Assembly: GCF_003815655.1 (NCBI RefSeq)
Contig: NZ_CP033917.1
Location: 2,728,001-2,792,000, forward strand
Length of the DNA: 64,000 nucleotides
Source of the DNA: Chryseobacterium sp. G0201
GTDB taxonomy: Bacteria > Bacteroidota > Bacteroidia > Flavobacteriales > Weeksellaceae
Direction of reading: 5' to 3'
In this document: positions 1 to 64,000 of the stretch, piece after piece
Position numbering within the stretch: the stretch's first letter is position 1
How the letters are laid out: the number at the start of each line of letters is the position of its first letter
Notes under the pieces: generated by a model
Database searches by the model: none
Told to the model about the DNA's origin: nothing
Seen by the model: the letters and a program-made list of their open reading frames with translations, nothing else
Position numbers and translations under genes: made by a program

Positions 1-642
1 TCAAAAGCGATAGGAATTCTTATTGGGTTAATAATTTTAGATATCGCTCTGATATTCTTAGCACAAACCTATTTTCATGAGAATCTTTGGAAATTTGCAA
101 CCATTATTGGGATGTATTTTGTAATGAATCTCGCTTATACATTCAAATTAAAACATGTTCCGATTATTGATATTTTTATTATTGCAACAGGATTTGTTTT
201 AAGAGTTTTGGCCGGAGGTTATATTACGGGAATTAATATTTCCCAATGGGCGATCTTGTTGACCTTTGTTTTGGCATTGGTTTTAGCAATAGGTAAACGA
301 CGTGGCGAGCTTATCAATGCTCAGGTTTCAGGAAAAACAAGGCGTGCTTTGGACGGATACAACGTACAGTTTGCAGATATCGCGCTTTCTATTTCAGTGA
401 CATTGGCAATCGTATGTTATTTGATGTTTACGTTATCACCTGAAGTTCAGGCAAGATTTCATGAAAGAGTTTTTTATACCGTAATTTTTGTTGTATTCGC
501 TTTTTTAAGATATTTACAACAAACATTGGTCTACAACAGAACAGAGTCTCCTACAAAAATTGTTTACAGAGACAGATATATACAAGTTACCTTATTATTG
601 TGGGTGGCTGCATTTTTAATTCAAATTTACTTTAAAAAATGA
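1..642 (+). CDS. UbiA-family polyprenyl-phosphate phosphoribosyltransferase (partial, 5' end missing)
   Basis: The frame is open from base 1, so the gene starts left of the window; 213 codons are visible. The stretch LKLKHVPIIDIFIIATGFVL followed by RVLAGG is the signature of the UbiA subgroup that joins phosphoribose from PRPP to polyprenyl phosphate, as in the mycobacterial DPPR synthase Rv3806c. Five or so hydrophobic helices make it an inner-membrane protein. The first Asp-rich NDxxD motif would lie upstream and cannot be seen. It overlaps the next gene by four bases (ATGA) and heads a set with DprE1-, DprE2- and HAD-like genes, which supports a role in making polyprenyl-phospho-ribose as precursor of a polyprenyl-phospho-arabinose. 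Family membership is seen; the substrate is inferred. Confidence 0.85.
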   Translation, partial: SKAIGILIGLIILDIALIFLAQTYFHENLWKFATIIGMYFVMNLAYTFKLKHVPIIDIFIIATGFVLRVLAGGYITGINISQWAILLTFVLALVLAIGKRRGELINAQVSGKTRRALDGYNVQFADIALSISVTLAIVCYLMFTLSPEVQARFHERVFYTVIFVVFAFLRYLQQTLVYNRTESPTKIVYRDRYIQVTLLLWVAAFLIQIYFKK

Positions 643-1958
643 AGCCGAATTTTATACAAAAAGTTACCAACTGGGGTAATTTTCCCATAGTGGAAAAAGA
701 AATGAAGTCTGAAGACAGCTTCAAAAAAATAAAAGATTTTGTCATCAATCATAATGAAGTCATTGCAAGAGGAAACGGAAGATGTTACGGCGATGCTTCA
801 TTGGGTGAACATATATTTTCGACAAAAAAATTAAATAAATTCATAAGTTTTGACCGTTTGAACGGAATTTTAGAATGTGAATCGGGAGTTTTGCTCTCCG
901 ACGTTCTTGAAATTTCTGTTCCGCAAGGTTATTTTTTATATGTAACGCCCGGAACTAAGTTTGTTTCTGTTGGCGGAGCGATCGCATCCGATGTTCATGG
1001 TAAGAACCATCATGCAGAAGGCTGTTTTTCGGAATATGTGATCGAATTTAAATTGATGACCGAAAACGGCGACATTATCACTTGTTCAAGAGAGGAAAAT
1101 ATCGATAAATTTTGGGCTACAATTGGAGGAATGGGGCTTACAGGAATCATTCTTACTGCAAAATTTAAGCTTAAAAATATAGAATCTGCCTACATCCGTC
1201 AGGAAAGTATCAAAGCAGAAAATCTGGACGAAATTTTTACATTATTTGAAGAAAGCGAAAGCTGGACGTACACCGTTGCGTGGATCGACTGCCTACAAAA
1301 AGGAAAAGATATCGGAAGAAGTATTTTGATGAGAGGTGAACATGCTTTTCAACATGAGCTTCCTCAGAATTTAACCAAAAATCCTTTAAGGTTAAAGAAA
1401 AAACTACAGCCAACGGTTCCTTTTTACTTTCCGAATTTTGCGTTGAATTCGCTTACGGTGAAAATTTTCAATCTGTTATATTATAAAAAACAGTCTAAAA
1501 AAGAAGTGAAAAATTTCATCGATTACGAAACATTTTTCTACCCTTTAGACGCTGTTAATGAATGGAATAAAATTTATGGAAAATCCGGTTTTATCCAATA
1601 TCAGATGGTAATCCCAAAAGAAACAGGCAAGGAAGGAATGAAAAAAATCCTTGAAACCATCGCAAATAGCGGAAATGGTTCTTTCTTAGCAGTTTTAAAA
1701 CTTTTTGGAAAGAATAATCCGGAAGCTTACAACTCATTTCCTTTTGAGGGTTACACATTGGCGCTGGATTTTAAAGTCAATTCAAAGCTGAAAAAATTGG
1801 TTGAGCAATTGGATAGCATCGTTCAGGAGTTCGGAGGAAGGATTTATCTTACCAAAGACAGCATGAGCAGATCATCGTTGACCAATTATCTTAAAAATGT
1901 TCAGAGTTCCAAATTTGTGTCTTTACAGCACAAAAGAATCATAAATAATAATTCATAA
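639..1958 (+). CDS. FAD-binding oxidase, DprE1-like (polyprenylphospho-ribofuranose 2-oxidase)
   Basis: A 439-residue protein with an N-terminal PCMH-type FAD domain: RGNGRCYGDAS (about residues 44-54) and PGTKFVSVGGAIASDVHGKN (about 105-124) are the pyrophosphate- and flavin-binding stretches of the vanillyl-alcohol-oxidase/DprE1 group. The C-terminal half is the substrate cap. In mycobacteria DprE1 oxidises the 2'-OH of decaprenylphospho-ribose, and DprE2 then reduces the ketone to give the arabinose epimer. The start overlaps the stop of the prenyltransferase and the stop abuts the ATG of the reductase, so the three genes are translationally coupled. Length is close to that of DprE1 (about 460). 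Function by homology and context; the lipid carrier in this organism is not known from sequence. Confidence 0.85.
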   Translation: MKPNFIQKVTNWGNFPIVEKEMKSEDSFKKIKDFVINHNEVIARGNGRCYGDASLGEHIFSTKKLNKFISFDRLNGILECESGVLLSDVLEISVPQGYFLYVTPGTKFVSVGGAIASDVHGKNHHAEGCFSEYVIEFKLMTENGDIITCSREENIDKFWATIGGMGLTGIILTAKFKLKNIESAYIRQESIKAENLDEIFTLFEESESWTYTVAWIDCLQKGKDIGRSILMRGEHAFQHELPQNLTKNPLRLKKKLQPTVPFYFPNFALNSLTVKIFNLLYYKKQSKKEVKNFIDYETFFYPLDAVNEWNKIYGKSGFIQYQMVIPKETGKEGMKKILETIANSGNGSFLAVLKLFGKNNPEAYNSFPFEGYTLALDFKVNSKLKKLVEQLDSIVQEFGGRIYLTKDSMSRSSLTNYLKNVQSSKFVSLQHKRIINNNS

Positions 1959-2684
1959 ATGATAGTTCTGGGAAGTACGTCTGAGGTAGCTCAGGCTTTT
2001 GTTGAAAAGGCTTTGCAAGAAGGCGAAAAGTTTGAAAAAATCTATCTTTTTACGTCTAGTAAAGAAACTACGGAAAGATTTGCAAGACACATCGATGTGA
2101 TGTTTTTACAGCAGTCTGAGGTTATAGAACTTGATCTGATGAAGGAAATTGATTATAATCAGTTTGATTATGTCAATTCAAATGTATTATTTTGTGCAAC
2201 AGGATATTTGGGAGACGGAACGGAAGAAGGTTTGTATGATAATAAAAATACAGAGAAAATTATTGATATCAATTACTCAAAATTAGTTCCTGTGATGAAT
2301 TATTTTGCCCAGAAATTTGAAAGCAGAAGATCAGGGACAATTATCGGATTGTCATCTGTAGCTGGGGATAGAGGAAGACAAAGTAATTTCATTTATGGAA
2401 GTGCAAAAGCGGCTTTTACGGCTTATTTAAGTGGATTAAGAAATTATTTGTTTGAGAAAAAAGTTCATGTTATGACTGTAAAACCTGGTTTTATGGCCAC
2501 AAAAATGACGGAAGGCTTACCTTTAAATCCAAAATTAACGGCAACTCCAAAACAGGCAGCGGCGTGTATTTATAAGGCATTCAAAAAACAGAAAAATGTT
2601 GTATACGTTTTACCGATTTGGGGCGTTATAATGATGATCATAAGGAATATTCCTGAATTTATATTTAAAAAGTTAAAGCTTTAA
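1959..2684 (+). CDS. Short-chain dehydrogenase, DprE2-like
   Basis: A 241-residue classical SDR. The nucleotide-binding turn is VLGSTSEVA (residues 3-11), the catalytic Ser is at SSVAG (132-133), and the pair is Tyr146/Lys150 in YGSAK. A C-terminal hydrophobic stretch (about 215-230) may anchor it to the membrane, as in DprE2. The ATG directly follows the TAA of the DprE1-like gene and is in the same frame, so no upstream start is possible; the N terminus is therefore a few residues shorter than usual. Expected reaction: NAD(P)H reduction of the 2-keto intermediate to polyprenylphospho-arabinose. Family certain, exact substrate inferred from its neighbours. Confidence 0.85.
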   Translation: MIVLGSTSEVAQAFVEKALQEGEKFEKIYLFTSSKETTERFARHIDVMFLQQSEVIELDLMKEIDYNQFDYVNSNVLFCATGYLGDGTEEGLYDNKNTEKIIDINYSKLVPVMNYFAQKFESRRSGTIIGLSSVAGDRGRQSNFIYGSAKAAFTAYLSGLRNYLFEKKVHVMTVKPGFMATKMTEGLPLNPKLTATPKQAAACIYKAFKKQKNVVYVLPIWGVIMMIIRNIPEFIFKKLKL

Positions 2685-2689
2685 TTAAA

Positions 2690-3277
2690 ATGAAAAAATT
2701 GTATTGTTTTGATTTTGACGGAACCCTGACCTATAAAGATACCATGTTTATGTATCTTAAATTTTATGATTCTGCAAAGTTTCGGGTACAATTTATAAGA
2801 CACATTCCGCTTTTCATTTTATTAAAATTAAAATTGGCTGAAACTGAAAAAGTGAAGAAAAGTTTCATCGGATCTATTCTGAAAGGACAGACTCAGGAGA
2901 AAATTGAGAAAAAAGCCAAACAATTCTTCGAAGAGAATTATCCAAAAATCGTTCGCGAGAATGCTATGGATTTCATTCAAAATATCGATAGAGATAATAC
3001 ACAAAGTTTATTGGTTACTGCATCCCTCGACATCTGGACAAAACCATTTGCCGAAGCATTACAAATGCAGCTTGTTTCCACGCGTGCAGAGTTTAAAAAC
3101 GGAGTTTTCACAGGAAATTTTATTGGTAAAAACTGCAACGGAAACGAAAAATTAATGAGGATAAAAGAGGAAATAAGCAATTCTAAATACGATAAAATCA
3201 TCGCTTTCGGAGATACTTCTGGAGATAAGCAAATGCTTAAATGGGCGAATGAAGGACATTACCAATTTTTTCACTAA
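2690..3277 (+). CDS. HAD-IB family phosphatase
   Basis: A 195-residue HAD hydrolase: motif I is FDFDGTLT (Asp nucleophile and acid/base Asp, residues 8-15), motif II is VTAS (about 106-109), and motif IV is FGDTSGD (about 174-180). A helical cap lies between I and II, typical of the SerB-like IB subclass. It sits five bases after the DprE2-like gene. Mycobacteria need a phosphatase to remove the 5-phosphate from decaprenylphosphoryl-5-phosphoribose; this gene is the obvious candidate for that step here, although mycobacteria use a PAP2-type enzyme. Class is sure; that assignment is inference. Confidence 0.8.
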   Translation: MKKLYCFDFDGTLTYKDTMFMYLKFYDSAKFRVQFIRHIPLFILLKLKLAETEKVKKSFIGSILKGQTQEKIEKKAKQFFEENYPKIVRENAMDFIQNIDRDNTQSLLVTASLDIWTKPFAEALQMQLVSTRAEFKNGVFTGNFIGKNCNGNEKLMRIKEEISNSKYDKIIAFGDTSGDKQMLKWANEGHYQFFH

Positions 3278-3301
3278 TTTTGGGTGAGTAAAAAAGTAAA
3301 A

Positions 3302-3790
3302 ATGAATAAACTACTTATTGGGCTTTTGGCGCTTTCTATGAGCTGTACTACTGCAGTTTCTCAGACTGATCAATCATCCAAAAAATCAGAACAAATGCAG
3401 AAAAAAGCAGAAATTCTTGTGTCAGAATCTCAGGGCGGTGCAGATCAGCCCGGATTTAGCATTATTAAAAATGAACAGGAGTTTCAAAAAGCGGTGAAAG
3501 GTGGTAGCTCAAATCTTATCGTAGAAGCCGGAACTGAGCCTGTAATTAATTATCCTAAATTTCCAAAAGATAAAAAAGTAGTTTTATATAATTTAGGAAT
3601 GTTCAGATCCGGAGATCATAGAATTTCGGAAATTAAAAGTGTTTCTGTGAAAAATAATGTTCTGTATGTAGAAGTTCCGTTCGTAGAATCCGGCGGAATG
3701 GAAATACAGGTGATCTCGAATCCTTGGGTACTGTTTACCGTTCCTTCAGACTATCAATTCAATTCTGTAGAATTAAAATATTCAAAATAA
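3302..3790 (+). CDS. PrcB-like lipoprotein
   Basis: The frame could open at a GTG (3284), but the ATG at 3302 gives a clean lipoprotein signal: MNKLLIGLLALSMSC with the lipobox Cys at residue 15. The mature part of about 148 residues contains KKVVLYNLGMFRSGDH followed by alternating beta strands, which resembles the C-terminal domain of PrcB, a non-catalytic partner of the PrtP protease in Treponema. It is probably anchored in the outer membrane facing the periplasm. It stands between the pentose-lipid genes and the cysteine desulfurase, with short gaps on both sides, so it may be cotranscribed with either. The PrcB link is a weak similarity judged by eye. Confidence 0.65.
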   Translation: MNKLLIGLLALSMSCTTAVSQTDQSSKKSEQMQKKAEILVSESQGGADQPGFSIIKNEQEFQKAVKGGSSNLIVEAGTEPVINYPKFPKDKKVVLYNLGMFRSGDHRISEIKSVSVKNNVLYVEVPFVESGGMEIQVISNPWVLFTVPSDYQFNSVELKYSK

Positions 3791-3792
3791 AA

Positions 3793-4968
3793 ATGAATAA
3801 AGTATATTTAGATAACGCTGCAACAACGCCTCTTTCGGAAGAAGTTATTGATGCAATGGTAGGTACCATGAAGATGAATTTCGGAAATCCATCGTCAACT
3901 CACAGCTTCGGACAGGAAGCGAAAATCCTTCTTGAAAATGTAAGAAGGCAGATCGCAGATTATCTTCACGTAACTCCGGCAGAAATTATTTTTACCTCTT
4001 GCGGAACAGAATCTAATAACATGATCATCAAATCCAGCGTAGAAAACCTTGGAGTAGAAAGGATCATCAGCTCTCCGTTGGAACATAAGTGTGTTTCTGA
4101 GAGTATTCTGGATATGAAAAACAGAAAAGGAGTAGAGGTAGCTTACATTCGTCCTAACGAAAAAGGTGATCTTGATCTTAATAAATTAGAGGAATTATTA
4201 AAAGCTTCCGATAAGAAAACGTTGGTGAGTTTAATGCACGTCAACAATGAAATCGGAAATATTTACGATATTAAAAAAATAGCAGAATTGTGTAAAGCAA
4301 ATAATGCACTTTTCCATTCAGATACGGTTCAGACAATGGCTCATATGCCGTTGGATTTTTCTGATATTGCAGTAGATTTTGCTTCTTGCAGTGCTCATAA
4401 ATTCCATGGTCCGAAAGGTGCCGGTTTTGCTTTCATCAGAAAAGCATCAGGATTAAAAGGAATTATCACAGGCGGACCTCAGGAAAGAAGCCTGAGAGCA
4501 GGAACTGAGAACGTTGCCGGAATTGTTGGTTTAGGTAAAGCATTAGAGATTTCTCTTAAAAACATGGAAGCTTACACCAATCATATGCAGGAAATTAAAG
4601 ACTATGCTATTGAAAGGCTGTCTACAGAGGTTTCAGGCATTAAATTCAACGGAAGAAGCGCAGAGAAGGAAAATAGTCTTTATACGGTTTTAAGTGCTTT
4701 ATTGCCTTATAAAAATCCTTTGATCGGACTTCAGTTGGATATGAAGGGAATCGCAATTTCTCAGGGAAGTGCATGTTCTTCGGGAGCTTCAAAACCTTCA
4801 ATGGTAATGATGATGGTTTTATCTGAGGATGAAATGGATGATTGTACGCCGTTACGTATTTCATTTAGCCATATGACAACTAAAGCTGAAATTGATGCTT
4901 TGGTAAGTGCTTTGAAAGAGATTTCAAGCGACTATGCTATAGAAAAAACAAATGTTGAGCATAGATAG
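3793..4968 (+). CDS. Cysteine desulfurase (IscS/NifS family)
   Basis: PLP enzyme that takes sulfur from cysteine for Fe-S clusters and thiolated tRNA. Start at ATG 3793 (MNKVYLDNAATTPLS), not the longer frame from 3724 that runs through the previous gene. The PLP lysine is K203 in CSAHKFHGPKG and the persulfide cysteine is C328 in GSACSSGA, on a short active-site loop. Length is 391 residues, normal for group I enzymes. It begins three bases after the PrcB-like gene stops. Cytosolic. Confidence 0.93.
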   Translation: MNKVYLDNAATTPLSEEVIDAMVGTMKMNFGNPSSTHSFGQEAKILLENVRRQIADYLHVTPAEIIFTSCGTESNNMIIKSSVENLGVERIISSPLEHKCVSESILDMKNRKGVEVAYIRPNEKGDLDLNKLEELLKASDKKTLVSLMHVNNEIGNIYDIKKIAELCKANNALFHSDTVQTMAHMPLDFSDIAVDFASCSAHKFHGPKGAGFAFIRKASGLKGIITGGPQERSLRAGTENVAGIVGLGKALEISLKNMEAYTNHMQEIKDYAIERLSTEVSGIKFNGRSAEKENSLYTVLSALLPYKNPLIGLQLDMKGIAISQGSACSSGASKPSMVMMMVLSEDEMDDCTPLRISFSHMTTKAEIDALVSALKEISSDYAIEKTNVEHR

Positions 4969-4987
4969 TCTTATTACTGAAAAGTAG

Positions 4988-4995
4988 TAATTTTG
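4988..4995 (+). promoter_or_regulatory. Possible -7 box for trxA
   Basis: TAATTTTG fits the Bacteroidota -7 consensus TAnnTTTG and lies 54 bases before the trxA start. No good TTG -33 element is found at the usual distance, so this is a weak call. Confidence 0.35.
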
Positions 4996-5049
4996 AATAT
5001 CGAAATCGACGATTAAAAAGAATATAATATTAATTAAATAAAAAATAAA

Positions 5050-5370
5050 ATGGCTTTAGAAATTACAGATAGCTCATTCGCGGAGATACTTTCAAAATCA
5101 AATGAGCAACCGGTATTGGTTGACTTTTGGGCAGTATGGTGTGGACCATGTAGAACATTGGGACCAATCATCGAAGAAGTAGCAACAGATTTTGATGGAA
5201 AAGCAGTAGTAGGGAAGGTAGATGTAGACAACAATCAGGAGATTTCTATGCAGTATGGCATCAGAAATATCCCTACAGTTCTAATTTTTAGAAACGGTGA
5301 GGTTGTTGATAAAATCGTTGGAGTAGCTCCAAAAGAAGTGATCGCTGAGAAATTAAGCGCACACTTATAA
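5050..5370 (+). CDS. trxA: Thioredoxin
   Basis: A 106-residue cytosolic thiol-disulfide reductant. The active site is WCGPC at residues 30-34 (Cys31, Cys34), preceded by VDFWAVW, and the cis-proline loop is IPTVLIF. Length and layout match classic TrxA. It has its own upstream region of about 80 bases after the cysteine desulfurase and a strong terminator after it, so it can be a single-gene unit. Confidence 0.95.
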   Translation: MALEITDSSFAEILSKSNEQPVLVDFWAVWCGPCRTLGPIIEEVATDFDGKAVVGKVDVDNNQEISMQYGIRNIPTVLIFRNGEVVDKIVGVAPKEVIAEKLSAHL

Positions 5371-5393
5371 AAAAAATAAGTTTGATAATGAAT

Positions 5394-5421
5394 GCCTTCC
5401 GTTTTTGGAAGGCTTTTTTTT
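5394..5421 (+). terminator. Rho-independent terminator after trxA
   Basis: Seven-base stem GCCTTCC / GGAAGGC with loop GTTTTT and a run of eight T. Confidence 0.9.
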
Positions 5422-5431
5422 ACCAAATAAT

Positions 5432-5461
5432 TTGCAGGTAAAGAAAAAAGTTGTAGTTTTG
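5432..5461 (+). promoter_or_regulatory. Promoter of the tRNA-Asp pair
   Basis: TTG (5432-5434), a 19-base spacer, then TAGTTTTG (5454-5461). This is the Bacteroidota promoter pattern TTG-N19-TAnnTTTG, and it is followed 50 bases later by the first tRNA. Confidence 0.7.
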
Positions 5462-5511
5462 CAATCACAAAAAAGAAACATAGTTCTTTAAATTTACAAC
5501 AACGAAAATTT

Positions 5512-5585
5512 GATCCGGTAGTTCAGCTGGTTAGAATGCCGCCCTGTCACGGCGGAGGTCGCGGGTTCGAGTCCCGTCCGGATCG
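5512..5585 (+). tRNA. tRNA-Asp (GTC)
   Basis: Full cloverleaf: acceptor GATCCGG / CCGGATC, D arm GTTCAGCTGGTTAGAATGCC region, anticodon stem CCGCC / GGCGG with loop CTGTCAC (anticodon GTC at 5546-5548), T loop GTTCGAG. Discriminator G. The 3' CCA is not encoded. Confidence 0.97.
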
Positions 5586-5618
5586 CAAAAAGTTTTCTCA
5601 ATTTACTTTAAAAAAATT

Positions 5619-5692
5619 GATCCGGTAGTTCAGCTGGTTAGAATGCCGCCCTGTCACGGCGGAGGTCGCGGGTTCGAGTCCCGTCCGGATCG
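5619..5692 (+). tRNA. tRNA-Asp (GTC), second identical copy; probable integration site
   Basis: Base-for-base repeat of the first tRNA-Asp, with anticodon GTC at 5653-5655, 33 bases after it. A tyrosine integrase gene starts 248 bases downstream, so the 3' half of this copy is the likely attachment site of the element. The spacer sequences around the two copies differ, which suggests a tandem tRNA operon, not an insertion scar. Confidence 0.96.
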
Positions 5693-5716
5693 CAACTATT
5701 AAATTAAAATAGTGCA

Positions 5717-5752
5717 AAATGCTTTAAAACGTATGTTTTAAAGCATTTTTTG
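5717..5752 (+). terminator. Terminator after the tRNA-Asp operon
   Basis: Stem AAATGCTTTAAAAC / GTTTTAAAGCATTT with loop GTAT, then a T run. It ends the tRNA transcript just before the integrase leader. Confidence 0.8.
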
Positions 5753-5794
5753 TTTTATGTCTGTTCAAAGAGAACTAAAAAAGCACAATCTGAA

Positions 5795-5841
5795 AGTGAC
5801 CTATTCAGTGACCTGTTGAAATAGGTTTAAGGAGGTCACTG
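5795..5841. repeat. Direct and inverted 8-9 bp repeats upstream of the integrase
   Basis: AGTGACCT occurs at 5795-5802 and 5807-5814. The reverse complement AGGTCACTG lies at 5833-5841, pairing with CAGTGACCT at 5806-5814. Small repeats between an attachment site and int often bind the integrase arm domain or an excisionase; that role is inferred only from place. Confidence 0.4.
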
Positions 5842-5940
5842 AAAATTCAGAGAAACCCTGTTCAGTAGCTAGTTCAGCAACTGAATATCTTGTGATAAGT
5901 TTTTGCTAAGGTTAATTTTAAATCTCAAAAGCTAAACAAA

Positions 5941-7179
5941 ATGAACAAGACATTCAATTTACTTTTCTATGTAAAAAAGGCTAAAATCAATTCTGTAGGA
6001 GAGTCTCCTATTTATTTACGAATTACAATTGATGGCAAAATATCCGAGATCAGCACAAAACGTACAGTAAAGCCTTCAAAATGGAACTCTGCGATGCAGA
6101 AGGTTAGTGGCTCTTCAGAAGAATGCAGATCACTTAATTTTTATTTAAAAACATTTGAGCAGAGAGTTTATGATACCTATCACGAGTTAATAAGAGATAA
6201 GGAAACAGTAACTTGTGACGCTCTTAAAAATAAGTTAGTGGGTAGAGGTAGATTGGCCAGAACACTCATTCCCGTTTTTCAGGATCATAATGATCGAATG
6301 GAGAAACTTATAGACAAAGAATTTGCCCAAGGAACATTAACCCGTTATAAGACCTGTCTGAAACATACCAAAGGTTTTTTGAAATGGAAATACAGTATTA
6401 CCGACATTGAAATAAAAAAGATTGATTATGCTTTTCTCAACGATTTTGAATTTTTTTTAAGAACCGAAAGATCCTGTAACAATAATTCTGCGGTAAAGTA
6501 TATCAAGAATTTTGGTAAGATCATTCGTATCTGTCTTGCAAATGGATGGATGGAAAGAGATCCTTTTATGAACTATCATTCTAAGTTTAATGAAGTGACA
6601 AGAATGTTTCTTAATGAAAAGGAAATAGAAGTGCTTTTTGCCAAAGATTTTAAAAATGAGAGATTGTCCTTGGTAAGAGATATTTTCCTGTTTAGCTGTT
6701 TTACAGGATTGGCATATATTGATACTCAAAAATTAACACATCAAAATATCAATTTAGGACTTGATGGCTCTCAATGGATCTATACCAAACGTCAGAAAAC
6801 GAAAACTACCTCAAATATTCCCTTGCTTTCTCAAACAGAGAAAATCATTGAAAAATACAAAAATCATCCGGTATGTCTTAATAGTGGAAAACTATTGCCT
6901 ATTCTTAGTAATCAAAAAATGAATGCATATCTTAAAGAGATTGCAGACCTGTGCGGAATTAACAAAGAATTGACCTATCATATTGCACGCCATACTTTTG
7001 CAACAACTATCACATTATCTAACGGGGTTTCCATTGAAAGTGTAAGTAAAATGCTAGGTCACAAAAGTATTAAGACTACTCAGCATTACGCAAAAATTCT
7101 AGATAAAAAAGTTAGTGAGGATATGATGGAATTGAAACAGAAATTTAGTGATAAAAAGAAAATTGTAATAAGCTGTTAG
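5941..7179 (+). CDS. int: Tyrosine recombinase / integrase (CTnDOT-like)
   Basis: A 412-residue site-specific recombinase. Residues 1-95 are the arm-type DNA-binding domain, about 105-205 the SAM-like core-binding domain, and about 215-400 the catalytic domain. Catalytic residues seen: H347 and R350 in YHIARHTFAT, H374 in LGHKS, and nucleophile Y383 in TTQHYAKI. The usual first Arg is replaced in FTGLAYID, as is known for the IntDOT subgroup, which manages without it. It is transcribed away from tRNA-Asp and begins 248 bases after it, so it should catalyse integration into and excision from that tRNA. No promoter box was recognised upstream. Confidence 0.93.
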   Translation: MNKTFNLLFYVKKAKINSVGESPIYLRITIDGKISEISTKRTVKPSKWNSAMQKVSGSSEECRSLNFYLKTFEQRVYDTYHELIRDKETVTCDALKNKLVGRGRLARTLIPVFQDHNDRMEKLIDKEFAQGTLTRYKTCLKHTKGFLKWKYSITDIEIKKIDYAFLNDFEFFLRTERSCNNNSAVKYIKNFGKIIRICLANGWMERDPFMNYHSKFNEVTRMFLNEKEIEVLFAKDFKNERLSLVRDIFLFSCFTGLAYIDTQKLTHQNINLGLDGSQWIYTKRQKTKTTSNIPLLSQTEKIIEKYKNHPVCLNSGKLLPILSNQKMNAYLKEIADLCGINKELTYHIARHTFATTITLSNGVSIESVSKMLGHKSIKTTQHYAKILDKKVSEDMMELKQKFSDKKKIVISC

Positions 7180-7261
7180 GTTATTTAGGTCGTCTGAAGG
7201 ATTCTTGATTTAGCAATAATTTGAAAATTACTTAGAATATGGAATTGTGTAAAGTGACTTT

Positions 7262-7400
7262 TTAACAAAAACTTATTTCTAGTCAAACCAATTTCGTGTT
7301 CCTGCGAATAAAGCTCTCTAAAAGTTACTCTTGCATCTTCCAGATGATCGCTTTGTATTTCCAGTCATTTTTTCTTACCAGAAGAAAATCATTTATCAAC
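7262..7400 (-). pseudogene. Remnant of a second dnaE-type polymerase gene (C-terminal end)
   Basis: Read on the minus strand, 7289-7379 gives LEIQSDHLEDARVTFREL then YSQEHEIG. This lines up with the C terminus of the dnaE gene at 26.9 kb (LEIERSLREDVSVTFREP then YPQEYEIE). DNA identity is plain by eye, including an unbroken run around CTCTCTAAAAGTTAC. A TGA falls inside the remnant where the other copy has a sense codon. The piece lies 110 bases after the integrase stop with no other part of the gene nearby, so it is a decayed fragment left by deletion or recombination. Confidence 0.75.
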
Positions 7401-7761
7401 TCTTTCTGGCTTATACTCATTACTGAAGAAATGTCGAAACATTTGATTGAAGATTTAAAGAGAATTTTTCAAATCTCAGCATTATAACAGATAAAAATGT
7501 GTCGCATCATTTGAATTATAAAGTGAGTTTTAAAAGAAATTTCTCTAAAAAGTGCTTTCTACAGCCTTTAAAACATAGTTTGAAATAGTGTTGCACCTAG
7601 ATTACCTTAATATCTAAGGCACTATCTATTGTATACCTTGGCTTTATTAGAGATGAGAATTCAATATTATTTTCTTGTTTTTAACAATTCTTTAATTAAA
7701 ACAGTGTTAATATTATTCTTTATTAATATATTTGTTAAAGTAAAAGATTTACCTTTGTCGC
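7401..7761. other. Gene-free stretch between dnaE remnant and metal cluster
   Basis: AT-rich, with short broken frames only. TACCTTTG at 7750-7757 fits the -7 box but sits five bases before the ATG at 7762; it is noted, not called. Confidence 0.4.
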
Positions 7762-8091
7762 ATGAATTTTCTGAGATTGCTTTTTACAGTCTATTTCATG
7801 GCATTATCATTAATGCCATGCATGGATGTTGCAAAAGCACAATCAAAAACTGAAAATGTATCATATTCCTATCTAAAATCTGAGCAAAACGATGCTCATT
7901 CAAAAACAGATTCTTGTTCTCCTTTCTGTTATTGTAACTGCTGCAGAATCAGCGTTACTTCCATTAAAATAAAACCTGTTTTAGAATATCGTAAACAGAT
8001 AAAAGAATACTATTGTAAAAAAATTCTTTTCAAAAAGAATGACTTTGCATATTTGGTGTACGATCAAATATGGCAACCTCCTAAAATATAA
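7762..8091 (+). CDS. Small secreted Cys-rich protein, DUF6660-like
   Basis: A 109-residue protein with a signal peptide (MNFLRLLFTVYFMALSLMPC, cleavage probably after AKA near residue 26), then a polar stretch and the cluster CSPFCYCNCC (about residues 52-61), then a basic tail ending IWQPPKI. Proteins of this layout sit directly in front of CzcA-type pumps in many flavobacteria and are filed as DUF6660. The clustered cysteines and two upstream His suggest metal binding or sensing in the periplasm. It is read in the same direction as the pump, with a gap of about 160 bases. The family name is from memory of the pattern; function is unknown. Confidence 0.7.
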   Translation: MNFLRLLFTVYFMALSLMPCMDVAKAQSKTENVSYSYLKSEQNDAHSKTDSCSPFCYCNCCRISVTSIKIKPVLEYRKQIKEYYCKKILFKKNDFAYLVYDQIWQPPKI

Positions 8092-8250
8092 TTTTTATTG
8101 AGCAGACGGAAGAATTGTCTTTCGTTTAAACTGTTATGGAAATATTGCAATAGTATTGCGTTGTATTCCTACTCATTTTTGTCATTTGATTTTTAGAACA
8201 AAAAGTTGTTCCAAAAAGTATTTGTGACCTTCAATAAAAATTATATTCTA

Positions 8251-11200
8251 ATGTTAGATAAAATCATAAGATTTAGCATCAAGAACAAGATTGTCATTGG
8301 TATAATGACCTTGTTGTTGATAATTTGGGGAGTTTGGAGCGCAACCAAACTTCCAATCGATGCCACACCTGACATCACCAACAATCAGGTTCAAATAATC
8401 ACAGTCTGCCCTACGTTGGCAGGTCAGGAAGTTGAACAGCTGGTTACTTTCCCGATAGAGCAGAGTATTGCAAATGTTCCTGATATTGAGGAAACCCGAA
8501 GTATATCACGATTTGGTTTGTCCGTAATCACTGTTGTATTTAAAGAAGAGGTCGATGTTTATTTTGCCCGTCAGTTAATCAGTGAAAAACTGAAACAGGC
8601 GGCTGAAGAAATTCCAAAAGGAATTGGCACACCAGAGTTGGCTCCGGTAAGTACAGGACTTGGGGAAGTATATCAGTACATCCTCCATCCAAAGAAAGGC
8701 AGTGAAAAAAAATACGATTCCAAAGAACTTCGTACGATGCAGGATTGGATTGTTAGACGACAGCTTAATGGTACTCCGGGTGTTGCAGAGATCAACAGCT
8801 TTGGAGGCGAACTCAAACAATATGAAGTAGCTGTTAACCCTGATCGTCTTCGAGCGATGGGAGTGAGTATTTCTGATATTTTTGCAGCTCTTGAAAAAAA
8901 TAATCAAAATACAGGGGGAGCCTACATTGACAAAAAACCTAATGCTTATTTTATTCGTGGAATTGGTCTGGTGACATCTCTTGAAGATGTTGGTAATGTA
9001 GTTGTTAAGAATGATACTGGAAGTGTTCCTATCTTTGTTAAGGATGTTGCTGAAGTTAGACTGGGAAGCGCAGTACGATATGGTGCCATGACATTTAATG
9101 GTCAGGTAGATGCTGTAGGTGGAGTGGTTATGATGCTGAAAGGAGCAAATAGTAATCAAGTGGTGCAGAGTATCAAAGAAAAGATACCCATCATCCAAAA
9201 ATCTTTGCCTAATGATATTATTATAGAGCCTTACTTAGACAGAACAGATCTTGTCGGGAGAGCTATTGATACCGTAGAAAAAAATCTTATTGAAGGCGCA
9301 TTGATCGTTATTTTCGTTCTGGTTTTATTTTTAGGAAACTTGAGGGCAGGACTGATCGTAGCGTCTGCCATTCCATTATCATTACTTTTTGCTTTGGGAA
9401 TGATGAATGTTTTCGGAGTGAGTGCCAACTTAATGAGTCTGGGGGCGATTGATTTCGGGTTGATTGTTGACGGTGCTGTTATTATTGTCGAGGCGACATT
9501 ACATGTTCTACAACATAAAAAGAATAAAAAAGAACTTACCCAAGCTCAAATGGATGAGGAGGTGGGATCTGCTGCATCCAAAATGATGAATAGTGCCATA
9601 TTTGGGCAGATTATCATTCTAATTGTTTATATACCTATTTTAACGTTAATCGGTGTTGAAGGTAAGATGTTTACACCTATGGCTAAAACAGTTGGTTTTG
9701 CCATTATAGGAGCAACAATCCTATCGGTGACCTATATACCGATGATGAGTGCTTTGTTTTTATCCAAGAAAATTTCTCATAAAGAAAATTTCTCAGACAA
9801 AATGATGAATAAGATCCAAAAGGCCTACACTCCTTTATTGGAAAAAGCATTGAGGATCAAATATTGGTTAGTAGGTGTTACCGTTGCTATTTTTGCTGTA
9901 GCCGTATTCTTGTTCGGAAGAATGGGCGGTGAATTTATCCCTCAGATGCAGGAAGGGGATTTTGCTTTTCACTGTATTCTTCCACAGGGAAGTTCTTTAA
10001 GTCAGAGTATCGAAACCTCCATGCAGGCGTCCAGACTGATCAAGCAGTTTGACGAAGTTAAAATGGTTGTAGGTAAGACCGGCGCTGCTGAAGTGCCTAC
10101 TGACCCGATGCCACCTGAAGCTACTGATATGATGGTAATCTTAAAACCACAAAGTGATTGGAAAACAAAAAAATCATATGATGAATTAGCAGATGAGATC
10201 TCTGAAAAACTTGAAGCTATCCCGGGTGTGTTTTTTGAAAAAAATCAACCGATTCAGATGCGTTTCAATGAGTTGATGACAGGGATCAGGCAGGATGTAG
10301 CAGTTAAAATTTTCGGTGAAAATTTGGATTCTTTAGCTATTTATGCTGATAAAACATCTAAGGTCATTCAGTCTGTAAATGGGGCGAGTGCTCCGCAGAT
10401 CGAACGTGTCAGTGGTCTTCCGCAGATCAATGTAGAATATGACCGTACAAGAATGGCTAATTACGGACTTAATATCGAAGACGTAAATACTGCGGTAAGC
10501 ACTGCTTTTGCAGGTCAGGCAGCAGGTCAGGTATTTGAAAATGAGCGAAGATTTGATCTTGTTGTTCGTCTGGATAGTTTACATCGAACCAGTATTGATG
10601 ATGTCAATAATCTGATGGTCTCTACAAAAACAGGAGCACAAATCCCTCTTTCACAGGTGTCAAATATCAGTTATAAATTGGGTCCGGCACAGATCAGCCG
10701 TGAAGCTGGTAAAAGGAGGATAGTTATTGGTTTTAACGTAAAAGGGCGAGATGTAGAAAGTGTAGTGGAAGAAATCCAGCAGAAGCTTAATAAAGAAAAA
10801 TTACCATCAGGATATTATTATACATATGGCGGACAGTTTGAGAACCTTAAAGCTGCCAGTAAACGACTGACCATTGCTGTTCCGGTATCCTTATTCCTGA
10901 TATTTATGCTGTTGTATTTTACGTTCGGCTCATTAAAGCAGGCTACGCTAATCTTTACTGCAATCCCGATGAGTGCGATTGGCGGCGTATTTGCGTTAAT
11001 GCTGCGTGGCATGCCTTTCAGTATCAGCGCAGGAATTGGCTTTATTGCCTTATTTGGAGTAGCTGTACTTAATGGAATTGTTTTAATCGGAACTTTCAAC
11101 CAATTAGAGAAGGAAGGTGAAACCAATATTTTAAAGCGTGTGATGGAAGGAACTAAAACTCGTTTAAGACCTGTTTTAATGACCGCTACAGTTGCTTCAT

Positions 11201-12615
11201 TAGGGTTTTTACCCATGGCAATTTCAACTGGAGCCGGCGCAGAAGTTCAGAAACCTTTGGCTACCGTTGTAATCGGGGGACTGGTAACAGCAACCTTCTT
11301 AACTCTGTTTGTTTTACCGATGTTATACATTATCTTTAGTACTAAATTAAAGATCAAAAACATTTCAGGTAATAAACCCCTGACTGCTGTTTTAGTTTTA
11401 GGTTTCCTTTTCTTTGGACAAACCTTCAATGCACAACAGGGTAACCCTTTAACAGTTGCGGAAGCAACGAACATCGCATTAAGCAACAATAATTTAATGC
11501 GGTCGAGAGATCTGGATATTAAGGTAACAGAAGCACTGAAACCTACTGCTAAAGAACTTCCAAAAATGAGTGTAGATGCTCAGTTAGGGCAATATAACAG
11601 TAAAAAATTCGATCAGTCTTTTTCTATATCTCAAAGTATTCCATTTCCAACATTGTTCAAAGCTCGAAGAGAGCTCATTGCGGAACAGATTAAAGGAAAA
11701 CAAATCAATAAGGAGATTTCAGCCAATGAACTTGCGAGACAGGTGAGGACTTATTACTATCAGATCGAGTATCTGCAATTTAACCAGTCAAAATTAAAAA
11801 ATCTGGATAGTTTATATCAGGATTTTATAAGAATTGCGACGGTCAGATTTAAATCAGGAGATATAAAAAAGATTGAAATCAATACTGCAGAAACTCAGAA
11901 AGGTGAGATCAGTTTACTGTTAAAACAAAATGAAGTTTATTTGAATAATGCATATAAAAACCTAAAAACATTATTAAATACTTCGGGGGATATCTCAGTT
12001 CCTTACAACACAAATTATGAACCTTTGAAAGCTAATTATGTACTTGACAGCACTTCGATAGCAAATCATCCAACGGTAAGATCTTACTATCAGGAGATGG
12101 CTATAGCAGAAAAAAATAAAAATGTTGAGAGGTCTTTAGGTCTGCCTGATTTCAGTATCGGTTACACCAATCAGTCCTTAATCGGTACTCAGACGATCAA
12201 TGGTATGGATCAGAATTTTAATGCTGGAAATAGATTTCATGCGGCAACAATTGGCGTTACGATCCCTCTCACTTTCGGTGCTACGAAAGCGAGAATCCAG
12301 TCTTGGGAGTTTCAAAAGCAAGTAGCGGAATCTAATGCAAAATTGCAGCAAAAACAGCTGGAAGCACAACTGCAAAATGCTTTGAATCAATATCAGCAGG
12401 ATGTAGAGCAGTACAACTATTATGTTAATCAGGCAATCCCCAATGCTGAGAAAATAGCTAAAGCCGGACAATTAGGATATAAAACAGGAGAAATTTCCTA
12501 TGTTGAGCTTCTTTTTGCGCTTCAGACTTCCACGAATATTCAATTAAAATATCTGGAATCCATTCAACAGGTTAATCAATCTGTTATTACCATTAATTCA
12601 ATCATAAACAAATAA
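8251..12615 (+). CDS. czcA: Heavy-metal RND efflux pump fused to its TolC-like outer-membrane channel (CzcA/CusA family)
   Basis: Start at ATG 8251 (MLDKIIRFSIKNKIVIG); the frame opens earlier without a good start. The 1454 residues split in two. Residues 1-1030 are an HME-type RND transporter with 12 membrane helices and the metal-pump signature GAIDFGLIVDGAVIIVE (residues 399-415), whose D407 and E414 serve proton transfer. After a short hydrophobic linker (SGNKPLTAVLVLGFLFFG) and a signal-like FNAQQ, residues about 1050-1454 form an outer-membrane efflux protein with two coiled-coil repeats. Pump-channel fusion is a known Bacteroidota arrangement. With the adaptor that follows one base after the stop it exports divalent or monovalent metal ions; the metal cannot be read from sequence. 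Confidence 0.93.
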   Translation: MLDKIIRFSIKNKIVIGIMTLLLIIWGVWSATKLPIDATPDITNNQVQIITVCPTLAGQEVEQLVTFPIEQSIANVPDIEETRSISRFGLSVITVVFKEEVDVYFARQLISEKLKQAAEEIPKGIGTPELAPVSTGLGEVYQYILHPKKGSEKKYDSKELRTMQDWIVRRQLNGTPGVAEINSFGGELKQYEVAVNPDRLRAMGVSISDIFAALEKNNQNTGGAYIDKKPNAYFIRGIGLVTSLEDVGNVVVKNDTGSVPIFVKDVAEVRLGSAVRYGAMTFNGQVDAVGGVVMMLKGANSNQVVQSIKEKIPIIQKSLPNDIIIEPYLDRTDLVGRAIDTVEKNLIEGALIVIFVLVLFLGNLRAGLIVASAIPLSLLFALGMMNVFGVSANLMSLGAIDFGLIVDGAVIIVEATLHVLQHKKNKKELTQAQMDEEVGSAASKMMNSAIFGQIIILIVYIPILTLIGVEGKMFTPMAKTVGFAIIGATILSVTYIPMMSALFLSKKISHKENFSDKMMNKIQKAYTPLLEKALRIKYWLVGVTVAIFAVAVFLFGRMGGEFIPQMQEGDFAFHCILPQGSSLSQSIETSMQASRLIKQFDEVKMVVGKTGAAEVPTDPMPPEATDMMVILKPQSDWKTKKSYDELADEISEKLEAIPGVFFEKNQPIQMRFNELMTGIRQDVAVKIFGENLDSLAIYADKTSKVIQSVNGASAPQIERVSGLPQINVEYDRTRMANYGLNIEDVNTAVSTAFAGQAAGQVFENERRFDLVVRLDSLHRTSIDDVNNLMVSTKTGAQIPLSQVSNISYKLGPAQISREAGKRRIVIGFNVKGRDVESVVEEIQQKLNKEKLPSGYYYTYGGQFENLKAASKRLTIAVPVSLFLIFMLLYFTFGSLKQATLIFTAIPMSAIGGVFALMLRGMPFSISAGIGFIALFGVAVLNGIVLIGTFNQLEKEGETNILKRVMEGTKTRLRPVLMTATVASLGFLPMAISTGAGAEVQKPLATVVIGGLVTATFLTLFVLPMLYIIFSTKLKIKNISGNKPLTAVLVLGFLFFGQTFNAQQGNPLTVAEATNIALSNNNLMRSRDLDIKVTEALKPTAKELPKMSVDAQLGQYNSKKFDQSFSISQSIPFPTLFKARRELIAEQIKGKQINKEISANELARQVRTYYYQIEYLQFNQSKLKNLDSLYQDFIRIATVRFKSGDIKKIEINTAETQKGEISLLLKQNEVYLNNAYKNLKTLLNTSGDISVPYNTNYEPLKANYVLDSTSIANHPTVRSYYQEMAIAEKNKNVERSLGLPDFSIGYTNQSLIGTQTINGMDQNFNAGNRFHAATIGVTIPLTFGATKARIQSWEFQKQVAESNAKLQQKQLEAQLQNALNQYQQDVEQYNYYVNQAIPNAEKIAKAGQLGYKTGEISYVELLFALQTSTNIQLKYLESIQQVNQSVITINSIINK

Positions 12616-12616
12616 A

Positions 12617-13894
12617 ATGAAAATTAAATATAATTTAATATCTGCGCTGTTAATTTCTTTTTTAGCCTTAAGCTGTGGAAAAAAAGAAGCTTCTGAGGAA
12701 ACGGAAGTAAAAGCAAAAACCGAACAGGCAGAGGAGGCTCATGAAGAGGCACCGCAAACAATCGCCACATTAACTGAAGAACAAATGAAAGCAGTCGGAA
12801 TCTCTTTAGGTAAAATTGAGATGAAAGATTTGGCTTCACTTGTTAAAGCCAATGGTGTCTTGAGTGTTCCTAACAATAGAAAAGCCACAGTAACCTCTTT
12901 GTATGGTGGGGTGATCAAGACATTAAATGTTCAAATAGGCGACTATGTCAGAAAAGGGCAGGTCATTGCATCCATTAATAATCCTGAGTATATTCAGCTT
13001 CAGGAGCAATACCTTACAGTAAATAGCAGAATTGCATTTGCTGAACAGGAATATAAAAGGCAACGTGAATTATTTGATAATGATGCCGGAGCAAAAAAAA
13101 ACCTGCAAAGCTCTGATTCTGAATTAAAAGGTTTAAGAACCCAAAGATCATCATTACAGAGACAACTTCAGCTTATGGGGATAAGCCCAGGAAAGGTAAG
13201 CAATGGGAATTTGAGATCAGGATTGGTTATTACCTCCCCGATCAGTGGAACCGTAAGTGGCATCAATGCGCAGATTGGAAGTTATGTTGATGTTTCATCT
13301 CCTGTTCTTGATATTATTGATAATAGTTCTATCCATTTAGATCTTCAGGTTTTTGAAAAGGATCTGCCTAAGATGAAAGTAGGACAGACTGTACAGTTTA
13401 AGCTGACCAATAACCCGGAAACATTGTATAACGCTACGGTATTCAGTATCGGTTCGTCATTCGAAAATGAGAGTAAAACGATCTCTGTACATGCCAATGT
13501 AACAGGAAGTAAAGTAGGGCTTATTGATGGGATGAATGTTACCGGAATGGTAAGCCTTGGAAATTCCAGCACCGCTGCAGTTCCTAATGAAGCAATCGTG
13601 GAAGCTGACGGTAAATTCTATGTTTTTGTACAGACTTCTAAAAAGCCTGAAGAACATGCCGAAGAGAAAAAGGAGGGTGAGCAGGAAGAAGCTACGAAAG
13701 AGACAGGAGCTCATACCAAAGATCAAGGGAAGACCCTGAATTTTGAGAAAATAGAAATTGTGAAAGGTTCATCAGATTTAGGTTATACTGCTATCACTAC
13801 AGTGAGTAAAATTGCACCTGATACAAATATTGTTGTAAAAGGCGCATTCTTCGTCAATGCTAAATTATCTAATGCTGGAGGTCATGAGGATTAG
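12617..13894 (+). CDS. czcB: RND periplasmic adaptor lipoprotein (CzcB/CusB family)
   Basis: A 425-residue membrane-fusion protein. The lipoprotein signal is MKIKYNLISALLISFLALSC (Cys20). An acidic, His-poor segment follows (residues 25-50), then barrel, lipoyl and coiled-coil hairpin (about 75-200: VTSLYGGVIKTLNVQIGDYV is the lipoyl half) and a C-terminal membrane-proximal domain. An unusual Glu/Lys/His-rich insert at about 345-372 (KKPEEHAEEKKEGEQEE) may bind metal. It starts one base after the pump gene and bridges pump and channel. Confidence 0.92.
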   Translation: MKIKYNLISALLISFLALSCGKKEASEETEVKAKTEQAEEAHEEAPQTIATLTEEQMKAVGISLGKIEMKDLASLVKANGVLSVPNNRKATVTSLYGGVIKTLNVQIGDYVRKGQVIASINNPEYIQLQEQYLTVNSRIAFAEQEYKRQRELFDNDAGAKKNLQSSDSELKGLRTQRSSLQRQLQLMGISPGKVSNGNLRSGLVITSPISGTVSGINAQIGSYVDVSSPVLDIIDNSSIHLDLQVFEKDLPKMKVGQTVQFKLTNNPETLYNATVFSIGSSFENESKTISVHANVTGSKVGLIDGMNVTGMVSLGNSSTAAVPNEAIVEADGKFYVFVQTSKKPEEHAEEKKEGEQEEATKETGAHTKDQGKTLNFEKIEIVKGSSDLGYTAITTVSKIAPDTNIVVKGAFFVNAKLSNAGGHED

Positions 13895-13945
13895 ATTTTT
13901 AAAAGCTGAAGCCTTTATATAAACCTTCAGTTGCACTAAAAATAT

Positions 13946-13995
13946 CATTATGCTACGAGGTAAAGCAATGCATTAATTCTACCTCTAGCATAATG
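13946..13995 (+). repeat. Long imperfect hairpin upstream of the bestrophin gene
   Basis: CATTATGCTA (13946-13955) pairs with TAGCATAATG (13986-13995), and GAGGTA (13957-13962) pairs with TACCTC (13980-13985). One base bulges, and the loop is 17 bases. No T run follows, so it is not a plain terminator. It may be an RNA regulatory structure or a mobile-repeat relic. Confidence 0.55.
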
Positions 13996-14023
13996 TTATC
14001 TTTAAATCTATAAAATCAAAGTT

Positions 14024-14902
14024 ATGTTACTATACAAGAAAATCTCAATCTGGTATTTTATTGATCAAATTAAAAGTCAAATATTACTGATTGTTATACT
14101 AGCTGTAGGTACAGGTTTGCTGGATTTGCATCCTATCTTCACTAAAATAACCATTCCGCTAAGTATTCCCGCAATTCTTGGAACTGCTGTCTCATTGCTT
14201 CTTGCATTCAGGACGGCGCAGTCTTATGAAAGGTGGTGGGAAGCGAGAACTGTTTGGGGAGCCATCGTCAATGATTCAAGATCTTTTATCCGTTTAATAA
14301 ATCAATTCGTTCCTCAAGATGGTGCGGACGTTAAAATATTTGCAGAGAGACAAATCGTATGGGTCTATGCCTTGGGTGAAGCATTAAGGAAACAGCCCTT
14401 TACCAATAAAGTAGTTGAGTATTTGCATACGCATCAAATCAACGCAGTCAATATACCCAATGCGATTTTGGATGAACATTCTTATCACGTAAGACAGATA
14501 GCAGAAAAAGGTTTGATTTCAGATTTTAAAGAAGTTCAGCTCACTGAAGTTCTCATGAGGCTTTGTGACAATATGGGAAAATGTGAACGATTGAAAAATA
14601 CGGTGTTTCCAAGGGCATATAGTATTCTGATTCATACCCTGATTTATGTATTTGCATTTATCCTTCCTTTCGGATTGGAAGATTCCCAGCTTACTTTGGA
14701 AATAATTACGACGATCATTATTCCTCTGATATTTGTAGCCATTGAGAAAACAGCGATCATCATGCAGGACCCTTTCGAGAATACTCCTGTAGATACGCCA
14801 ATGACCTCTATCGCACAAACCATAGAAATCAACATTCTACAGATGATCAAAGAGAAAGATATTCCTGTTAAAAAAGAAAATAATACCTACTTCGAAATGT
14901 AG
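14024..14902 (+). CDS. Bestrophin-family ion channel
   Basis: A 292-residue membrane protein of the bestrophin (RFP-TM, former UPF0187) family. It has helices at about 17-35 and 40-60, then AFRTAQSYERWWEARTVWG (about 65-83), the family hallmark next to the pore neck. A further helix pair lies at about 205-245. The end ENTPVDTPMTSIAQTIEINI is also conserved. Bacterial homologues conduct cations or anions. It lies between the efflux operon and the CDF gene on the same strand, which hints at a role in ion balance during metal stress; that is inference. Confidence 0.88.
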   Translation: MLLYKKISIWYFIDQIKSQILLIVILAVGTGLLDLHPIFTKITIPLSIPAILGTAVSLLLAFRTAQSYERWWEARTVWGAIVNDSRSFIRLINQFVPQDGADVKIFAERQIVWVYALGEALRKQPFTNKVVEYLHTHQINAVNIPNAILDEHSYHVRQIAEKGLISDFKEVQLTEVLMRLCDNMGKCERLKNTVFPRAYSILIHTLIYVFAFILPFGLEDSQLTLEIITTIIIPLIFVAIEKTAIIMQDPFENTPVDTPMTSIAQTIEINILQMIKEKDIPVKKENNTYFEM

Positions 14903-14928
14903 AGTCAATCCAGTAAAAACATAAAATT

Positions 14929-15825
14929 ATGAGCGACACAAATAAACAGATTGTATCAGCATCTAGTAGGCATAAGAAAAACTTACTTATCGTTCTGGCA
15001 CTTAGTGGGACTTATCTGATAGCTGAAGTCATTGGAGGCATTGCAACAAAAAGTCTTGCATTATTAGCAGATGCCGCGCATATGCTGACAGATGTTGTCG
15101 GTTTACTCTTAGCATTTATTGCCATCAAAATTGGTGAAAGAAAGGCAAGTCCTAAAAAGACATTTGGGTACTATCGAACAGAAATTTTGGCTGCTGTGAT
15201 CAATGCTGTTGTTCTGTTGGGTATTTCATTATTTGTTTTATACGAGGCATTTCAGAGATTTAAAAATCCTCCCGAAGTACAAAGTGGCTCTATGATGATT
15301 GTTGCAGGAATTGGACTTGTTGTGAATATCATCGGTATCCTTATCATCAGAAAGGATTCCAACGCAAGTCTTAATATGAAAGGTGCTTATTTTGAAGTTT
15401 TGTCGGATATGCTGACATCGGTAGGAGTAATGATCGCGGGCGTGATCATGCTGACAACACAGTGGTATTATGCAGATCCGATCATTTCTGCGGCTATAGG
15501 TCTGTTGATCATTCCAAGAACCTTAAAGTTGCTTATGGAAGCGGTTAATATCTTACTGGAAGGTACACCTAAAGATGTAGATATCAGCAAGCTTCGATCT
15601 TCACTGGAAGAACTTTCGGGAATCAAGGAACTCCACGATCTACATGTCTGGTCGCTTACATCAGGCGTTAATGCCATGAGTGCACATGTGATTGCAGATA
15701 ATAACAAAAATCGCAATGAACTCCTGCAAATATTAATAGATAAAGCAACGACAGATTTTAAAATAACCCATACCACTTTTCAAATCGAATATGAAGGTTA
15801 TGATGAATCTGAAATACATTTATAG
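14929..15825 (+). CDS. czcD: Cation diffusion facilitator (CzcD-like zinc/cobalt/cadmium exporter)
   Basis: A 298-residue CDF transporter with six membrane helices. The metal site of helix II is in LLADAAHMLTDVVGL (HxxxD, about residues 46-50) and that of helix V in YFEVLSDMLTSVGV (xxxxD pair, about 151-164). A cytoplasmic ferredoxin-like domain follows (about 212-298) with HDLHVWSLTSGVNAMSAHV. It exports Zn2+ or related ions from cytosol to periplasm by proton antiport, complementing the RND pump. It begins 26 bases after the bestrophin gene, likely the same transcript. Confidence 0.93.
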   Translation: MSDTNKQIVSASSRHKKNLLIVLALSGTYLIAEVIGGIATKSLALLADAAHMLTDVVGLLLAFIAIKIGERKASPKKTFGYYRTEILAAVINAVVLLGISLFVLYEAFQRFKNPPEVQSGSMMIVAGIGLVVNIIGILIIRKDSNASLNMKGAYFEVLSDMLTSVGVMIAGVIMLTTQWYYADPIISAAIGLLIIPRTLKLLMEAVNILLEGTPKDVDISKLRSSLEELSGIKELHDLHVWSLTSGVNAMSAHVIADNNKNRNELLQILIDKATTDFKITHTTFQIEYEGYDESEIHL

Positions 15826-15935
15826 ATGAACGATCAGAATAGATTGAAAATGAATGAAATCTAAATGATCAGTTCTTTATCAAATAACATTGATTTCTAA
15901 AGAATTAATGATGTAATCACTTATAAAACTTGTTT

Positions 15936-17930
15936 ATGAAACTAATTAAAATTAAGCGAAGCACTTATAGCCTGCTCATTAATTTTTTCTTATTATATAT
16001 AGTTTTTTCCTTTGTCCTCAGGATAGGATTTTCTATTGGCAGCCTTCAAAAGGCAGACATTAGTTTTCTTTCATTGCTGAATGTATTTGCTCTGGGATTT
16101 TTATTTGATATAGGGGTAGGGATGTTTTTTGTGCTACCGTACAGCCTATACCTGCTTTTATTTCCTCAGAAATATAATAATTCGTTTTTCAATAGAGCTA
16201 TGACTTTTTTTTGTTTTACTGTAGCTGTGCTTATATTATTGTTTTCATTTTTTGCTGAAGTAACATTCTGGCAGGAATTTGAAAGTCGGTTTAATTTTAT
16301 TGCAGTTGATTATCTGGTTTATACCTATGAAGTAATCAATAATATTAATGAATCATATCCTTTGCCATTGCTCATTACAGCCATGTTAATAATGACTTCT
16401 TTGGTGTTTTTACTTTTCTATAAAAGGCATTACTTTACAGATAATTTTAAGGGCAGTACACCTTTTTTACAAAGATTCTTTATCTTTTTCGGATTGCTTT
16501 TCATTTCAGTCATTTACGCATTTTTTATTGACAACAGTTTAGCAGAGAATAGTGAAAACAGGTATCGGAATGAGCTGTCAAAATCAGGAATCTATTCTTT
16601 TTTTTCTGCATATAAAAATAACGAGATCAATTATGAACACTTCTATAAACTCATCGATAATAGGGAGGCGTTTAATATTGTGAGAACTGATATTCAGGAA
16701 TCCAACTCAGATTACTTATCAAATGATTTCTCAATCTTACGTAACATTAAGGGAGCTGACTCCTATGAGAAGCCCAATGTTATTATGATCACATTGGAAA
16801 GTTTCAGTGCAGACTTTATGAAAACATTTGGCAACAATCAGAATCTGACCCCTACGTTGGACTCATTGGCGAATCGAAGCATTTTATTTACCAATATGTA
16901 TGCTACTGGAACAAGAACCGTGCGAGGAATGGAGGCACTTTCACTTGCCGTTCCGCCTACACCGGGGAATAGTATTGTCCGCAGGAAAGAAAATGATAAT
17001 CTGACCACTGTAGGATCGATCTTCAGTCAAAAGGGATATGATACTTCATTCTTATATGGTGGTGATGGTTATTTTGATAATATGAATAATTATTTCGGTA
17101 ATAATGGATACACAATTGTAGACCGGAAAAGAAATTCTTTTGTAGGGGAAGATTATCAGTCTCCAAGAATACCAATAGAAGACAAGGATGTTACTTTTGA
17201 AAATGCCTGGGGTATTAGTGATGAAAATCTTTATGATCAGGTGATCAAGCAGGCCGATCAAAAATTTGCAGTAGGTAAACCGTTCTATGATTTTGTAATG
17301 AACACTTCCAATCATCGACCTTATACATATCCTGAGGGCAAGATCGATATACCCTCGGGATCGGGAAGGGAAGGAGCCGTGAAATACACTGACTATGCGA
17401 TCGGGCAGTTTTTTAAAAAGATAAAGAATAAACCCTGGTACAAAAATACGATTGTGATCATTGTTGCTGATCACTGTGCGAGTAGTGCCGGCAAGAACGA
17501 CATCGATGTTGCAAAATATCATATTCCAGCAATGATTGTCAACTTGAACAACAAGGAACCATTCAGAATTGAAAAAATGTGCTCTCAGATCGACCTGTAT
17601 CCAACACTTTTCTCACTTTTAGGATGGACGTATGAGAGTAATCTTTATGGTAAAAATGTTTTAAGCGAAACTTATATTCCAAGAATATTTGTAAGTACCT
17701 ACCAGAAACTCGGATATATGGAAAACAACAAATTGGTTATTCTAGGTCCGCAGCAAAAAACAGAGACGTATTTGTATGATAAGGAGAAAAATAAACAAAA
17801 TCCAGAGATGCTATCTGAGCAGTATGTGAAAAAAGCGATAGCAAATTATCAGTCAGCCTACTATCTTTTCAAGAATGACGGATTAAAACAGAAGCAGATA
17901 AAAAAGGTAAATATAACCACAACTAGATAA
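15936..17930 (+). CDS. LTA-synthase-family sulfatase / phosphoglycerol-transferase-like membrane enzyme
   Basis: Start at ATG 15936 (MKLIKIKRSTYSLL); 664 residues. Five membrane helices fill residues about 12-190, then a periplasmic alkaline-phosphatase-superfamily domain from about 280. Motifs: PNVIMITLESFSADFM (metal ligand E288), ATGTRTVRGME (likely nucleophile T328), and IIVADHCASSAG (metal-binding D-H). Gram-negative members transfer phosphoglycerol or phosphoethanolamine to envelope glycans or lipids. It sits in a metal-resistance cluster, so modification of surface charge is a possible role; the true substrate is unknown. Confidence 0.85.
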   Translation: MKLIKIKRSTYSLLINFFLLYIVFSFVLRIGFSIGSLQKADISFLSLLNVFALGFLFDIGVGMFFVLPYSLYLLLFPQKYNNSFFNRAMTFFCFTVAVLILLFSFFAEVTFWQEFESRFNFIAVDYLVYTYEVINNINESYPLPLLITAMLIMTSLVFLLFYKRHYFTDNFKGSTPFLQRFFIFFGLLFISVIYAFFIDNSLAENSENRYRNELSKSGIYSFFSAYKNNEINYEHFYKLIDNREAFNIVRTDIQESNSDYLSNDFSILRNIKGADSYEKPNVIMITLESFSADFMKTFGNNQNLTPTLDSLANRSILFTNMYATGTRTVRGMEALSLAVPPTPGNSIVRRKENDNLTTVGSIFSQKGYDTSFLYGGDGYFDNMNNYFGNNGYTIVDRKRNSFVGEDYQSPRIPIEDKDVTFENAWGISDENLYDQVIKQADQKFAVGKPFYDFVMNTSNHRPYTYPEGKIDIPSGSGREGAVKYTDYAIGQFFKKIKNKPWYKNTIVIIVADHCASSAGKNDIDVAKYHIPAMIVNLNNKEPFRIEKMCSQIDLYPTLFSLLGWTYESNLYGKNVLSETYIPRIFVSTYQKLGYMENNKLVILGPQQKTETYLYDKEKNKQNPEMLSEQYVKKAIANYQSAYYLFKNDGLKQKQIKKVNITTTR

Positions 17931-17941
17931 CGTGATGTAAA

Positions 17942-18403
17942 ATGGATCTAAAATTTGAACTTTTACTTTCCGGAAAATTATTATTAGCACTTTTTTTTGG
18001 TGCATTAATAGGTTTCGAAAGGGAAACTGCCCACAAAGATGCCGGGGTTCGCACTTTTGGCGTTCTCTGTATGGCTTCTTGCTTATTTGTGGCCGTTGCC
18101 TCGCATCTTACAGATGACAAATCTGCAATAGCTAGAATGCTGGCGGCGATACCTGCCGGTTTAGGATTTATCGGAGCTGGACTGGCATTTAAAGATAGTT
18201 CCAAAAGCATGCAGGGGCTTACAACATCTACTGCTTTATGGGCTGCATCGGCAATAGGATCTGCCCTTGCGCTGGATATGTTTCTGTTATCATTTTTAGC
18301 AACCGTTCTAACCTTGTTTATCTTAAGTATAAACAAATTTGGCTGGTATAAAAAAATTCTAAAAATCGGAAGTCAATCAGACCAGAATATATATAAAAAG
18401 TAA
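17942..18403 (+). CDS. MgtC/SapB family membrane protein
   Basis: A 153-residue protein with four or five hydrophobic helices. The family core LLALFFGALIGFERE (about 13-27) is followed by GVRTFGVLCMAS and IPAGLGFIGAGLAFK, which together define MgtC/SapB. It lacks the C-terminal ACT-like domain of longer MgtC proteins. MgtC proteins act in low-Mg2+ growth and restrain the F-ATPase; for this short form the role is open. It starts 11 bases after the sulfatase gene. Confidence 0.88.
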   Translation: MDLKFELLLSGKLLLALFFGALIGFERETAHKDAGVRTFGVLCMASCLFVAVASHLTDDKSAIARMLAAIPAGLGFIGAGLAFKDSSKSMQGLTTSTALWAASAIGSALALDMFLLSFLATVLTLFILSINKFGWYKKILKIGSQSDQNIYKK

Positions 18404-18429
18404 CCTAACAATCATTAAAAAATATTATT

Positions 18430-20478
18430 ATGGAACATAAACACATCTACGACGAGAATGGAAAGCAGCTTTGCTGTACTCCACAGGAAGGCAAAATCTA
18501 TAAAGATGCCGGAGCAAAAAAATTAGTTGAAGAAGACGTGTGCTGCGCTCCAAAGAAAAAAAAGGAACAGCATCAGCATTCAGATGATGATGGACATGAT
18601 CATGGAGAAACTGATAAAACGGCTTTTCAGATGTTCTTGCCTGCGATTATTTCATTGGTACTTTTATTAACTGGCATTGCACTGGACAATTACATCAAAC
18701 CGGAATGGTTTAAAGACTGGGTACGAATTGTCTGGTACGGTGTTGCTTATCTACCGGTAGGTCTACCTGTTTTAAAAGAGGCTTTTGAGAGTATCAAACA
18801 AGGTGACGTGTTTTCAGAATTTTTCCTTATGAGCATTGCAACAATTGGAGCATTCATTATCGGAGAATTTCCTGAAGGAGTAGCGGTTATGTTGTTCTAT
18901 GCAGTAGGAGAGGTTTTTCAGACTCTGGCTGTGTCGAGAGCTAAGACCAATATTAAGGCTCTTTTAGATCAACGTCCTGATGAGGTAACGATTATTGAAA
19001 ATAATCAGCCTAAAAAAATCAAAGCTGCCGAAGCAAAAATCGGGGATACTATTCAGCTAAAATCAGGTGAAAAACTGGCATTGGATGGAGAACTGATCTC
19101 CGATTCTGCGTCTTTCAATACCGCAGCATTAACTGGAGAGAGCAAACCTGATTCTAAAAATAAAGGTGAAACAGTTTTAGCCGGAATGATCAATATGAAT
19201 AGCGTGGCTTTGGTCAAAGTCAATACGGCTTATGAGGACAGCAAACTCAGCAAGATCCTCGAACTTGTTCAGAATGCAACAGCGCAAAAAGCTCCGACTG
19301 AACTTTTTATCAGAAAATTTGCGAGAATATATACACCAATTGTAGTAGCGTTAGCTGTTTTGATTTGCATTGTACCTTATTTCTTTGTTGATGATTATGT
19401 TTTCAGAGATTGGTTGTACAGAGCATTGATATTCTTAGTGATCTCTTGTCCGTGTGCATTGGTAATCTCTATACCGCTTGGCTATTTTGGAGGTATCGGA
19501 GCAGCGAGCCGCAACGGTATATTATTTAAAGGAAGCAACTTTTTGGATAAGATCGCTGAGATTCAGAACGTGGTAATGGATAAGACAGGAACTATGACAG
19601 AGGGTGTTTTTAAAGTTCAGGACGTTACCATTAAGGAAGGATTTGACAAAGATGAGATTCTCCAATTGGTCAATGTTGTTGAAAGTAAAAGTACCCATCC
19701 TGTTGCTACTGCTGTTCACGAGTTTGTAGGAGAAATCAACAATTCAATCAATTTAGAGGATACTGAAGAAATTGCAGGGCATGGTCTTAAAGCTAGAGCT
19801 AATGGAAAAGAAATCCTGGTTGGTAATTTTAAACTACTGGATAAATTCAATATCAGTTATGAAGTAGATCCTTCCAAAATCGTATACACGGTTATAGCAA
19901 TTGCTTATGATGGGAAATTTGCAGGTTTCATTACCATTGCCGACCGAATCAAGGACGATGCAAAGCAAGCAGTTGAAAAACTTCATAGTTTGAATGTAAA
20001 AGCGACTATGTTAAGCGGTGATAAAACAACTGTTGTAAAGTATGTGGCAGAACAAATCGGTATTGACAATGCTTTTGGAGACCTGCTTCCGGAGGATAAG
20101 GTCAACAAGGTAAAAGAAATCAAAGCTAGAAATGAAAGTGTAGCTTTTGTAGGTGACGGCGTAAATGATGCGCCTGTCGTAGCATTAAGTGATGTTGGAA
20201 TAGCTATGGGAGGTCTTGGAAGCGATGCGACAATTGAAACAGCTGATGTTGTGATCCAAGATGATAAACCCTCAAAAATACCTATGGCAATTAATATTGG
20301 AAAGAAGACCAAAAGAATCGTCTGGCAGAATATCATTCTTGCCTTTGTGGTGAAAGCCATCGTTCTTGTACTTGGTGCTGGTGGCCTGGCTACGATGTGG
20401 GAAGCGGTTTTCGCTGATGTGGGAGTCGCTTTGATTGCAATACTCAATGCAGTTAGGATTCAAAGAATGAAATTTTAA
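18430..20478 (+). CDS. Heavy-metal P1B-type ATPase (Zn/Cd/Co exporter)
   Basis: A 682-residue transporter. The usual N-terminal HMA domain is missing; in its place is a short Cys- and His-rich tail with CC pairs at about residues 15-16 and 38-39 and HQHSDDDGHDHGE (about 48-60). Core motifs are complete: SCPCAL (Cys340, Cys342, ion path), DKTGT with phosphorylated D384, STHP (H423-P424), and GDGVND (575-580). The last helix carries EAVFADVGVALIAILNA, with the Asp typical of the ZntA/CadA group. It starts 26 bases after mgtC-like, and is likely in the same metal-induced unit. Confidence 0.93.
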   Translation: MEHKHIYDENGKQLCCTPQEGKIYKDAGAKKLVEEDVCCAPKKKKEQHQHSDDDGHDHGETDKTAFQMFLPAIISLVLLLTGIALDNYIKPEWFKDWVRIVWYGVAYLPVGLPVLKEAFESIKQGDVFSEFFLMSIATIGAFIIGEFPEGVAVMLFYAVGEVFQTLAVSRAKTNIKALLDQRPDEVTIIENNQPKKIKAAEAKIGDTIQLKSGEKLALDGELISDSASFNTAALTGESKPDSKNKGETVLAGMINMNSVALVKVNTAYEDSKLSKILELVQNATAQKAPTELFIRKFARIYTPIVVALAVLICIVPYFFVDDYVFRDWLYRALIFLVISCPCALVISIPLGYFGGIGAASRNGILFKGSNFLDKIAEIQNVVMDKTGTMTEGVFKVQDVTIKEGFDKDEILQLVNVVESKSTHPVATAVHEFVGEINNSINLEDTEEIAGHGLKARANGKEILVGNFKLLDKFNISYEVDPSKIVYTVIAIAYDGKFAGFITIADRIKDDAKQAVEKLHSLNVKATMLSGDKTTVVKYVAEQIGIDNAFGDLLPEDKVNKVKEIKARNESVAFVGDGVNDAPVVALSDVGIAMGGLGSDATIETADVVIQDDKPSKIPMAINIGKKTKRIVWQNIILAFVVKAIVLVLGAGGLATMWEAVFADVGVALIAILNAVRIQRMKF

Positions 20479-20510
20479 AAGAGATTAACACACACAAAAT
20501 AGGGCAAAAT

Positions 20511-20601
20511 GTAGTATCCTGTCGCGTTAGGATACTACAATTCTAAGAAAGATTTTTCTCAAGTCATATCAATAGATTGAGTTCCCATATTTTATGGGAA
20601 C
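20511..20601 (+). repeat. Two hairpins in the gap before the PAP2 gene
   Basis: GTAGTATCCT / AGGATACTAC (20511-20538, 8-base loop) and GTTCCCATA / TATGGGAAC (20581-20601, 3-base loop). Neither has a T run. They may be processing or regulatory structures in the leader or trailer of the neighbouring genes. Confidence 0.5.
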
Positions 20602-20693
20602 AGGAAAGTCACATTAATGATATGACATAACAATATAACTGAAAGACGATTAGTAAGTAATACGAACATAAAAAGATAAAATTTGTACATGTT

Positions 20694-21485
20694 ATGAGGT
20701 ATTCGATAAAAAAAATTACGCTGTTGATTATTTTGATGAAATTTTCTCTAAGTATTTATGCTCAGGATAGTTTGTCTTTACAACCTATTGCTCATAAAGA
20801 TTCTTTAATAACAAGAGATGATAACTTAGATTATAAAAAATTGATTGTTCCGGTTAGCTTAATATCGGGAGGTGTAATTGGTTTTGTAATTCCTGAGATC
20901 AAAAAGTATGATGTTAGTTTAAGAAATGAAGTTGGTGATCACAGATTAAACAATTCAAAATTAGACAACTATACTCAATTTATACCTGCAGCGCTGGTTT
21001 ATGGGTTGAACATAGCGGGTGTTCAAGGAAAACATAATTTTAAGGATCGCACAATTATTTTGGCAACATCGCAAGCAGTTTCTTCGGCAATAGTTATTCC
21101 AGGAAAGTTATTGATCGGCAGGGAGCGACCTGATCAATCAAATAATATGTCATTTCCTTCAGGACATGCAGCAATCGCATTTTCAACTGCACAGTTTATG
21201 TTTAGAGAATATAAGGACAGCAATTATTGGATCGGTCTCGCGGGATATCCATTTGCTATTTTTACGAGTGTTTACAGAATCATCAATAATAAGCATTGGG
21301 CCACAGATGTATTGGCTGGAGCAGGTATCGGAATTCTTTCTACCGAATTAGCCTACTGGTTGTATCCCAAACTCAAAACTTTATTTAAAAGTAAAAGTGT
21401 AAAAACATTATCTATGATTTCTCCTTACTTCCAGCAGAGTTATCAGCAGAAAAATTTTGGTGTGAATTACCAGCTATTTTTTTAA
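20694..21485 (+). CDS. PAP2-family lipid phosphatase, periplasmic
   Basis: A 263-residue protein with a signal peptide (MRYSIKKITLLIILMKFSLSIYAQ, cut after YAQ). The three phosphatase motifs are present: KLLIGRERP, SFPSGHAA, and YRIINNKHWATDVLAG (the catalytic His pair). Members remove phosphate from phosphatidic acid, undecaprenyl pyrophosphate or lipid A. It begins a new group after a 215-base gap with hairpins, and is followed by a small membrane protein. Substrate not predictable from this sequence. Confidence 0.88.
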   Translation: MRYSIKKITLLIILMKFSLSIYAQDSLSLQPIAHKDSLITRDDNLDYKKLIVPVSLISGGVIGFVIPEIKKYDVSLRNEVGDHRLNNSKLDNYTQFIPAALVYGLNIAGVQGKHNFKDRTIILATSQAVSSAIVIPGKLLIGRERPDQSNNMSFPSGHAAIAFSTAQFMFREYKDSNYWIGLAGYPFAIFTSVYRIINNKHWATDVLAGAGIGILSTELAYWLYPKLKTLFKSKSVKTLSMISPYFQQSYQQKNFGVNYQLFF

Positions 21486-21496
21486 AATGTAATATT

Positions 21497-21682
21497 ATGG
21501 GATTTAAAAGGCGAATCAGAAGACGAATAATGAGGAGAGGAAAGCATCGACTTTCCACAGAAGATATATTCTATTTGGTGCTTTTTGCTATCATAGTAAT
21601 ATCCCTTATAACTTACGGATTTGAAAAATATTTTCATCCTGACAAACCTCATCATTCTAAATATCATGATAATAAAAAATAA
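21497..21682 (+). CDS. Small basic single-span membrane protein
   Basis: 61 residues: a strongly basic N terminus (GFKRRIRRRIMRRGKHR), one membrane helix (about 24-42, FYLVLFAIIVISLITYG) and a His-rich tail (PDKPHHSKYHDNKK). It starts 11 bases after the PAP2 gene on the same strand. The charge pattern predicts the N terminus inside and the His tail in the periplasm, where it could bind metal. I know no named family. Confidence 0.7.
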   Translation: MGFKRRIRRRIMRRGKHRLSTEDIFYLVLFAIIVISLITYGFEKYFHPDKPHHSKYHDNKK

Positions 21683-21937
21683 ATTAATCTGCCTACTAAT
21701 ACTACGATTAGTGAAATAATAAGTGATCAAAACAATAATTTTTTTCAGAGAGTCAAAATTAACATATTAGGTTTTTAATAGGACATTTAAAATTATTTAA
21801 ATGTTAGAATTAATGGTGCTAAAATTTAATGTAAAATATTAATAATCAGTATTTTGTGATTTTGTTTTGGCATCTAATTTGCCTTATATTTATTACAAAA
21901 TATATAAATTAATATTCACCTTTAAAATTAAATTGTT

Positions 21938-22132
21938 ATGAACAACGAAGATCAAAAAAAAGAGACACACGACCACAAAGAACATCACGACCACAAAGAA
22001 CATCATCCGCACAAGGAACATCACGAAGGCCCTGAACATGCAAATGAGCCAGAGCATCACGAAGAGAAGGAGCATCATCAGGAAAAAGAACATCATGATG
22101 AAAAAGAACATCATGATAATGATAAAAAATAA
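21938..22132 (+). CDS. Histidine-rich repeat peptide, probable metal buffer
   Basis: 64 residues, 19 of them His and nearly all the rest Glu, Asp or Lys. It is built from about eight imperfect copies of a KEHH unit (DHKEHH, EKEHH). No signal peptide, so cytosolic, and probably disordered. Runs of HH beside acidic residues bind Zn, Ni or Cu, as in Hpn-type proteins. The gene has its own 250-base upstream region and a clear terminator. Its place in the metal cluster supports a metal-binding role. The antisense frame, rich in Phe and Met, is a by-product of the His codons. Confidence 0.85.
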   Translation: MNNEDQKKETHDHKEHHDHKEHHPHKEHHEGPEHANEPEHHEEKEHHQEKEHHDEKEHHDNDKK

Positions 22133-22150
22133 GTAGCATAGCTCTTTAGT

Positions 22151-22188
22151 ATACTGAATTTCAATAATGGAATTCAGTATATTTTTTT
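22151..22188 (+). terminator. Terminator after the His-rich peptide gene
   Basis: Stem ATACTGAATT / AATTCAGTAT with a 10-base loop, then a run of seven T. Confidence 0.85.
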
Positions 22189-22189
22189 A

Positions 22190-22502
22190 ATAAATAACAA
22201 ATACGTTCAGTATTTCAATTATCTTCTTAATTGCGCTTTTTCAAATTGGTGATAATTAATTAATTCACTAATGATAAAATTTATTTTGAATCTGGAAATA
22301 CGTTTAATCCTACAAAACAGTATTTCTGCTTTCGGGCGCTTTACGAAAACATAAAGAATATCCACGAAGTAATAAATCTCAGATTTCTTGGGTTTCTGTT
22401 ATATTTTTTATCACTCAGAAATTTTTCGCCAGTGATTAAAACTGTAATAAATATTCTTGATCTAAATTTAAAATTACATAATCAACCTATCACTGCGATG
22501 AT
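22190..22502. other. Gene-free stretch before the DUF1345 gene
   Basis: AT-rich with no frame of note, no promoter box that fits well and no repeat beyond short AT palindromes. Confidence 0.4.
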
Positions 22503-23207
22503 ATGAATATTAAAAAAAAACTAAAAATAGTAGCTGATAGGATCAACCACTTGGATTCACATTATAAATTATATATTTCACTTGCGTCGGCAACTTTGCT
22601 CTTTTTATTATTGCTGCGAACTAATATGGAAACATCAATAACTTTGATGATTATCTGGTTGGGATTCGCCACTATGAGTCTGATACTGTCTTGGATAACA
22701 ATCCTGACTTCCCATCCTTCAGATGTGAAGCATGAAGCTCACGCGCAAGATTCAGGCAGAACCCTTATATTTTGCTTTGTAGTAGTTGCAGCCTTTGCCA
22801 GTTTGCTTGCAATCATCATACTTTTAAAAGAAACATCGGGCAAGACAGATCAAGGAATTTATGCAGAGATACTTATTCCTTTAGGTTGCGTTGCAGGATC
22901 CTGGTGGCTCTTACACACCGTATTCACACTTAGATACGCTCATTTTTTCTATTGTGATATAGATCATGACAGTGGAAGGAAAATCAAGCCTAAAGGGTTG
23001 AGGTTTCCGGAAGACAATGAACCAGATTACCTTGATTTTGCTTATTTTTCATTTGTTATCGGGATGACTTTTCAGGTTTCAGATGTAGAAATAACGTCGA
23101 AAAGGATACGGCGATTAGCTTGGATACATGGGATATTAGCTTTTGCATTTAATACTTTTATTGTAGCATTTACTATTAATATTATAGCAGGATTCTTTCA
23201 AAAATAA
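22503..23207 (+). CDS. DUF1345 membrane protein
   Basis: A 234-residue protein with about five membrane helices (25-42, 44-66, 85-108, 118-142, 205-230). The family core is HTVFTLRYAHFFY followed by GLRFPEDNEPDYLDFAYFSF and GMTFQVSDV. Function of DUF1345 is unknown. It closes the metal and envelope block, about 370 bases after the His-rich peptide. Confidence 0.88.
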   Translation: MNIKKKLKIVADRINHLDSHYKLYISLASATLLFLLLLRTNMETSITLMIIWLGFATMSLILSWITILTSHPSDVKHEAHAQDSGRTLIFCFVVVAAFASLLAIIILLKETSGKTDQGIYAEILIPLGCVAGSWWLLHTVFTLRYAHFFYCDIDHDSGRKIKPKGLRFPEDNEPDYLDFAYFSFVIGMTFQVSDVEITSKRIRRLAWIHGILAFAFNTFIVAFTINIIAGFFQK

Positions 23208-23218
23208 AAAAGAACAAG

Positions 23219-23347
23219 TTGAAGATATTAAACAGACTTTTCAAGAGTGGAAGATCTGTAGAACTAGTCGCTCAGGCTTTTAATGTTCATTCTGCCACTA
23301 TTTACTACAGATTGTACAGAAGACAGACTTTTCTTAAACTAAAGTAA
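23219..23347 (+). CDS. Possible 42-residue helix-turn-helix peptide or gene remnant
   Basis: From TTG 23219 the frame reads LKILNRLFKSGRSVELVAQA followed by FNVHSATIYYRLYRR. This is a convincing helix-turn-helix of the resolvase/transposase sort (ELVAQAFNVHSATIYYRL). There is no ATG and nothing else of a longer gene around it. It may be a tiny regulator using TTG or the tail of a lost transposase or resolvase gene. Confidence 0.35.
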   Translation: MKILNRLFKSGRSVELVAQAFNVHSATIYYRLYRRQTFLKLK

Positions 23348-23360
23348 AAGCATTAAATCA

Positions 23361-24581
23361 TTAAAAATACGTTGAAACTCCAAAACTGAATCCTGTTGTG
23401 GTTGCTGCAGGGTTCACAAAAATGTCTTTCTGTTTCTGAAACCTATAATTAAGTCTAAAAACAGTTTGTGCATTGGGTCTGAAACTGATTGCAGGCATAA
23501 TACTCCATAAATTATCTCCAATTTTGCTATTGTTTTCTTTAAAATATCCTACATTCCAATCTACATATTCGAAACGGCATGCAAGGTTAACAATCGCATC
23601 TTTCCAGCCCAAGATTTTTCTTTTAATTATTGGCTGGACAATATCTACAAATCCTCCATGTTGTCTATTTCCATATTGTTGTGTATAAGTTTCCGGAACA
23701 TCTACTTTTACCCAAGCCCATTCTACAGTAATAAAAGTTCCCAGATTTGGAAGTGTATTATTATAATCTAATGCAAATACCCGAACCCTTCTTTTATCGT
23801 CAACCTGAAGACCATCATCCTGAAATTTATTATAAACACCTCCCATATAAGAGACTCCAAGTTCTCCTGCTTTTTCATGTCTTGTGGCAATTTTTGCTGT
23901 TAAAAGAGGAATACCGCTATTAATTTCTTCAAAACGTTCAGGATTACCTTTGGCAGCAGGCAAGTATGTTTTGTTTTGATTATTGTCAATAATTGAATTA
24001 TCAAAATTTCCTGAGAGATAAACTTCGTAGCCGAACATCCACTCGGCTTTATACATTTTGCCATAAAATCCGAAACCAGCATTACTGAATGTTGCAGGCA
24101 ACATTGCTGTAGCAGATATAGGGCGATCGGTAAACTCCCATTTCGGACCGTCATGATTTTGGTTGAAAGCACCAATTGGATTCATAATAATTCCTCCTCT
24201 CAAATTAAGCAAAGGATTAAACTCTACATCAATGGCGGCAAATTCAATATTAATCTCTTTACCTCCTTCTTCTAATTCTATTTCACTCAGAAATTTAATT
24301 TTTGAGGAAATTGTAGAAGATACGAAAAGTGTCATCCTACGTAACTGAAATTGATGTCCATCAGATATACCATTAGTGCTGATATGCTGCCAATTGGCTT
24401 CCGCATAGCCACCAATAGAAACAGGTACTTTCCCTAATCCTAAGAAGGGACGCTTATATACTGCATCCATGTTCAAAGAGCGAGTACTGTCTACAGGTGT
24501 TCTTTTTAATAATTCAGGATCTATCTGTGCTGTGGCTTTTTGAAAAATTAAAATTATAATAAGGTAGATAATTTTTTTCAT
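23361..24581 (-). CDS. Outer-membrane porin, phosphate-selective porin O/P family
   Basis: A 406-residue protein with a signal peptide (MKKIIYLIIILIFQKATAQ). The beta-barrel has alternating aromatic strands, the OprO/P-like segments GGYAEANWQHISTNG and FLSEIELEEGGKEINIEFAAIDVEFNP, and the typical final strand GFSFGVSTYF ending in Phe. It overlaps the Rieske gene by four bases (ATGA), so it is the last gene of a three-gene operon. The substrate is not evident; phosphate is only the name-giving case. Confidence 0.85.
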   Translation of the reverse strand: MKKIIYLIIILIFQKATAQIDPELLKRTPVDSTRSLNMDAVYKRPFLGLGKVPVSIGGYAEANWQHISTNGISDGHQFQLRRMTLFVSSTISSKIKFLSEIELEEGGKEINIEFAAIDVEFNPLLNLRGGIIMNPIGAFNQNHDGPKWEFTDRPISATAMLPATFSNAGFGFYGKMYKAEWMFGYEVYLSGNFDNSIIDNNQNKTYLPAAKGNPERFEEINSGIPLLTAKIATRHEKAGELGVSYMGGVYNKFQDDGLQVDDKRRVRVFALDYNNTLPNLGTFITVEWAWVKVDVPETYTQQYGNRQHGGFVDIVQPIIKRKILGWKDAIVNLACRFEYVDWNVGYFKENNSKIGDNLWSIMPAISFRPNAQTVFRLNYRFQKQKDIFVNPAATTTGFSFGVSTYF

Positions 24582-25024
24582 ACTGGTTTTTTTAAAGAAA
24601 TTTTCAAAAAATCCGATTTTATGTATACAGGAAATTTTCTTAAGGTCTGATCAGCAGGACCGTTTTGTACTAAACCTTTGTTGGAAAATTCACTACCATG
24701 TGCAGAACACTGTAGTTTATCTCCAAATACTTGTAACTGGGTACCCTGATGAGTACATTGCATCCATAATGCTTCATACTCAGTTTCCGAAAAACGAAAT
24801 ACGCAAATCGGATATTTGAGAGCTTCATTTTGAATGATTACATAAGATAATTTTTTGTCAGGATATTTTCTATCCGTAAAATCCTTCATAGGCAATATGA
24901 TATAATCGTCTTTAATCGTTCCTGTAATCATTTTATTGCTTATACACCCTGAAAGAATGGGAGGAATAACAGTAAAGCCTAAACAGACCAAACTGCATTT
25001 TTTGAGAAATTCAAGTCTGTCCAT
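24578..25024 (-). CDS. Rieske [2Fe-2S] lipoprotein
   Basis: A 148-residue protein with a lipobox-like end of signal (VIPPILSGC, Cys about 26), so a membrane-anchored periplasmic protein. The cluster ligands are CTHQG (Cys, His) and CSAHGSEF (Cys, His), a Rieske pair spaced as usual. It lies between a di-haem oxidoreductase and a porin in one operon and may shuttle electrons to or from the haem protein. It overlaps the porin start and lies two bases after the haem gene. Confidence 0.88.
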   Translation of the reverse strand: MDRLEFLKKCSLVCLGFTVIPPILSGCISNKMITGTIKDDYIILPMKDFTDRKYPDKKLSYVIIQNEALKYPICVFRFSETEYEALWMQCTHQGTQLQVFGDKLQCSAHGSEFSNKGLVQNGPADQTLRKFPVYIKSDFLKISLKKPV

Positions 25025-25026
25025 AA

Positions 25027-26229
25027 TTATAGAGATTTTAAAAATTTAATAACAACTTCTTTTTCCTGAGCTGGCAATTGAGTGTATTTGGTTCTGCTGG
25101 TTGAAGCCTCACCTCCGTGCAGCTGTATTGCTTCTTCTATACTTTTTGCCCTTCCATCATGCATTAAGAAGTATTGGCCACCTTGTGATTTTGGGGATAA
25201 ACCCAGCCCCCACAATGCAGGGGTACGCCATTCATAAGTTTTTGCCGTGCCTTCTGTATAGCTATCATCCAAAGAAGCACCCATATCATGAAGTAATAAG
25301 TCTGTGTATGGATAAAACTTTTTATTGGATAATGGTGAAATTGAAGAGGATGAGGTTTTCAGTTCCGGGACATGACATTTATTACAACTTATCAGAGAGA
25401 ATATAGTCTTTCCTTGTTTAATAGTAATGTTTTGTGCATCTCGTTGAATAGGTGTTTTCAATGTACGAAGGTAAAATACAACATCGGCAATGGTCTTATC
25501 AGAAACTTCGGGATCACTATTCATTCCCGAATAAACATCTTGTGGATTAAAAGTTGAAGTAATGCCCATGTCTTGATTGTAAGCATTAACGGTTTGTTGT
25601 AGTAAACTGTATGTGGATGCCTTTTTACCAAATCTTCCTATATACTTCCCTCCTTTTGGTACAGCAAAGGAGAATGGAGCTTGATATGCCGGAAGCTGAA
25701 TATAATTGGGGACTCCTGAGATGCCATCATTATTAGTGTCAAAAGGGTCAGCCATTGCCAAAATATCCATATCAGAAACTAATTCAATAAAACCTAATCC
25801 TGTATTGGCAGGCGGTGTAAATTTTGAAAATGTTGCGCCGGGAGGAATTGCTTCCGGAGTATGACCCGGTATCGCCCTATTTTGCAATTGAGGACCACCT
25901 AAATGCAAAAATAAATTTCCTGTTTCGTCAATCTGTCCAAAACGTGTAAGCGTAGTAAAGGGAGTTCCCTTTCCATCACCAGCATGACAGCTTCCACAAC
26001 TTGTTGCCACGAAGGTAGGACCAAGACCTTTCCCCACTGTGAAAATTTCATCGTTAAAGGCGATATCACCTCTCAAAAATTGTTGGTTTTCAGCATAAGA
26101 TAATCCCTCAATGGAACCATCCAGTAATTCACTCTCATCTATCGCTGCAGGCTGAAGTTTATCACAGGCTTGTACAATCAGAAAAAGAAGATAGAAAATT
26201 ATAATAATAGTTATATATCTCTTACTCAT
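25027..26229 (-). CDS. Di-haem oxidoreductase (DHOR, DUF1111; putative peroxidase-like)
   Basis: 400 residues with a lipoprotein-like N terminus (IIIFYLLFLIVQAC). Two c-type haem sites are present: CGSCHAGDGKGTP (about 78-90) and CNKCHVPEL (about 282-290). The stretch between, QNRAIPGHTPEAIPPGATF and LVSDMDILAMADPFDTNNDG, is the DUF1111 core. Related to MauG/cytochrome c peroxidase, periplasmic. First gene of the operon with the Rieske protein and porin. Such haem proteins are often iron-regulated in Bacteroidota, which fits the palindrome in front of it. Confidence 0.88.
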   Translation of the reverse strand: MSKRYITIIIIFYLLFLIVQACDKLQPAAIDESELLDGSIEGLSYAENQQFLRGDIAFNDEIFTVGKGLGPTFVATSCGSCHAGDGKGTPFTTLTRFGQIDETGNLFLHLGGPQLQNRAIPGHTPEAIPPGATFSKFTPPANTGLGFIELVSDMDILAMADPFDTNNDGISGVPNYIQLPAYQAPFSFAVPKGGKYIGRFGKKASTYSLLQQTVNAYNQDMGITSTFNPQDVYSGMNSDPEVSDKTIADVVFYLRTLKTPIQRDAQNITIKQGKTIFSLISCNKCHVPELKTSSSSISPLSNKKFYPYTDLLLHDMGASLDDSYTEGTAKTYEWRTPALWGLGLSPKSQGGQYFLMHDGRAKSIEEAIQLHGGEASTSRTKYTQLPAQEKEVVIKFLKSL

Positions 26230-26239
26230 ATTTTTTTTA

Positions 26240-26270
26240 CAAATATAACAAATATTAGACTAGTCTAACT
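26240..26270 (-). promoter_or_regulatory. Promoter with palindromic operator before the di-haem operon
   Basis: On the minus strand TATATTTG (26247-26240) fits the -7 box. The perfect palindrome TTAGACTAGTCTAA (26255-26268) covers the place of the -33 element. The half-site TTAGnCTA resembles DtxR/MntR- or Fur-type metal-repressor operators. A repressor there would block transcription of the haem-Rieske-porin operon. The regulator itself is not in the window. Confidence 0.5.
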
Positions 26271-26530
26271 TTTTAGTTTTTGCAAGCCTAACTTTTATTA
26301 AAATATTTCAAGAGGGAGTAAATTTCAGTATCTTGGTTTTACAAACACGACGGAATAGTTCTTACCCGCAATAGATCAAAATTCCTGACAATAGAGATCC
26401 ATGTCAGAATATTTTTTCAGCATTCATATAATTTTTTCTTTTAGCTTTTGATACTGGTTTAATTATAGCCATAATTAATCTAAAGTCATATCTAAATGGT
26501 TTTCACCTTTTAAAAGAGATATAAAATTCA

Positions 26531-26779
26531 TCATTTCATTTTTAGAAAATCTTTGAAAGCAACGCTTGATGCATAAGGATAGAATCCATATTTATTAGGC
26601 GCATTCAGATCAACCATTACATAATCTAAAAAATTTGCATCATCTAACTTTTCACAAAGTACTTTGTAGACCTCGATACGCTTGTCCTGATTGTGAAAAG
26701 ATATATGATCTGTTAAGACATAAGTTTTCAGGTGAAAGTTCTGGAAGATATCGAGAAATTTCTTCTTTAGATAATACAA
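26531..26779 (-). CDS. Hypothetical 82-residue protein, doubtful start
   Basis: The frame opens with TTG at 26779; there is no ATG, and an in-frame stop lies 12 bases upstream. The peptide (YYLKKKFLDIFQNFHLKTYV ... NAPNKYGFYPYASSVAFKDF) has soluble-protein composition with varied codons, so it once was or still is a gene. No family recognised. It stands between the haem operon and the broken polymerase gene, both on the same strand, and may be a truncated remnant. The 26271-26530 stretch on its other side holds nothing I can name. Confidence 0.4.
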   Translation of the reverse strand: MYYLKKKFLDIFQNFHLKTYVLTDHISFHNQDKRIEVYKVLCEKLDDANFLDYVMVDLNAPNKYGFYPYASSVAFKDFLKMK

Positions 26780-26838
26780 ATTAAAATGAGTTTATAATTC
26801 ATTTATTTGAATATCAAATTCCAATAATAATTTTTGTT

Positions 26839-29800
26839 TTAAAAATAATATCCCATTTTCTTACGAGGCAATTCAATTTCGTATTCCTGTGGATAAGGCT
26901 CTCTAAAAGTTACACTCACATCCTCCCGAAGACTCCTTTCTATTTCCAGTGATTTTTCTTTATCCATCGAATATCGGGGATCTACAATCAGTGGCATCTT
27001 TGCCATTTTTGTAATGGTAACCGTCGGAAAGTGATAATCTACCTCAACGGTTCCCAATAGAAGATAGATACCACCCTCCTTAAAAGGAAACCTTCTGAGG
27101 CTATCAGGGAAGTGGGCTGTATCAAAATACTGTCCTTCGGCATCGATCCAAGTCCCGAAGTACATATCATCTTTCTTTCCGGGATGATTTTTCTTTTTGA
27201 TGGGAACGTGTTTTCTTGAAATCAGATAGGCCAGCATCTTAACCTGCTTCTTATGATATTTAAGAAGATCCTTTACCAGAACGTGACCTCTGTATTTTGT
27301 TTTAAGCAGGTCAAATATAGAGAAGGAAACAGAAAAGCCTAAAATTTCAATTTCGTCGAAAGCGTCTTCAAATTTATTCTTTTCAATAACTGGTAATTGA
27401 TAATTCTTTTGAGGCTCATCAAATAAAGAAATGATCTTAGTTTTATACTGCCCTTTTGATAATAAGAATCTTGCTTCGATCAGCAGTTCGTGTTTTTGTT
27501 TTCCTGTAAACCTGAAGGCTCCAATAAAAATGAGTGTTTGTAATGATTCAATACCAATGGATATTCGTTTAACAAAATCCTCAAGCGATTTGTACTCTCC
27601 ATTGTTTTTTCGTTCTTCAGCAATAAATAGCTTGACCGCAGCTTCAAGCTTTTCAATGTGCAAAAAACCCAGGTATACATCAATACCATAGACCGTCGTC
27701 TGAAATTCACTGAGGTTCACACAAGGATTATGAATGGTCGCTCCTGCCATTTTAGCTTCGTGCACATAAACTTCCGTTCTGTAAAACCCACCGCCATTGT
27801 TGATGGCTGATACCATAAATTCAATGGGGTAGTAGGCTTTTAGATAAAGACTCTGATAACTTTCCACCGCATATGATGCAGAATGTGCCTTACAGAATGA
27901 ATATCCTGCGAAGGATTCGATCTGCCTGTACACTTCCTGCGAAAGTTGTTCAGGATGCCCTTTTTTCTTACATGATTCAAAGAAGTCATCTTTTAATTTC
28001 TGTAAGGCAGATAAGGAGCGACCTTTACCGCTCATTGCCCTCCTTAAAACATCACCATTTTCTGCAGAAACACCGCCAAAGTGCAAAGCTATTTTAATGA
28101 CATCTTCCTGATAGACCATGATGCCGTAGGTTTCTCCCAATTCTTTTTCAAAGACCTCGTGAAAATATTCGAACTGATCCGGATGGTTATGTCGGAAGAT
28201 ATATTCGCGCATCATTCCGCTCTGTGCCACTCCTGGACGAATGATAGATGAGGCAGCCACCAGAACCTTATAATTTTCACATTTCAATCTCCTTAATAAT
28301 CCACGCATTGCGGGGGATTCTATGTAAAAACAGCCTATGGTCTTCCCGATACTTAGATATTCATTGCACTTGGTCTCATTCTTTGAAATCCTTGTATCTT
28401 CAATGTCGACAATAATCCCTCTTTTTTCCTCAATCAACTTGACTGTATCTTTAATGGTTCCTAATCCTCTTTGTGAGAGAATATCAAATTTTTCAAGGCC
28501 TATCTCTTCAGCCGTATGCATATCGAACTGTACGATTGGGAATTCTTTTGGGGGAAACTATAAAGCAGAGTAATTCGTGATCGGCTCCTCTGAGATCAGG
28601 ATCCCACAGGAATGCATGCTTCTTTGATTAGGAAAACCTATAAGCAATCTTTCATATTTATATACCTCATGGACAATAGAATTCTGATCATGCTGATCTT
28701 TCGGTTTTTTAGAGAGTTGATCCAATTCATCTTTAGGAAGCCCAAACACTTTTCCAAGCTCCCTAAATCTTGATCTGCTCTTGAACTCCACATTAGTTCC
28801 ACAAAAAGCGACGTGGTCTTTTCCATATTTGTTAAAAATATATTCTAGTATGGTATCCCGATTCTTCCAGCTCCAGTCGATATCAAAATCAGGAGGTGTC
28901 TTCCGGTTAAGATTCAAAAATCTTTCAAAATATAAATCAAGTTCCAAAGGACAAATGTCAGTAATTCCAATGCAATAGCTGACAATGGAGTTGGCACCGC
29001 TTCCTCGTCCCACATGCATAAATCCTGTTCGTTTGCTGTATTGGATAATATCCCAAGTAATTAAAAAGTAACCACAAAAATTTAATTGATCAATGACGCC
29101 AAGCTCTTTCTCAACTCTTGCCTTTGCTTGTATATTGTCAACAGAATATCGCATTCCCAATCCTTCATAGGCTAATTGTGTCAGCAATTTAAAATCATTC
29201 TCTTTGCTATCGGTATAATATTTTTTATTTTTTGGTGTTTTAAAGTCAAAATCGAAGCTGCAAGCATTGACAATATATTTGGTATTTTCAATGATCTCAG
29301 GATACTGACAATACTTCTCCAACAGTTGTCTTTTACCGATAAAGGTCTCATTGTTTTTACAATGATCATCTTCTGTCAATTTGGTGAACAGGGTGTTTCC
29401 TGCTATTGCCCTCAAAACCTTATGCAGTTCATATTCTTCCTCCGTCTTAAAGGTCACCGGATGCAATATGACCATTTTATGAATCAGAGTCTTAAATTCA
29501 GGATTGAACAATAGGTTTAATTCATCCTGTCTTATTCCTATAAATTCATGTTCCAACAGTTTTTCGGGCATATTTTGTAAAGGATAGATAACAAATGTAT
29601 TTTCAAGATCGGGATTAGCTCTAGAAATTTCAATGCCATCACAATTGTATGCCGTCAAAAGCCTGTTGACCTCCGCAATGCCTTTTGGATTTTTGGCAAT
29701 ACACACGAAGTACTGCTCATTTTTAACCCGCACATCGACCCCAACAATCGGTTTGATGCCTCTTTCCTGACAGAGTTTGTAAAACTGATAGATACCGGTA

Positions 29801-29922
29801 ACCGTATTGATGTCAGTCAGAGCCAAAACCTTTAATCGATGGTCAACAGCCAGCTGAACCAGATCTTCAACAGAGATGGTCCCGTAACGCAGGCTGTGAT
29901 AAGTATGGCAATTGAGAAACAT
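26839..29922 (-). pseudogene. dnaE: DNA polymerase III alpha-type (error-prone DnaE/ImuC-like), interrupted by an in-frame amber codon
   Basis: One reading frame of 1027 codons with a single TAG at 28558-28560. Upstream of it are 454 codons: the PHP domain (NCHTYHSLRYGTISVEDL, residues 4-21) and the first half of the polymerase, with the catalytic pair in PDFDIDW. Downstream, twelve codons (FPPKEFPIVQFD) lead without any frame change into 560 more: the third catalytic Asp (GLEKFDILSQRGLG), fingers, HhH and the C-terminal OB part. So it is a substitution, not an indel. Truncated at TAG, the protein lacks the third catalytic Asp and cannot polymerise. It may be a true loss, a read-through case, or a sequencing error. 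It follows the Y-family polymerase by ten bases, the usual pairing of a damage-tolerance cassette. Confidence 0.88.
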
Positions 29923-29932
29923 GAGTAATGCT

Positions 29933-31075
29933 TTATTTTAAAAATCCTGACGCTCGGCCGACACTGGAAACCCCAAATCGGTTCTTGATCTTATCCATCG
30001 TTTCATACAGTGAAATGAGCTCTTCCGTATCTTCGAAAAGATCCATCTGATGACAGCCGTGAACCAGTCCTGTGAACTTAACGCCGATCAGCCTTATTCT
30101 CATCCTTCTGGTGTATAGCTTCTTAAATAGTTCCAATACATATCTGAGCAGCGTATGGTCAGCTGAGGTGTATGGAATCTTGCATTGCTTGATCTCGGTG
30201 TCGAAATTGGAATATCGGATCTTGACCGAAACTGTTGAGGTCAGCCACTTTTCTTGTCTCAGCTGGAAAGCAAGCTTTTCAACCATCCCGGATAATATGC
30301 TTCTGATCTTTAGGATATCGATAGTATCCTGAGAAAACGTATCCTCTGTGGAAATTGATTTCCTTTCGGAATATGGGACAACGGGTGTTTCGTCAATCCC
30401 ATGGGCTTTTTTCCAAAGTACAGTTCCATTCTTTCCGACCAACTCTTGCAGTACATCAACAGGCATTTCAGAAAGTGTTTTTATGGTCTTAACACCTAAT
30501 CTCGAAAAGAGCTGAAAGGTCTCAGGTCCGATCATCGGAATTTTTTTAATCGATAGAGGATTCAGAAAGTTTTGAATATTGTCCTCCTTTACCTCAAACC
30601 TGCCAGTAGGTTTGGATTCTCCAGTACCAATTTTGGAAACCGTTTTGTTTGTAGATAATGCACAACTTATTGGTAGACCTGTATTCTTTGTAACCGCATT
30701 CGCAATTTCGTTTGTCCATTGATAGCACCCGAAGAATTTATCCATTCCGGAGAGATCCAGATAAAATTCGTCAATACTGGCTTTTTCCAACACAGGTACT
30801 CTTTCCTGAATGACCTCTGTCACCAGATGAGACATATTGGAATAGTATTCCATATCACCTTTGATCACTTTAACTTCAGGACATAATCTCATTGCCATTT
30901 TTATCGGCATTGCACTTCTAACGCCAAAATATCTCGCCTCATAAGAGCATGATGCCACCACACCACGATCCCCACCTCCAATGATGACCGGCAGTTTCTC
31001 TAATATTGAGTTTTTTAGCCGTTCACAGGAGACAAAGAACGTGTCCATATCCATATGCGCAATTGCTCTTTCCAT
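29933..31075 (-). CDS. dinB: Y-family DNA polymerase (DinB/ImuB-like)
   Basis: A 380-residue translesion polymerase. The palm carries AHMDMDTFFVSCE (catalytic Asp pair, residues 6-18) and KASIDEFYLDLSG (Asp-Glu, about 99-111), so it should be active, unlike many ImuB proteins. The thumb HhH is around IKKIPMIGPETFQLF, then the little-finger domain, then a beta-clamp binding motif QMDLF (about 343-347). Intact. It is the first gene of a minus-strand pair with the broken dnaE, and is divergent from an S24 regulator with a shared palindrome between them, so it is probably damage-inducible. Confidence 0.9.
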   Translation of the reverse strand: MERAIAHMDMDTFFVSCERLKNSILEKLPVIIGGGDRGVVASCSYEARYFGVRSAMPIKMAMRLCPEVKVIKGDMEYYSNMSHLVTEVIQERVPVLEKASIDEFYLDLSGMDKFFGCYQWTNEIANAVTKNTGLPISCALSTNKTVSKIGTGESKPTGRFEVKEDNIQNFLNPLSIKKIPMIGPETFQLFSRLGVKTIKTLSEMPVDVLQELVGKNGTVLWKKAHGIDETPVVPYSERKSISTEDTFSQDTIDILKIRSILSGMVEKLAFQLRQEKWLTSTVSVKIRYSNFDTEIKQCKIPYTSADHTLLRYVLELFKKLYTRRMRIRLIGVKFTGLVHGCHQMDLFEDTEELISLYETMDKIKNRFGVSSVGRASGFLK

Positions 31076-31110
31076 ATTGCAAACTTAGTCACGTTTTTAA
31101 ACAAAATGCG

Positions 31111-31135
31111 TATATTTGTTGTCATAAATTATGAC
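31111..31135. promoter_or_regulatory. -7 box and palindromic operator between dinB and the S24 regulator
   Basis: TATATTTG (31111-31118) is a fitting -7 box for the plus-strand regulator. Right after it lies the palindrome GTCATAAATTATGAC (31121-31135; 7-base arms around one A), which overlaps the regulator's start codon. It is the likely autoregulatory site of the S24/XRE protein and could also control the divergent polymerase genes. Confidence 0.55.
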
Positions 31136-31907
31136 AATGTCAATTTTTGCAGATAACATCGTGTTTTTAAGAGGTAAGAAAAATCTAACGCAGCAGAAGC
31201 TGGCGGATGAACTCATTCTTACCAGATCGAGATATGTTTCTTATGAGTATGAAAAGGCAGAACCGCCAATTGATGTGTTGATAAGAATCTCCAAATACTA
31301 CAATATCAGCATTGATCTTTTAGTTACTGTTGACATTAGAAAATATCCAATTGATGATATTTTGAATTTGCCCAATAATCGGGTAGTCCTACCTATTGTT
31401 GTGGATAAGGATGGTAATAATTACATTGAGATCGTTCCACAAAAAGCTTCAATGGGTTATTTGAAAGGCTTCAATGACCCTGGCTATATTGAAAAACTTA
31501 TGAGGATTCTTCTGCCATTTTTAAAAAATGGAAAATACAGAGGCTTTCTGGCAGACGGCGATTCAATGCCACCTTTTGCCGATCAATCGATAATCATCGG
31601 AGAATATGTTGAAAAACTGGATGACCTCAAACTTGATAAGGATTATGTTTTTGTGACTAGGGAAGGTATCACTTATAAGACATTTTTAAAGAGAAATAAA
31701 AAATCAATTACGGTAGCAGCTGATAATTTATTTTATGAACCTTATAACATTGCATTAGGGGATATAGTTGAAATATGGAGTTATGTAATGGGAATTTTAC
31801 CTAAAGACTATAAACCTTTAATGCCGGATTATGCCAATTTAAAAATGATGATTGGGGATTTGAAGACCACGATTCTAAACTTGGAAAATAAGGTTTCTAG
31901 TTTTTAA
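31131..31907 (+). CDS. XRE-type regulator with LexA-like S24 peptidase domain
   Basis: A 258-residue SOS-type repressor. Residues 5-65 are a Cro/C1 helix-turn-helix (KNLTQQKLADELILTRSRYVSYEYEKAEP). Residues about 85-225 are an S24 domain with catalytic Ser145 in DGDSMPP and Lys183 in TYKTFLKR. The self-cleavage site, usually Ala-Gly, reads Ala-Ser-Met-Gly (106-109), so cleavage may be slower or lost. A coiled-coil tail (about 235-258) ends it. Starts possible at ATG 31131 or 31137; the palindrome covers both. Divergent from dinB/dnaE and followed by the alkB pseudogene, it should control this repair cassette. Confidence 0.88.
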   Translation: MTMSIFADNIVFLRGKKNLTQQKLADELILTRSRYVSYEYEKAEPPIDVLIRISKYYNISIDLLVTVDIRKYPIDDILNLPNNRVVLPIVVDKDGNNYIEIVPQKASMGYLKGFNDPGYIEKLMRILLPFLKNGKYRGFLADGDSMPPFADQSIIIGEYVEKLDDLKLDKDYVFVTREGITYKTFLKRNKKSITVAADNLFYEPYNIALGDIVEIWSYVMGILPKDYKPLMPDYANLKMMIGDLKTTILNLENKVSSF

Positions 31908-32004
31908 ACATAGTCTGTTAATTAAAGATCTTACCAAAAAGCGAATTGAAAACACAAATAGAAATGGGATGGCATAAAGAAAAATATTTTAAAAGAAAAT
32001 TGCA

Positions 32005-32620
32005 ATGAGCCAGCTGAGTTTATTTGATACTGAAGAATTTTACGAGTTTCCAAAAGACCTTTTGGAATATAAAGAAAATTTCTTGAGCAGGGAAGAGGCG
32101 GATCGATTGAAAGACCATCTGTTTGAAACGGCTCCATGGGAACAACGTACCCAGAAAATGTATGATAAGACAGTCATAACCCCACGACTAACCGCCTGGT
32201 ATGGTGATGACAAAAAATCTTATGAATCGGCTGATAATAATGCTTCAAGCACCAATCCCTGGACTCCGGAGTTGCTGGCATTAAAAGAAAGAATTGAACA
32301 AGAATTCGGTTACAGGTTCAATGGGGTTCTATTAAACCTTTATCGTGACCAAAATGATTCGGTAGCTTGACACAGAGATAAGGAAAGCAGATATGGAAAA
32401 AGACCTGTTATTGCATCTGTCAGCCTCGGTCAGACCCAGAAACTTTGATTTCAGAAAAAAAGACCATTATCAGAGCAAATATAGCCTGCCTCTTCCGAAC
32501 GGTTCGTTGCTTATTATGAAAGGTGATCTTCAGGAACGTTGGGAACATAGGATTGCTAAATCCATTGTGCCTATGAAAGAACGTATCAATTTGACATTTA
32601 GGTTGATCCGGGACGCATAA
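32005..32620 (+). pseudogene. alkB: alkB-like 2OG-Fe(II) dioxygenase, two inactivating lesions
   Basis: The N-terminal 121 codons (SQLSLFDTEEFYEF ... RFNGVLLNLYRDQNDSVA) and the later stretch NFDFRKKDHYQSKYSLPLPN ... ERINLTFRLIRDA form one AlkB protein, which repairs alkylated bases. Lesion 1 is TGA at 32368-32370 where the family has Trp, just before the iron-binding HRD. Lesion 2 is an extra C in CCC at 32435-32437, which shifts frame before NFDF. With both changes undone, the intact sequence reads SVA-W-HRDKESRYGKRPVI and GQT-RNFDF. Two separate hits make this a real pseudogene. It lies behind the S24 regulator in the damage cassette. Confidence 0.88.
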
Positions 32621-32757
32621 TGATTCGTTCTATATTGGCTTTAATATTATTTCGTTGAAATGATTTGTGATCTTGGAGCAGGGATATTGGAAGATAAATA
32701 TTATACGGAAAAATTAAGATATTATATGGTTTTTTAAAATAAAATTAACATCATGGC

Positions 32758-32862
32758 TTGCCTTTAAATATCCTTACTTTCTATATTTTTGTCATGGAAA
32801 TTCTTATTAAAGGTTTTCACGGTTATTAGTTTTTATCCCCATATTATTTGGGGATTTTTTTA
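32758..32862 (+). ncRNA. Possible short transcript: promoter plus terminator with no gene between
   Basis: TTG (32758-32760), a 23-base spacer, then TATTTTTG (32784-32791) resemble a promoter. About 45 bases later comes a terminator with stem ATCCCC / GGGGAT (32835-32855) and a T run to 32862. In between is only an 11-codon frame (ATG at 32794). It may be a small RNA, a leader peptide, or the end of the alkB unit. The rest of 32621-32928 shows nothing else. Confidence 0.35.
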
Positions 32863-32928
32863 TGATTGTTGTTACCATATTCTAAGCTTTAGATTAAATT
32901 TAAGAAATAACAAGATAAAATAGTTAAA

Positions 32929-33720
32929 TTATATATTCTTATCTAAAAATCTCTTTTTATAATCCTCTACTTGAAAGGAACTTGAAAAATATTTTTCTTC
33001 CAGATTCTGTATATTGTAATTTCCTACTTTCCAATTCAGAACATCTGAAGTTCTTTCCCAAATTGAATCTGAATTAAAATGATGTTCATTTTGAAAACAA
33101 GATTGTGGAATCCAATCTTTATTGTGTAATTCTGCTTCGAGTTTATATTTAATTTCATAATCAAGTGATCTAAAATAATTTATATTAACTTTTTTAGCAT
33201 GTTTATCAACGTCTAGAAATGAAAATAGCTCATTGAAAAAGGAAGCGCAGTATAATTTTAGATTTTCATTTTCTGAATGGACTGAATAAAATCTAGGTCT
33301 TATTGTGTCGTCAACCATTTTATAATCAATAAGATCTGTAATGATGCATTGTTGATTTAAAACACAAACTGAGTTTAATGTTTCAAATAAATACATTATG
33401 TCTTTTGTTAGTATTCCAGACTTATCTTTAGAGTGATAAAAATTGCATATAGCTTCAGATATCGTACTTTCAGAAGAGTAGCCTTTATTAAATGCAAAAA
33501 TACCTTTAAAAATTGGGGCAGGAGTATTTGTATTTCTGGCTACTTCCCATAATAGATCCATTCCATCGTTAAATTGATTAGAATCTAATGTAGATTTTAC
33601 TTCTATTACAGCCCGTAGTGCTTTTTCTGGTATAACAACTAAGTCTCCTTCCCTAAATAAAGGAGAGAAATTTTGTGAATCATAAATAAGAATATCACAT
33701 TGTCTTTTGCATCCTTCCAC
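32929..33720 (-). CDS. DUF6602 nuclease-like protein, 3' part of a frame-split gene
   Basis: About 263 residues from GTG 33720, but the frame is open further up to about 33780 and reads LPK-KYEVATGFVEG into QCDILIYD. That continues what the upstream gene breaks off, so this is the second half of one protein. CDILIYD (Asp) and ALRAVIEVKS (ExK) form a PD-(D/E)XK-like core as known for DUF6602. The C-terminal half is unassigned. It is the last gene of the caspase-HEPN-nuclease run. Alone it would lack the first strand of the domain, so a working product needs a frame change at the A6 run 33742-33747. Confidence 0.7.
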   Translation of the reverse strand: MEGCKRQCDILIYDSQNFSPLFREGDLVVIPEKALRAVIEVKSTLDSNQFNDGMDLLWEVARNTNTPAPIFKGIFAFNKGYSSESTISEAICNFYHSKDKSGILTKDIMYLFETLNSVCVLNQQCIITDLIDYKMVDDTIRPRFYSVHSENENLKLYCASFFNELFSFLDVDKHAKKVNINYFRSLDYEIKYKLEAELHNKDWIPQSCFQNEHHFNSDSIWERTSDVLNWKVGNYNIQNLEEKYFSSSFQVEDYKKRFLDKNI

Positions 33721-33731
33721 AAAACCTGTAG

Positions 33732-34415
33732 CTACTTCATATTTTTTGGCAAATATTTTTTTAATATTCCTCTTAATAATTCTTCACGATAGTTTCCTTT
33801 AACGGGATTGTGTTGTATTAAGAGTTCAATTCGCTGACTCTTTGATATAATTTCGTCTGCAATTCCTTCTAAAAACCTTTTTTTGTTTTCATATTCTAAT
33901 GCAAATGCTGATAATTTAATGAATTTTCCTTTAGACTGCTTTTCAAAGCTTAACAAACCCTTGCTTATGCTTAATTTTATTAGAGCTTCGGCTTCATTTT
34001 CCTTTAAGTTGTAATTATTCTTATAAAAATCTATAATAACCTCTACATCAACCTTTTTTAATGGATTAGTGTAAATGATGTTTTCTATAGCTTTATAAGA
34101 AATTGAATAAATTTTTTGAAGATCCAAAAATCTTCCAAAAATTTCAGTTGATGAAGATTTTAGGTCTGGAAATGCGGTACCTTTAAAATCTTCCAATTCA
34201 ATAATTGTAGGTTCATCTGGAAAATTATACCAAAACGCAGACAACTTTTTATTGGTTGGGTTAATTGTGGCAACTATTAGTTTTATTTCATCAAAATCCT
34301 TATCAACATCAATAAATCTCGTTCCTTCTTTAATTTTATCTATTGGGTACATTTTATAATTATTATTTTGTAAAACAGTGGATAATTTGATTTTCTTTAT
34401 ATTATCATTTTGCAT
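33732..34415 (-). CDS. DUF6602 protein, 5' part of a frame-split gene
   Basis: Start at ATG 34415 (MQNDNIKKIKLSTVL); 227 residues. No family was recognised for the first 190. The end, GNYREELLRGILKKYLPKN, is the beginning of the DUF6602 domain, which normally goes on with YEVxTGF. Those residues follow in the next frame of the downstream gene. The switch point is CCA AAA AAT ATG (minus strand, A run at 33742-33747). One extra A, or a -1 slip on A AAA AAT, restores one protein of about 495 residues. It starts 19 bases after the PD-(D/E)XK gene. Confidence 0.65.
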   Translation of the reverse strand: MQNDNIKKIKLSTVLQNNNYKMYPIDKIKEGTRFIDVDKDFDEIKLIVATINPTNKKLSAFWYNFPDEPTIIELEDFKGTAFPDLKSSSTEIFGRFLDLQKIYSISYKAIENIIYTNPLKKVDVEVIIDFYKNNYNLKENEAEALIKLSISKGLLSFEKQSKGKFIKLSAFALEYENKKRFLEGIADEIISKSQRIELLIQHNPVKGNYREELLRGILKKYLPKNMK

Positions 34416-34434
34416 TATCAATAATATGCAGATA

Positions 34435-35253
34435 TTATAATATGCTCTCTTTGTAGGTTCTGATGTTCCTTATTTTACTGTTGAAGCTGATTCCAATTTC
34501 ATAAATATTAAGATTGTCAATCCTATACTTTGCTGCATAATCTTTGTCTATGATTTGGTTCAAAGCTTCCTGAGAATCATCAGAATCTTCTGAAAATTTA
34601 AATTCCATTATATAGATTTTACGGCTGAATCGTATGACCGCATCTATCCTCCCAATATTTGTGGATTCCTCCGGAACAATATTGAATCCAAGTAACTTCA
34701 AAATCAAGAAGACATTAGCGTGATAATAACCTTCGGTTTGCTTGACAATCTCGTAAGAAACGTTTGCAAAAACAGATTTTAGGTCCGCGATGAAATTTTC
34801 AATGTCATGATTTATTAAATGATATCTCAATTGCTGGTACAATAAAACATTTTCATCCTCCAGATCATAAATTTCAATTGCATATTCAAAAGCTGATAAG
34901 ATCTTTTCTATATATGACGTAAAATACGAAATAATCCAATCAGTATCTTCTCCATCATAGAGAGTATCTACAAGATGCCTATCGTTATTAATATCATCTA
35001 TAAACCTTTGTAAATAATAAAGTAAGTTTTGCGGCGTAGCAAATCTATGAGGTATTAATCGTTCGAAATTGAGATTTTCCTCAATATTTAAATAAATATT
35101 TATTAGAAAGTCCAGGATTTCATTTCCTTTTGGTAGGAGATAGATTCCAACATCTCTCTGGTCATATACTGCCCTATAAAAATCATTTAACTCAAAAATA
35201 TTATATGTAAAAAATTCGTGTAAGTATTGCTCTACCCTTTCAATTTTTGTCAT
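34435..35253 (-). CDS. PD-(D/E)XK nuclease-superfamily protein
   Basis: A 272-residue protein. The C-terminal third holds the nuclease fold: ETEGYYHANVFLILKLLGF helix (about 172-190), then IGRIDAVIRF (D204), IYIMEFKF (E217-x-K219), and SQEALNQI (Gln of motif IV). This resembles the domain found at the end of the DUF1703 AAA-ATPase family, here without the ATPase. The N-terminal 160 residues are helical and unassigned. It is cytosolic, and lies 29 bases after the HEPN gene and 19 before the DUF6602 gene on the same strand. Possible effector of a defence operon. Confidence 0.75.
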   Translation of the reverse strand: MTKIERVEQYLHEFFTYNIFELNDFYRAVYDQRDVGIYLLPKGNEILDFLINIYLNIEENLNFERLIPHRFATPQNLLYYLQRFIDDINNDRHLVDTLYDGEDTDWIISYFTSYIEKILSAFEYAIEIYDLEDENVLLYQQLRYHLINHDIENFIADLKSVFANVSYEIVKQTEGYYHANVFLILKLLGFNIVPEESTNIGRIDAVIRFSRKIYIMEFKFSEDSDDSQEALNQIIDKDYAAKYRIDNLNIYEIGISFNSKIRNIRTYKESIL

Positions 35254-35282
35254 TGGCTTGTAAGTTTATTTATAGATTTAGA

Positions 35283-36422
35283 TTACCAATCCATATTTGC
35301 TGAGTTATCAAATATTCCCTGCAAATGATCACAAAATTTTTCCATAATATCATTATCGTGCATTGCAGATTCATACATCCCATTGCTTGCATAAGGTAAT
35401 ATTGTGATTAAACCTTGCCCTTGGGTATATGTGAGTGCAGGTTTTAAATTGCTGCTATTCATATCAGAGATAAAAGATTCTATCAAACATATAACTTCAT
35501 TATCTTTAAATTCCAGTGTGCCTTGAAAAGAAAACCTATTTTTAGTCTTATTAAAGTTCATCATTACTGGTACAGCACCGGCTCCGGAATGAAAGTGGAA
35601 TGCATTGCCGTCTTTTCCAAATGCACCGTGAGCAACAAAGTTCCTTACCTGATTCCTTATCATCAGTAATTCAATATAATATTCCTTTAACATATCGTCA
35701 GATATGACAGTATTAAATTTAGTTTTCCATTCGGCATCGATTAATTTTGTGACTTCTTCCCCTGTTTTTATTTTTTGTGTAAGGATAGCAAGATGAATAA
35801 ATAGATGTTCTGTCCAGCTAAAAAATGATTCAATAGTTGAAATTGCTAACCATTTTGTGCTTTGCCGTATCTTGTAGTAATTTTTGGAACCTAGAACAAA
35901 AGTGCCATCAATAGAAATCCTTTCTTTAGATAATTTTTCTAGTTTCTTATTTTCTGATTTATATAGATTTAGAAAATAATTAAATCGTTCAAATAAATAT
36001 CCATTATTATTTACAATATTTATTTCGGAACTCTTGATAGCCTCTGCTGCCAAGTGGTTAAAATATGGTCTTGAAGATTTTATCGCACCGTTAATTTTCT
36101 TAGTAATTATTTTCGCATCTTCTTCATCTTCCTTATTTTGAATAAAAACCCCAACTCCCATTTTCCTGTGTTCAATCAGAAATGCTTTACCATTAAAATC
36201 AATTGGAATAGACCAAGCCAGCTTTTCAGATCTTCCTGTGTCTTTGAAACCTAATAAATTTACAAATAGAAAATAAACTAAGTAGTAATCCTGTATCTCC
36301 CTTCCTGCATCACTTCTTTCAGCAAAAAATAATAGTTTTTCGTTTGCTTTTGTATTATCATCGACTTGCTTTATTGGAAATAATATTTTCAGGGCATTTT
36401 CTTTGTATTTTTCAATATTCAT
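35283..36422 (-). CDS. Putative HEPN-domain protein (RNase-like motif)
   Basis: 379 residues, no named family recognised. A helix STIESFFSWTEHLFIHLAIL (about 195-214) is followed 40 residues later by YYIELLMIRNQVRNFVAHGAFG, in which R260-N-F-V-A-H265 is the R-x4-H motif of HEPN nucleases with the usual polar residue after Arg. The pair of helices and motif fits a HEPN fold of the ApeA-like sort. The N-terminal 190 residues and the C-terminal 100 are unassigned. It lies 97 bases after the caspase-like gene and starts the tight trio HEPN, PD-(D/E)XK, DUF6602. RNase function is inference from the motif. Confidence 0.65.
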   Translation of the reverse strand: MNIEKYKENALKILFPIKQVDDNTKANEKLLFFAERSDAGREIQDYYLVYFLFVNLLGFKDTGRSEKLAWSIPIDFNGKAFLIEHRKMGVGVFIQNKEDEEDAKIITKKINGAIKSSRPYFNHLAAEAIKSSEINIVNNNGYLFERFNYFLNLYKSENKKLEKLSKERISIDGTFVLGSKNYYKIRQSTKWLAISTIESFFSWTEHLFIHLAILTQKIKTGEEVTKLIDAEWKTKFNTVISDDMLKEYYIELLMIRNQVRNFVAHGAFGKDGNAFHFHSGAGAVPVMMNFNKTKNRFSFQGTLEFKDNEVICLIESFISDMNSSNLKPALTYTQGQGLITILPYASNGMYESAMHDNDIMEKFCDHLQGIFDNSANMDW

Positions 36423-36519
36423 ATTCTATTTTTATGCAGGTAGTTGGGTTTTCATTTTCCGGCTTTAAGCATCTTCAATGATTTAGATAAAATAATTTTA
36501 AACTATTTTAATGTGTTTT

Positions 36520-37932
36520 TTATATAATAAATCTAATGTATCTAAGTTCAAAATTCGAATTAATTCTTATCGATTCAACTGGCGCATTAAGATATTTGGC
36601 TAGGACTGTCTTTAATCCATTTTCATTATACCCATCAATATAATACTTCGATATTTCTTTTTTAATATCATTTCCGTTAAAGATTATTGATTCGATCACC
36701 TGGACTATTCTATCTCCAAAACCATCGTTTGTTGTTTTTTGGCTGCATTTAATTTCAATATTTATTGTCTGCGAATTTGGTAAAAATAATATAGAGTAAT
36801 CCTGTTGAATTAAAATACCATTTATGAAATCGAATGATTGATTGAATGCTGGATTATCTCTTAATTTAAAAATTTCTTCTCTATAATTTCCTTTAAAATT
36901 ATTAAATCTGAATTCACCTTTGCTGTCGTAATACATTTCAAATAGAATTCCATTTAGAATATGATTCTCGGAGTTTATTTGAAAATCTAGTAGTGACCTA
37001 TTAAGATTTTCAAAAAATGTCATAGCGGAATTTGCCCCACCAATAGCGCATTGTAATAAATTTCTTCCTAAAATGAACATTTGGTCCTTATCTAATTGAC
37101 TTACTGGTATTGTTATTAAATAATCAATTGCAGGATTTTGTTTGTACCAATTGTAGGTCTTTAGTTCTTTAATTTTTTTGTAAAATTCTGAATCTTCATA
37201 ATAATTTTCATCTTTCAAAACATTCGGATTATAAGGTAGGCTTAAAATATTTAGTTTTTGATGTTTGTAAAAGTAAAAATCACCAATTAATGAGGTGTGT
37301 TCCCAAGTTGTTTGTCTTCCTCCTGACAATGCAAAAACTGTCTTTCTTACAGATTTAAATAGATCTTCGACAGCTATCCTTTCGGACGAGAGGTGCTTTA
37401 TTAGTGAGCCCGTATAAATACTATTATTCTCATATCCGACATCTAAAGCACCTTCATTTGGAGATGTTGAAAATGCTATTAGTGATCCTTTAGGAGCTAT
37501 AATTGGACTAAATCCAAGTGCAGTCCCGCGACCAAATGATCTTCTGCAAGCATCTAATATCACTATGTTTAATTTAGTAGGATTTTGCCTGTATATGTCA
37601 AATAAATCATTTAAAGTAATACAATTTTGTTTTGCCACATATTTATTTTCAGGAGGAATTTGCGAATCGATACTCGCCAAAAAATTCTCTCCATCTACTT
37701 CGAATCCGTGACCTGCAAAATAAAAAATAGATGCATCAAAATCTTTTAGTAAGTCGCTATATTCTTGTAAAATTTCAACTATGTTTTTTTGATCGATATT
37801 TAGATATAATTTTACCTCATAATTGTAATCTTTAAAGATTTCAGCAATTTGATTTGCATCATTTTCTCCGTTAGTTAATTCACTTCCTTTAAAGTAGTTG
37901 TTATTGCCAATTATAATTGCTAATGTTTTCAT
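36520..37932 (-). CDS. Caspase-family (C14) cysteine protease
   Basis: A 470-residue protein. Residues 1-225 are a caspase/metacaspase p20-like domain: MKTLAIIIGNNNY start, H75 in FYFAGHGFE and C129 in VILDACRRS form the catalytic dyad, and FSTSPNEGAL (about 153-162) follows. The remaining 245 residues are unassigned and may sense a signal or bind partners; they include RNSFKGNYREE-like and IEIKCSQKTT stretches. Prokaryotic caspases often trigger abortive infection by cutting a neighbour-encoded effector. The HEPN and two nuclease genes directly downstream are obvious candidates. Protease call is firm; the system is inferred. Confidence 0.87.
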   Translation of the reverse strand: MKTLAIIIGNNNYFKGSELTNGENDANQIAEIFKDYNYEVKLYLNIDQKNIVEILQEYSDLLKDFDASIFYFAGHGFEVDGENFLASIDSQIPPENKYVAKQNCITLNDLFDIYRQNPTKLNIVILDACRRSFGRGTALGFSPIIAPKGSLIAFSTSPNEGALDVGYENNSIYTGSLIKHLSSERIAVEDLFKSVRKTVFALSGGRQTTWEHTSLIGDFYFYKHQKLNILSLPYNPNVLKDENYYEDSEFYKKIKELKTYNWYKQNPAIDYLITIPVSQLDKDQMFILGRNLLQCAIGGANSAMTFFENLNRSLLDFQINSENHILNGILFEMYYDSKGEFRFNNFKGNYREEIFKLRDNPAFNQSFDFINGILIQQDYSILFLPNSQTINIEIKCSQKTTNDGFGDRIVQVIESIIFNGNDIKKEISKYYIDGYNENGLKTVLAKYLNAPVESIRINSNFELRYIRFII

Positions 37933-38241
37933 ATATCTAAGTCGATTTGGATGTTTTTAAATATTCGTTGATAAAATGTAGAAAATTAGAATTTTGCAAG
38001 CTATTCTGATTACCTAAAAAGATAACCTTTAAACAATCAACTTGTGTTTTTCGATATTGATATTCTCCATCACTTTAGACCTAAATATACAAAAGATATT
38101 GTTAGAAAATTACGGTTTCCTCTCAATATGAAAAAAGTTTGTCGCGACAATAATGCAACCAAAATATTTAAATTTGGAAAAATAAAAGAACTGTCTTTTA
38201 CGAATATGCAAGGTAACACACAGTAATAATATGAGCCGATG
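37933..38241. other. Gene-free stretch upstream of the caspase gene
   Basis: AT-rich. A 60-codon plus-strand frame (38044-38226) opens with TTG, has no recognisable content and is not called. It holds the promoter region of the minus-strand defence genes, but no clear TAnnTTTG box is seen. Confidence 0.4.
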
Positions 38242-39300
38242 TTATTCTTCTAATAAACCTGAATTTTTGGTAAGAAAAACTTTTATAATTTCATCTGAAT
38301 TAAAATTATCAGAATTGTGTGTTTCCTGATTGTTGTTACTCCCTTCACTTAAAAGATTTTCATCAAAAGTTAAATTGAGTTTTGAAGTCTTTCCCTTAGT
38401 CATAACATTTGAAGATAAATCTAACTTTTCATAATTCTTTGCAATTCCTTGTGGCTGTGTGTCAGCGAAAATTAATGGAGGGCAAAGTGGATAAGATATT
38501 TCTTCGCCTTTTTGTAAAACTTTATCACCTTTATGGTAAGGTATGTAAAATTGAATGTAAGAATCTTGGTAATATAGTTTTATCCAATGAGAAGGCAATT
38601 TACTTTCTAAATTTCTTTTTTTGAAAATTAAAACATAGGGAAATTTCACATTAAAACCAGATAACCCTTTATGAATTTGTTTGGCATGCTGTGCAAAATA
38701 GGTTTCATTTTTATTTTCCATCAAAAAATCAAAGCATAGTTTATAGTTTGCTACTTCATAATCAGGAATTACAGTTAGGGCTATTTTCAGTAAACATTTG
38801 AAAATATTAATCGGTATATAAGGATTATGTATAACATTGAATTCAATAATTCCTCCATCTTTTTTTTGAATCACACCTTCCTTACTAGATTCTATCTCAA
38901 TGCCTTCAAAACCATTAAAATTATTTTTTTTAGCTACAATATTGCCATCGTACGATTTAAATGTTGGAGGAGTTTGTGTTCCTAAAGCATTAACACTTCT
39001 GTTCAAACCTAAAAAATTTGCCATATCACTTTCGTAACCTGAGAAATGATTGTTACACTTATCACATTCATAATCTGATACCCCAGAGTTATTTCCAAAT
39101 AATCTTGAAATAATATGAGGCTTGCCTTTAAAGGTTGTTTCAGTGGATTTTTTACCACAGAAGCGACAGGTTCTATCTGATATTTTTTTTAGAGGACGTC
39201 TTTGATTATCTATTGGAGGAGTATACATACCTTTTAATTGATAATCATTATCAAAAGCTTTTAGATGCTCAATATTTCCATAGTATGTATAGATATTCAT
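38242..39300 (-). CDS. HNH endonuclease-like zinc-binding protein
   Basis: A 352-residue protein. Residues about 43-95 contain CRFCGKKSTETTFKGKPHIISR followed by LFGNNSGVSDYECDKCNNHFSGYE. Two CxxC pairs and the H-N-N/H pattern are those of HNH_5-type nucleases. The rest (about 100-352) is beta-rich with no family recognised, and the tail is Asn/Ser-rich. It lies between an XRE regulator and the caspase gene on the same strand, inside the presumed defence island. It may cut foreign DNA; that is inference. Confidence 0.75.
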   Translation of the reverse strand: MNIYTYYGNIEHLKAFDNDYQLKGMYTPPIDNQRRPLKKISDRTCRFCGKKSTETTFKGKPHIISRLFGNNSGVSDYECDKCNNHFSGYESDMANFLGLNRSVNALGTQTPPTFKSYDGNIVAKKNNFNGFEGIEIESSKEGVIQKKDGGIIEFNVIHNPYIPINIFKCLLKIALTVIPDYEVANYKLCFDFLMENKNETYFAQHAKQIHKGLSGFNVKFPYVLIFKKRNLESKLPSHWIKLYYQDSYIQFYIPYHKGDKVLQKGEEISYPLCPPLIFADTQPQGIAKNYEKLDLSSNVMTKGKTSKLNLTFDENLLSEGSNNNQETHNSDNFNSDEIIKVFLTKNSGLLEE

Positions 39301-39383
39301 TGATTCTTTAAAATTAACTATAAGTCAGATTGTCGTTATTTAATTTTTGATTCAAGTATTTGCAAGTGTTCAAATATTTATTA

Positions 39384-39845
39384 TCATGATTTGCCATAAA
39401 GTTGTTCAAATAGTTCTCCTGGTTTTTTTCCTATTGCTTTTTCAATAAGAATTAATTCATACGCCTCTAAAGCACCTTGTCGGAAATACAATTCAGATAA
39501 TCTAACTTCATCAATACCAGTTTTGGCCGATAATTCTTCAATCGAGTTTTCGGAAATTTCATATTTTCTCATTAATGAACCAAATGTATTTCTACGCTTT
39601 GGATGAAATATTTTTAAATTAATATTCTTTAAAATAGGATAAACTATAGGTATGGCAATAGAGAAATTATCTCCAAAAGCGGTAATTATTAAATAAAAAG
39701 TTTTAGCAGATAGTTTTTCAACAGAACCATTCTTTAACTTACTTACTTGACCTTTTGAGAGTGCCGATTTCTCAACCAATTCTTTGTCTTGCCACTCAAG
39801 GTCAGCTAATCTCTTAATGATATATCTATCAATTTTATGAATCAT
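39384..39845 (-). CDS. XRE-family DNA-binding protein
   Basis: 153 residues with two helix-turn-helix units: one at about 18-45 (DKELVEKSALSKGQVSKLKNG) and one at about 113-140 (SIEELSAKTGIDEVRLSELYFRQ). The stretch between (NFSIAIPIVYPILKNI) is hydrophobic. It is the first gene of the minus-strand defence block, 83 bases ahead of the HNH gene, and probably regulates it. Confidence 0.75.
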   Translation of the reverse strand: MIHKIDRYIIKRLADLEWQDKELVEKSALSKGQVSKLKNGSVEKLSAKTFYLIITAFGDNFSIAIPIVYPILKNINLKIFHPKRRNTFGSLMRKYEISENSIEELSAKTGIDEVRLSELYFRQGALEAYELILIEKAIGKKPGELFEQLYGKS

Positions 39846-39899
39846 ATTAATATTTTAATTTCTTTGTTTCAAAATTTGGTAATTAGGAAACTAATTTGT

Positions 39900-40519
39900 A
39901 TATTTGCTTTAGCGAATTGATAATAAGCCAAATACAGGCATATTTAAAACGATGTATCTCGAACTTAAACGACCAATTTTCCATCGAGAACCTCGTGAAA
40001 TCGCTCCATGTCTAAAAGTTTCTTACTTTTGCATACGGCATGTGAGCGGTTCTCACGTATACTTTAGGTGGAAACTTTAATCTTACGTTTAAAGTGGGTT
40101 GGTCGCCCTGGTTCTAAAGTGTGAGACCGCTCCTTGCTTTTTCGCAAGTATTCTTCTCATATTTTAAAGGCATCGTTCCATATACAAAACTATATTTATG
40201 AGGACGACATTTTCAACCATTCTGCTTATTTGCCCACCGGAGTAGTCCGCTAGCAAAACAGAAAAAACTAACAGCTTTATGCCACATTTACATACTAAAT
40301 GAGGAATTGGCATAACTCACTTATTACCGACACACTCCGAAATTCCTTTAATAGTAAAAGGAAAGCCAGACTACGCTTTAAACTCACACCTTAAAAGTAC
40401 TCGCTTTCTTTTAATATTCCAAATTATTTTCAACACGAAGGGAATTTATTACTGAAGACAAAAAAAGTGAATGATCTGTATAATGCAGAAGTTTATGGCT
40501 TTTTTATGATTTCAATAAA
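39900..40519. other. Gene-free stretch with inverted repeats upstream of the SusCD operon
   Basis: No coding frame over 620 bases. GAGCGGTTCTCAC (40044-40056) has its near-complement GTGAGACCGCTC at 40121-40132. Between them ACTTTAA / TTTAAAGT can pair, and CTTGC / GCAAG (40133-40148) follows directly. It could be a folded RNA of about 120 bases or the scar of an insertion. No promoter box is clear. Confidence 0.4.
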
Positions 40520-40786
40520 ATGTTTTCTCATTTAGATGACACTTACATTGAGTTTACAACTCATTGCGGCTTTACAGCTTACACGGGACACAATTTCATT
40601 CATATTATTTCAAGATGTGCTGGGGCAGGAGGTTTTGCTATGTCCTTACTGGAGCTTCCTCCCAAGCATCATCAAATAGAAACGCTAAAAACATATTCAA
40701 GAAACAGAAAGTGTAACGTAACCATAGAAAAACAAAAGCCCTTTCCACAAAAGTTGACTGCTAGCGTAGGAAAGAGCAAAGTCTAA
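40520..40786 (+). CDS. Doubtful 88-residue protein upstream of susC
   Basis: An ATG-started frame (MFSHLDDTYIEFTTHCGFTA ... RCAGAGGFAMSLLELPP ... KLTASVGKSKV) lies 22 bases before the susC-like start. It has three Cys and a basic tail and no signal peptide or family known to me. It may be a small peptide gene of the operon or chance coding in a leader. Confidence 0.3.
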   Translation: MFSHLDDTYIEFTTHCGFTAYTGHNFIHIISRCAGAGGFAMSLLELPPKHHQIETLKTYSRNRKCNVTIEKQKPFPQKLTASVGKSKV

Positions 40787-40808
40787 CGAATTAAACCTAT
40801 TCAAAAGT

Positions 40809-43796
40809 ATGAAAAAAAACTTTTGCAGCCTAAGTCATATTCAATTGGCTTTTGGCTTCACCTTGCTCGTCTCCGGCGTAGCAATAGGGCAGATGCGCAC
40901 CATTACAGGCACTGTCTCGGAAAATAACCAGCCAGTCAAAGGTGTTTCCGTATTTCAGGAGGGTAGTGATGAAGTGGCTGTAACCAATACAGCAGGTATT
41001 TACCGTGTTCAGGTATCAGGCGAAAATCCTGTAATCATTTACCGGCATCCGGAATATCCCGAACGAAAAATCAATTTAGGCAGCAGGATAACCGTCAATA
41101 TCTCATTAGGTAAAGAAAAAGAAATTGAGGAAGTGGTTCTCAACGCAGGGTATTACAAAGTCAAGGACAAAGAAAGAACAGGAAGCATTGCCAAAGTCTC
41201 TTCAAAAGACATAGAAAACCAACCTGTTACGAATGTGCTTTCCGCAGCACAGGGAAGAATGTCGGGCGTGAGCATTACCCAGAATTCAGGAGTTCCGGGT
41301 GGCGGATTTGATATTCAGATCAGAGGAAAGAACAGCATCAGAAGAGAAGGAAATGAACCATTATATATTATTGACGGTGTTCCGATTCTTTCGGAAACTC
41401 CCTCGTTGTATAGTGCCTCAATTTTACCGTATGCATCCATCAATCCTTTAAACTCGATTAACCCCAATGATATTGAGAGCTTCGAGGTATTGAAAGATGC
41501 CGATGCTACGGCAATCTACGGATCACGAGGTGCTAACGGAGTGATTATTGTGACTACCAAAAAAGGCAGAAAAGGAAGAACAGATCTAAAAATCAACACC
41601 TCTTATTCGCTCAGTACGGTAGCCAACCAATTGAACTTGCTGACTACCGATGAGTATATCAAGATCAGAAGAGAAGCATTTCAGAATGACGGCATCACCA
41701 CAATTCCGGCAGCAGCGTATGATTTCAACGGTGTGTGGGATCAGAACCGAAACACAGACTGGCAAAAAGAACTCATTGGTAATACGGCAGATGCGTCTGT
41801 AGTCCAGCTTTCTTTAAGCGGAGGTTCTGAAAACACCTCCTACTTAATCAGCTACGGACATAACGAACAGACAACGGTATTTCCTGCAGATTTCAGATAC
41901 AAAACTAATAATCTAACAGGGAATTTCAGTTACAGAACACCTGATAAAAAACTGGAAGTCAATCTCAGCAATACCTTTTCGTTTCAAAGTAACAATGTCC
42001 TGAATGATGATTTAACAAAGAGAAGTTTAACTCTTAGTCCGAATGCTCCAGCACTCTACAATCAGGATGGTTCATTGAATTGGGAGAACAATACGTTTAC
42101 GAATCCTCTGGGTGTTTTCAAAAGCGAATATCTCAATTCTAGCAATTTTTTAAACAGTGGAGCGCAGATTTCGTACCGCTTATTTCCGTTCATTACACTA
42201 AAATTCAACGGAGGTTTAACGTATCAGAATTTTGAAGAGTTTTCATTGAAGCCCCACACGATGTACAATCCCTCATCAGGATTGACGAGTGCCAATTCCA
42301 CATCTTTTAAAAACAATTCTTCCACATTCTCTTATATTCTGGAACCGCAATTGGTTGCCAATCAAAGCTGGGGAAACCACAGCCTCGAAATGTTGTTGGG
42401 AACAACCTTACAGCAGTCTGAAACCAATCAGGGTTCTATACAGGGCTATGGCTTTGAGAGCAATGCCTTGATTCAGAATTTGGGAGCAGCCAAAACAAAA
42501 GTCATCAGTGATCAGGTTAGAAACCAGTATTACTACAATGCTGCGTTTGCAAGAATCAATTATCAATTCATGAAAAGATACATTGTCAACCTTACCGGAA
42601 GACGGGACGGTTCAAGCCGTTTTGGTCCCGACAATCGTTTCGGAAACTTTGGAGCGGTAGGTGCAGCATGGCTTATTTCAGAAGAAAGCTGGATGAAAAA
42701 TGTTCGATGGCTGAGCTTTGCGAAAATCAGAGGAAGTGTCGGAACTTCCGGAAATGACAGGATCGGAGATTATCAGTATCTCAATACCTATACAATCTCA
42801 TCCAACATCTACAACAACATCACAGCTCTGAATCCTTCAAGACTTTATAATCCCAATTTCAGCTGGGAGAAAACATTAAAGAAAGAAATAGCACTGGAAT
42901 TATCATTTCTGAAAAGCAGAATTAATTTTTCAGCAGCATATTACAACAATACATCATCCAATCAATTGGTGGGTATTCCACTGCCTGCTACGACAGGATT
43001 TGCTACGATACAGTCCAATCTTCCTGCAAAGGTTCAGAATACAGGTTGGGAGTTTGAGGCATCAATGCAGGTTTTGAGACAAAGCAAGTTTAAATACGAC
43101 ACGTCATTCAATCTTTCTGTACCACAGAGTAAATTATTGGAGTTTCCGAATCTGGAAGGATCAACGTATGCCAATCAATATGTTTTAGGATATCCGATGT
43201 CACTCGTCAAAGTCTATCAGTTTGAAGGGGTAAATCCTTCCACCGGTTTATACCAATTTACCGACTTTGACGGAGACGGAAAGATTAATTCTCCCAATGA
43301 CAATAAAGTGATTGAAAGAATAGGCGTGAGATTTTTCGGAGGCTGGTCAAGTAATTTCCGTTACGGACAATGGTCGGCATCATTTCTTTGGCAATTTGTA
43401 AAGCAGAGAAACTGGAATTACAACCGTCAGATGCTGGTGCCGGGATCAATGAACAATCAGCCTGTGGAAGTCTTGGATGTTTGGTCTCCTTCAAATCCTT
43501 CTGGAATGTATATGCCGTACAGTTCGGGAGCCAATGCTCAAAAGAATGCTTCACACGTTTTATTCCAGAATTCTACTGCTGCGATTGGTGATGCATCATT
43601 CATCAGACTGAAAAATGTACAGCTTAATTACAGCATTCCCGTTCAGAAATTCGGAATCAGAGAAGCGATGATTTATGTGCAGGGACAAAACCTCTTGACC
43701 TTTACTAAATATTTTGGGGTCGACCCTGAATTTGTACTGACAGGATATTTACCGCCACTGAAGACCTACTCACTAGGCTTTCAGCTAACCTTTTAA
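40809..43796 (+). CDS. susC: SusC/RagA TonB-linked outer-membrane receptor
   Basis: A 995-residue protein with a signal peptide (to about GQMRT, residue 28), a carboxypeptidase-like regulatory domain (about 30-105), then the plug with SITQNSGVPGGGFDIQIRG and PLYIIDGVPI, and DATAIYGSRGANGVIIVTTK before the 22-strand barrel. The last residues (YSLGFQLTF) end in Phe. Imports bulky nutrients, glycans or peptides, driven by TonB. Its partners are the SusD-like protein and an S9 peptidase, which points to peptide rather than sugar uptake. Confidence 0.94.
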   Translation: MKKNFCSLSHIQLAFGFTLLVSGVAIGQMRTITGTVSENNQPVKGVSVFQEGSDEVAVTNTAGIYRVQVSGENPVIIYRHPEYPERKINLGSRITVNISLGKEKEIEEVVLNAGYYKVKDKERTGSIAKVSSKDIENQPVTNVLSAAQGRMSGVSITQNSGVPGGGFDIQIRGKNSIRREGNEPLYIIDGVPILSETPSLYSASILPYASINPLNSINPNDIESFEVLKDADATAIYGSRGANGVIIVTTKKGRKGRTDLKINTSYSLSTVANQLNLLTTDEYIKIRREAFQNDGITTIPAAAYDFNGVWDQNRNTDWQKELIGNTADASVVQLSLSGGSENTSYLISYGHNEQTTVFPADFRYKTNNLTGNFSYRTPDKKLEVNLSNTFSFQSNNVLNDDLTKRSLTLSPNAPALYNQDGSLNWENNTFTNPLGVFKSEYLNSSNFLNSGAQISYRLFPFITLKFNGGLTYQNFEEFSLKPHTMYNPSSGLTSANSTSFKNNSSTFSYILEPQLVANQSWGNHSLEMLLGTTLQQSETNQGSIQGYGFESNALIQNLGAAKTKVISDQVRNQYYYNAAFARINYQFMKRYIVNLTGRRDGSSRFGPDNRFGNFGAVGAAWLISEESWMKNVRWLSFAKIRGSVGTSGNDRIGDYQYLNTYTISSNIYNNITALNPSRLYNPNFSWEKTLKKEIALELSFLKSRINFSAAYYNNTSSNQLVGIPLPATTGFATIQSNLPAKVQNTGWEFEASMQVLRQSKFKYDTSFNLSVPQSKLLEFPNLEGSTYANQYVLGYPMSLVKVYQFEGVNPSTGLYQFTDFDGDGKINSPNDNKVIERIGVRFFGGWSSNFRYGQWSASFLWQFVKQRNWNYNRQMLVPGSMNNQPVEVLDVWSPSNPSGMYMPYSSGANAQKNASHVLFQNSTAAIGDASFIRLKNVQLNYSIPVQKFGIREAMIYVQGQNLLTFTKYFGVDPEFVLTGYLPPLKTYSLGFQLTF

Positions 43797-43995
43797 AATG
43801 TTAAACTTTTTAGAATCTGACAATGTAAAAAGGTAAAGTTTTATAGAAGCAATAATTAGATACTGTAAAATTTAATCCTTTAAGAACTTGAGACTTGTTG
43901 AATGTAGGTTTTCTGTGAAAATTAAAAGTCAGATGATGTAAAAATTTCACATTCTAAGAATTGAATAAAAATTAAATCTTTAAAAAATTGAAAAA

Positions 43996-45381
43996 ATGAA
44001 AACAAGAATAGAACATATTATTGTGGCAGCAATATTATCTGCTGTACTAACTACCACAATTTCCTGCGAAAAATTTGTAGAAACCGATTTTCCCAATAAC
44101 CAGCTTCCGACAGAAGTTGTTTTTGAAGACGAGCAAACCGCTGAAGCGGCATTGGCAGGACTGTATGCAGGACTTTGGACTAACTCACTTATTTCGGGAG
44201 GCATCGACGGGATGGGTGCTTTGATGGGGACGTATGCTGATGATCTGACTTGTGTGTACACATCAGGATCAAACGGTATTTTAGATATAGCAAACAATCA
44301 GCAGGTGGCTACAAATACCGTTGTAACGACGGCTTGGACGAATGCTTATGGGCAGATTTATGCTGCCAACAGCATCATTGAAGGGGTAACCAATTCAAAA
44401 TCATTAAGCCAGGCATCCAAAGACCGAATCAAAGGTGAAGCATTATTCGTGCGCTCTATCATCTACTTTAATCTCTATCAGATTTTTGGAGAAATAGCTT
44501 ACACAGAAACAACCAATTATGTCATCAACAGCCAATTGGGCAGAATGAATAAAGATCAGTTACTCATAAAACTAGAAACCGATTTGTCTGAGGCGGTTAA
44601 TCTTTTACCATCCGCTTACAGAAATGCAGAAAGAATCTATCCCAACAAATTTGCAGGATATATGGCATTGGCAAAGATGAAAATGCTACTGAAGAAATGG
44701 GCGGAAGCAGAAGTGCTTTGCAGTACGGTATTGCAATCATCTCAATATACATTTCAAACCGACCCTTCAAAAGTATTTCAAAAAAATGGAACCCATATCA
44801 TTTGGCAATTGAAGCCAAAAAACACGAATGATGCGACCAAAGAGGCATCACTGTATAACTTTACAGGCGCACCTTTATCGTTTGTTCTCAATCTGAATCT
44901 CATCAATACATTTTCTTCGGGAGATTTGCGGAGACAGCATTATATCACGGCAGTACCTTTTAACCAACAGCTCAATTACCGCTCTTCAAAATATAAAAAC
45001 CTTGCGGTCAATAATCCCAATGAATATTCAATAATCTATCGTCTGGACGAAGTCAATTTCATGATGGCGGAAAGCCTGATCGAGCAAAATAAAGCAGTAG
45101 AAGCCGTTCCGTATATCAACCGTTCCTGCCAACGGGCAGGATTACCAGCATTGAGCACTTCACTGACGGTTTCAGCAGCAACCGCAGAATTGAGAGAAGA
45201 AAAACGCAGGGAGTTTTTTGTGGAACACGGCATCCGTTTTTTTGATTTGAAAAGATGGGGATTGCTTGATCAGTTGATTCCTGTAAAAACCAATTGGAAA
45301 AGCTACCATGCTCAATGGCCGATACCCCAGAAAGAACTGCTGCTTAATCCAAACCTTAATCCCCAAAATACAGGATATTGA
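43996..45381 (+). CDS. susD: RagB/SusD-like outer-membrane lipoprotein
   Basis: A 461-residue protein with lipobox TTISC (Cys about 24), the SusD TPR helices, and the conserved end ELREEKRREFFVEHGIRFFDLKRWG with PIPQKELLLNPNLNPQNTGY. It caps the SusC barrel at the cell surface. It follows susC after 199 bases, and its TGA overlaps the next ATG by one base, so it is coupled to the peptidase gene. Confidence 0.94.
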   Translation: MKTRIEHIIVAAILSAVLTTTISCEKFVETDFPNNQLPTEVVFEDEQTAEAALAGLYAGLWTNSLISGGIDGMGALMGTYADDLTCVYTSGSNGILDIANNQQVATNTVVTTAWTNAYGQIYAANSIIEGVTNSKSLSQASKDRIKGEALFVRSIIYFNLYQIFGEIAYTETTNYVINSQLGRMNKDQLLIKLETDLSEAVNLLPSAYRNAERIYPNKFAGYMALAKMKMLLKKWAEAEVLCSTVLQSSQYTFQTDPSKVFQKNGTHIIWQLKPKNTNDATKEASLYNFTGAPLSFVLNLNLINTFSSGDLRRQHYITAVPFNQQLNYRSSKYKNLAVNNPNEYSIIYRLDEVNFMMAESLIEQNKAVEAVPYINRSCQRAGLPALSTSLTVSAATAELREEKRREFFVEHGIRFFDLKRWGLLDQLIPVKTNWKSYHAQWPIPQKELLLNPNLNPQNTGY

Positions 45382-47936
45382 TGATGAATAGAAATTGGAA
45401 AAATATGATGAAGAACAGGGAAAACATACTTGAAAGTAATAAGACAGTAAATACGATTCAAAAAATATTGTTGCTCCTCATTGTGTTTACTTTTCTATTG
45501 TTACCACTACCACTCAACGGGCAACATGATTTGAAAAAATTGGAAGCATTGGCAGAAAAAGCTGAAGTTCCTGATTTTCTGAAAATGTCTGATGACGGAA
45601 AATGGGTAAGCTGGCTGATGAAATATGAAAGTAAATCGCCGATGTACATTTTACAAAATGTACATGATAAGACTCAAAAGTTTGAACGAAAATCAATCAG
45701 GACTTCATTTTTTATGGGTAGTGAAAAATTCGCTTTTTTGAGTGGTGAGCAATTAGAACTAATTAATCTAATAGATCAAACTATTGAAACAAAAGATCAT
45801 GTAAAGACGATTGATCAGATGAAACCGCAATCTTTATTTTTGATTCATTATGATGAGCATCAAAATAACAGACTGGAAGTTTACGGTAAAAACGGCAGAA
45901 AGATTCATGAGTTAGAAAATGTTATTAGATATAGCACTGTTGATGAAGAACTCATTGTTTTTCAGAAAAATGATCAAAATGAGACTGACGTTTTGAGGGT
46001 TGATACAAAAAATAAAAAGATCATAGCCCGCGCGTTCGATGAAGTCTTGAAAGTATGGAAAGGCACTGCTACGGAAGGAGGATATACCGTCTTTGGTAAA
46101 GACAAGCATGAATATACATTGAAGCATTGTGTTGATGGTTTACAGATTCCTCGAAACCTTGATTTGATGCGGAGTAAAAATTACCATTACGTAAATCTTG
46201 ACTATTCATCAGATCCTGATGCATTATTTATCAAGCTAATCAGAAAGATTCCGAAAGAAAAAAAACTTTTAGAGTTTTGGTACGGCGTTGAAAAAGATCT
46301 CACTCATCATATTAAAGATATGCAGGTTGAAGAAAATTTTTTGTGGTATCCCCAAACAGGTAAAGTAATTCCGATGGATTCGATGTTTCATACAGAAATA
46401 GCGATTGGAAATTCCGGTAATTTTTTGAAGATAAAGAAAGACCAATCATTTGTAGATAAGAAAGATGATTTTTTCATGCCCAAAAGAGATTCCTTGTTTG
46501 TATGGAATTCAAGATCAAATGAACATCGTTTTCTTTGCGTGATTGATGAAAGACTGTATGTTTCACCTGATAGAAAATGGGTTCTTACGGCTGATAATAA
46601 TGGCTGGAATCTTGTAAACACATTTACCCTGAAAACTAAAAAACAAATATCAGATCCTGAAGCTTCGCCATACTTTAAAGGAACTGAGCTTATTACCTGG
46701 GTAAAAGGTAATAATGTATGGCAACAAAATATTTTGAACGGCAAACTGGAGAGGAAAGTAACTTTAGATGGTGACAATGTTGAAATTATCAACAGTCAAC
46801 ACCAAAAGATTACGGAAGGGCTTCCTAGAGAAATTATTTCAGTGCCTGACAATAATTATTTATTTCGCATTTCAAAAGGTGATTTGTTGAAATCATATGT
46901 AGAGTGGGATCATCGTACAATAAAAAAAATTATAGCTGAAACTACAGATAAAATACGAAATTTCACCTATACAGATAATCATTCAAATTTTGTGTGGACG
47001 AAAGAAAATTACAATGAAGCGCCATCCATTGTATTTAAACAAAAACGAAAGAAAGATCATATCGTATTCACTTCCAATGCTCATGACAAAACTGCAGAAA
47101 AAATAAGAAAAATTCAGCTGTTTTACAAAGGAGCAACAGAAGAATCTTTAACTGCAACTTTATTTTTACCACATGATTATGATCCGGGTAAAAAATATCC
47201 TGTCGTACTTAATATTTACGAAAAACAGCAGAAAGGTACATCAGCCTTTTTGCTTCCGACATTAAAAAACGGGAGAGGCTTTAATGCAAGGTTGCTATTG
47301 GAATCAGGCTATATGGTGCTCATTCCGGATATTACATACGCAGATAAAGGATCAGGTCTTTCAGCACTTGAGTCTATTCATAATGTTCTGGATGAATTGG
47401 TCAAAATAGAACAAGTAGATGCAGGGCGTATTGCATTGACAGGACAGTCTTTCGGGGGATATCAGACTAACTTTATCGCAACGCACTCGGATCGTTTTGC
47501 TACATTTATTTCGGGAGCATCGGTGTCGGACATTGTTCATACTCCTTTTTCTTTCAATTACGATTTTGGAAGTCCTGACTATTGGCGGTATGAATATGGT
47601 CAAATGCGTATGGGTGGCAGCTTTGTAGAAAATAAACAAAAATACATGGATAACAATCCGTTGTATTTTGCTTCGGAGGTTAAAGCACCCATATTACTTT
47701 GGACAGGCGAAAAAGATAGTAATGTAGACCGTGAGGAAACCCGCTCATTATTTGTTGCTCTAAGAAAATACCGCAAACCTGTGATAGCATTGTTCTATCA
47801 GGAAGAAGGTCATTCGCTTCTTCAACAAATTGCACAAAAAGATTTATCTGTAAGAATGCTTGAATGGCTGGATTATTTTCTGAAAGGTAAGAATGGTGTT
47901 GAATGGATTGATAAACAAATGAAGGGTGCGTTGTAG
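45381..47936 (+). CDS. S9 family prolyl-oligopeptidase-like serine peptidase
   Basis: 851 residues from ATG 45381 (the TTG at 45378 is less likely; an ATG at 45405 would give a shorter leader). A signal or anchor helix lies at about 28-50 (ILLLLIVFTFLLLPLPLNGQ), so it acts in the periplasm or at the surface. A seven-blade beta-propeller-like region (about 55-590) precedes an alpha/beta-hydrolase domain with nucleophile GQSFGGY, Asp in GEKDSNV and His in EEGHSLL. It cleaves short peptides. As the third gene of the SusCD operon it probably processes the imported or exported peptide. Confidence 0.9.
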   Translation: MMNRNWKNMMKNRENILESNKTVNTIQKILLLLIVFTFLLLPLPLNGQHDLKKLEALAEKAEVPDFLKMSDDGKWVSWLMKYESKSPMYILQNVHDKTQKFERKSIRTSFFMGSEKFAFLSGEQLELINLIDQTIETKDHVKTIDQMKPQSLFLIHYDEHQNNRLEVYGKNGRKIHELENVIRYSTVDEELIVFQKNDQNETDVLRVDTKNKKIIARAFDEVLKVWKGTATEGGYTVFGKDKHEYTLKHCVDGLQIPRNLDLMRSKNYHYVNLDYSSDPDALFIKLIRKIPKEKKLLEFWYGVEKDLTHHIKDMQVEENFLWYPQTGKVIPMDSMFHTEIAIGNSGNFLKIKKDQSFVDKKDDFFMPKRDSLFVWNSRSNEHRFLCVIDERLYVSPDRKWVLTADNNGWNLVNTFTLKTKKQISDPEASPYFKGTELITWVKGNNVWQQNILNGKLERKVTLDGDNVEIINSQHQKITEGLPREIISVPDNNYLFRISKGDLLKSYVEWDHRTIKKIIAETTDKIRNFTYTDNHSNFVWTKENYNEAPSIVFKQKRKKDHIVFTSNAHDKTAEKIRKIQLFYKGATEESLTATLFLPHDYDPGKKYPVVLNIYEKQQKGTSAFLLPTLKNGRGFNARLLLESGYMVLIPDITYADKGSGLSALESIHNVLDELVKIEQVDAGRIALTGQSFGGYQTNFIATHSDRFATFISGASVSDIVHTPFSFNYDFGSPDYWRYEYGQMRMGGSFVENKQKYMDNNPLYFASEVKAPILLWTGEKDSNVDREETRSLFVALRKYRKPVIALFYQEEGHSLLQQIAQKDLSVRMLEWLDYFLKGKNGVEWIDKQMKGAL

Positions 47937-47944
47937 CACCCTTC
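47921..47944 (+). terminator. Terminator between convergent peptidase and DUF6520 genes
   Basis: Nine-base stem GAAGGGTGC / GCACCCTTC with loop GTTGTA, then ACCTTTTTAATT. It overlaps the peptidase stop codon. Confidence 0.8.
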
Positions 47945-47954
47945 ACCTTTTTAA

Positions 47955-48236
47955 TTAGTTAGGAATTTCATACAGTGGATTCCCGCACGAGGTTCCGCCT
48001 GCATTTTGGAATAGATTATGAGTGTTGACTCCGTCTGACCAGGTACATACTTCACCTAAAATATCAGCCTGACATGACTTTTCCGTCATAATACATTTTT
48101 CAACAGGTGCTAACGGATCAAAACGATAACCGTTTTCCACTAAACTGTTTTTTTTCACAACGCTTGTAGCGTACGCACTCCCTGCGCCTAAAAGCAAAAC
48201 TGCTAAGGGCAATGCGATTTTTCTCATTTTTTTCAT
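47955..48236 (-). CDS. Small secreted four-cysteine protein, DUF6520 family
   Basis: 93 residues: signal peptide MKKMRKIALPLAVLLLGAGSAYA (23), then a mature part of 70 with four Cys (VEKCIMTEKSC, GEVCTWSDG, GGTSCGNPLYEIPN). The TW motif and the NPLYxIP end are family marks. Two disulfides are expected in the periplasm. DUF6520 proteins recur in flavobacteria next to MauE-type and S9-peptidase genes; their role is unknown. Here it ends the minus-strand operon and faces the peptidase. It could be a structural peptide, signal or bacteriocin-like product. Confidence 0.82.
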   Translation of the reverse strand: MKKMRKIALPLAVLLLGAGSAYATSVVKKNSLVENGYRFDPLAPVEKCIMTEKSCQADILGEVCTWSDGVNTHNLFQNAGGTSCGNPLYEIPN

Positions 48237-48258
48237 GATGTAAAATTAAATTTGGTGC

Positions 48259-49773
48259 CTACTCTTGGTTCAGGTTTTCGGCTTCCCCTGCAATGAAATG
48301 TTGAGTGATGTTCTGCGCAAAACGATATTTAATGATTTCATTTCCTGTTAATACATAAAGATGCTGATCTGTAATATGAAACTGTACCTTTTTTTCCTTT
48401 TTGGGATTTGGTAGATAAAAACTTCCGATATATCCTTGTTTTACAGTTGAATAAACATCAATAATAAAAGAATTTTTCCATCGGTCCCTGTCTTCAAATT
48501 TTCCTATGAGATTTGATTCTATGAATAGCAGACCTGCATATACAAATGCTTTTTTATTGACTTTCAATGGGGGTTTGCTCATCTTCTTTTTTCCGTCCGA
48601 AAGTTCAGAAACCTTAATCTGCGGAATGCTTATCGTATCAATGGTTTTATACTTCGCTTTGACGGTAAGATGGTCATCCATTATCAAGAGCTGGTTTTTG
48701 TAATAGTGTACATAAACAGCAATCTGAGTGAGCGGGTCAAAATGTAGTTGTCCATCAGTATCAAAGATTCCGTCATTGGTTTTTCCAAGAATTCCCGATT
48801 TCAGATTCAGAGGATTTTTCTGCAAAGGATTCAACAATCCTAAAGTCTGCTTTTCTGAATCTTTGAAATAAGTGCTGATTGCAAAGGCATCTTTACTGAT
48901 ATTCACCAATTGGCTAAAGTACGCCTGTCCTAAGCTCAAGGTCTTTGCTTGATGATTTCCCAAGATTCCCTGATAGATTACAGGAACACTTCCGTCATAC
49001 AGATAATAATTCTGGGCATTCACTTTCAGCTGTACTCTTTTAAAATCAAAGTTGTAACGATCCGGTAATACCCTGTTTTCTTTCGTTGCTTTAAAATTCA
49101 AATCAGTTGATGTCAGTAGAAATGGAGCGGTATAGTTCCCCAGATATACTGAATCTTTTGAAATGCCCGCAAAGTAATAGGAGTTGATCTGAAGATTGGA
49201 CCGTTTTTCTTCTGTTATCGGATGCTGTAAAAACCTTCGTGTAAAATTATTTTCCTTTTTGATCATAAATTCTGATTGTCTGTACATCAGAATAATTGCT
49301 GAACAACTTACTATTGATAAGACGAGCAGCAGACTCACAGATTTAAAAATCTCCTGTCGTTTAGAATCTGAATATAAAATAACTGCAAAAGCAGCTATGA
49401 TAACAGTGGCAATATTAAAGATCAGATGGGTTTTCCAATCCATTTTTTCTAAGATTCCACCACAAGAGCAAGGAATAAACTCGCTATAGTTCAGTATCAT
49501 GTAGATATATACAGTGAATGAAACCATCAGAACAAAAGAACTGTATAATCCGATTTTTCTGGATCTCTCAAAGATCAATAAAATACATATTGCAAGTTCA
49601 ATGACTAGAACTCCGTAAGACATGACATTTGAAAATGCACTCAATAGGGGAGATTGTGCAATCTGAATCTGAAAATTTTCAAAATCCATCATTTTACTGA
49701 TACTTGCATAGCAGAAGAGCAATATGAAAAAATAGCTGACAAATTCTATAAATCTTGTTCTGAAGGTTTTCAT
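48259..49773 (-). CDS. MauE/DoxX-type redox membrane protein with C-terminal propeller-like domain
   Basis: Start at ATG 49773 (MKTFRTRFIEFVSYF); 504 residues. Residues 1-150 hold four membrane helices and the motif IPCSCGGILEKMDW, the CxCGG mark of MauE-like proteins that assist disulfide formation in exported proteins. A fifth helix (about 142-162) leads to a periplasmic beta-rich domain of about 330 residues that may be a propeller. It lies between the 54-residue gene and the four-Cys DUF6520 gene in one operon, so oxidation of that peptide is a natural guess. Confidence 0.82.
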   Translation of the reverse strand: MKTFRTRFIEFVSYFFILLFCYASISKMMDFENFQIQIAQSPLLSAFSNVMSYGVLVIELAICILLIFERSRKIGLYSSFVLMVSFTVYIYMILNYSEFIPCSCGGILEKMDWKTHLIFNIATVIIAAFAVILYSDSKRQEIFKSVSLLLVLSIVSCSAIILMYRQSEFMIKKENNFTRRFLQHPITEEKRSNLQINSYYFAGISKDSVYLGNYTAPFLLTSTDLNFKATKENRVLPDRYNFDFKRVQLKVNAQNYYLYDGSVPVIYQGILGNHQAKTLSLGQAYFSQLVNISKDAFAISTYFKDSEKQTLGLLNPLQKNPLNLKSGILGKTNDGIFDTDGQLHFDPLTQIAVYVHYYKNQLLIMDDHLTVKAKYKTIDTISIPQIKVSELSDGKKKMSKPPLKVNKKAFVYAGLLFIESNLIGKFEDRDRWKNSFIIDVYSTVKQGYIGSFYLPNPKKEKKVQFHITDQHLYVLTGNEIIKYRFAQNITQHFIAGEAENLNQE

Positions 49774-49784
49774 AGTTTTCTTTT

Positions 49785-49949
49785 TTATCCTTTTCTGACT
49801 AAAATCCATTTGACATTTTTTCCACAGTAGGCGGGCATTACTTCGCCTTTTGAAACGTAAACTGCAGTGCTTATTCTTCCTTCAATCTCCCATTTTCCAC
49901 TTTCGGTACACTTCTTTCCGGTACTTAAGATCACTTTCTGATTTTCCAT
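49785..49949 (-). CDS. 54-residue protein, YjzC-like pattern
   Basis: ATG 49949 to TAA 49785: MENQKVILSTGKKCTESGKW ... AVYVSKGEVMPAYCGKNVKW then ILVRKG. The spacing K-C-x-x-S-G-x-W ... KGExMP ... W recalls a widespread family of about 60 residues (YjzC-like). It has two Cys and no signal peptide. It ends 11 bases before the MauE-type start and lies 38 bases after the lipoprotein gene, so it belongs to that operon. Confidence 0.65.
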   Translation of the reverse strand: MENQKVILSTGKKCTESGKWEIEGRISTAVYVSKGEVMPAYCGKNVKWILVRKG

Positions 49950-49987
49950 TTTTTGAAACTGTTTCAGTTTAGCAGAAGTCGTATTTA

Positions 49988-50236
49988 TCAGATCGTATCT
50001 TTCACTATCCTCCAGTGCTGCTTATCTTTTTTTGGTTCATCATCATCACCGGTCTCAAAATTATTAGAGCCATTTGTTTCTGAAGATCCATCTGCATTCT
50101 TTGAAGATTCTTTATTGTTTGGAATTTCAATACTTTGTTGTTTCTGTTCTGTCATGTCAGAAACAGATTCGGTTCTTTCACAAGACTGCATAAAGAATGC
50201 AGCTGTTAGACTTAAAAGTGAGATATACTTTTTCAT
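49988..50236 (-). CDS. Small acidic lipoprotein
   Basis: 82 residues: MKKYISLLSLTAAFFMQSC is a clear lipoprotein signal (Cys19). The mature part is Ser/Asn/Glu-rich and disordered, with an acidic run (GDDDEPKKDK) resembling an outer-leaflet export signal. It is the first gene of the minus-strand operon with the 54-residue, MauE-type and DUF6520 genes. No family known; it may be a variable surface partner. Confidence 0.7.
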   Translation of the reverse strand: MKKYISLLSLTAAFFMQSCERTESVSDMTEQKQQSIEIPNNKESSKNADGSSETNGSNNFETGDDDEPKKDKQHWRIVKDTI

Positions 50237-50493
50237 TTTTTTAATAATGGTTTTAAAATTTATCCCGGCCGGTTGTTGATATTGATTAGAATTCTGATGT
50301 CGAAATTAGGAGGGTTAGGGAATTAAAAAAAACTATTGTTGCATCAATTGATACATTAAATGTCACTATTGATCAATTCTACCAACAAAATTTATTTGTA
50401 TATCATTGATAATCAGTTTATTGTTTTGATTGTAAAGTTTGAAAAAGCGTTTAATTGTGTCTTTTTTATTAAATTTGAATATATCTTATCATA

Positions 50494-52203
50494 ATGTATT
50501 ATTGTAATAGAATTTTACCACTATTGTTCACTTTGTTTGTGTTTATGACACAAGGTAAAGAGATACAACAACAATCTTACAAGGAGATTTCCCGATTGAT
50601 CAATTCCTACTCAGAGAATGACGAAAGAGCAATGGTTTTTGTCAAAATGTACATTGACAAAGCAAAAAATGACCATAACCTTAAAAAACTAATCCGAGGT
50701 TACGAAGAAGCCATCTATTACAGCAAAGAAACCAGCAGAAAATTATCATACGCTGACAGTGCCATTGTCACCGCTGTAAAATCAAACGACCAGGATCAGA
50801 TCGCAAGAGCCTACGCAGGAAAAGGAATTATTTATTACTATAATCTAAGACAATATAAAAAAGCTTTAGAAGAATATTTAATAGCATTCAAATATTCAAA
50901 AAATTCAAAAGATGGTTACCTTAAAAATAAGATCATCTATCATTTGGGAATGATCAAAAGCTATTTGGGATACTATAAATATGCAGCCTTACATTTTGAA
51001 GAGACAGCTGATTTTTTTGAAAAAAATGCCAAACAGAGTTTAGATCGGAACATCAGGTTCAATAATGAATCAGGTTATTTTAACAGTATTTATCGCTTAA
51101 GCACTTGTTATAGAAATCTGAAATTATATCATAAGGAAGACTCCCTCATTAATATTGGGCTGGAAAGGCTTCATAACAACAGCGAGCTGATGATTGAGTT
51201 TGGGTACTTCCAGAAAGGAAGGGGAGTGCAGTTACTTAGAAAGGGAAAAGCAGATGAAGCATTGAAGCACTTTAAAGTGTCTCAAGATATTCTGAGCAAC
51301 AATCAGGATTACGCTTCCTTGACGAGCGTCTATTTTTATATAGGGAAACTATATAGATCAAAGGGAAACAGAGCTGAATCGTTAAACTATTTTAATAAAG
51401 TTGATTCGCTGGTTAATAAATTTTGGTTTATTACCCCTGAGATCAGATCAAGTTACCTGTATCTGATCGATGATGCTAAAAAAAATGGGAATTCTGAACG
51501 GAAGATATATTACGCGGATCAGTTGTTAAAGGCCGACTCCATTATTAATGCTGACTTTGTGATGCTCACGGACAAAATTTATAGCGAGTATGATACGGAC
51601 AATTTAATAGAAGAGAAGAAGCAGATGATCAGAGGTCATCAAGTTATTTTATATTCTTTCATTGGTGCGGGACTGGTAATCTTGTTTTTTTTAATTTGGA
51701 GGTTCAGGAAAAGAGAAAAGGAATTGAATGCCAGGTATCAGGAAGTGCTGGAAAAATTAAATACCTCAAAAGAAACCATTACTTTCGACGTCATAGCACC
51801 CGCTTCATCTGATGAAAACAGTTTAGACTTATACAGTTCAGAAATTATCGAGGACATCAAAACAAATCTAAAGATTTTTGAAGACGAAAAACAATTTCTT
51901 CAGCAGAATTTAACACTTGACATTGTTGCCAAAATGATAGGAAGCAACCGCACCCATTTATCGTATGTACTCAATGTACACTTTGATGTAACATTTCCAA
52001 CATACCTTAAAGCTTTAAGAATCAAATATATCACCAATTTACTTGTAGAGGAAACTATATATCTTAGTTATAAAATTGAAACACTCGCCAAAATATGCGG
52101 GATGGCGAACAGGCAGATCTTCTCAGCACACTTTCTCGAGATCAACAGTATCAGGCCTAGAGATTTTATTAGAATGAGACAGGAAGAATTAAAGAAGACC
52201 TGA
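50494..52203 (+). CDS. TPR-AraC membrane regulator
   Basis: 569 residues: signal or first helix (about 6-22), eight or so TPR repeats in the periplasm (about 60-370), one membrane helix (VILYSFIGAGLVILFFLIWRF, about 384-404), a short coiled coil, and a C-terminal AraC-type DNA-binding domain (about 460-560; FLQQNLTLDIVAKMIGSNRTHLSYVLN and the second HTH ETLAKICGMANRQIFSAHF). This lets it sense a periplasmic ligand and act on DNA. It is divergent from the lipoprotein operon with a 257-base gap, and so probably controls the SusCD/peptidase and DUF6520 genes. Confidence 0.9.
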   Translation: MYYCNRILPLLFTLFVFMTQGKEIQQQSYKEISRLINSYSENDERAMVFVKMYIDKAKNDHNLKKLIRGYEEAIYYSKETSRKLSYADSAIVTAVKSNDQDQIARAYAGKGIIYYYNLRQYKKALEEYLIAFKYSKNSKDGYLKNKIIYHLGMIKSYLGYYKYAALHFEETADFFEKNAKQSLDRNIRFNNESGYFNSIYRLSTCYRNLKLYHKEDSLINIGLERLHNNSELMIEFGYFQKGRGVQLLRKGKADEALKHFKVSQDILSNNQDYASLTSVYFYIGKLYRSKGNRAESLNYFNKVDSLVNKFWFITPEIRSSYLYLIDDAKKNGNSERKIYYADQLLKADSIINADFVMLTDKIYSEYDTDNLIEEKKQMIRGHQVILYSFIGAGLVILFFLIWRFRKREKELNARYQEVLEKLNTSKETITFDVIAPASSDENSLDLYSSEIIEDIKTNLKIFEDEKQFLQQNLTLDIVAKMIGSNRTHLSYVLNVHFDVTFPTYLKALRIKYITNLLVEETIYLSYKIETLAKICGMANRQIFSAHFLEINSIRPRDFIRMRQEELKKT

Positions 52204-52254
52204 CTTTATTATTTTTTAGCCCGATTTTTACGTTAACAAAAAATTGAAAAACGT

Positions 52255-53100
52255 ATGAACGGACAAAATTTTAAAAAAAAAGTGGATCAGCTTTGGAAAG
52301 ATCTTACAACGGCAGTGGATCAGATCAACAGAAGTGAGAATGATATTGTGATTCGGGCAGAAGAAATTCTGATGGAAACAGACGCTTCTATAAGACAATT
52401 GAAAGACCTATTGCGCCAATATCAATTTCCGGACTGGAGTAACGAAATATATTTCTTTAAAAATACCAAACCGCAGTTCGTAGCAGTTTATATTTACTAC
52501 TCCAAAGTGCTTGCCATAGAAGCCTCAAAACCCTATGCTGATTCGCAGGCGTTAAGATCGTATTATGAAAACGAGAGATCCAATCTTTTATATTTCTATA
52601 ATGAGCAAAGAGAATTCATCAGTTATTATCGTCGTAAATCTACATACTTGGACAAAAAATATTTCGTTCGGTTCAAATTTGATTTTAAGTTGAAGCTCAG
52701 TCCGGAATTGTACAGTTATGATGAGGAATTTTCCACTTCCCACGACCATATTGTGTCTCAAATAATGGCAAATGATCTTCTTGAACAATATTTAACAAAT
52801 AAAATTGATTCAAAAGACAGTAAAGAAAACTCTATTGACCATATTAAGAATCTGGAATGGACAGCCCCGAAAGTTGCCCTTATTGAGCTGTTGTATGCAC
52901 TTCATCAAACGAAGTGTTTTAATGGAGGTCATTCAGATCTGGCGGAAATTTTCCGTTGGGCAGAAAATTCATTAAATATTGGTTTAGGGAATTATCATAA
53001 AACATTCAGCGAAATACGGTTAAGAAAAACGGATAGAACAAAATTTCTGTCATTGCTTCAGCATAATTTTAATCAGTATTTGGATGACTTAGACCTATAG
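52255..53100 (+). CDS. rteC: RteC-like protein (element excision/transfer regulator)
   Basis: 281 residues with RteC hallmarks: an N-terminal helical part, FPDWSNEIYFFKNTKPQFVA (about 61-80) and the C-terminal winged-helix region (about 205-280; WTAPKVALIELLYALHQTKCFNGG). In CTnDOT RteC switches on the excision genes. Here no rteA/rteB pair is seen; it precedes a repeat-rich gap and an excisionase-like HTH gene, which fits control of mobility. Confidence 0.87.
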   Translation: MNGQNFKKKVDQLWKDLTTAVDQINRSENDIVIRAEEILMETDASIRQLKDLLRQYQFPDWSNEIYFFKNTKPQFVAVYIYYSKVLAIEASKPYADSQALRSYYENERSNLLYFYNEQREFISYYRRKSTYLDKKYFVRFKFDFKLKLSPELYSYDEEFSTSHDHIVSQIMANDLLEQYLTNKIDSKDSKENSIDHIKNLEWTAPKVALIELLYALHQTKCFNGGHSDLAEIFRWAENSLNIGLGNYHKTFSEIRLRKTDRTKFLSLLQHNFNQYLDDLDL

Positions 53101-53241
53101 GAGAACAATTAGTTTCTACACATAATTCTCCAATTTCAAATAAGACCATATTCTATTTTCACCTATTAAAACTTATAACATCTTAAGCTGCCTTAATCTT
53201 GATGTACTATAAATTAAGAGTCCTTATCGTTTATAATTCCA

Positions 53242-53278
53242 ACAATTGACCTATGAAATAGTATTTCATAGGAATTGT
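53242..53278. repeat. Perfect 23-bp palindrome with outer arms
   Basis: CCTATGAAATA (53250-53260) and TATTTCATAGG (53262-53272) around a single G. Outside, ACAATT (53242-53247) pairs with AATTGT (53273-53278) across a two-base bulge. It has no T tail. It may be a DNA-binding site for a dimer or an extruding cruciform. Confidence 0.7.
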
Positions 53279-53285
53279 AATTGTA

Positions 53286-53319
53286 ATCTTTCGGTAGTAT
53301 CGATAAGCTACCGAAAGAT
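53286..53319. repeat. Inverted repeat ATCTTTCGGTAG (copy 1)
   Basis: ATCTTTCGGTAG (53286-53297) / CTACCGAAAGAT (53308-53319), 10-base spacer. The same hairpin recurs at 53626-53657, 340 bases on. Confidence 0.7.
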
Positions 53320-53401
53320 CTTCTGTGTGATTTATTCATAGAGAAACTTTACACACACCATTATCAAAGAGATTTCTACTTAGATGATAGTTAAAAGTAC
53401 T

Positions 53402-53432
53402 TCAAGCTAATTTGAATTCGATCAAGCTAATT
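53402..53432. repeat. 11-bp direct repeat, period 20
   Basis: TCAAGCTAATT at 53402-53412 and 53422-53432. Spacing of about two helical turns suggests a protein binding site. Confidence 0.5.
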
Positions 53433-53625
53433 CTTAAAAATGTCGGGAAAACTATAGTCTTAATGGGAAGGAATAAAAAATTTATATAAATATTGAATTA
53501 TAATCCAATAAAAGTGTTGCTTATCGCAATGCATTGGAGGTTTTTTTTCCAATTTCAAAAAAAATCAGTTTAATCACCAGTAACCATTGATCTAAGACTC
53601 TGTATTCAAAGGATGTACAAAAGAG

Positions 53626-53657
53626 TCTTTCGGTAGTACCGAGAAACTACCGAAAGA
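53626..53657. repeat. Inverted repeat TCTTTCGGTAG (copy 2)
   Basis: TCTTTCGGTAG (53626-53636) / CTACCGAAAGA (53647-53657), 10-base spacer. It ends 45 bases before the HTH gene and matches copy 1. The rest of 53101-53702 has no gene. Confidence 0.7.
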
Positions 53658-53702
53658 TATTAAGCGTGATTTTGAAATTTTGTCGAACAAAATAATTGAC
53701 AA

Positions 53703-53966
53703 ATGGCAATATCTATTATCACCAAAGAAGACCTTCAGCAATTCAAAATTGAACTATTGGAAGGCATTGAAATATTACTCAAGGGTAAGACGACCGAGCA
53801 AAAATTATGGCTTCGGAGTTCTGAGGTCAAGAAGCTTCTTAACATATCTTCAGGAACCTTACAAAATCTGAGGATCAATGGAACATTATCGTACAGCAAG
53901 ATAGGAGGCTCCTTGTATTACAATTATAAAGACATCCAAAAATTACTCGCGGATAAAAAACAATAA
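53703..53966 (+). CDS. Excisionase-like helix-turn-helix protein
   Basis: 87 residues: an N-terminal helix (KEDLQQFKIELLEGIEILLK), then WLRSSEVKKLLNISSGTLQNLRINGTLSYSKIGG, a MerR/HTH_17-type winged helix as in excisionases of Bacteroidota elements, and YYNYKDIQKLL. It starts 45 bases after a paired inverted repeat that may be its site. First of a run of small DNA-binding proteins. Confidence 0.82.
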   Translation: MAISIITKEDLQQFKIELLEGIEILLKGKTTEQKLWLRSSEVKKLLNISSGTLQNLRINGTLSYSKIGGSLYYNYKDIQKLLADKKQ

Positions 53967-53982
53967 TTTTTAATACGGAATT

Positions 53983-54525
53983 ATGAAGAATAATAAAAAT
54001 ATCATCGGCTTTTTTGAGCGTGTTATTGAAGATGATCGATTGTATCCCTCTCATATCAGTATGTATGTTTCACTTTTCCAGTTCTGGAGTTTGAACCGGT
54101 TTCAGAATCCTTTTCGGATCAGCAGGGAAGATGTGATGAAGTTAAGTAAGATCAGGTCAATCGCTACCTACCATAAATGCATCAGAGAACTTTATCGCGC
54201 AGGATTTATACGGTATTCACCAAGTTATAACTCATACAAAGGAAGCTTGGTCGAGATCATTGATTTTGGCACTGAAAAAGCAGGTGAAAAAAAAATATCT
54301 CAAAATCAAAATTTCTTACTAAAAGATGAGATTCGGTTTTTAGTTCCGGTGTTCAATGAAGTTGAGTTATATTTTACTGAACGGGATCTCCCATCTGCTG
54401 AGGCAGATCGTTTTTTTTCTTTTTATCGATTTAAAAACTGGAAATTGAGTAATGAGAAACCGATGAAATGCTGGCAGGCTGCTGCGAGGAATTGGATCTC
54501 TGAACTGAAAAAATCTATAAATTAA
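53983..54525 (+). CDS. Winged-helix element protein (transcription/replication accessory)
   Basis: 180 residues. Residues about 15-95 hold a winged helix (MYVSLFQFWSLNRFQNPFRI then SREDVMKLSKIRSIATYHKC). The C terminus (FFSFYRFKNWKLSNEKPMKCW then QAAARNWI) is the small domain shared by phage- and element-borne HTH proteins of Bacteroidota. It starts 16 bases after the excisionase-like gene. Exact job unknown. Confidence 0.75.
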   Translation: MKNNKNIIGFFERVIEDDRLYPSHISMYVSLFQFWSLNRFQNPFRISREDVMKLSKIRSIATYHKCIRELYRAGFIRYSPSYNSYKGSLVEIIDFGTEKAGEKKISQNQNFLLKDEIRFLVPVFNEVELYFTERDLPSAEADRFFSFYRFKNWKLSNEKPMKCWQAAARNWISELKKSIN

Positions 54526-54531
54526 GAACAA

Positions 54532-54783
54532 ATGAAGAATATAGATCCCAAAACTCCGATATGGAGACTAACTGTTGAAGAATTTTTGGAGGTTTCCAAA
54601 AAAATTAATTCGGAAAAAAAATATGAATATGGATTGAAAGGTTTGGCGAAAATGCTGGGATGTTCTATTTCGAAAGCCTCAGAAATAAAATCTTCAGGAC
54701 TGTTGGATGACGCCATCATTCAAAAAGGAAACATTATCATCATTGATAAGGAAAAGGCATTAGCGCTTTTCGCACAAAAATAA
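54532..54783 (+). CDS. DUF3853 family protein
   Basis: 83 residues. DPKTPIWRLTVEEFLEV (residues 5-21) is the family start; GLKGLAKMLGCSISKASEIKSSGLL is a helix-turn-helix. Typical of conjugative elements in Bacteroidota, near excisionase-like genes. It starts six bases after the previous stop. Confidence 0.8.
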   Translation: MKNIDPKTPIWRLTVEEFLEVSKKINSEKKYEYGLKGLAKMLGCSISKASEIKSSGLLDDAIIQKGNIIIIDKEKALALFAQK

Positions 54784-54784
54784 G

Positions 54785-55537
54785 ATGCATCACCTTGAAT
54801 TAATGCAGCGGTTTTGGGATTTTAACCAAAAAAAATCAATTGGAACAACGGGAATTTCAATGTACCTATACCTGCTGAAAATTGGTTCTGACAATGACTC
54901 TTGTGATTTTCAAATTTCTGATGTTGTCATAAGCATAGAATTAGGGGTGACTAGAAAAACGGTAAAATCCACTAAAGAAAAACTCCGGAATTTAGGATTG
55001 ATTCAATACCAAACAACAAGCGGACTTGCGTGTAAATACAGGTTAATAGGAGATTATCCTTCACAAATTTCTGAGCCTGAAATGGTAAGGAAAAAAGAAA
55101 TTGGAAAGGAGGAATCTATTCAAAAAACAGTAGAATCCGGAGTTTCATTACTTACAGATCGTCCCGTTCAAAATTTTTCTGAAAACACCATTGATCAGGA
55201 AATTGAAAGCTATTTATCGCAAACAATACAATCCTCACAACCACAACCAACAAATCAAAAAGGGAACGATGAAAATATTCCGTCTTTGGAAGAATTTATG
55301 ACGTATGCGGAAACATTAAAAATTTACGAGCCTGAGTTAGATTCTGAAATACAATCGAAATATGAGAATTGGAAAAAGAATGGATGGAAAAATAGTTCTG
55401 ATAGACCTATTACCAACTGGAGATCTTCATTGAAAAGTACGTTACCTTTTATGAAAAGTCAAACGGAAAGCCATCAACTTTCACTTCAATCCATTCCGGA
55501 TATCAAACGTCCTAAATCCCAAAACGGCAACCTTTGA
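54785..55537 (+). CDS. Replication-associated winged-helix protein
   Basis: 250 residues. The N-terminal winged helix (about 12-95) has FQISDVVISIELGVTRKTVK and LRNLGLIQYQTTSGLACKY. A Gln/Ser-rich linker follows (about 150-175), then a C-terminal domain with IPSLEEFMTYAETL and ENWKKNGWKNSSDRPITNWR, as in DnaD-like helper proteins. It follows DUF3853 by one base. Role inferred from neighbours (replication initiator and primase). Confidence 0.65.
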   Translation: MHHLELMQRFWDFNQKKSIGTTGISMYLYLLKIGSDNDSCDFQISDVVISIELGVTRKTVKSTKEKLRNLGLIQYQTTSGLACKYRLIGDYPSQISEPEMVRKKEIGKEESIQKTVESGVSLLTDRPVQNFSENTIDQEIESYLSQTIQSSQPQPTNQKGNDENIPSLEEFMTYAETLKIYEPELDSEIQSKYENWKKNGWKNSSDRPITNWRSSLKSTLPFMKSQTESHQLSLQSIPDIKRPKSQNGNL

Positions 55538-55583
55538 AGCCTAGGCAAATGTCTAGGGTAAAAACACACTAAAAAATTAAATT

Positions 55584-55790
55584 ATGAAAATATCAGATTT
55601 AAAACCCGGTCAAAAAGTAACCATCAACGGAATGCTTGCCGAGTACAAAGGAATTCAAAAAGTGAAGATCCCAAATTTCGGTAAAGTCGAGAAAAGGGTC
55701 TTCCAAGGTCAAGGCATTAATATTTACAAATATTATAACCTCAATGAAGGAGCCAAAACCCTCGTAAGCGAGAAAATCGAGTTGATATAA
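55584..55790 (+). CDS. Small hypothetical protein (beta-rich)
   Basis: 68 residues: MKISDLKPGQKVTINGMLAEYKG ... YYNLNEGAKTLVSEKIELI. An SH3-like or KOW-like beta pattern is suggested by LKPGQKVTINGMLAEYKGIQ. No named family. It lies in line between the winged-helix protein and the replication initiator, 46 and 73 bases apart. Confidence 0.65.
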   Translation: MKISDLKPGQKVTINGMLAEYKGIQKVKIPNFGKVEKRVFQGQGINIYKYYNLNEGAKTLVSEKIELI

Positions 55791-55863
55791 AATTACTAAT
55801 CGAGTAATCATTTAAAATGTATCAAGAAGAATAAAAATTTCAATCCCAATTTAAAGCAATGTT

Positions 55864-56994
55864 ATGGCTGTCCCGGAAAAGGATTTACGGTTAATCCGCA
55901 AGGAATTTGAAAATAATAATGAAGTAAATCCTGAGAGAATTCGGTTGGGAAACCATTTCGTGGACGATTTTATTTTCGAAGGTCACGAGGCTGCGGATAT
56001 TCCCATCAATGCTCTTAGGGTGATATTTAATATTGTTTCTATTATCAGCAATGAGCAATTTCGTCCGGAAGACCGACCTAAACAACTTTCCTTATTCGAT
56101 GAAGAGTTTGAAACCGAGAACAATATTTTCGCTTCCATAAAAATCAGGAACAATAAAATTTCGCCAAGCGGATCTACAAAGCAGGTGGTAGATGCTTATG
56201 AATTTCTTACGAAGTTCAAAATGAGCTGGTATAAATCCACTAATTCCAAAGGCAAGGAAATCAAAACTTTTGGTGGACTAATTTCTATACCTAGTTATGA
56301 CCAGAGAGGTTACACCACGTTTTTAATCAGTAGTTATTGGCTTAAAAAACTGATGGTTATTCCGGAATACAATTACGTTTTGTACAATTTGGTGTACAAT
56401 ATCAGGAACAATAAGCATATTATTTTCGCTATCTGGCTTGCAAAACTGCCTGAAAATGGAGCTGTTTTAAAACTCTCAACACTGAACAAGAAATTTGGAT
56501 TGAAGTATAAAACTTCCAAGGATTTTTGCTTCAAATTTTTAAAACCTGCAAGAATCAGTTTGAATACATTCAATACGCTTTCCTTCAATTACAAGTACAG
56601 AGGGGATTCAATTTTTATTATTCCTTATTTAACCAAAACCATTTCGAACAACAATTTATCTCGAAACACAAGAGAACAATTGGAATCAAGCGAAGCGTAT
56701 CTTGACCATAGTGAAAAAATTGCCCAAAGATTAAGTTACATCAGAAAAAGATATGGTCTGCACGCTAATGAAATGCTACAGTTTTCCCATCAATACAGAA
56801 ACGTTCCACAAACCAGAGTTTTGATAGAAAAGGCATTCAAAGAATTTATCCGAACAGCTCGATTGAAAGAAATTAAATCTACGGAATTTCAAGGAAACTT
56901 GTTTCTGAATGAAATTCAGGAACACATTATACAAATTTATCGACGTACAAAAATGGGAGAATTATTACCAAATGGTTACCCGATAATTATTTGA
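55864..56994 (+). CDS. Plasmid-type replication initiator (Rep_3/RepB-like)
   Basis: 376 residues. Two winged-helix units can be made out (about 40-185 and 190-270: YVLYNLVYNIRNNKHIIFAI followed by WLAKLPENGAVLKLSTLNKK). The composition, rich in Asn, Lys and aromatic residues, and the length match iteron-binding initiators of Bacteroidota plasmids. Seven iterons start two bases after its stop codon, which is the best evidence. It should open the origin and load helicase and primase. It may also repress its own gene. The presence on an integrated element is notable. Confidence 0.78.
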   Translation: MAVPEKDLRLIRKEFENNNEVNPERIRLGNHFVDDFIFEGHEAADIPINALRVIFNIVSIISNEQFRPEDRPKQLSLFDEEFETENNIFASIKIRNNKISPSGSTKQVVDAYEFLTKFKMSWYKSTNSKGKEIKTFGGLISIPSYDQRGYTTFLISSYWLKKLMVIPEYNYVLYNLVYNIRNNKHIIFAIWLAKLPENGAVLKLSTLNKKFGLKYKTSKDFCFKFLKPARISLNTFNTLSFNYKYRGDSIFIIPYLTKTISNNNLSRNTREQLESSEAYLDHSEKIAQRLSYIRKRYGLHANEMLQFSHQYRNVPQTRVLIEKAFKEFIRTARLKEIKSTEFQGNLFLNEIQEHIIQIYRRTKMGELLPNGYPIII

Positions 56995-56995
56995 A

Positions 56996-57289
56996 TTCGG
57001 AATTGCGCTCACCCGGAATTCGGAATTGCGGTCACTGAGGTTAAGAAAATGTTAAAGTGCCAAAATTTTTGAGTGATATTTCGGAATTGCGCTCACTCCG
57101 AAATTTAAAACCCACTAAAAATATGGATAACCATAAAAAAAAGTGGATAACTACGAGTCTTGTATTAAAAATAAATGAAAATAGAAAGTTGAATTCGGAA
57201 TTGCACTCACCCGAAAACTGTTGTTTTTTCGGAATTGCGGTCACTCTACTTTCGGAATTGCGCTCACTGGAATTCGGAATTGCGCTCAC
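56996..57289 (+). repeat. Iteron array: seven 17-bp direct repeats (probable oriV)
   Basis: Consensus TTCGGAATTGCGSTCAC at 56996, 57019, 57080, 57194, 57228, 57251 and 57273 (start positions). Four copies have GCGCTCAC, two GCGGTCAC, one GCACTCAC. Spacings of 22-23 bases recur (two helical turns). The gap between copies 3 and 4 is AT-rich and carries GTGGATAAC (57143-57151), eight of nine bases of a DnaA box. It lies directly behind the rep gene. Confidence 0.88.
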
Positions 57290-57389
57290 CCAAAAAGTGG
57301 CTCAAAACCTTTGCCATAAGAGGATACAATGCCTCATTAAAAGTATATTAAAAGTAATTAAAAAGTCTTTTTTTTATTAAAAAGGAAAA

Positions 57390-57398
57390 TGTGGATAA
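57390..57398 (-). promoter_or_regulatory. DnaA box
   Basis: TGTGGATAA is the exact complement of the DnaA box TTATCCACA. It lies 100 bases after the last iteron and 26 before the primase start, and so belongs to the origin. A GTG in it could be taken for a start codon of the primase; I prefer ATG 57424. Confidence 0.55.
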
Positions 57399-57423
57399 AA
57401 AATTTGCTTTAAAAAAGAAAAAA

Positions 57424-58266
57424 ATGAATTGCGAAGAAGTAAAAGAAAAATTGAGTATAAGAACAGTTTTGGAATCGTTCAGCCTTTTTCCTGCAAAAGA
57501 AAATCGGAAAACTGCATTTTACTTTGCGCTCGACAGGGAGGAAAAAATCCCGAGTTTGTCTGTTGATTTTGTGAAAAATAAAGCATTTGATTTTGGAACC
57601 GGGAAAAGTTATGATGTGATTTCAATCGTTCAGCAAATGAATCGATGTTCAGTTTCTGATGCTTTGAAGTATCTTGAAAAATTTGACTTCTCAGTTCAAA
57701 ATAATACTCAGATTGAAGATGCTGACCAAGTCAAAAATTATCAAATCATAAAAGTAAATGAAATTCAGCACCCCGCTTTAATCCAATATTTAAAATCCCG
57801 AAAAGTTTCTGAACAGAAAGATTTGGTAAAAGAAATTGAGTATATGTTGAATGGTAAGAAATATTTTGGAATTGGGTTTTTTAATAATTCAGGAGGTGTC
57901 GAAATCCGAAGTAAATATTCAAAGATATGTTTGGGCAAAAAAGATGTCACTTTGATAAAAAATGATTTGAATACTTCTAATGAAATTGTGGTTTTTGAAG
58001 GTTTTTTTGATTATCTGACTTTTAAAAATTTGGAAAGTGCAGAAAGTTCAATTTCAGATTGTTTGATTCTCAATTCTACAGCAATGCTTTTTAAAGTCGA
58101 TGATAAACTTAGAGAATATGACAAAATCTCACTTTTCCTGGATAATGATGATAATGGAATTACAATCAAACAGGTTATCAGGAAAAACCTCAAAAATGTT
58201 GAAGATTGTTCTTTGTTGTACAAAGATTTTAAGGATTTGAACGAGTGGTTTTGTGCAACAAAGTAA
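57424..58266 (+). CDS. CHC2/Toprim DNA primase of the element
   Basis: 280 residues from ATG 57424 (MNCEEVKEKLSIRTVLESFS), which matches the usual family start; the frame opens at GTG 57391. The N-terminal part is the primase zinc-domain fold (KIPSLSVDFVKNKAFDFGTGKSYDVI), but lacking the metal Cys. The Toprim motifs are IVVFEGFFDYLTF (about 187-199) and ISLFLDNDDNG (DxD, about 228-238). It primes replication at the nearby iteron origin or during transfer. Confidence 0.85.
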   Translation: MNCEEVKEKLSIRTVLESFSLFPAKENRKTAFYFALDREEKIPSLSVDFVKNKAFDFGTGKSYDVISIVQQMNRCSVSDALKYLEKFDFSVQNNTQIEDADQVKNYQIIKVNEIQHPALIQYLKSRKVSEQKDLVKEIEYMLNGKKYFGIGFFNNSGGVEIRSKYSKICLGKKDVTLIKNDLNTSNEIVVFEGFFDYLTFKNLESAESSISDCLILNSTAMLFKVDDKLREYDKISLFLDNDDNGITIKQVIRKNLKNVEDCSLLYKDFKDLNEWFCATK

Positions 58267-58841
58267 AATGTAAAAATTCTGAAAATGATTTTAAAGAGAA
58301 ATTTAATTTTAAAAATCATAAAACTGGTTAAACCTTATAAAAAACAGATTACCTAATGTTTAATTTTCCATTTTTCCTACTATCAAAACCGTCTATTTAA
58401 TCACTTCTAACAGATGTTTGGCTTTTTACTATTGCAAATGTAGGACAGCATCATTCACCTAAAAAAATATTTTTGGGTTTCTATAAAAATTCTTTCCACG
58501 AGTTCCAATAATTTTTTCAGACACTCCTGAATCCTTCGGACAAAAATATTTCGAGCCACAATCCTCCAAATTTTTGGAGGATTGTGGTTTTATATGCCTG
58601 ATACTCTCCTATGATCATCGGCAAAGAAAAAGACGGAACCTCAGTTATACGAATCAATTAAATCGCAGACGGTCTTTGACATCAACGGAAAAAACAACAA
58701 AATAAAACAACAAATAATTCTGCTTTTCCAATTGGATATAAGCAGAAAAAGAAAAAAAACGAGTGTCCTCGAAACCAAATCAATCAAATCGAAAATTTTA
58801 ACAAACTCGAAAATAATTATTAACAATCAAAAATTAACATT
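58267..58841. other. Gene-free stretch between primase and SSB
   Basis: AT-rich with a strong hairpin (listed apart). A startless Lys/Asn-rich open frame at 58615-58845 ends across the SSB start; it is not called. Confidence 0.45.
58556..58592 (+). terminator. Strong hairpin terminator
   Basis: Fifteen-base perfect stem CCACAATCCTCCAAA / TTTGGAGGATTGTGG with a two-base loop, then TTTTA. Could act in both directions. Confidence 0.75.
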
Positions 58842-59237
58842 ATGAACATCGTAGGCAGAATTACAAAAAACGCAGAAATCAACCATTTAAAAAACGACAA
58901 GCAGGTCGTTAATTTTTCAGTAGCAATCAATGACAGCTACAAGACTAAGCAAGGCGAACGAAGAGAGCAGACCACCTATTACAATTGCTCTTATTGGCTA
59001 AGTCCCAATGTAGCTAAAATATTATCCAAAGGAACTTTGGTTGAGCTGACAGGCAGGGTAAGTTCCAATGCGTGGATTGGAAAAGATGGAGAAATAAAAT
59101 CGGGACTGAATTTCCATACTTCAAACATCAAAGTACACGGAGGTGGAAAAAAGTCTGACACAGAAGAACAACCAGCTTCACAGCCACAGAAGTCAAATGC
59201 TTTTGCGGAAGATACGGACGATGATTTACCATTCTAA
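58842..59237 (+). CDS. ssb: Single-stranded DNA-binding protein
   Basis: 131 residues with an OB fold from residue 1 (MNIVGRITKNAEINHLKNDK then QVVNFSVAINDS), NCSYWLSPNVAKILSKGTLVEL, a disordered middle and the acidic tip DTDDDLPF, which binds partner proteins. Element-borne SSB, first gene of the block that leads to PRTRC. Confidence 0.92.
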   Translation: MNIVGRITKNAEINHLKNDKQVVNFSVAINDSYKTKQGERREQTTYYNCSYWLSPNVAKILSKGTLVELTGRVSSNAWIGKDGEIKSGLNFHTSNIKVHGGGKKSDTEEQPASQPQKSNAFAEDTDDDLPF

Positions 59238-59249
59238 AAGCATTCAAAT

Positions 59250-59462
59250 ATGGAAGCACAATATAACTTTCAAATGAAAGCGAAAAGTGATAAGAATGAT
59301 TGGGAAAAGGTGGAAATCTTTTCCCAATTCTATTGCGAGAGAACGACAGCAATATGGTATGCAAAAAGTCTTTCAAGAAAGTTTAAATCAGAAATCCGTC
59401 TTACAGAGGGAAAAGAACCTTTCAAAACAAGCGGAACATACATTTACGAAAACAACAATTAA
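59250..59462 (+). CDS. Small hypothetical protein
   Basis: 70 residues (MEAQYNFQMKAKSDKNDWEK ... TYIYENNN), beta-alpha-beta looking, soluble. It starts 12 bases after ssb and the next gene begins 13 bases after its stop. No named family; the position is usual for PRTRC-type backbones. Confidence 0.65.
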   Translation: MEAQYNFQMKAKSDKNDWEKVEIFSQFYCERTTAIWYAKSLSRKFKSEIRLTEGKEPFKTSGTYIYENNN

Positions 59463-59475
59463 TACAACAAATATT

Positions 59476-59964
59476 ATGGCAAATTGGTGCAACAATAAAG
59501 TAACATTCACAGGAAATCAAGAGGTTTTGGACAAAGTCTTGAATGTATTTCAAGAAATGATAGAAAAGGAAACTAAGGGAAATATCGGGCAACTGCCCGA
59601 TTTTGTCAAGAGCAAAAACGGTCACTTCTGTGAAATTTATCGAAGTGAAACAGATGAATGTTCTTTCCACTATGAGACAAGATGGAGTCCAAATATCGAA
59701 GTATTATGGATTGTTGCAAATCATTACGATGTCGGATTTGTATTGGATTACGAAGAATCTGGCTGTATGGTTTTTGGCAAGACCATATGCGAAAACCAAA
59801 TCTTACAGGATTATTTTCTCAATCAATGTGACTTTCAAGACTTCATCTACAATGTAGATACAGATTGTTACGAATTTAAAGGTGAAAATTACGATTACAA
59901 AGAGGAGATTATGAGAATCCTATTAGACAGGAAAATAAATAATAACAAACAAAAAATTGCATAA
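59476..59964 (+). CDS. Api92-like protein with ferredoxin-like fold
   Basis: Start at ATG 59476: MANWCNNKVTFTGNQEVLDK is the family's exact opening; a longer frame from 59287 runs through the previous gene. 162 residues, with FHYETRWSPNIEVLWIVANHYD and FVLDYEESGCMVFGKT typical of the Api92 (DUF1281-like) group. Common on plasmids and elements, function unknown. Its stop abuts the next ATG. Confidence 0.8.
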   Translation: MANWCNNKVTFTGNQEVLDKVLNVFQEMIEKETKGNIGQLPDFVKSKNGHFCEIYRSETDECSFHYETRWSPNIEVLWIVANHYDVGFVLDYEESGCMVFGKTICENQILQDYFLNQCDFQDFIYNVDTDCYEFKGENYDYKEEIMRILLDRKINNNKQKIA

Positions 59965-60402
59965 ATGAAAACATCACTTCAACAAACAGAATATTTACTG
60001 ATAAAAACAATAACCAACAGTGAATGGGATAATGGCGATTTTGCCATTATTCACATTTCGGGAGAATGGCAAGAAGCCCAAAAGAAAAGGCTCGAATCCG
60101 TACAGCCTTTGGAAAATGATTATGATTTAAAATGGCTGAATTATGCTGATACCAATGTTGAATTTTTTAGATTTTCGGAGGAAACACATCCCGAAATAGA
60201 AGAATGGCTTTCTGAAAAAGACAGCGTTTTCATTGAATTGGAAACTGACGAATTAAAAAAGCTCCTACAACCTGAGAATAATCTGAACTGTTATCAAATG
60301 CAGGTATTCAAAAATGGAAATGCCATCTATAATGCTTTTGGGAAACATACAGGGGAAGAATTTTGGACGAAAGAATTTTCATTATGGGAATTGACAAAAT
60401 AA
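59965..60402 (+). CDS. Hypothetical element protein
   Basis: 145 residues, acidic, soluble (MKTSLQQTEYLLIKTITNSE ... EFWTKEFSLWELTK). The ATG directly follows the TAA of the Api92-like gene, so it is coupled. No family recognised. Confidence 0.65.
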   Translation: MKTSLQQTEYLLIKTITNSEWDNGDFAIIHISGEWQEAQKKRLESVQPLENDYDLKWLNYADTNVEFFRFSEETHPEIEEWLSEKDSVFIELETDELKKLLQPENNLNCYQMQVFKNGNAIYNAFGKHTGEEFWTKEFSLWELTK

Positions 60403-60453
60403 TTCAATGTCTAAATCTAAAATTTATAATTCAAAATCTAAAATCAAAGTGTT

Positions 60454-60996
60454 ATGCAAACCAATTTTTTCAGACAGATAGCCAAACTCAATCTTACGGG
60501 AGATTTACAAATCACACTCCGACAAGGCACAGAAAACAGTTTCGTTCTTTCCGTACTGCTCAATAATGAGCAATGCGGAGACGATGCAAGGAAAACGATT
60601 CCGCCCCTTAATTTGCGTGGGACAGCAGAAGATTTGGACAATGGATTTTTTGAGCATATTTCCACTCCATTACAAACCGCATCGGGTTTAATGGTAGATA
60701 TGGAAAGTTTTATGAAACAGGTCGAAGAAGCCAAGAAGAAATCGGCAATGGAAAAAGAGAAATCTGATAAGGAGAAAAAAGAAAAGGAAGCCAAAGATAA
60801 AAAGTACGGCGAAGCCTTACAGAAAGCTGAAGAACTCGAAAAGGAGGGCAAGTATAAAGAAGCGTGGTCTGCACTTCCGAAAGGTTCGGAATTTCCCGAA
60901 TATGCTGAGAAAATCCGTAAAAAGCAGGATGAATACGAAGGGCATTTTGCCCCAAGTCTTTTCTCTGAAAATCAACCTCAATCAACCGAAATTTAA
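60454..60996 (+). CDS. PRTRC system protein E
   Basis: 180 residues. The N-terminal MQTNFFRQIAKLNLTGDLQI and SVLLNNEQCGDDARKTIPPL with LRGTAEDLDNGFFEHI are the PRTRC-E core. A long charged helix follows (about 85-150, KKKSAMEKEKSDKEKKEKE) and a C-terminal ALPKGSEFPEYA. PRTRC (ParB-related, ThiF-related cassette) proteins of unknown function travel on plasmids and integrative elements. First gene of the E-C-F-B-ThiF run. Confidence 0.87.
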   Translation: MQTNFFRQIAKLNLTGDLQITLRQGTENSFVLSVLLNNEQCGDDARKTIPPLNLRGTAEDLDNGFFEHISTPLQTASGLMVDMESFMKQVEEAKKKSAMEKEKSDKEKKEKEAKDKKYGEALQKAEELEKEGKYKEAWSALPKGSEFPEYAEKIRKKQDEYEGHFAPSLFSENQPQSTEI

Positions 60997-61013
60997 ACTA
61001 AAAATCAAAAATT

Positions 61014-61232
61014 ATGTTACTCGCAACACTATTAGACAGAGTTTTTATATTAAAAGATAACGGACAGGAAATCCGCTTGACCGACCCCGAGCCAAAATGG
61101 AGTGTAGAAGCCGTAATGAATTTTTACGCCAACACATACCCGATTCTAACCACTTCAAAAATTTCAGCACCGAAAATCAAGGATGATGCCGTTGAATACC
61201 AATTTGAGAGTGTAGTTGGAACAAAAGGATAA
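61014..61232 (+). CDS. PRTRC system protein C
   Basis: 72 residues: RVFILKDNGQEIRLTDPEPKW, VMNFYANTYPILTTSKI and DDAVEYQFESVVGTKG match the small PRTRC-C family (ubiquitin-like fold size). It lies 17 bases after PRTRC-E. Possibly the substrate-like partner of the ThiF/E1-like protein; that is inference. Confidence 0.87.
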   Translation: MLLATLLDRVFILKDNGQEIRLTDPEPKWSVEAVMNFYANTYPILTTSKISAPKIKDDAVEYQFESVVGTKG

Positions 61233-61345
61233 CAGGCAAATGGTGGATAGCTTTTAGATTAACGAAATGAGAACTGTATAAAGCCGTCCGCCAAAAGCTG
61301 TTGCTAAAAGGTTATCAACTATCAACCAACAACCATTAACAAAAA

Positions 61346-62521
61346 ATGAATGCAACGAAAAACAATATCGGGAACAATTCAACCACCCGAAGAAAAAAAA
61401 CAAAAACAACTGCACCAACAACTAAGGGAATACGCAGAGTGGATGCATCAAATGAAAGACAGCTCGGAAGTTCAGAAAGACCAACGGAAATCAGTTCCAA
61501 TCTCTCAACTTCCGATGCTTTTCTGAAAACCTGCTTTATGCCGAAATTAAAGGAGAATGACATAACCGTAAAACAGACCAAACGTAAGTCTGCTAAAATA
61601 GAAAGGGATTTTTATAAGTCCCTTTCTCAATTAGCAAAGCATTATGATATAACTACGATGCCGACACAGCATTTTAATTATCCTTATAATATCAGCCTTG
61701 CTTTGAGAGATATTGAAGCGCAGTTGAAAACCAAGAGTGAAAATTGGCAGAGTATCCGGCTGATAAAAAAGGCTAGTAAGACCTACTTCGCAATAGAAGA
61801 GAGATGCAACACAGGGGCAACCCTGTTTTATGTTCCTGTCGTACCGCTTTATCAATTTCTCCACAATAAGGTACACAGAAAAGCAGCCTGTTTACTGTTA
61901 TCAGTATGCGCTTATCTGTATAGAAATGCAGATGTCCCATATTACAGGCTGGAAGATTCTTATCTCTATTATAATTACGAAATGCTCAACGATTGGCTTG
62001 AACAGGACGAAGAAATAGAAGATAGTCAGAACAGTAAAAAAGAACTTCAACGGGCGGAAATCATTGGAGATATGATGGGACAAAAAATTTCCAATCATAA
62101 GAATGTTCTTTTTTTTGAGCAACGCTTGAAACGTTTTAGACCGAAAGACAGGTTTGATAAAGAATGTCTTCAATTGGCAGAAAAAGCCTTTAAACTTTAT
62201 TGTGATTACCCTAATGAAAGCATTAAAAGAAATGCTCACTATAACAATGCGGTCAAATCCGAAGATATGGACGAAGATGACTATTACAACGAGGAAACCG
62301 TTGTCGCAATGGATAAATACATTTCCTTTTTTGCCGAGAGTGACGGATTGATTTATGATAATCTTACGAGTATGGTCAATAACGAGTTCAATGAATATGC
62401 TGAAACACAGGAACCAATGATTTTCAAAACTTTTGACGCAAGTAATATAACGGATAAAAACCTTGATTTTGAAAATCAGCTGTTTAAGGTCTTGAACGAA
62501 TTGTGTCAATTGCTCAACTAA
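61346..62521 (+). CDS. PRTRC system protein F
   Basis: 391 residues. The first 60 are basic and disordered (RRKKTKTTAPTTKGIRR), then FLKTCFMPKLKENDITVKQT, an unassigned helical core and an acidic C-terminal part (EDMDEDDYYNEE). Size and place identify PRTRC-F; sequence marks are weaker than for the neighbours. It is 113 bases after PRTRC-C, with no gene between. Confidence 0.78.
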   Translation: MNATKNNIGNNSTTRRKKTKTTAPTTKGIRRVDASNERQLGSSERPTEISSNLSTSDAFLKTCFMPKLKENDITVKQTKRKSAKIERDFYKSLSQLAKHYDITTMPTQHFNYPYNISLALRDIEAQLKTKSENWQSIRLIKKASKTYFAIEERCNTGATLFYVPVVPLYQFLHNKVHRKAACLLLSVCAYLYRNADVPYYRLEDSYLYYNYEMLNDWLEQDEEIEDSQNSKKELQRAEIIGDMMGQKISNHKNVLFFEQRLKRFRPKDRFDKECLQLAEKAFKLYCDYPNESIKRNAHYNNAVKSEDMDEDDYYNEETVVAMDKYISFFAESDGLIYDNLTSMVNNEFNEYAETQEPMIFKTFDASNITDKNLDFENQLFKVLNELCQLLN

Positions 62522-62565
62522 TCTGTGCATACACGGCGCAAATAATTCAATTATAAAAACAAGCT

Positions 62566-63312
62566 ATGAGAAATACAGCCAATACAATTAAGAACGAAGA
62601 AACCGACATAACCAATAATTTTGGAACACTCTACCATCCTAAATCAGCATTGGTCTTTTATGAGACAGAAGATTATAATCCCGATGGTTATGTTGAACAT
62701 TTTGATATTGACCGCAACGGTAATCCCATCAACGCCCATCCATTGACCGTAAGGGAAGCACAGCGGTTATCGAAAACGCTTAATATCCAAAATAAGAAAG
62801 ACAAAGATTTTCTAAGACCAAGTGGAGTTATTTCTGAAACTATACTTTTAATAGATACGTCGGAAAATGGAAAAGTGGTCTGGTACACAAAAGCACAGGA
62901 ACGACATTTATTATTTACCGAGAAGCTTTCGATTCCAAACGGATTAGCGAATGTGCCACCTTTGGTATGGTGTGCTAATAAGCAGGGAATGAAAATATTC
63001 GCATTGGAGACAGACCAACGCCCCGATGTAGATACAACACTTTTACACGCTCCTTTCTTTAATGTTTATGAAAGCGGAAGTGTCTGTATGGGAACGGTTG
63101 ATGTAAACATTAAAAGTTCCGCATCATTGGAGGAATTTACAAAGAAATGGGAACAATATTTTTTCAATTCTTATTTCAGCCATTTGGTAAACAGCCATAA
63201 TCCGATTAAAAGAAACTTGGTAAACCTTTGGAAAAGCCTTATTGATTCAAAAGAGCCGTTTCCGACAGATATTCTAATCAATTCAAATCTAACTTTAAAA
63301 AATCTACTCTAA
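62566..63312 (+). CDS. PRTRC system protein B
   Basis: 248 residues with PKSALVFYETEDYNPDGYVE near the start, LRPSGVISETILLIDTSENG, VVWYTKAQERHLLFTEKLSI and APFFNVYESGSVCMGTVDVN, the PRTRC-B/JAB-like pattern. The last base of its TAA is the first of the next ATG (TAATG), so it is coupled to the ThiF gene. Confidence 0.88.
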   Translation: MRNTANTIKNEETDITNNFGTLYHPKSALVFYETEDYNPDGYVEHFDIDRNGNPINAHPLTVREAQRLSKTLNIQNKKDKDFLRPSGVISETILLIDTSENGKVVWYTKAQERHLLFTEKLSIPNGLANVPPLVWCANKQGMKIFALETDQRPDVDTTLLHAPFFNVYESGSVCMGTVDVNIKSSASLEEFTKKWEQYFFNSYFSHLVNSHNPIKRNLVNLWKSLIDSKEPFPTDILINSNLTLKNLL

Positions 63313-64000
63313 TGATACAATTTGAGAAACCAAAAGTCCATTTTACAGATGATAGTTTGATATATCCAACCAATCCCATTACATTAAATCTTATCGGGGC
63401 GGGTGGAACAGGTTCAAAAGTATTGACCGCTTTAATGGAAGTGAACCATTCATTGATTGAATTGGGACACGCAGGATTACAGGTACGGTTGTGGGATGAT
63501 GATGTAGTGACAGAAGCGAATCAAGGCAGACAGCGTTTTGCAGAATGTGAAGTAGGATTACCAAAGGCAGTTGCGCTGATAAATCGGGCAAACCGATGGT
63601 CTGGAACGAATTGGAAAGCCGAAGTCAGAAAGTTTGAAAGAGATTCTTTAGGAAGAATTCAAGAGAATATGAAATCAGCAATTTATATGTCGTGTGTTGA
63701 TAATGTCAAATCACGATTTGAAATTGCTGATATTCTGAATGAATTGAAAGAGGGTAGGAGACTATACAGAAACCAGGCTAAATATTGGATGGATTTTGGA
63801 AACAATCGATATTCTGGACAGGTTTTGCTTTCTACAGTTGAGAATATAAAACAACCTAATTCTGAAAAATATCAAACAGTGTCGCATCTTCCTTATGTGA
63901 CGGAAGAATTTGGAGAACTGCTTTTGCAGTCTGAAACGGAAGACGATACACCAAGTTGCAGTTTAGCGGAAGCATTGGAAAAACAAGATTTGTTTATTAA
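63312..64000 (+). CDS. PRTRC system ThiF family protein (partial, 3' end missing)
   Basis: 229 codons are visible before the window ends. LNLIGAGGTGSKVLTALMEV (about 21-40) is the Rossmann GxGGxG of E1-like adenylating enzymes; VRLWDDDVVTEANQGRQRF (about 60-78) carries the Asp and Arg that bind ATP. It activates the C terminus of a small protein or works on an unknown substrate. Last seen gene of the PRTRC run. Confidence 0.9.
   Translation, partial: MIQFEKPKVHFTDDSLIYPTNPITLNLIGAGGTGSKVLTALMEVNHSLIELGHAGLQVRLWDDDVVTEANQGRQRFAECEVGLPKAVALINRANRWSGTNWKAEVRKFERDSLGRIQENMKSAIYMSCVDNVKSRFEIADILNELKEGRRLYRNQAKYWMDFGNNRYSGQVLLSTVENIKQPNSEKYQTVSHLPYVTEEFGELLLQSETEDDTPSCSLAEALEKQDLFI

Follow-up and report, generated by a model that had tools for sequence, protein, structure and literature searches.

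The window, a stretch of 64,000 nucleotides of the Chryseobacterium sp. G0201 chromosome, contains a gene of the DUF6602 family (PF20247) whose reading frame is broken on the minus strand. It lies last in an apparent operon of the order caspase, 379-aa protein, PDDEXK_9 and DUF6602. An integrase gene and two other broken genes were found in the same window. The features are listed below in window positions.

5941..7179, plus strand: tyrosine-recombinase (integrase) gene beside two tRNA-Asp genes (PF00589, E-value 1.2e-14)
26839..29922, minus strand: DNA polymerase III alpha gene (dnaE-like), interrupted in frame by a premature TAG after codon 454; the halves match DNA_pol3_alpha and DNA_pol3_finger
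32005..32620, plus strand: alkB-like gene (2OG-FeII oxygenase), interrupted by a premature TGA and then by a frame disruption downstream; both parts match 2OG-FeII_Oxy_2
32929..33720, minus strand: downstream fragment of the DUF6602 gene in the -1 frame, 263 aa from a GTG, with the rest of DUF6602 and the PD-(D/E)XK residues (PF20247 positions 47-96; NucC E-value 1.2e-5; 6uxf E-value 0.0028)
33732..33734, minus strand: premature TAG closing the upstream frame
33742..33747, minus strand: A6 run, at or near which the frame changes; heptamer A_AAA_AAT at 33747-33741, with its T at 33741; homologues are single-frame across the equivalent stretch
33756..33762, minus strand: A7 run just upstream of A6; codon-usage change points at 33768-33738
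33732..34415, minus strand: upstream fragment of the DUF6602 gene, 227 aa from ATG 34415, ending in LPKNMK and the stop (PF20247 positions 6-33; NucC profile positions 28-58)
34435..35253, minus strand: PDDEXK_9 nuclease-like gene, next upstream; only a remnant in six related loci
35283..36422, minus strand: 379-aa protein without a match in Pfam, NCBIfam or PADLOC at the limits used; eight other genomes carry it, six of them (from two genera) with 100 % and two with 87 % identity
36520..37932, minus strand: caspase-domain protein, head of the apparent operon (PF00656, E-value 1.5e-33)

On the minus strand the break reads TTG CCA AAA AAT ATG AAG TAG. The original prediction, made from the letters of the sequence and their open reading frames, was that a one-base slip splits a DUF6602 gene here, and the split is real. 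The upstream frame stops at TAG 33734-33732, and the -1 frame, which reads KYEVATGFVEG and on to QCDILIYD, continues the same domain. This frame is open for 270 codons counted from TAT 33741 and its stop ends at 32929. The upstream fragment is composed of a N-terminal region of approximately 180 aa and the first third of the DUF6602 domain, and an alternative TTG is present at 34421, ahead of ATG 34415. Only one lesion was observed in the approximately 1.49 kb of the gene, and the catalytic residues are retained.

The slip had been placed at the A6 run. The join does lie at or near 33747-33742, but the exact base is not fixed by the data, and the A7 run at 33762-33756, which had been overlooked and at which the -1 frame is already open, may be an alternative place of the indel. 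The best eight codon-usage change points fall at 33768-33738 and differ by no more than 1.2 log units. The frame-0 homology (LLRGILKKYLP) reaches the A6 run and on sequence grounds favours it as the probable site. The codon-usage scores of the two halves (0.182 and 0.148) are both like those of genes of this genome (mean 0.230, sd 0.076).

Domain identity and homologues across the break

The PF20247 profile is divided between the two halves. The upstream half matches positions 6-33 with an E-value of 0.0056 and 17 bits, which does not reach the 27-bit cut-off, and the downstream half matches positions 47-96 with an E-value of 3.8e-9 and 36.8 bits, above the cut-off. The PADLOC PD_DExK and NucC profiles are divided likewise, at consecutive positions. 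The active-site D and E-x-K are found in the downstream half (QCDILIYD and VIEVKS), in register with residues 71-125 of 6uxf, and we assume for them the roles of the NucC residues that they match. In addition, an intact DUF6602 homologue matches several NucC structures (best E-value 1.6e-6). The two halves are therefore read, from their homology, as one split NucC-like PD-(D/E)XK (DUF6602) nuclease gene, because they share a domain; the long open -1 frame alone would be insufficient for this. The gene has the core profile and the active site of its family, and lacks the single continuous frame.

NucC, a DNA-cutting enzyme of phage defence, is an effector of CBASS and is also CRISPR-associated. 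Since both halves resemble this nuclease, the earlier label of toxic effector is fair in kind. By sequence, the PD-(D/E)XK core is common to the gene studied here and the NucC endonuclease (PDB 6uxf, 7zgv and 6p7p). In contrast to NucC, the gene carries the extra N-terminal region of approximately 180 aa, its reading frame is broken, and it is known here from sequence alone. A further apparent difference is that no cyclic-nucleotide synthase was recognised beside it among the seven proteins searched at the locus, one of which is the 379-aa protein without a family match. The name DUF6602 was absent from the literature searched.

The same split was also looked for in homologues, and it was not seen to recur. 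When 395 genomes of the phylum were searched, 44 DUF6602 matches were obtained including this one, and of the 43 others, 41 run uninterrupted through the break in a single frame. A match was counted as crossing when it starts at profile position 10 or before and runs past 60, the break being at about 34. Only such early-starting matches were used because this gene itself was listed at 20-96 without a stop, its -1 frame being open upstream of the break. The remaining two matches start at profile positions 17 and 74 and are undecisive. In a motif search of 42 homologous loci, the LP...GF stretch was shown in one frame for 20; among the other 22, four are second copies of loci already shown and the rest were missed by the search expression. 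A Vibrio homologue (L058) contains LPKKYEVSTGF in one frame and reads the same A6-T run without a shift, and a Rhizobium homologue is a single annotated CDS matching both halves.

Close relatives of both halves were not found in the genome contigs searched, nor were close relatives of the downstream half in the viral contigs or phages searched. The plasmid records contain distant homologues only, the best by score sharing 33.5 % identity over 63 % of the downstream half. Because no close homologue was found, the ancestral state at the break rests on distant relatives. As far as searched, the split of the DUF6602 gene is a singleton.

Two plasmid copies of DUF6602 look broken at places other than here. 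The Nostoc copy (L057, about 2790-3150), which is among the 20 loci whose motif stretch was shown in one frame, has an internal stop a little upstream of the motif, and for the Methylobacterium copy (L056, 3001-3138) no downstream half was found.

The A_AAA_AAT heptamer and slippage

The dnaX gene and IS transposases are known cases of programmed -1 frameshifting. As in those genes, an A_AAA_AAN heptamer occurs here just before the stop and is followed by a long open -1 frame. The original prediction offered programmed frameshifting at A_AAA_AAT that sets the dose of a toxic effector; by such -1 ribosomal frameshifting a small dose of full-length nuclease would be made. The heptamer was correctly located, since it lies in the upstream frame at the break and the -1 frame continues the domain, but it is unremarkable in this genome. 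In ORFs of at least 200 aa from 644 kb, 165 in-frame A_AAA_AAT heptamers were counted in 129 of 367 ORFs.

The open -1 frame following each of the 165 heptamers was determined with the real downstream DNA. It is 270 codons long here, 232 and 231 codons at two others, and at most 51 at the remaining 162. Of the two others, one is at window position 63297 on the plus strand, 5 codons ahead of the stop of its ORF, and its 232 codons are cut short where the window ends. The other, with 231 codons, is at position 7634 of L075 on the plus strand, 21 codons ahead of the stop of its ORF; both open frames are probably the start of the next gene. The long open -1 frame was therefore rejected as a proof of one gene, as two other heptamers are also followed by more than 230 codons.

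Unlike in the genes programmed for frameshifting, no stimulatory structure was found here. Nothing stood out when the downstream RNA was folded for the structure that had been suggested there, with z-scores of 0.72, 0.82, -0.63 and -0.61 against shuffles, in a model that covers stem-loops. The nearest GAGG lies 21 nt upstream, whereas the GAGG-type element of dnaX has a shorter spacing. The site is also not conserved in the homologues examined, 41 of 43 being single-frame, and the Vibrio gene translates the same run with no shift. In Antonov et al. 2013 (PMC3711429), the scheme for sorting frame transitions requires a conserved site and at least five genes for a recoding call, and validated singleton transitions are treated as sequencing error or indel mutation. 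The gene studied here resembles the singleton frameshifted genes and pseudogenes of that study in occurring in one genome, in having homologues that read through and in its unconserved site, and no difference from them was found.

With the split seen once, homologues almost all in a single frame, a common heptamer and no stimulatory structure, programmed frameshifting is considered highly improbable. A broader form of the idea is that slippage at A6/A7, by the ribosome or by RNA polymerase, yields a low and tolerable dose of a self-toxic NucC-like nuclease in this lineage, so that the split would be an adaptive setting of dose and not a loss. We regard this as improbable too.

Broken neighbours and the accuracy of the assembly

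Two clearly broken genes sit next to the DUF6602 gene, the dnaE-like gene about 5 kb and the alkB-like gene about 1.4 kb from the break. The position of the premature stop is a sense codon in 19 of 19 relatives for dnaE and in 18 of 18 relatives having both parts for alkB. In two of these 18 (L026 and L027) the reading frame also changes between the two alkB parts. The HTH-dinB-dnaE-alkB block (26770-32604) is 93.6 % identical to the genome G247, compared to about 77-90 % for the matched chromosome outside the island. A second copy of the cassette is present elsewhere in this genome (72 % identical), and the loss of these genes here may thus be tolerated.

A sequencing or assembly error, in which the run length was wrongly recorded and the gene is intact in the cell, had been raised as another option. 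It would agree with a sole lesion located at a homopolymer and with the gene-like codon usage of both halves. In PMC3711429, BLASTp-validated singleton frameshifts are expected to be sequencing errors and not indels.

This genome was compared with G247. A stretch of 29 kb beyond the window on the same chromosome (110061-139268 in window numbering, about 2838061-2867268) is 99.6 % identical to G247 and, from the sequence, would be a very recent shared transfer, the matched chromosome outside the island being about 77-90 % identical. Within it, 112701-139268 aligns over 26,568 bases with 3 mismatches and no gap; one single-base gap occurs at 112687, just outside this part and between ORFs of at least 80 codons. 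None of the 85 homopolymer runs compared (A/T of at least 6, G/C of at least 5) differs in length from G247.

Intactness of ORFs was compared as well. The 200 kb of G247 used for this contain 137 ORFs of at least 150 aa. For 92 of them a covered counterpart lies in the 264 kb taken from this genome; 86 are intact and six were flagged. The dnaE-like gene accounts for two of the six and alkB for one, and the only stop in the other three is at codon 12-19. The last three (161946-163790, -9845 to -8955 and -41039 to -39282 in window numbering) were rejected as broken genes since their stops fall within the first 12-19 codons, although the one at -9845 to -8955 could be a real early lesion. Thus, dnaE and alkB are the only clearly broken genes of the 92 compared ORFs, and both lie a few kb beside the DUF6602 gene. 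In the reverse comparison, 90 of 192 ORFs of this genome are covered in G247, with 87 intact and three flagged, so an occasional flag is seen in G247 as well; the dnaE flag in this direction reflects a shorter C-terminus in G247.

Given the unvarying runs and the 86 of 92 intact ORFs, a poor assembly overall was rejected. The premature stops of the neighbours arose by substitution and not through changes in run length only, and neither such clustering nor such stops would be expected from random sequencing error. The sequencing-error option is less likely than a real indel, and we judge it unlikely, with some chance still left to it.

Phase variation was also considered, in which the A run would change in length and so turn the nuclease on in some cells of the population and off in others. 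Phase-variable defence genes exist, and A6 and A7 runs are present at the break. However, A runs of at least 6 are nothing unusual here, 463 kb of coding sequence having 1068 of them. None of the 85 runs compared varied between the two genomes, and the genomes searched yielded no second allele of the DUF6602 gene. We give this explanation hardly any credence.

The island and the fate of the nuclease gene

The integrase gene and the two tRNA-Asp genes likely mark the end of a mobile island. The island looks mobile because the integrase gene is beside the tRNA genes and because in G247 the same place is followed by different content.

The 379-aa gene was used as an anchor in a search of 296 genomes, which gave eight carriers and one further genome with a fragment only. 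In six carrier loci (L131-L136), from six genomes of two genera, about 4.15 kb (35128 or 35155 to 39301) containing the caspase, 379-aa and HNH_5 genes is 97 % identical to the window, and PDDEXK_9 is reduced to a remnant. This segment would be a recently spread module, possibly related to defence. The HNH_5 gene is intact in the window and split into two ORFs in L131 (10046-11106). The two other carriers (L137 and L138) do have PDDEXK_9, after which the contig continues for only about 100-135 bases; the first 103-135 bases of these contigs may belong to the edge of an insertion element.

A DNA search recovered the DUF6602 gene from none of the eight genomes carrying the 379-aa gene, and a single 48-base match in G285 is trivial. 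When an intact copy of the operon was sought with the 379-aa and PDDEXK_9 anchors, 379-aa carriers turned up, but the DUF6602 gene was in none of them. The tail of the operon can apparently be done without, which makes a frameshift there unsurprising. The DUF6602 gene may be a late addition that lies outside the function of the module.

Of the three options originally offered, loss mutation is the best supported, programmed frameshifting is unsupported and sequencing error is less likely. The probable explanation, which we favour with good confidence, is that a recent and real indel has inactivated a NucC-like nuclease gene within decaying island cargo. The gene is disrupted here and intact in relatives (distant ones for DUF6602), and disrupted genes adjoin it. 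The ancestral gene would have encoded a NucC-like (DUF6602) PD-(D/E)XK nuclease with an extra N-terminal region, at the end of an apparent operon in a mobile-looking island. At the A6 run or beside it, a recent one-base indel would then have shifted the frame inside the nuclease domain and parted its first third from the portion with the catalytic residues. Most likely the product would be truncated and inactive; slippage might conceivably yield a little full-length protein, or GTG 33720 a little of the C-terminal part. The break looks recent because both halves keep gene-like codon usage. The mobility of the island is inferred, as are the presence of the indel in the living strain, its recent origin and its inactivating effect. 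The retained catalytic residues and the absence of a second lesion would also be expected of a gene that is functional and expressed, or of a sequencing error.

Should slippage be the right reading, a suicidal nuclease would be dose-controlled by a leaky frameshift. The evidence points to ordinary gene decay over a programmed switch, and the locus is best annotated as a disrupted NucC-like (DUF6602) nuclease gene instead of a candidate recoding signal. Beyond annotation the significance is little: the cargo of one island, an error-prone-type polymerase gene, alkB and the nuclease, would be decaying side by side.
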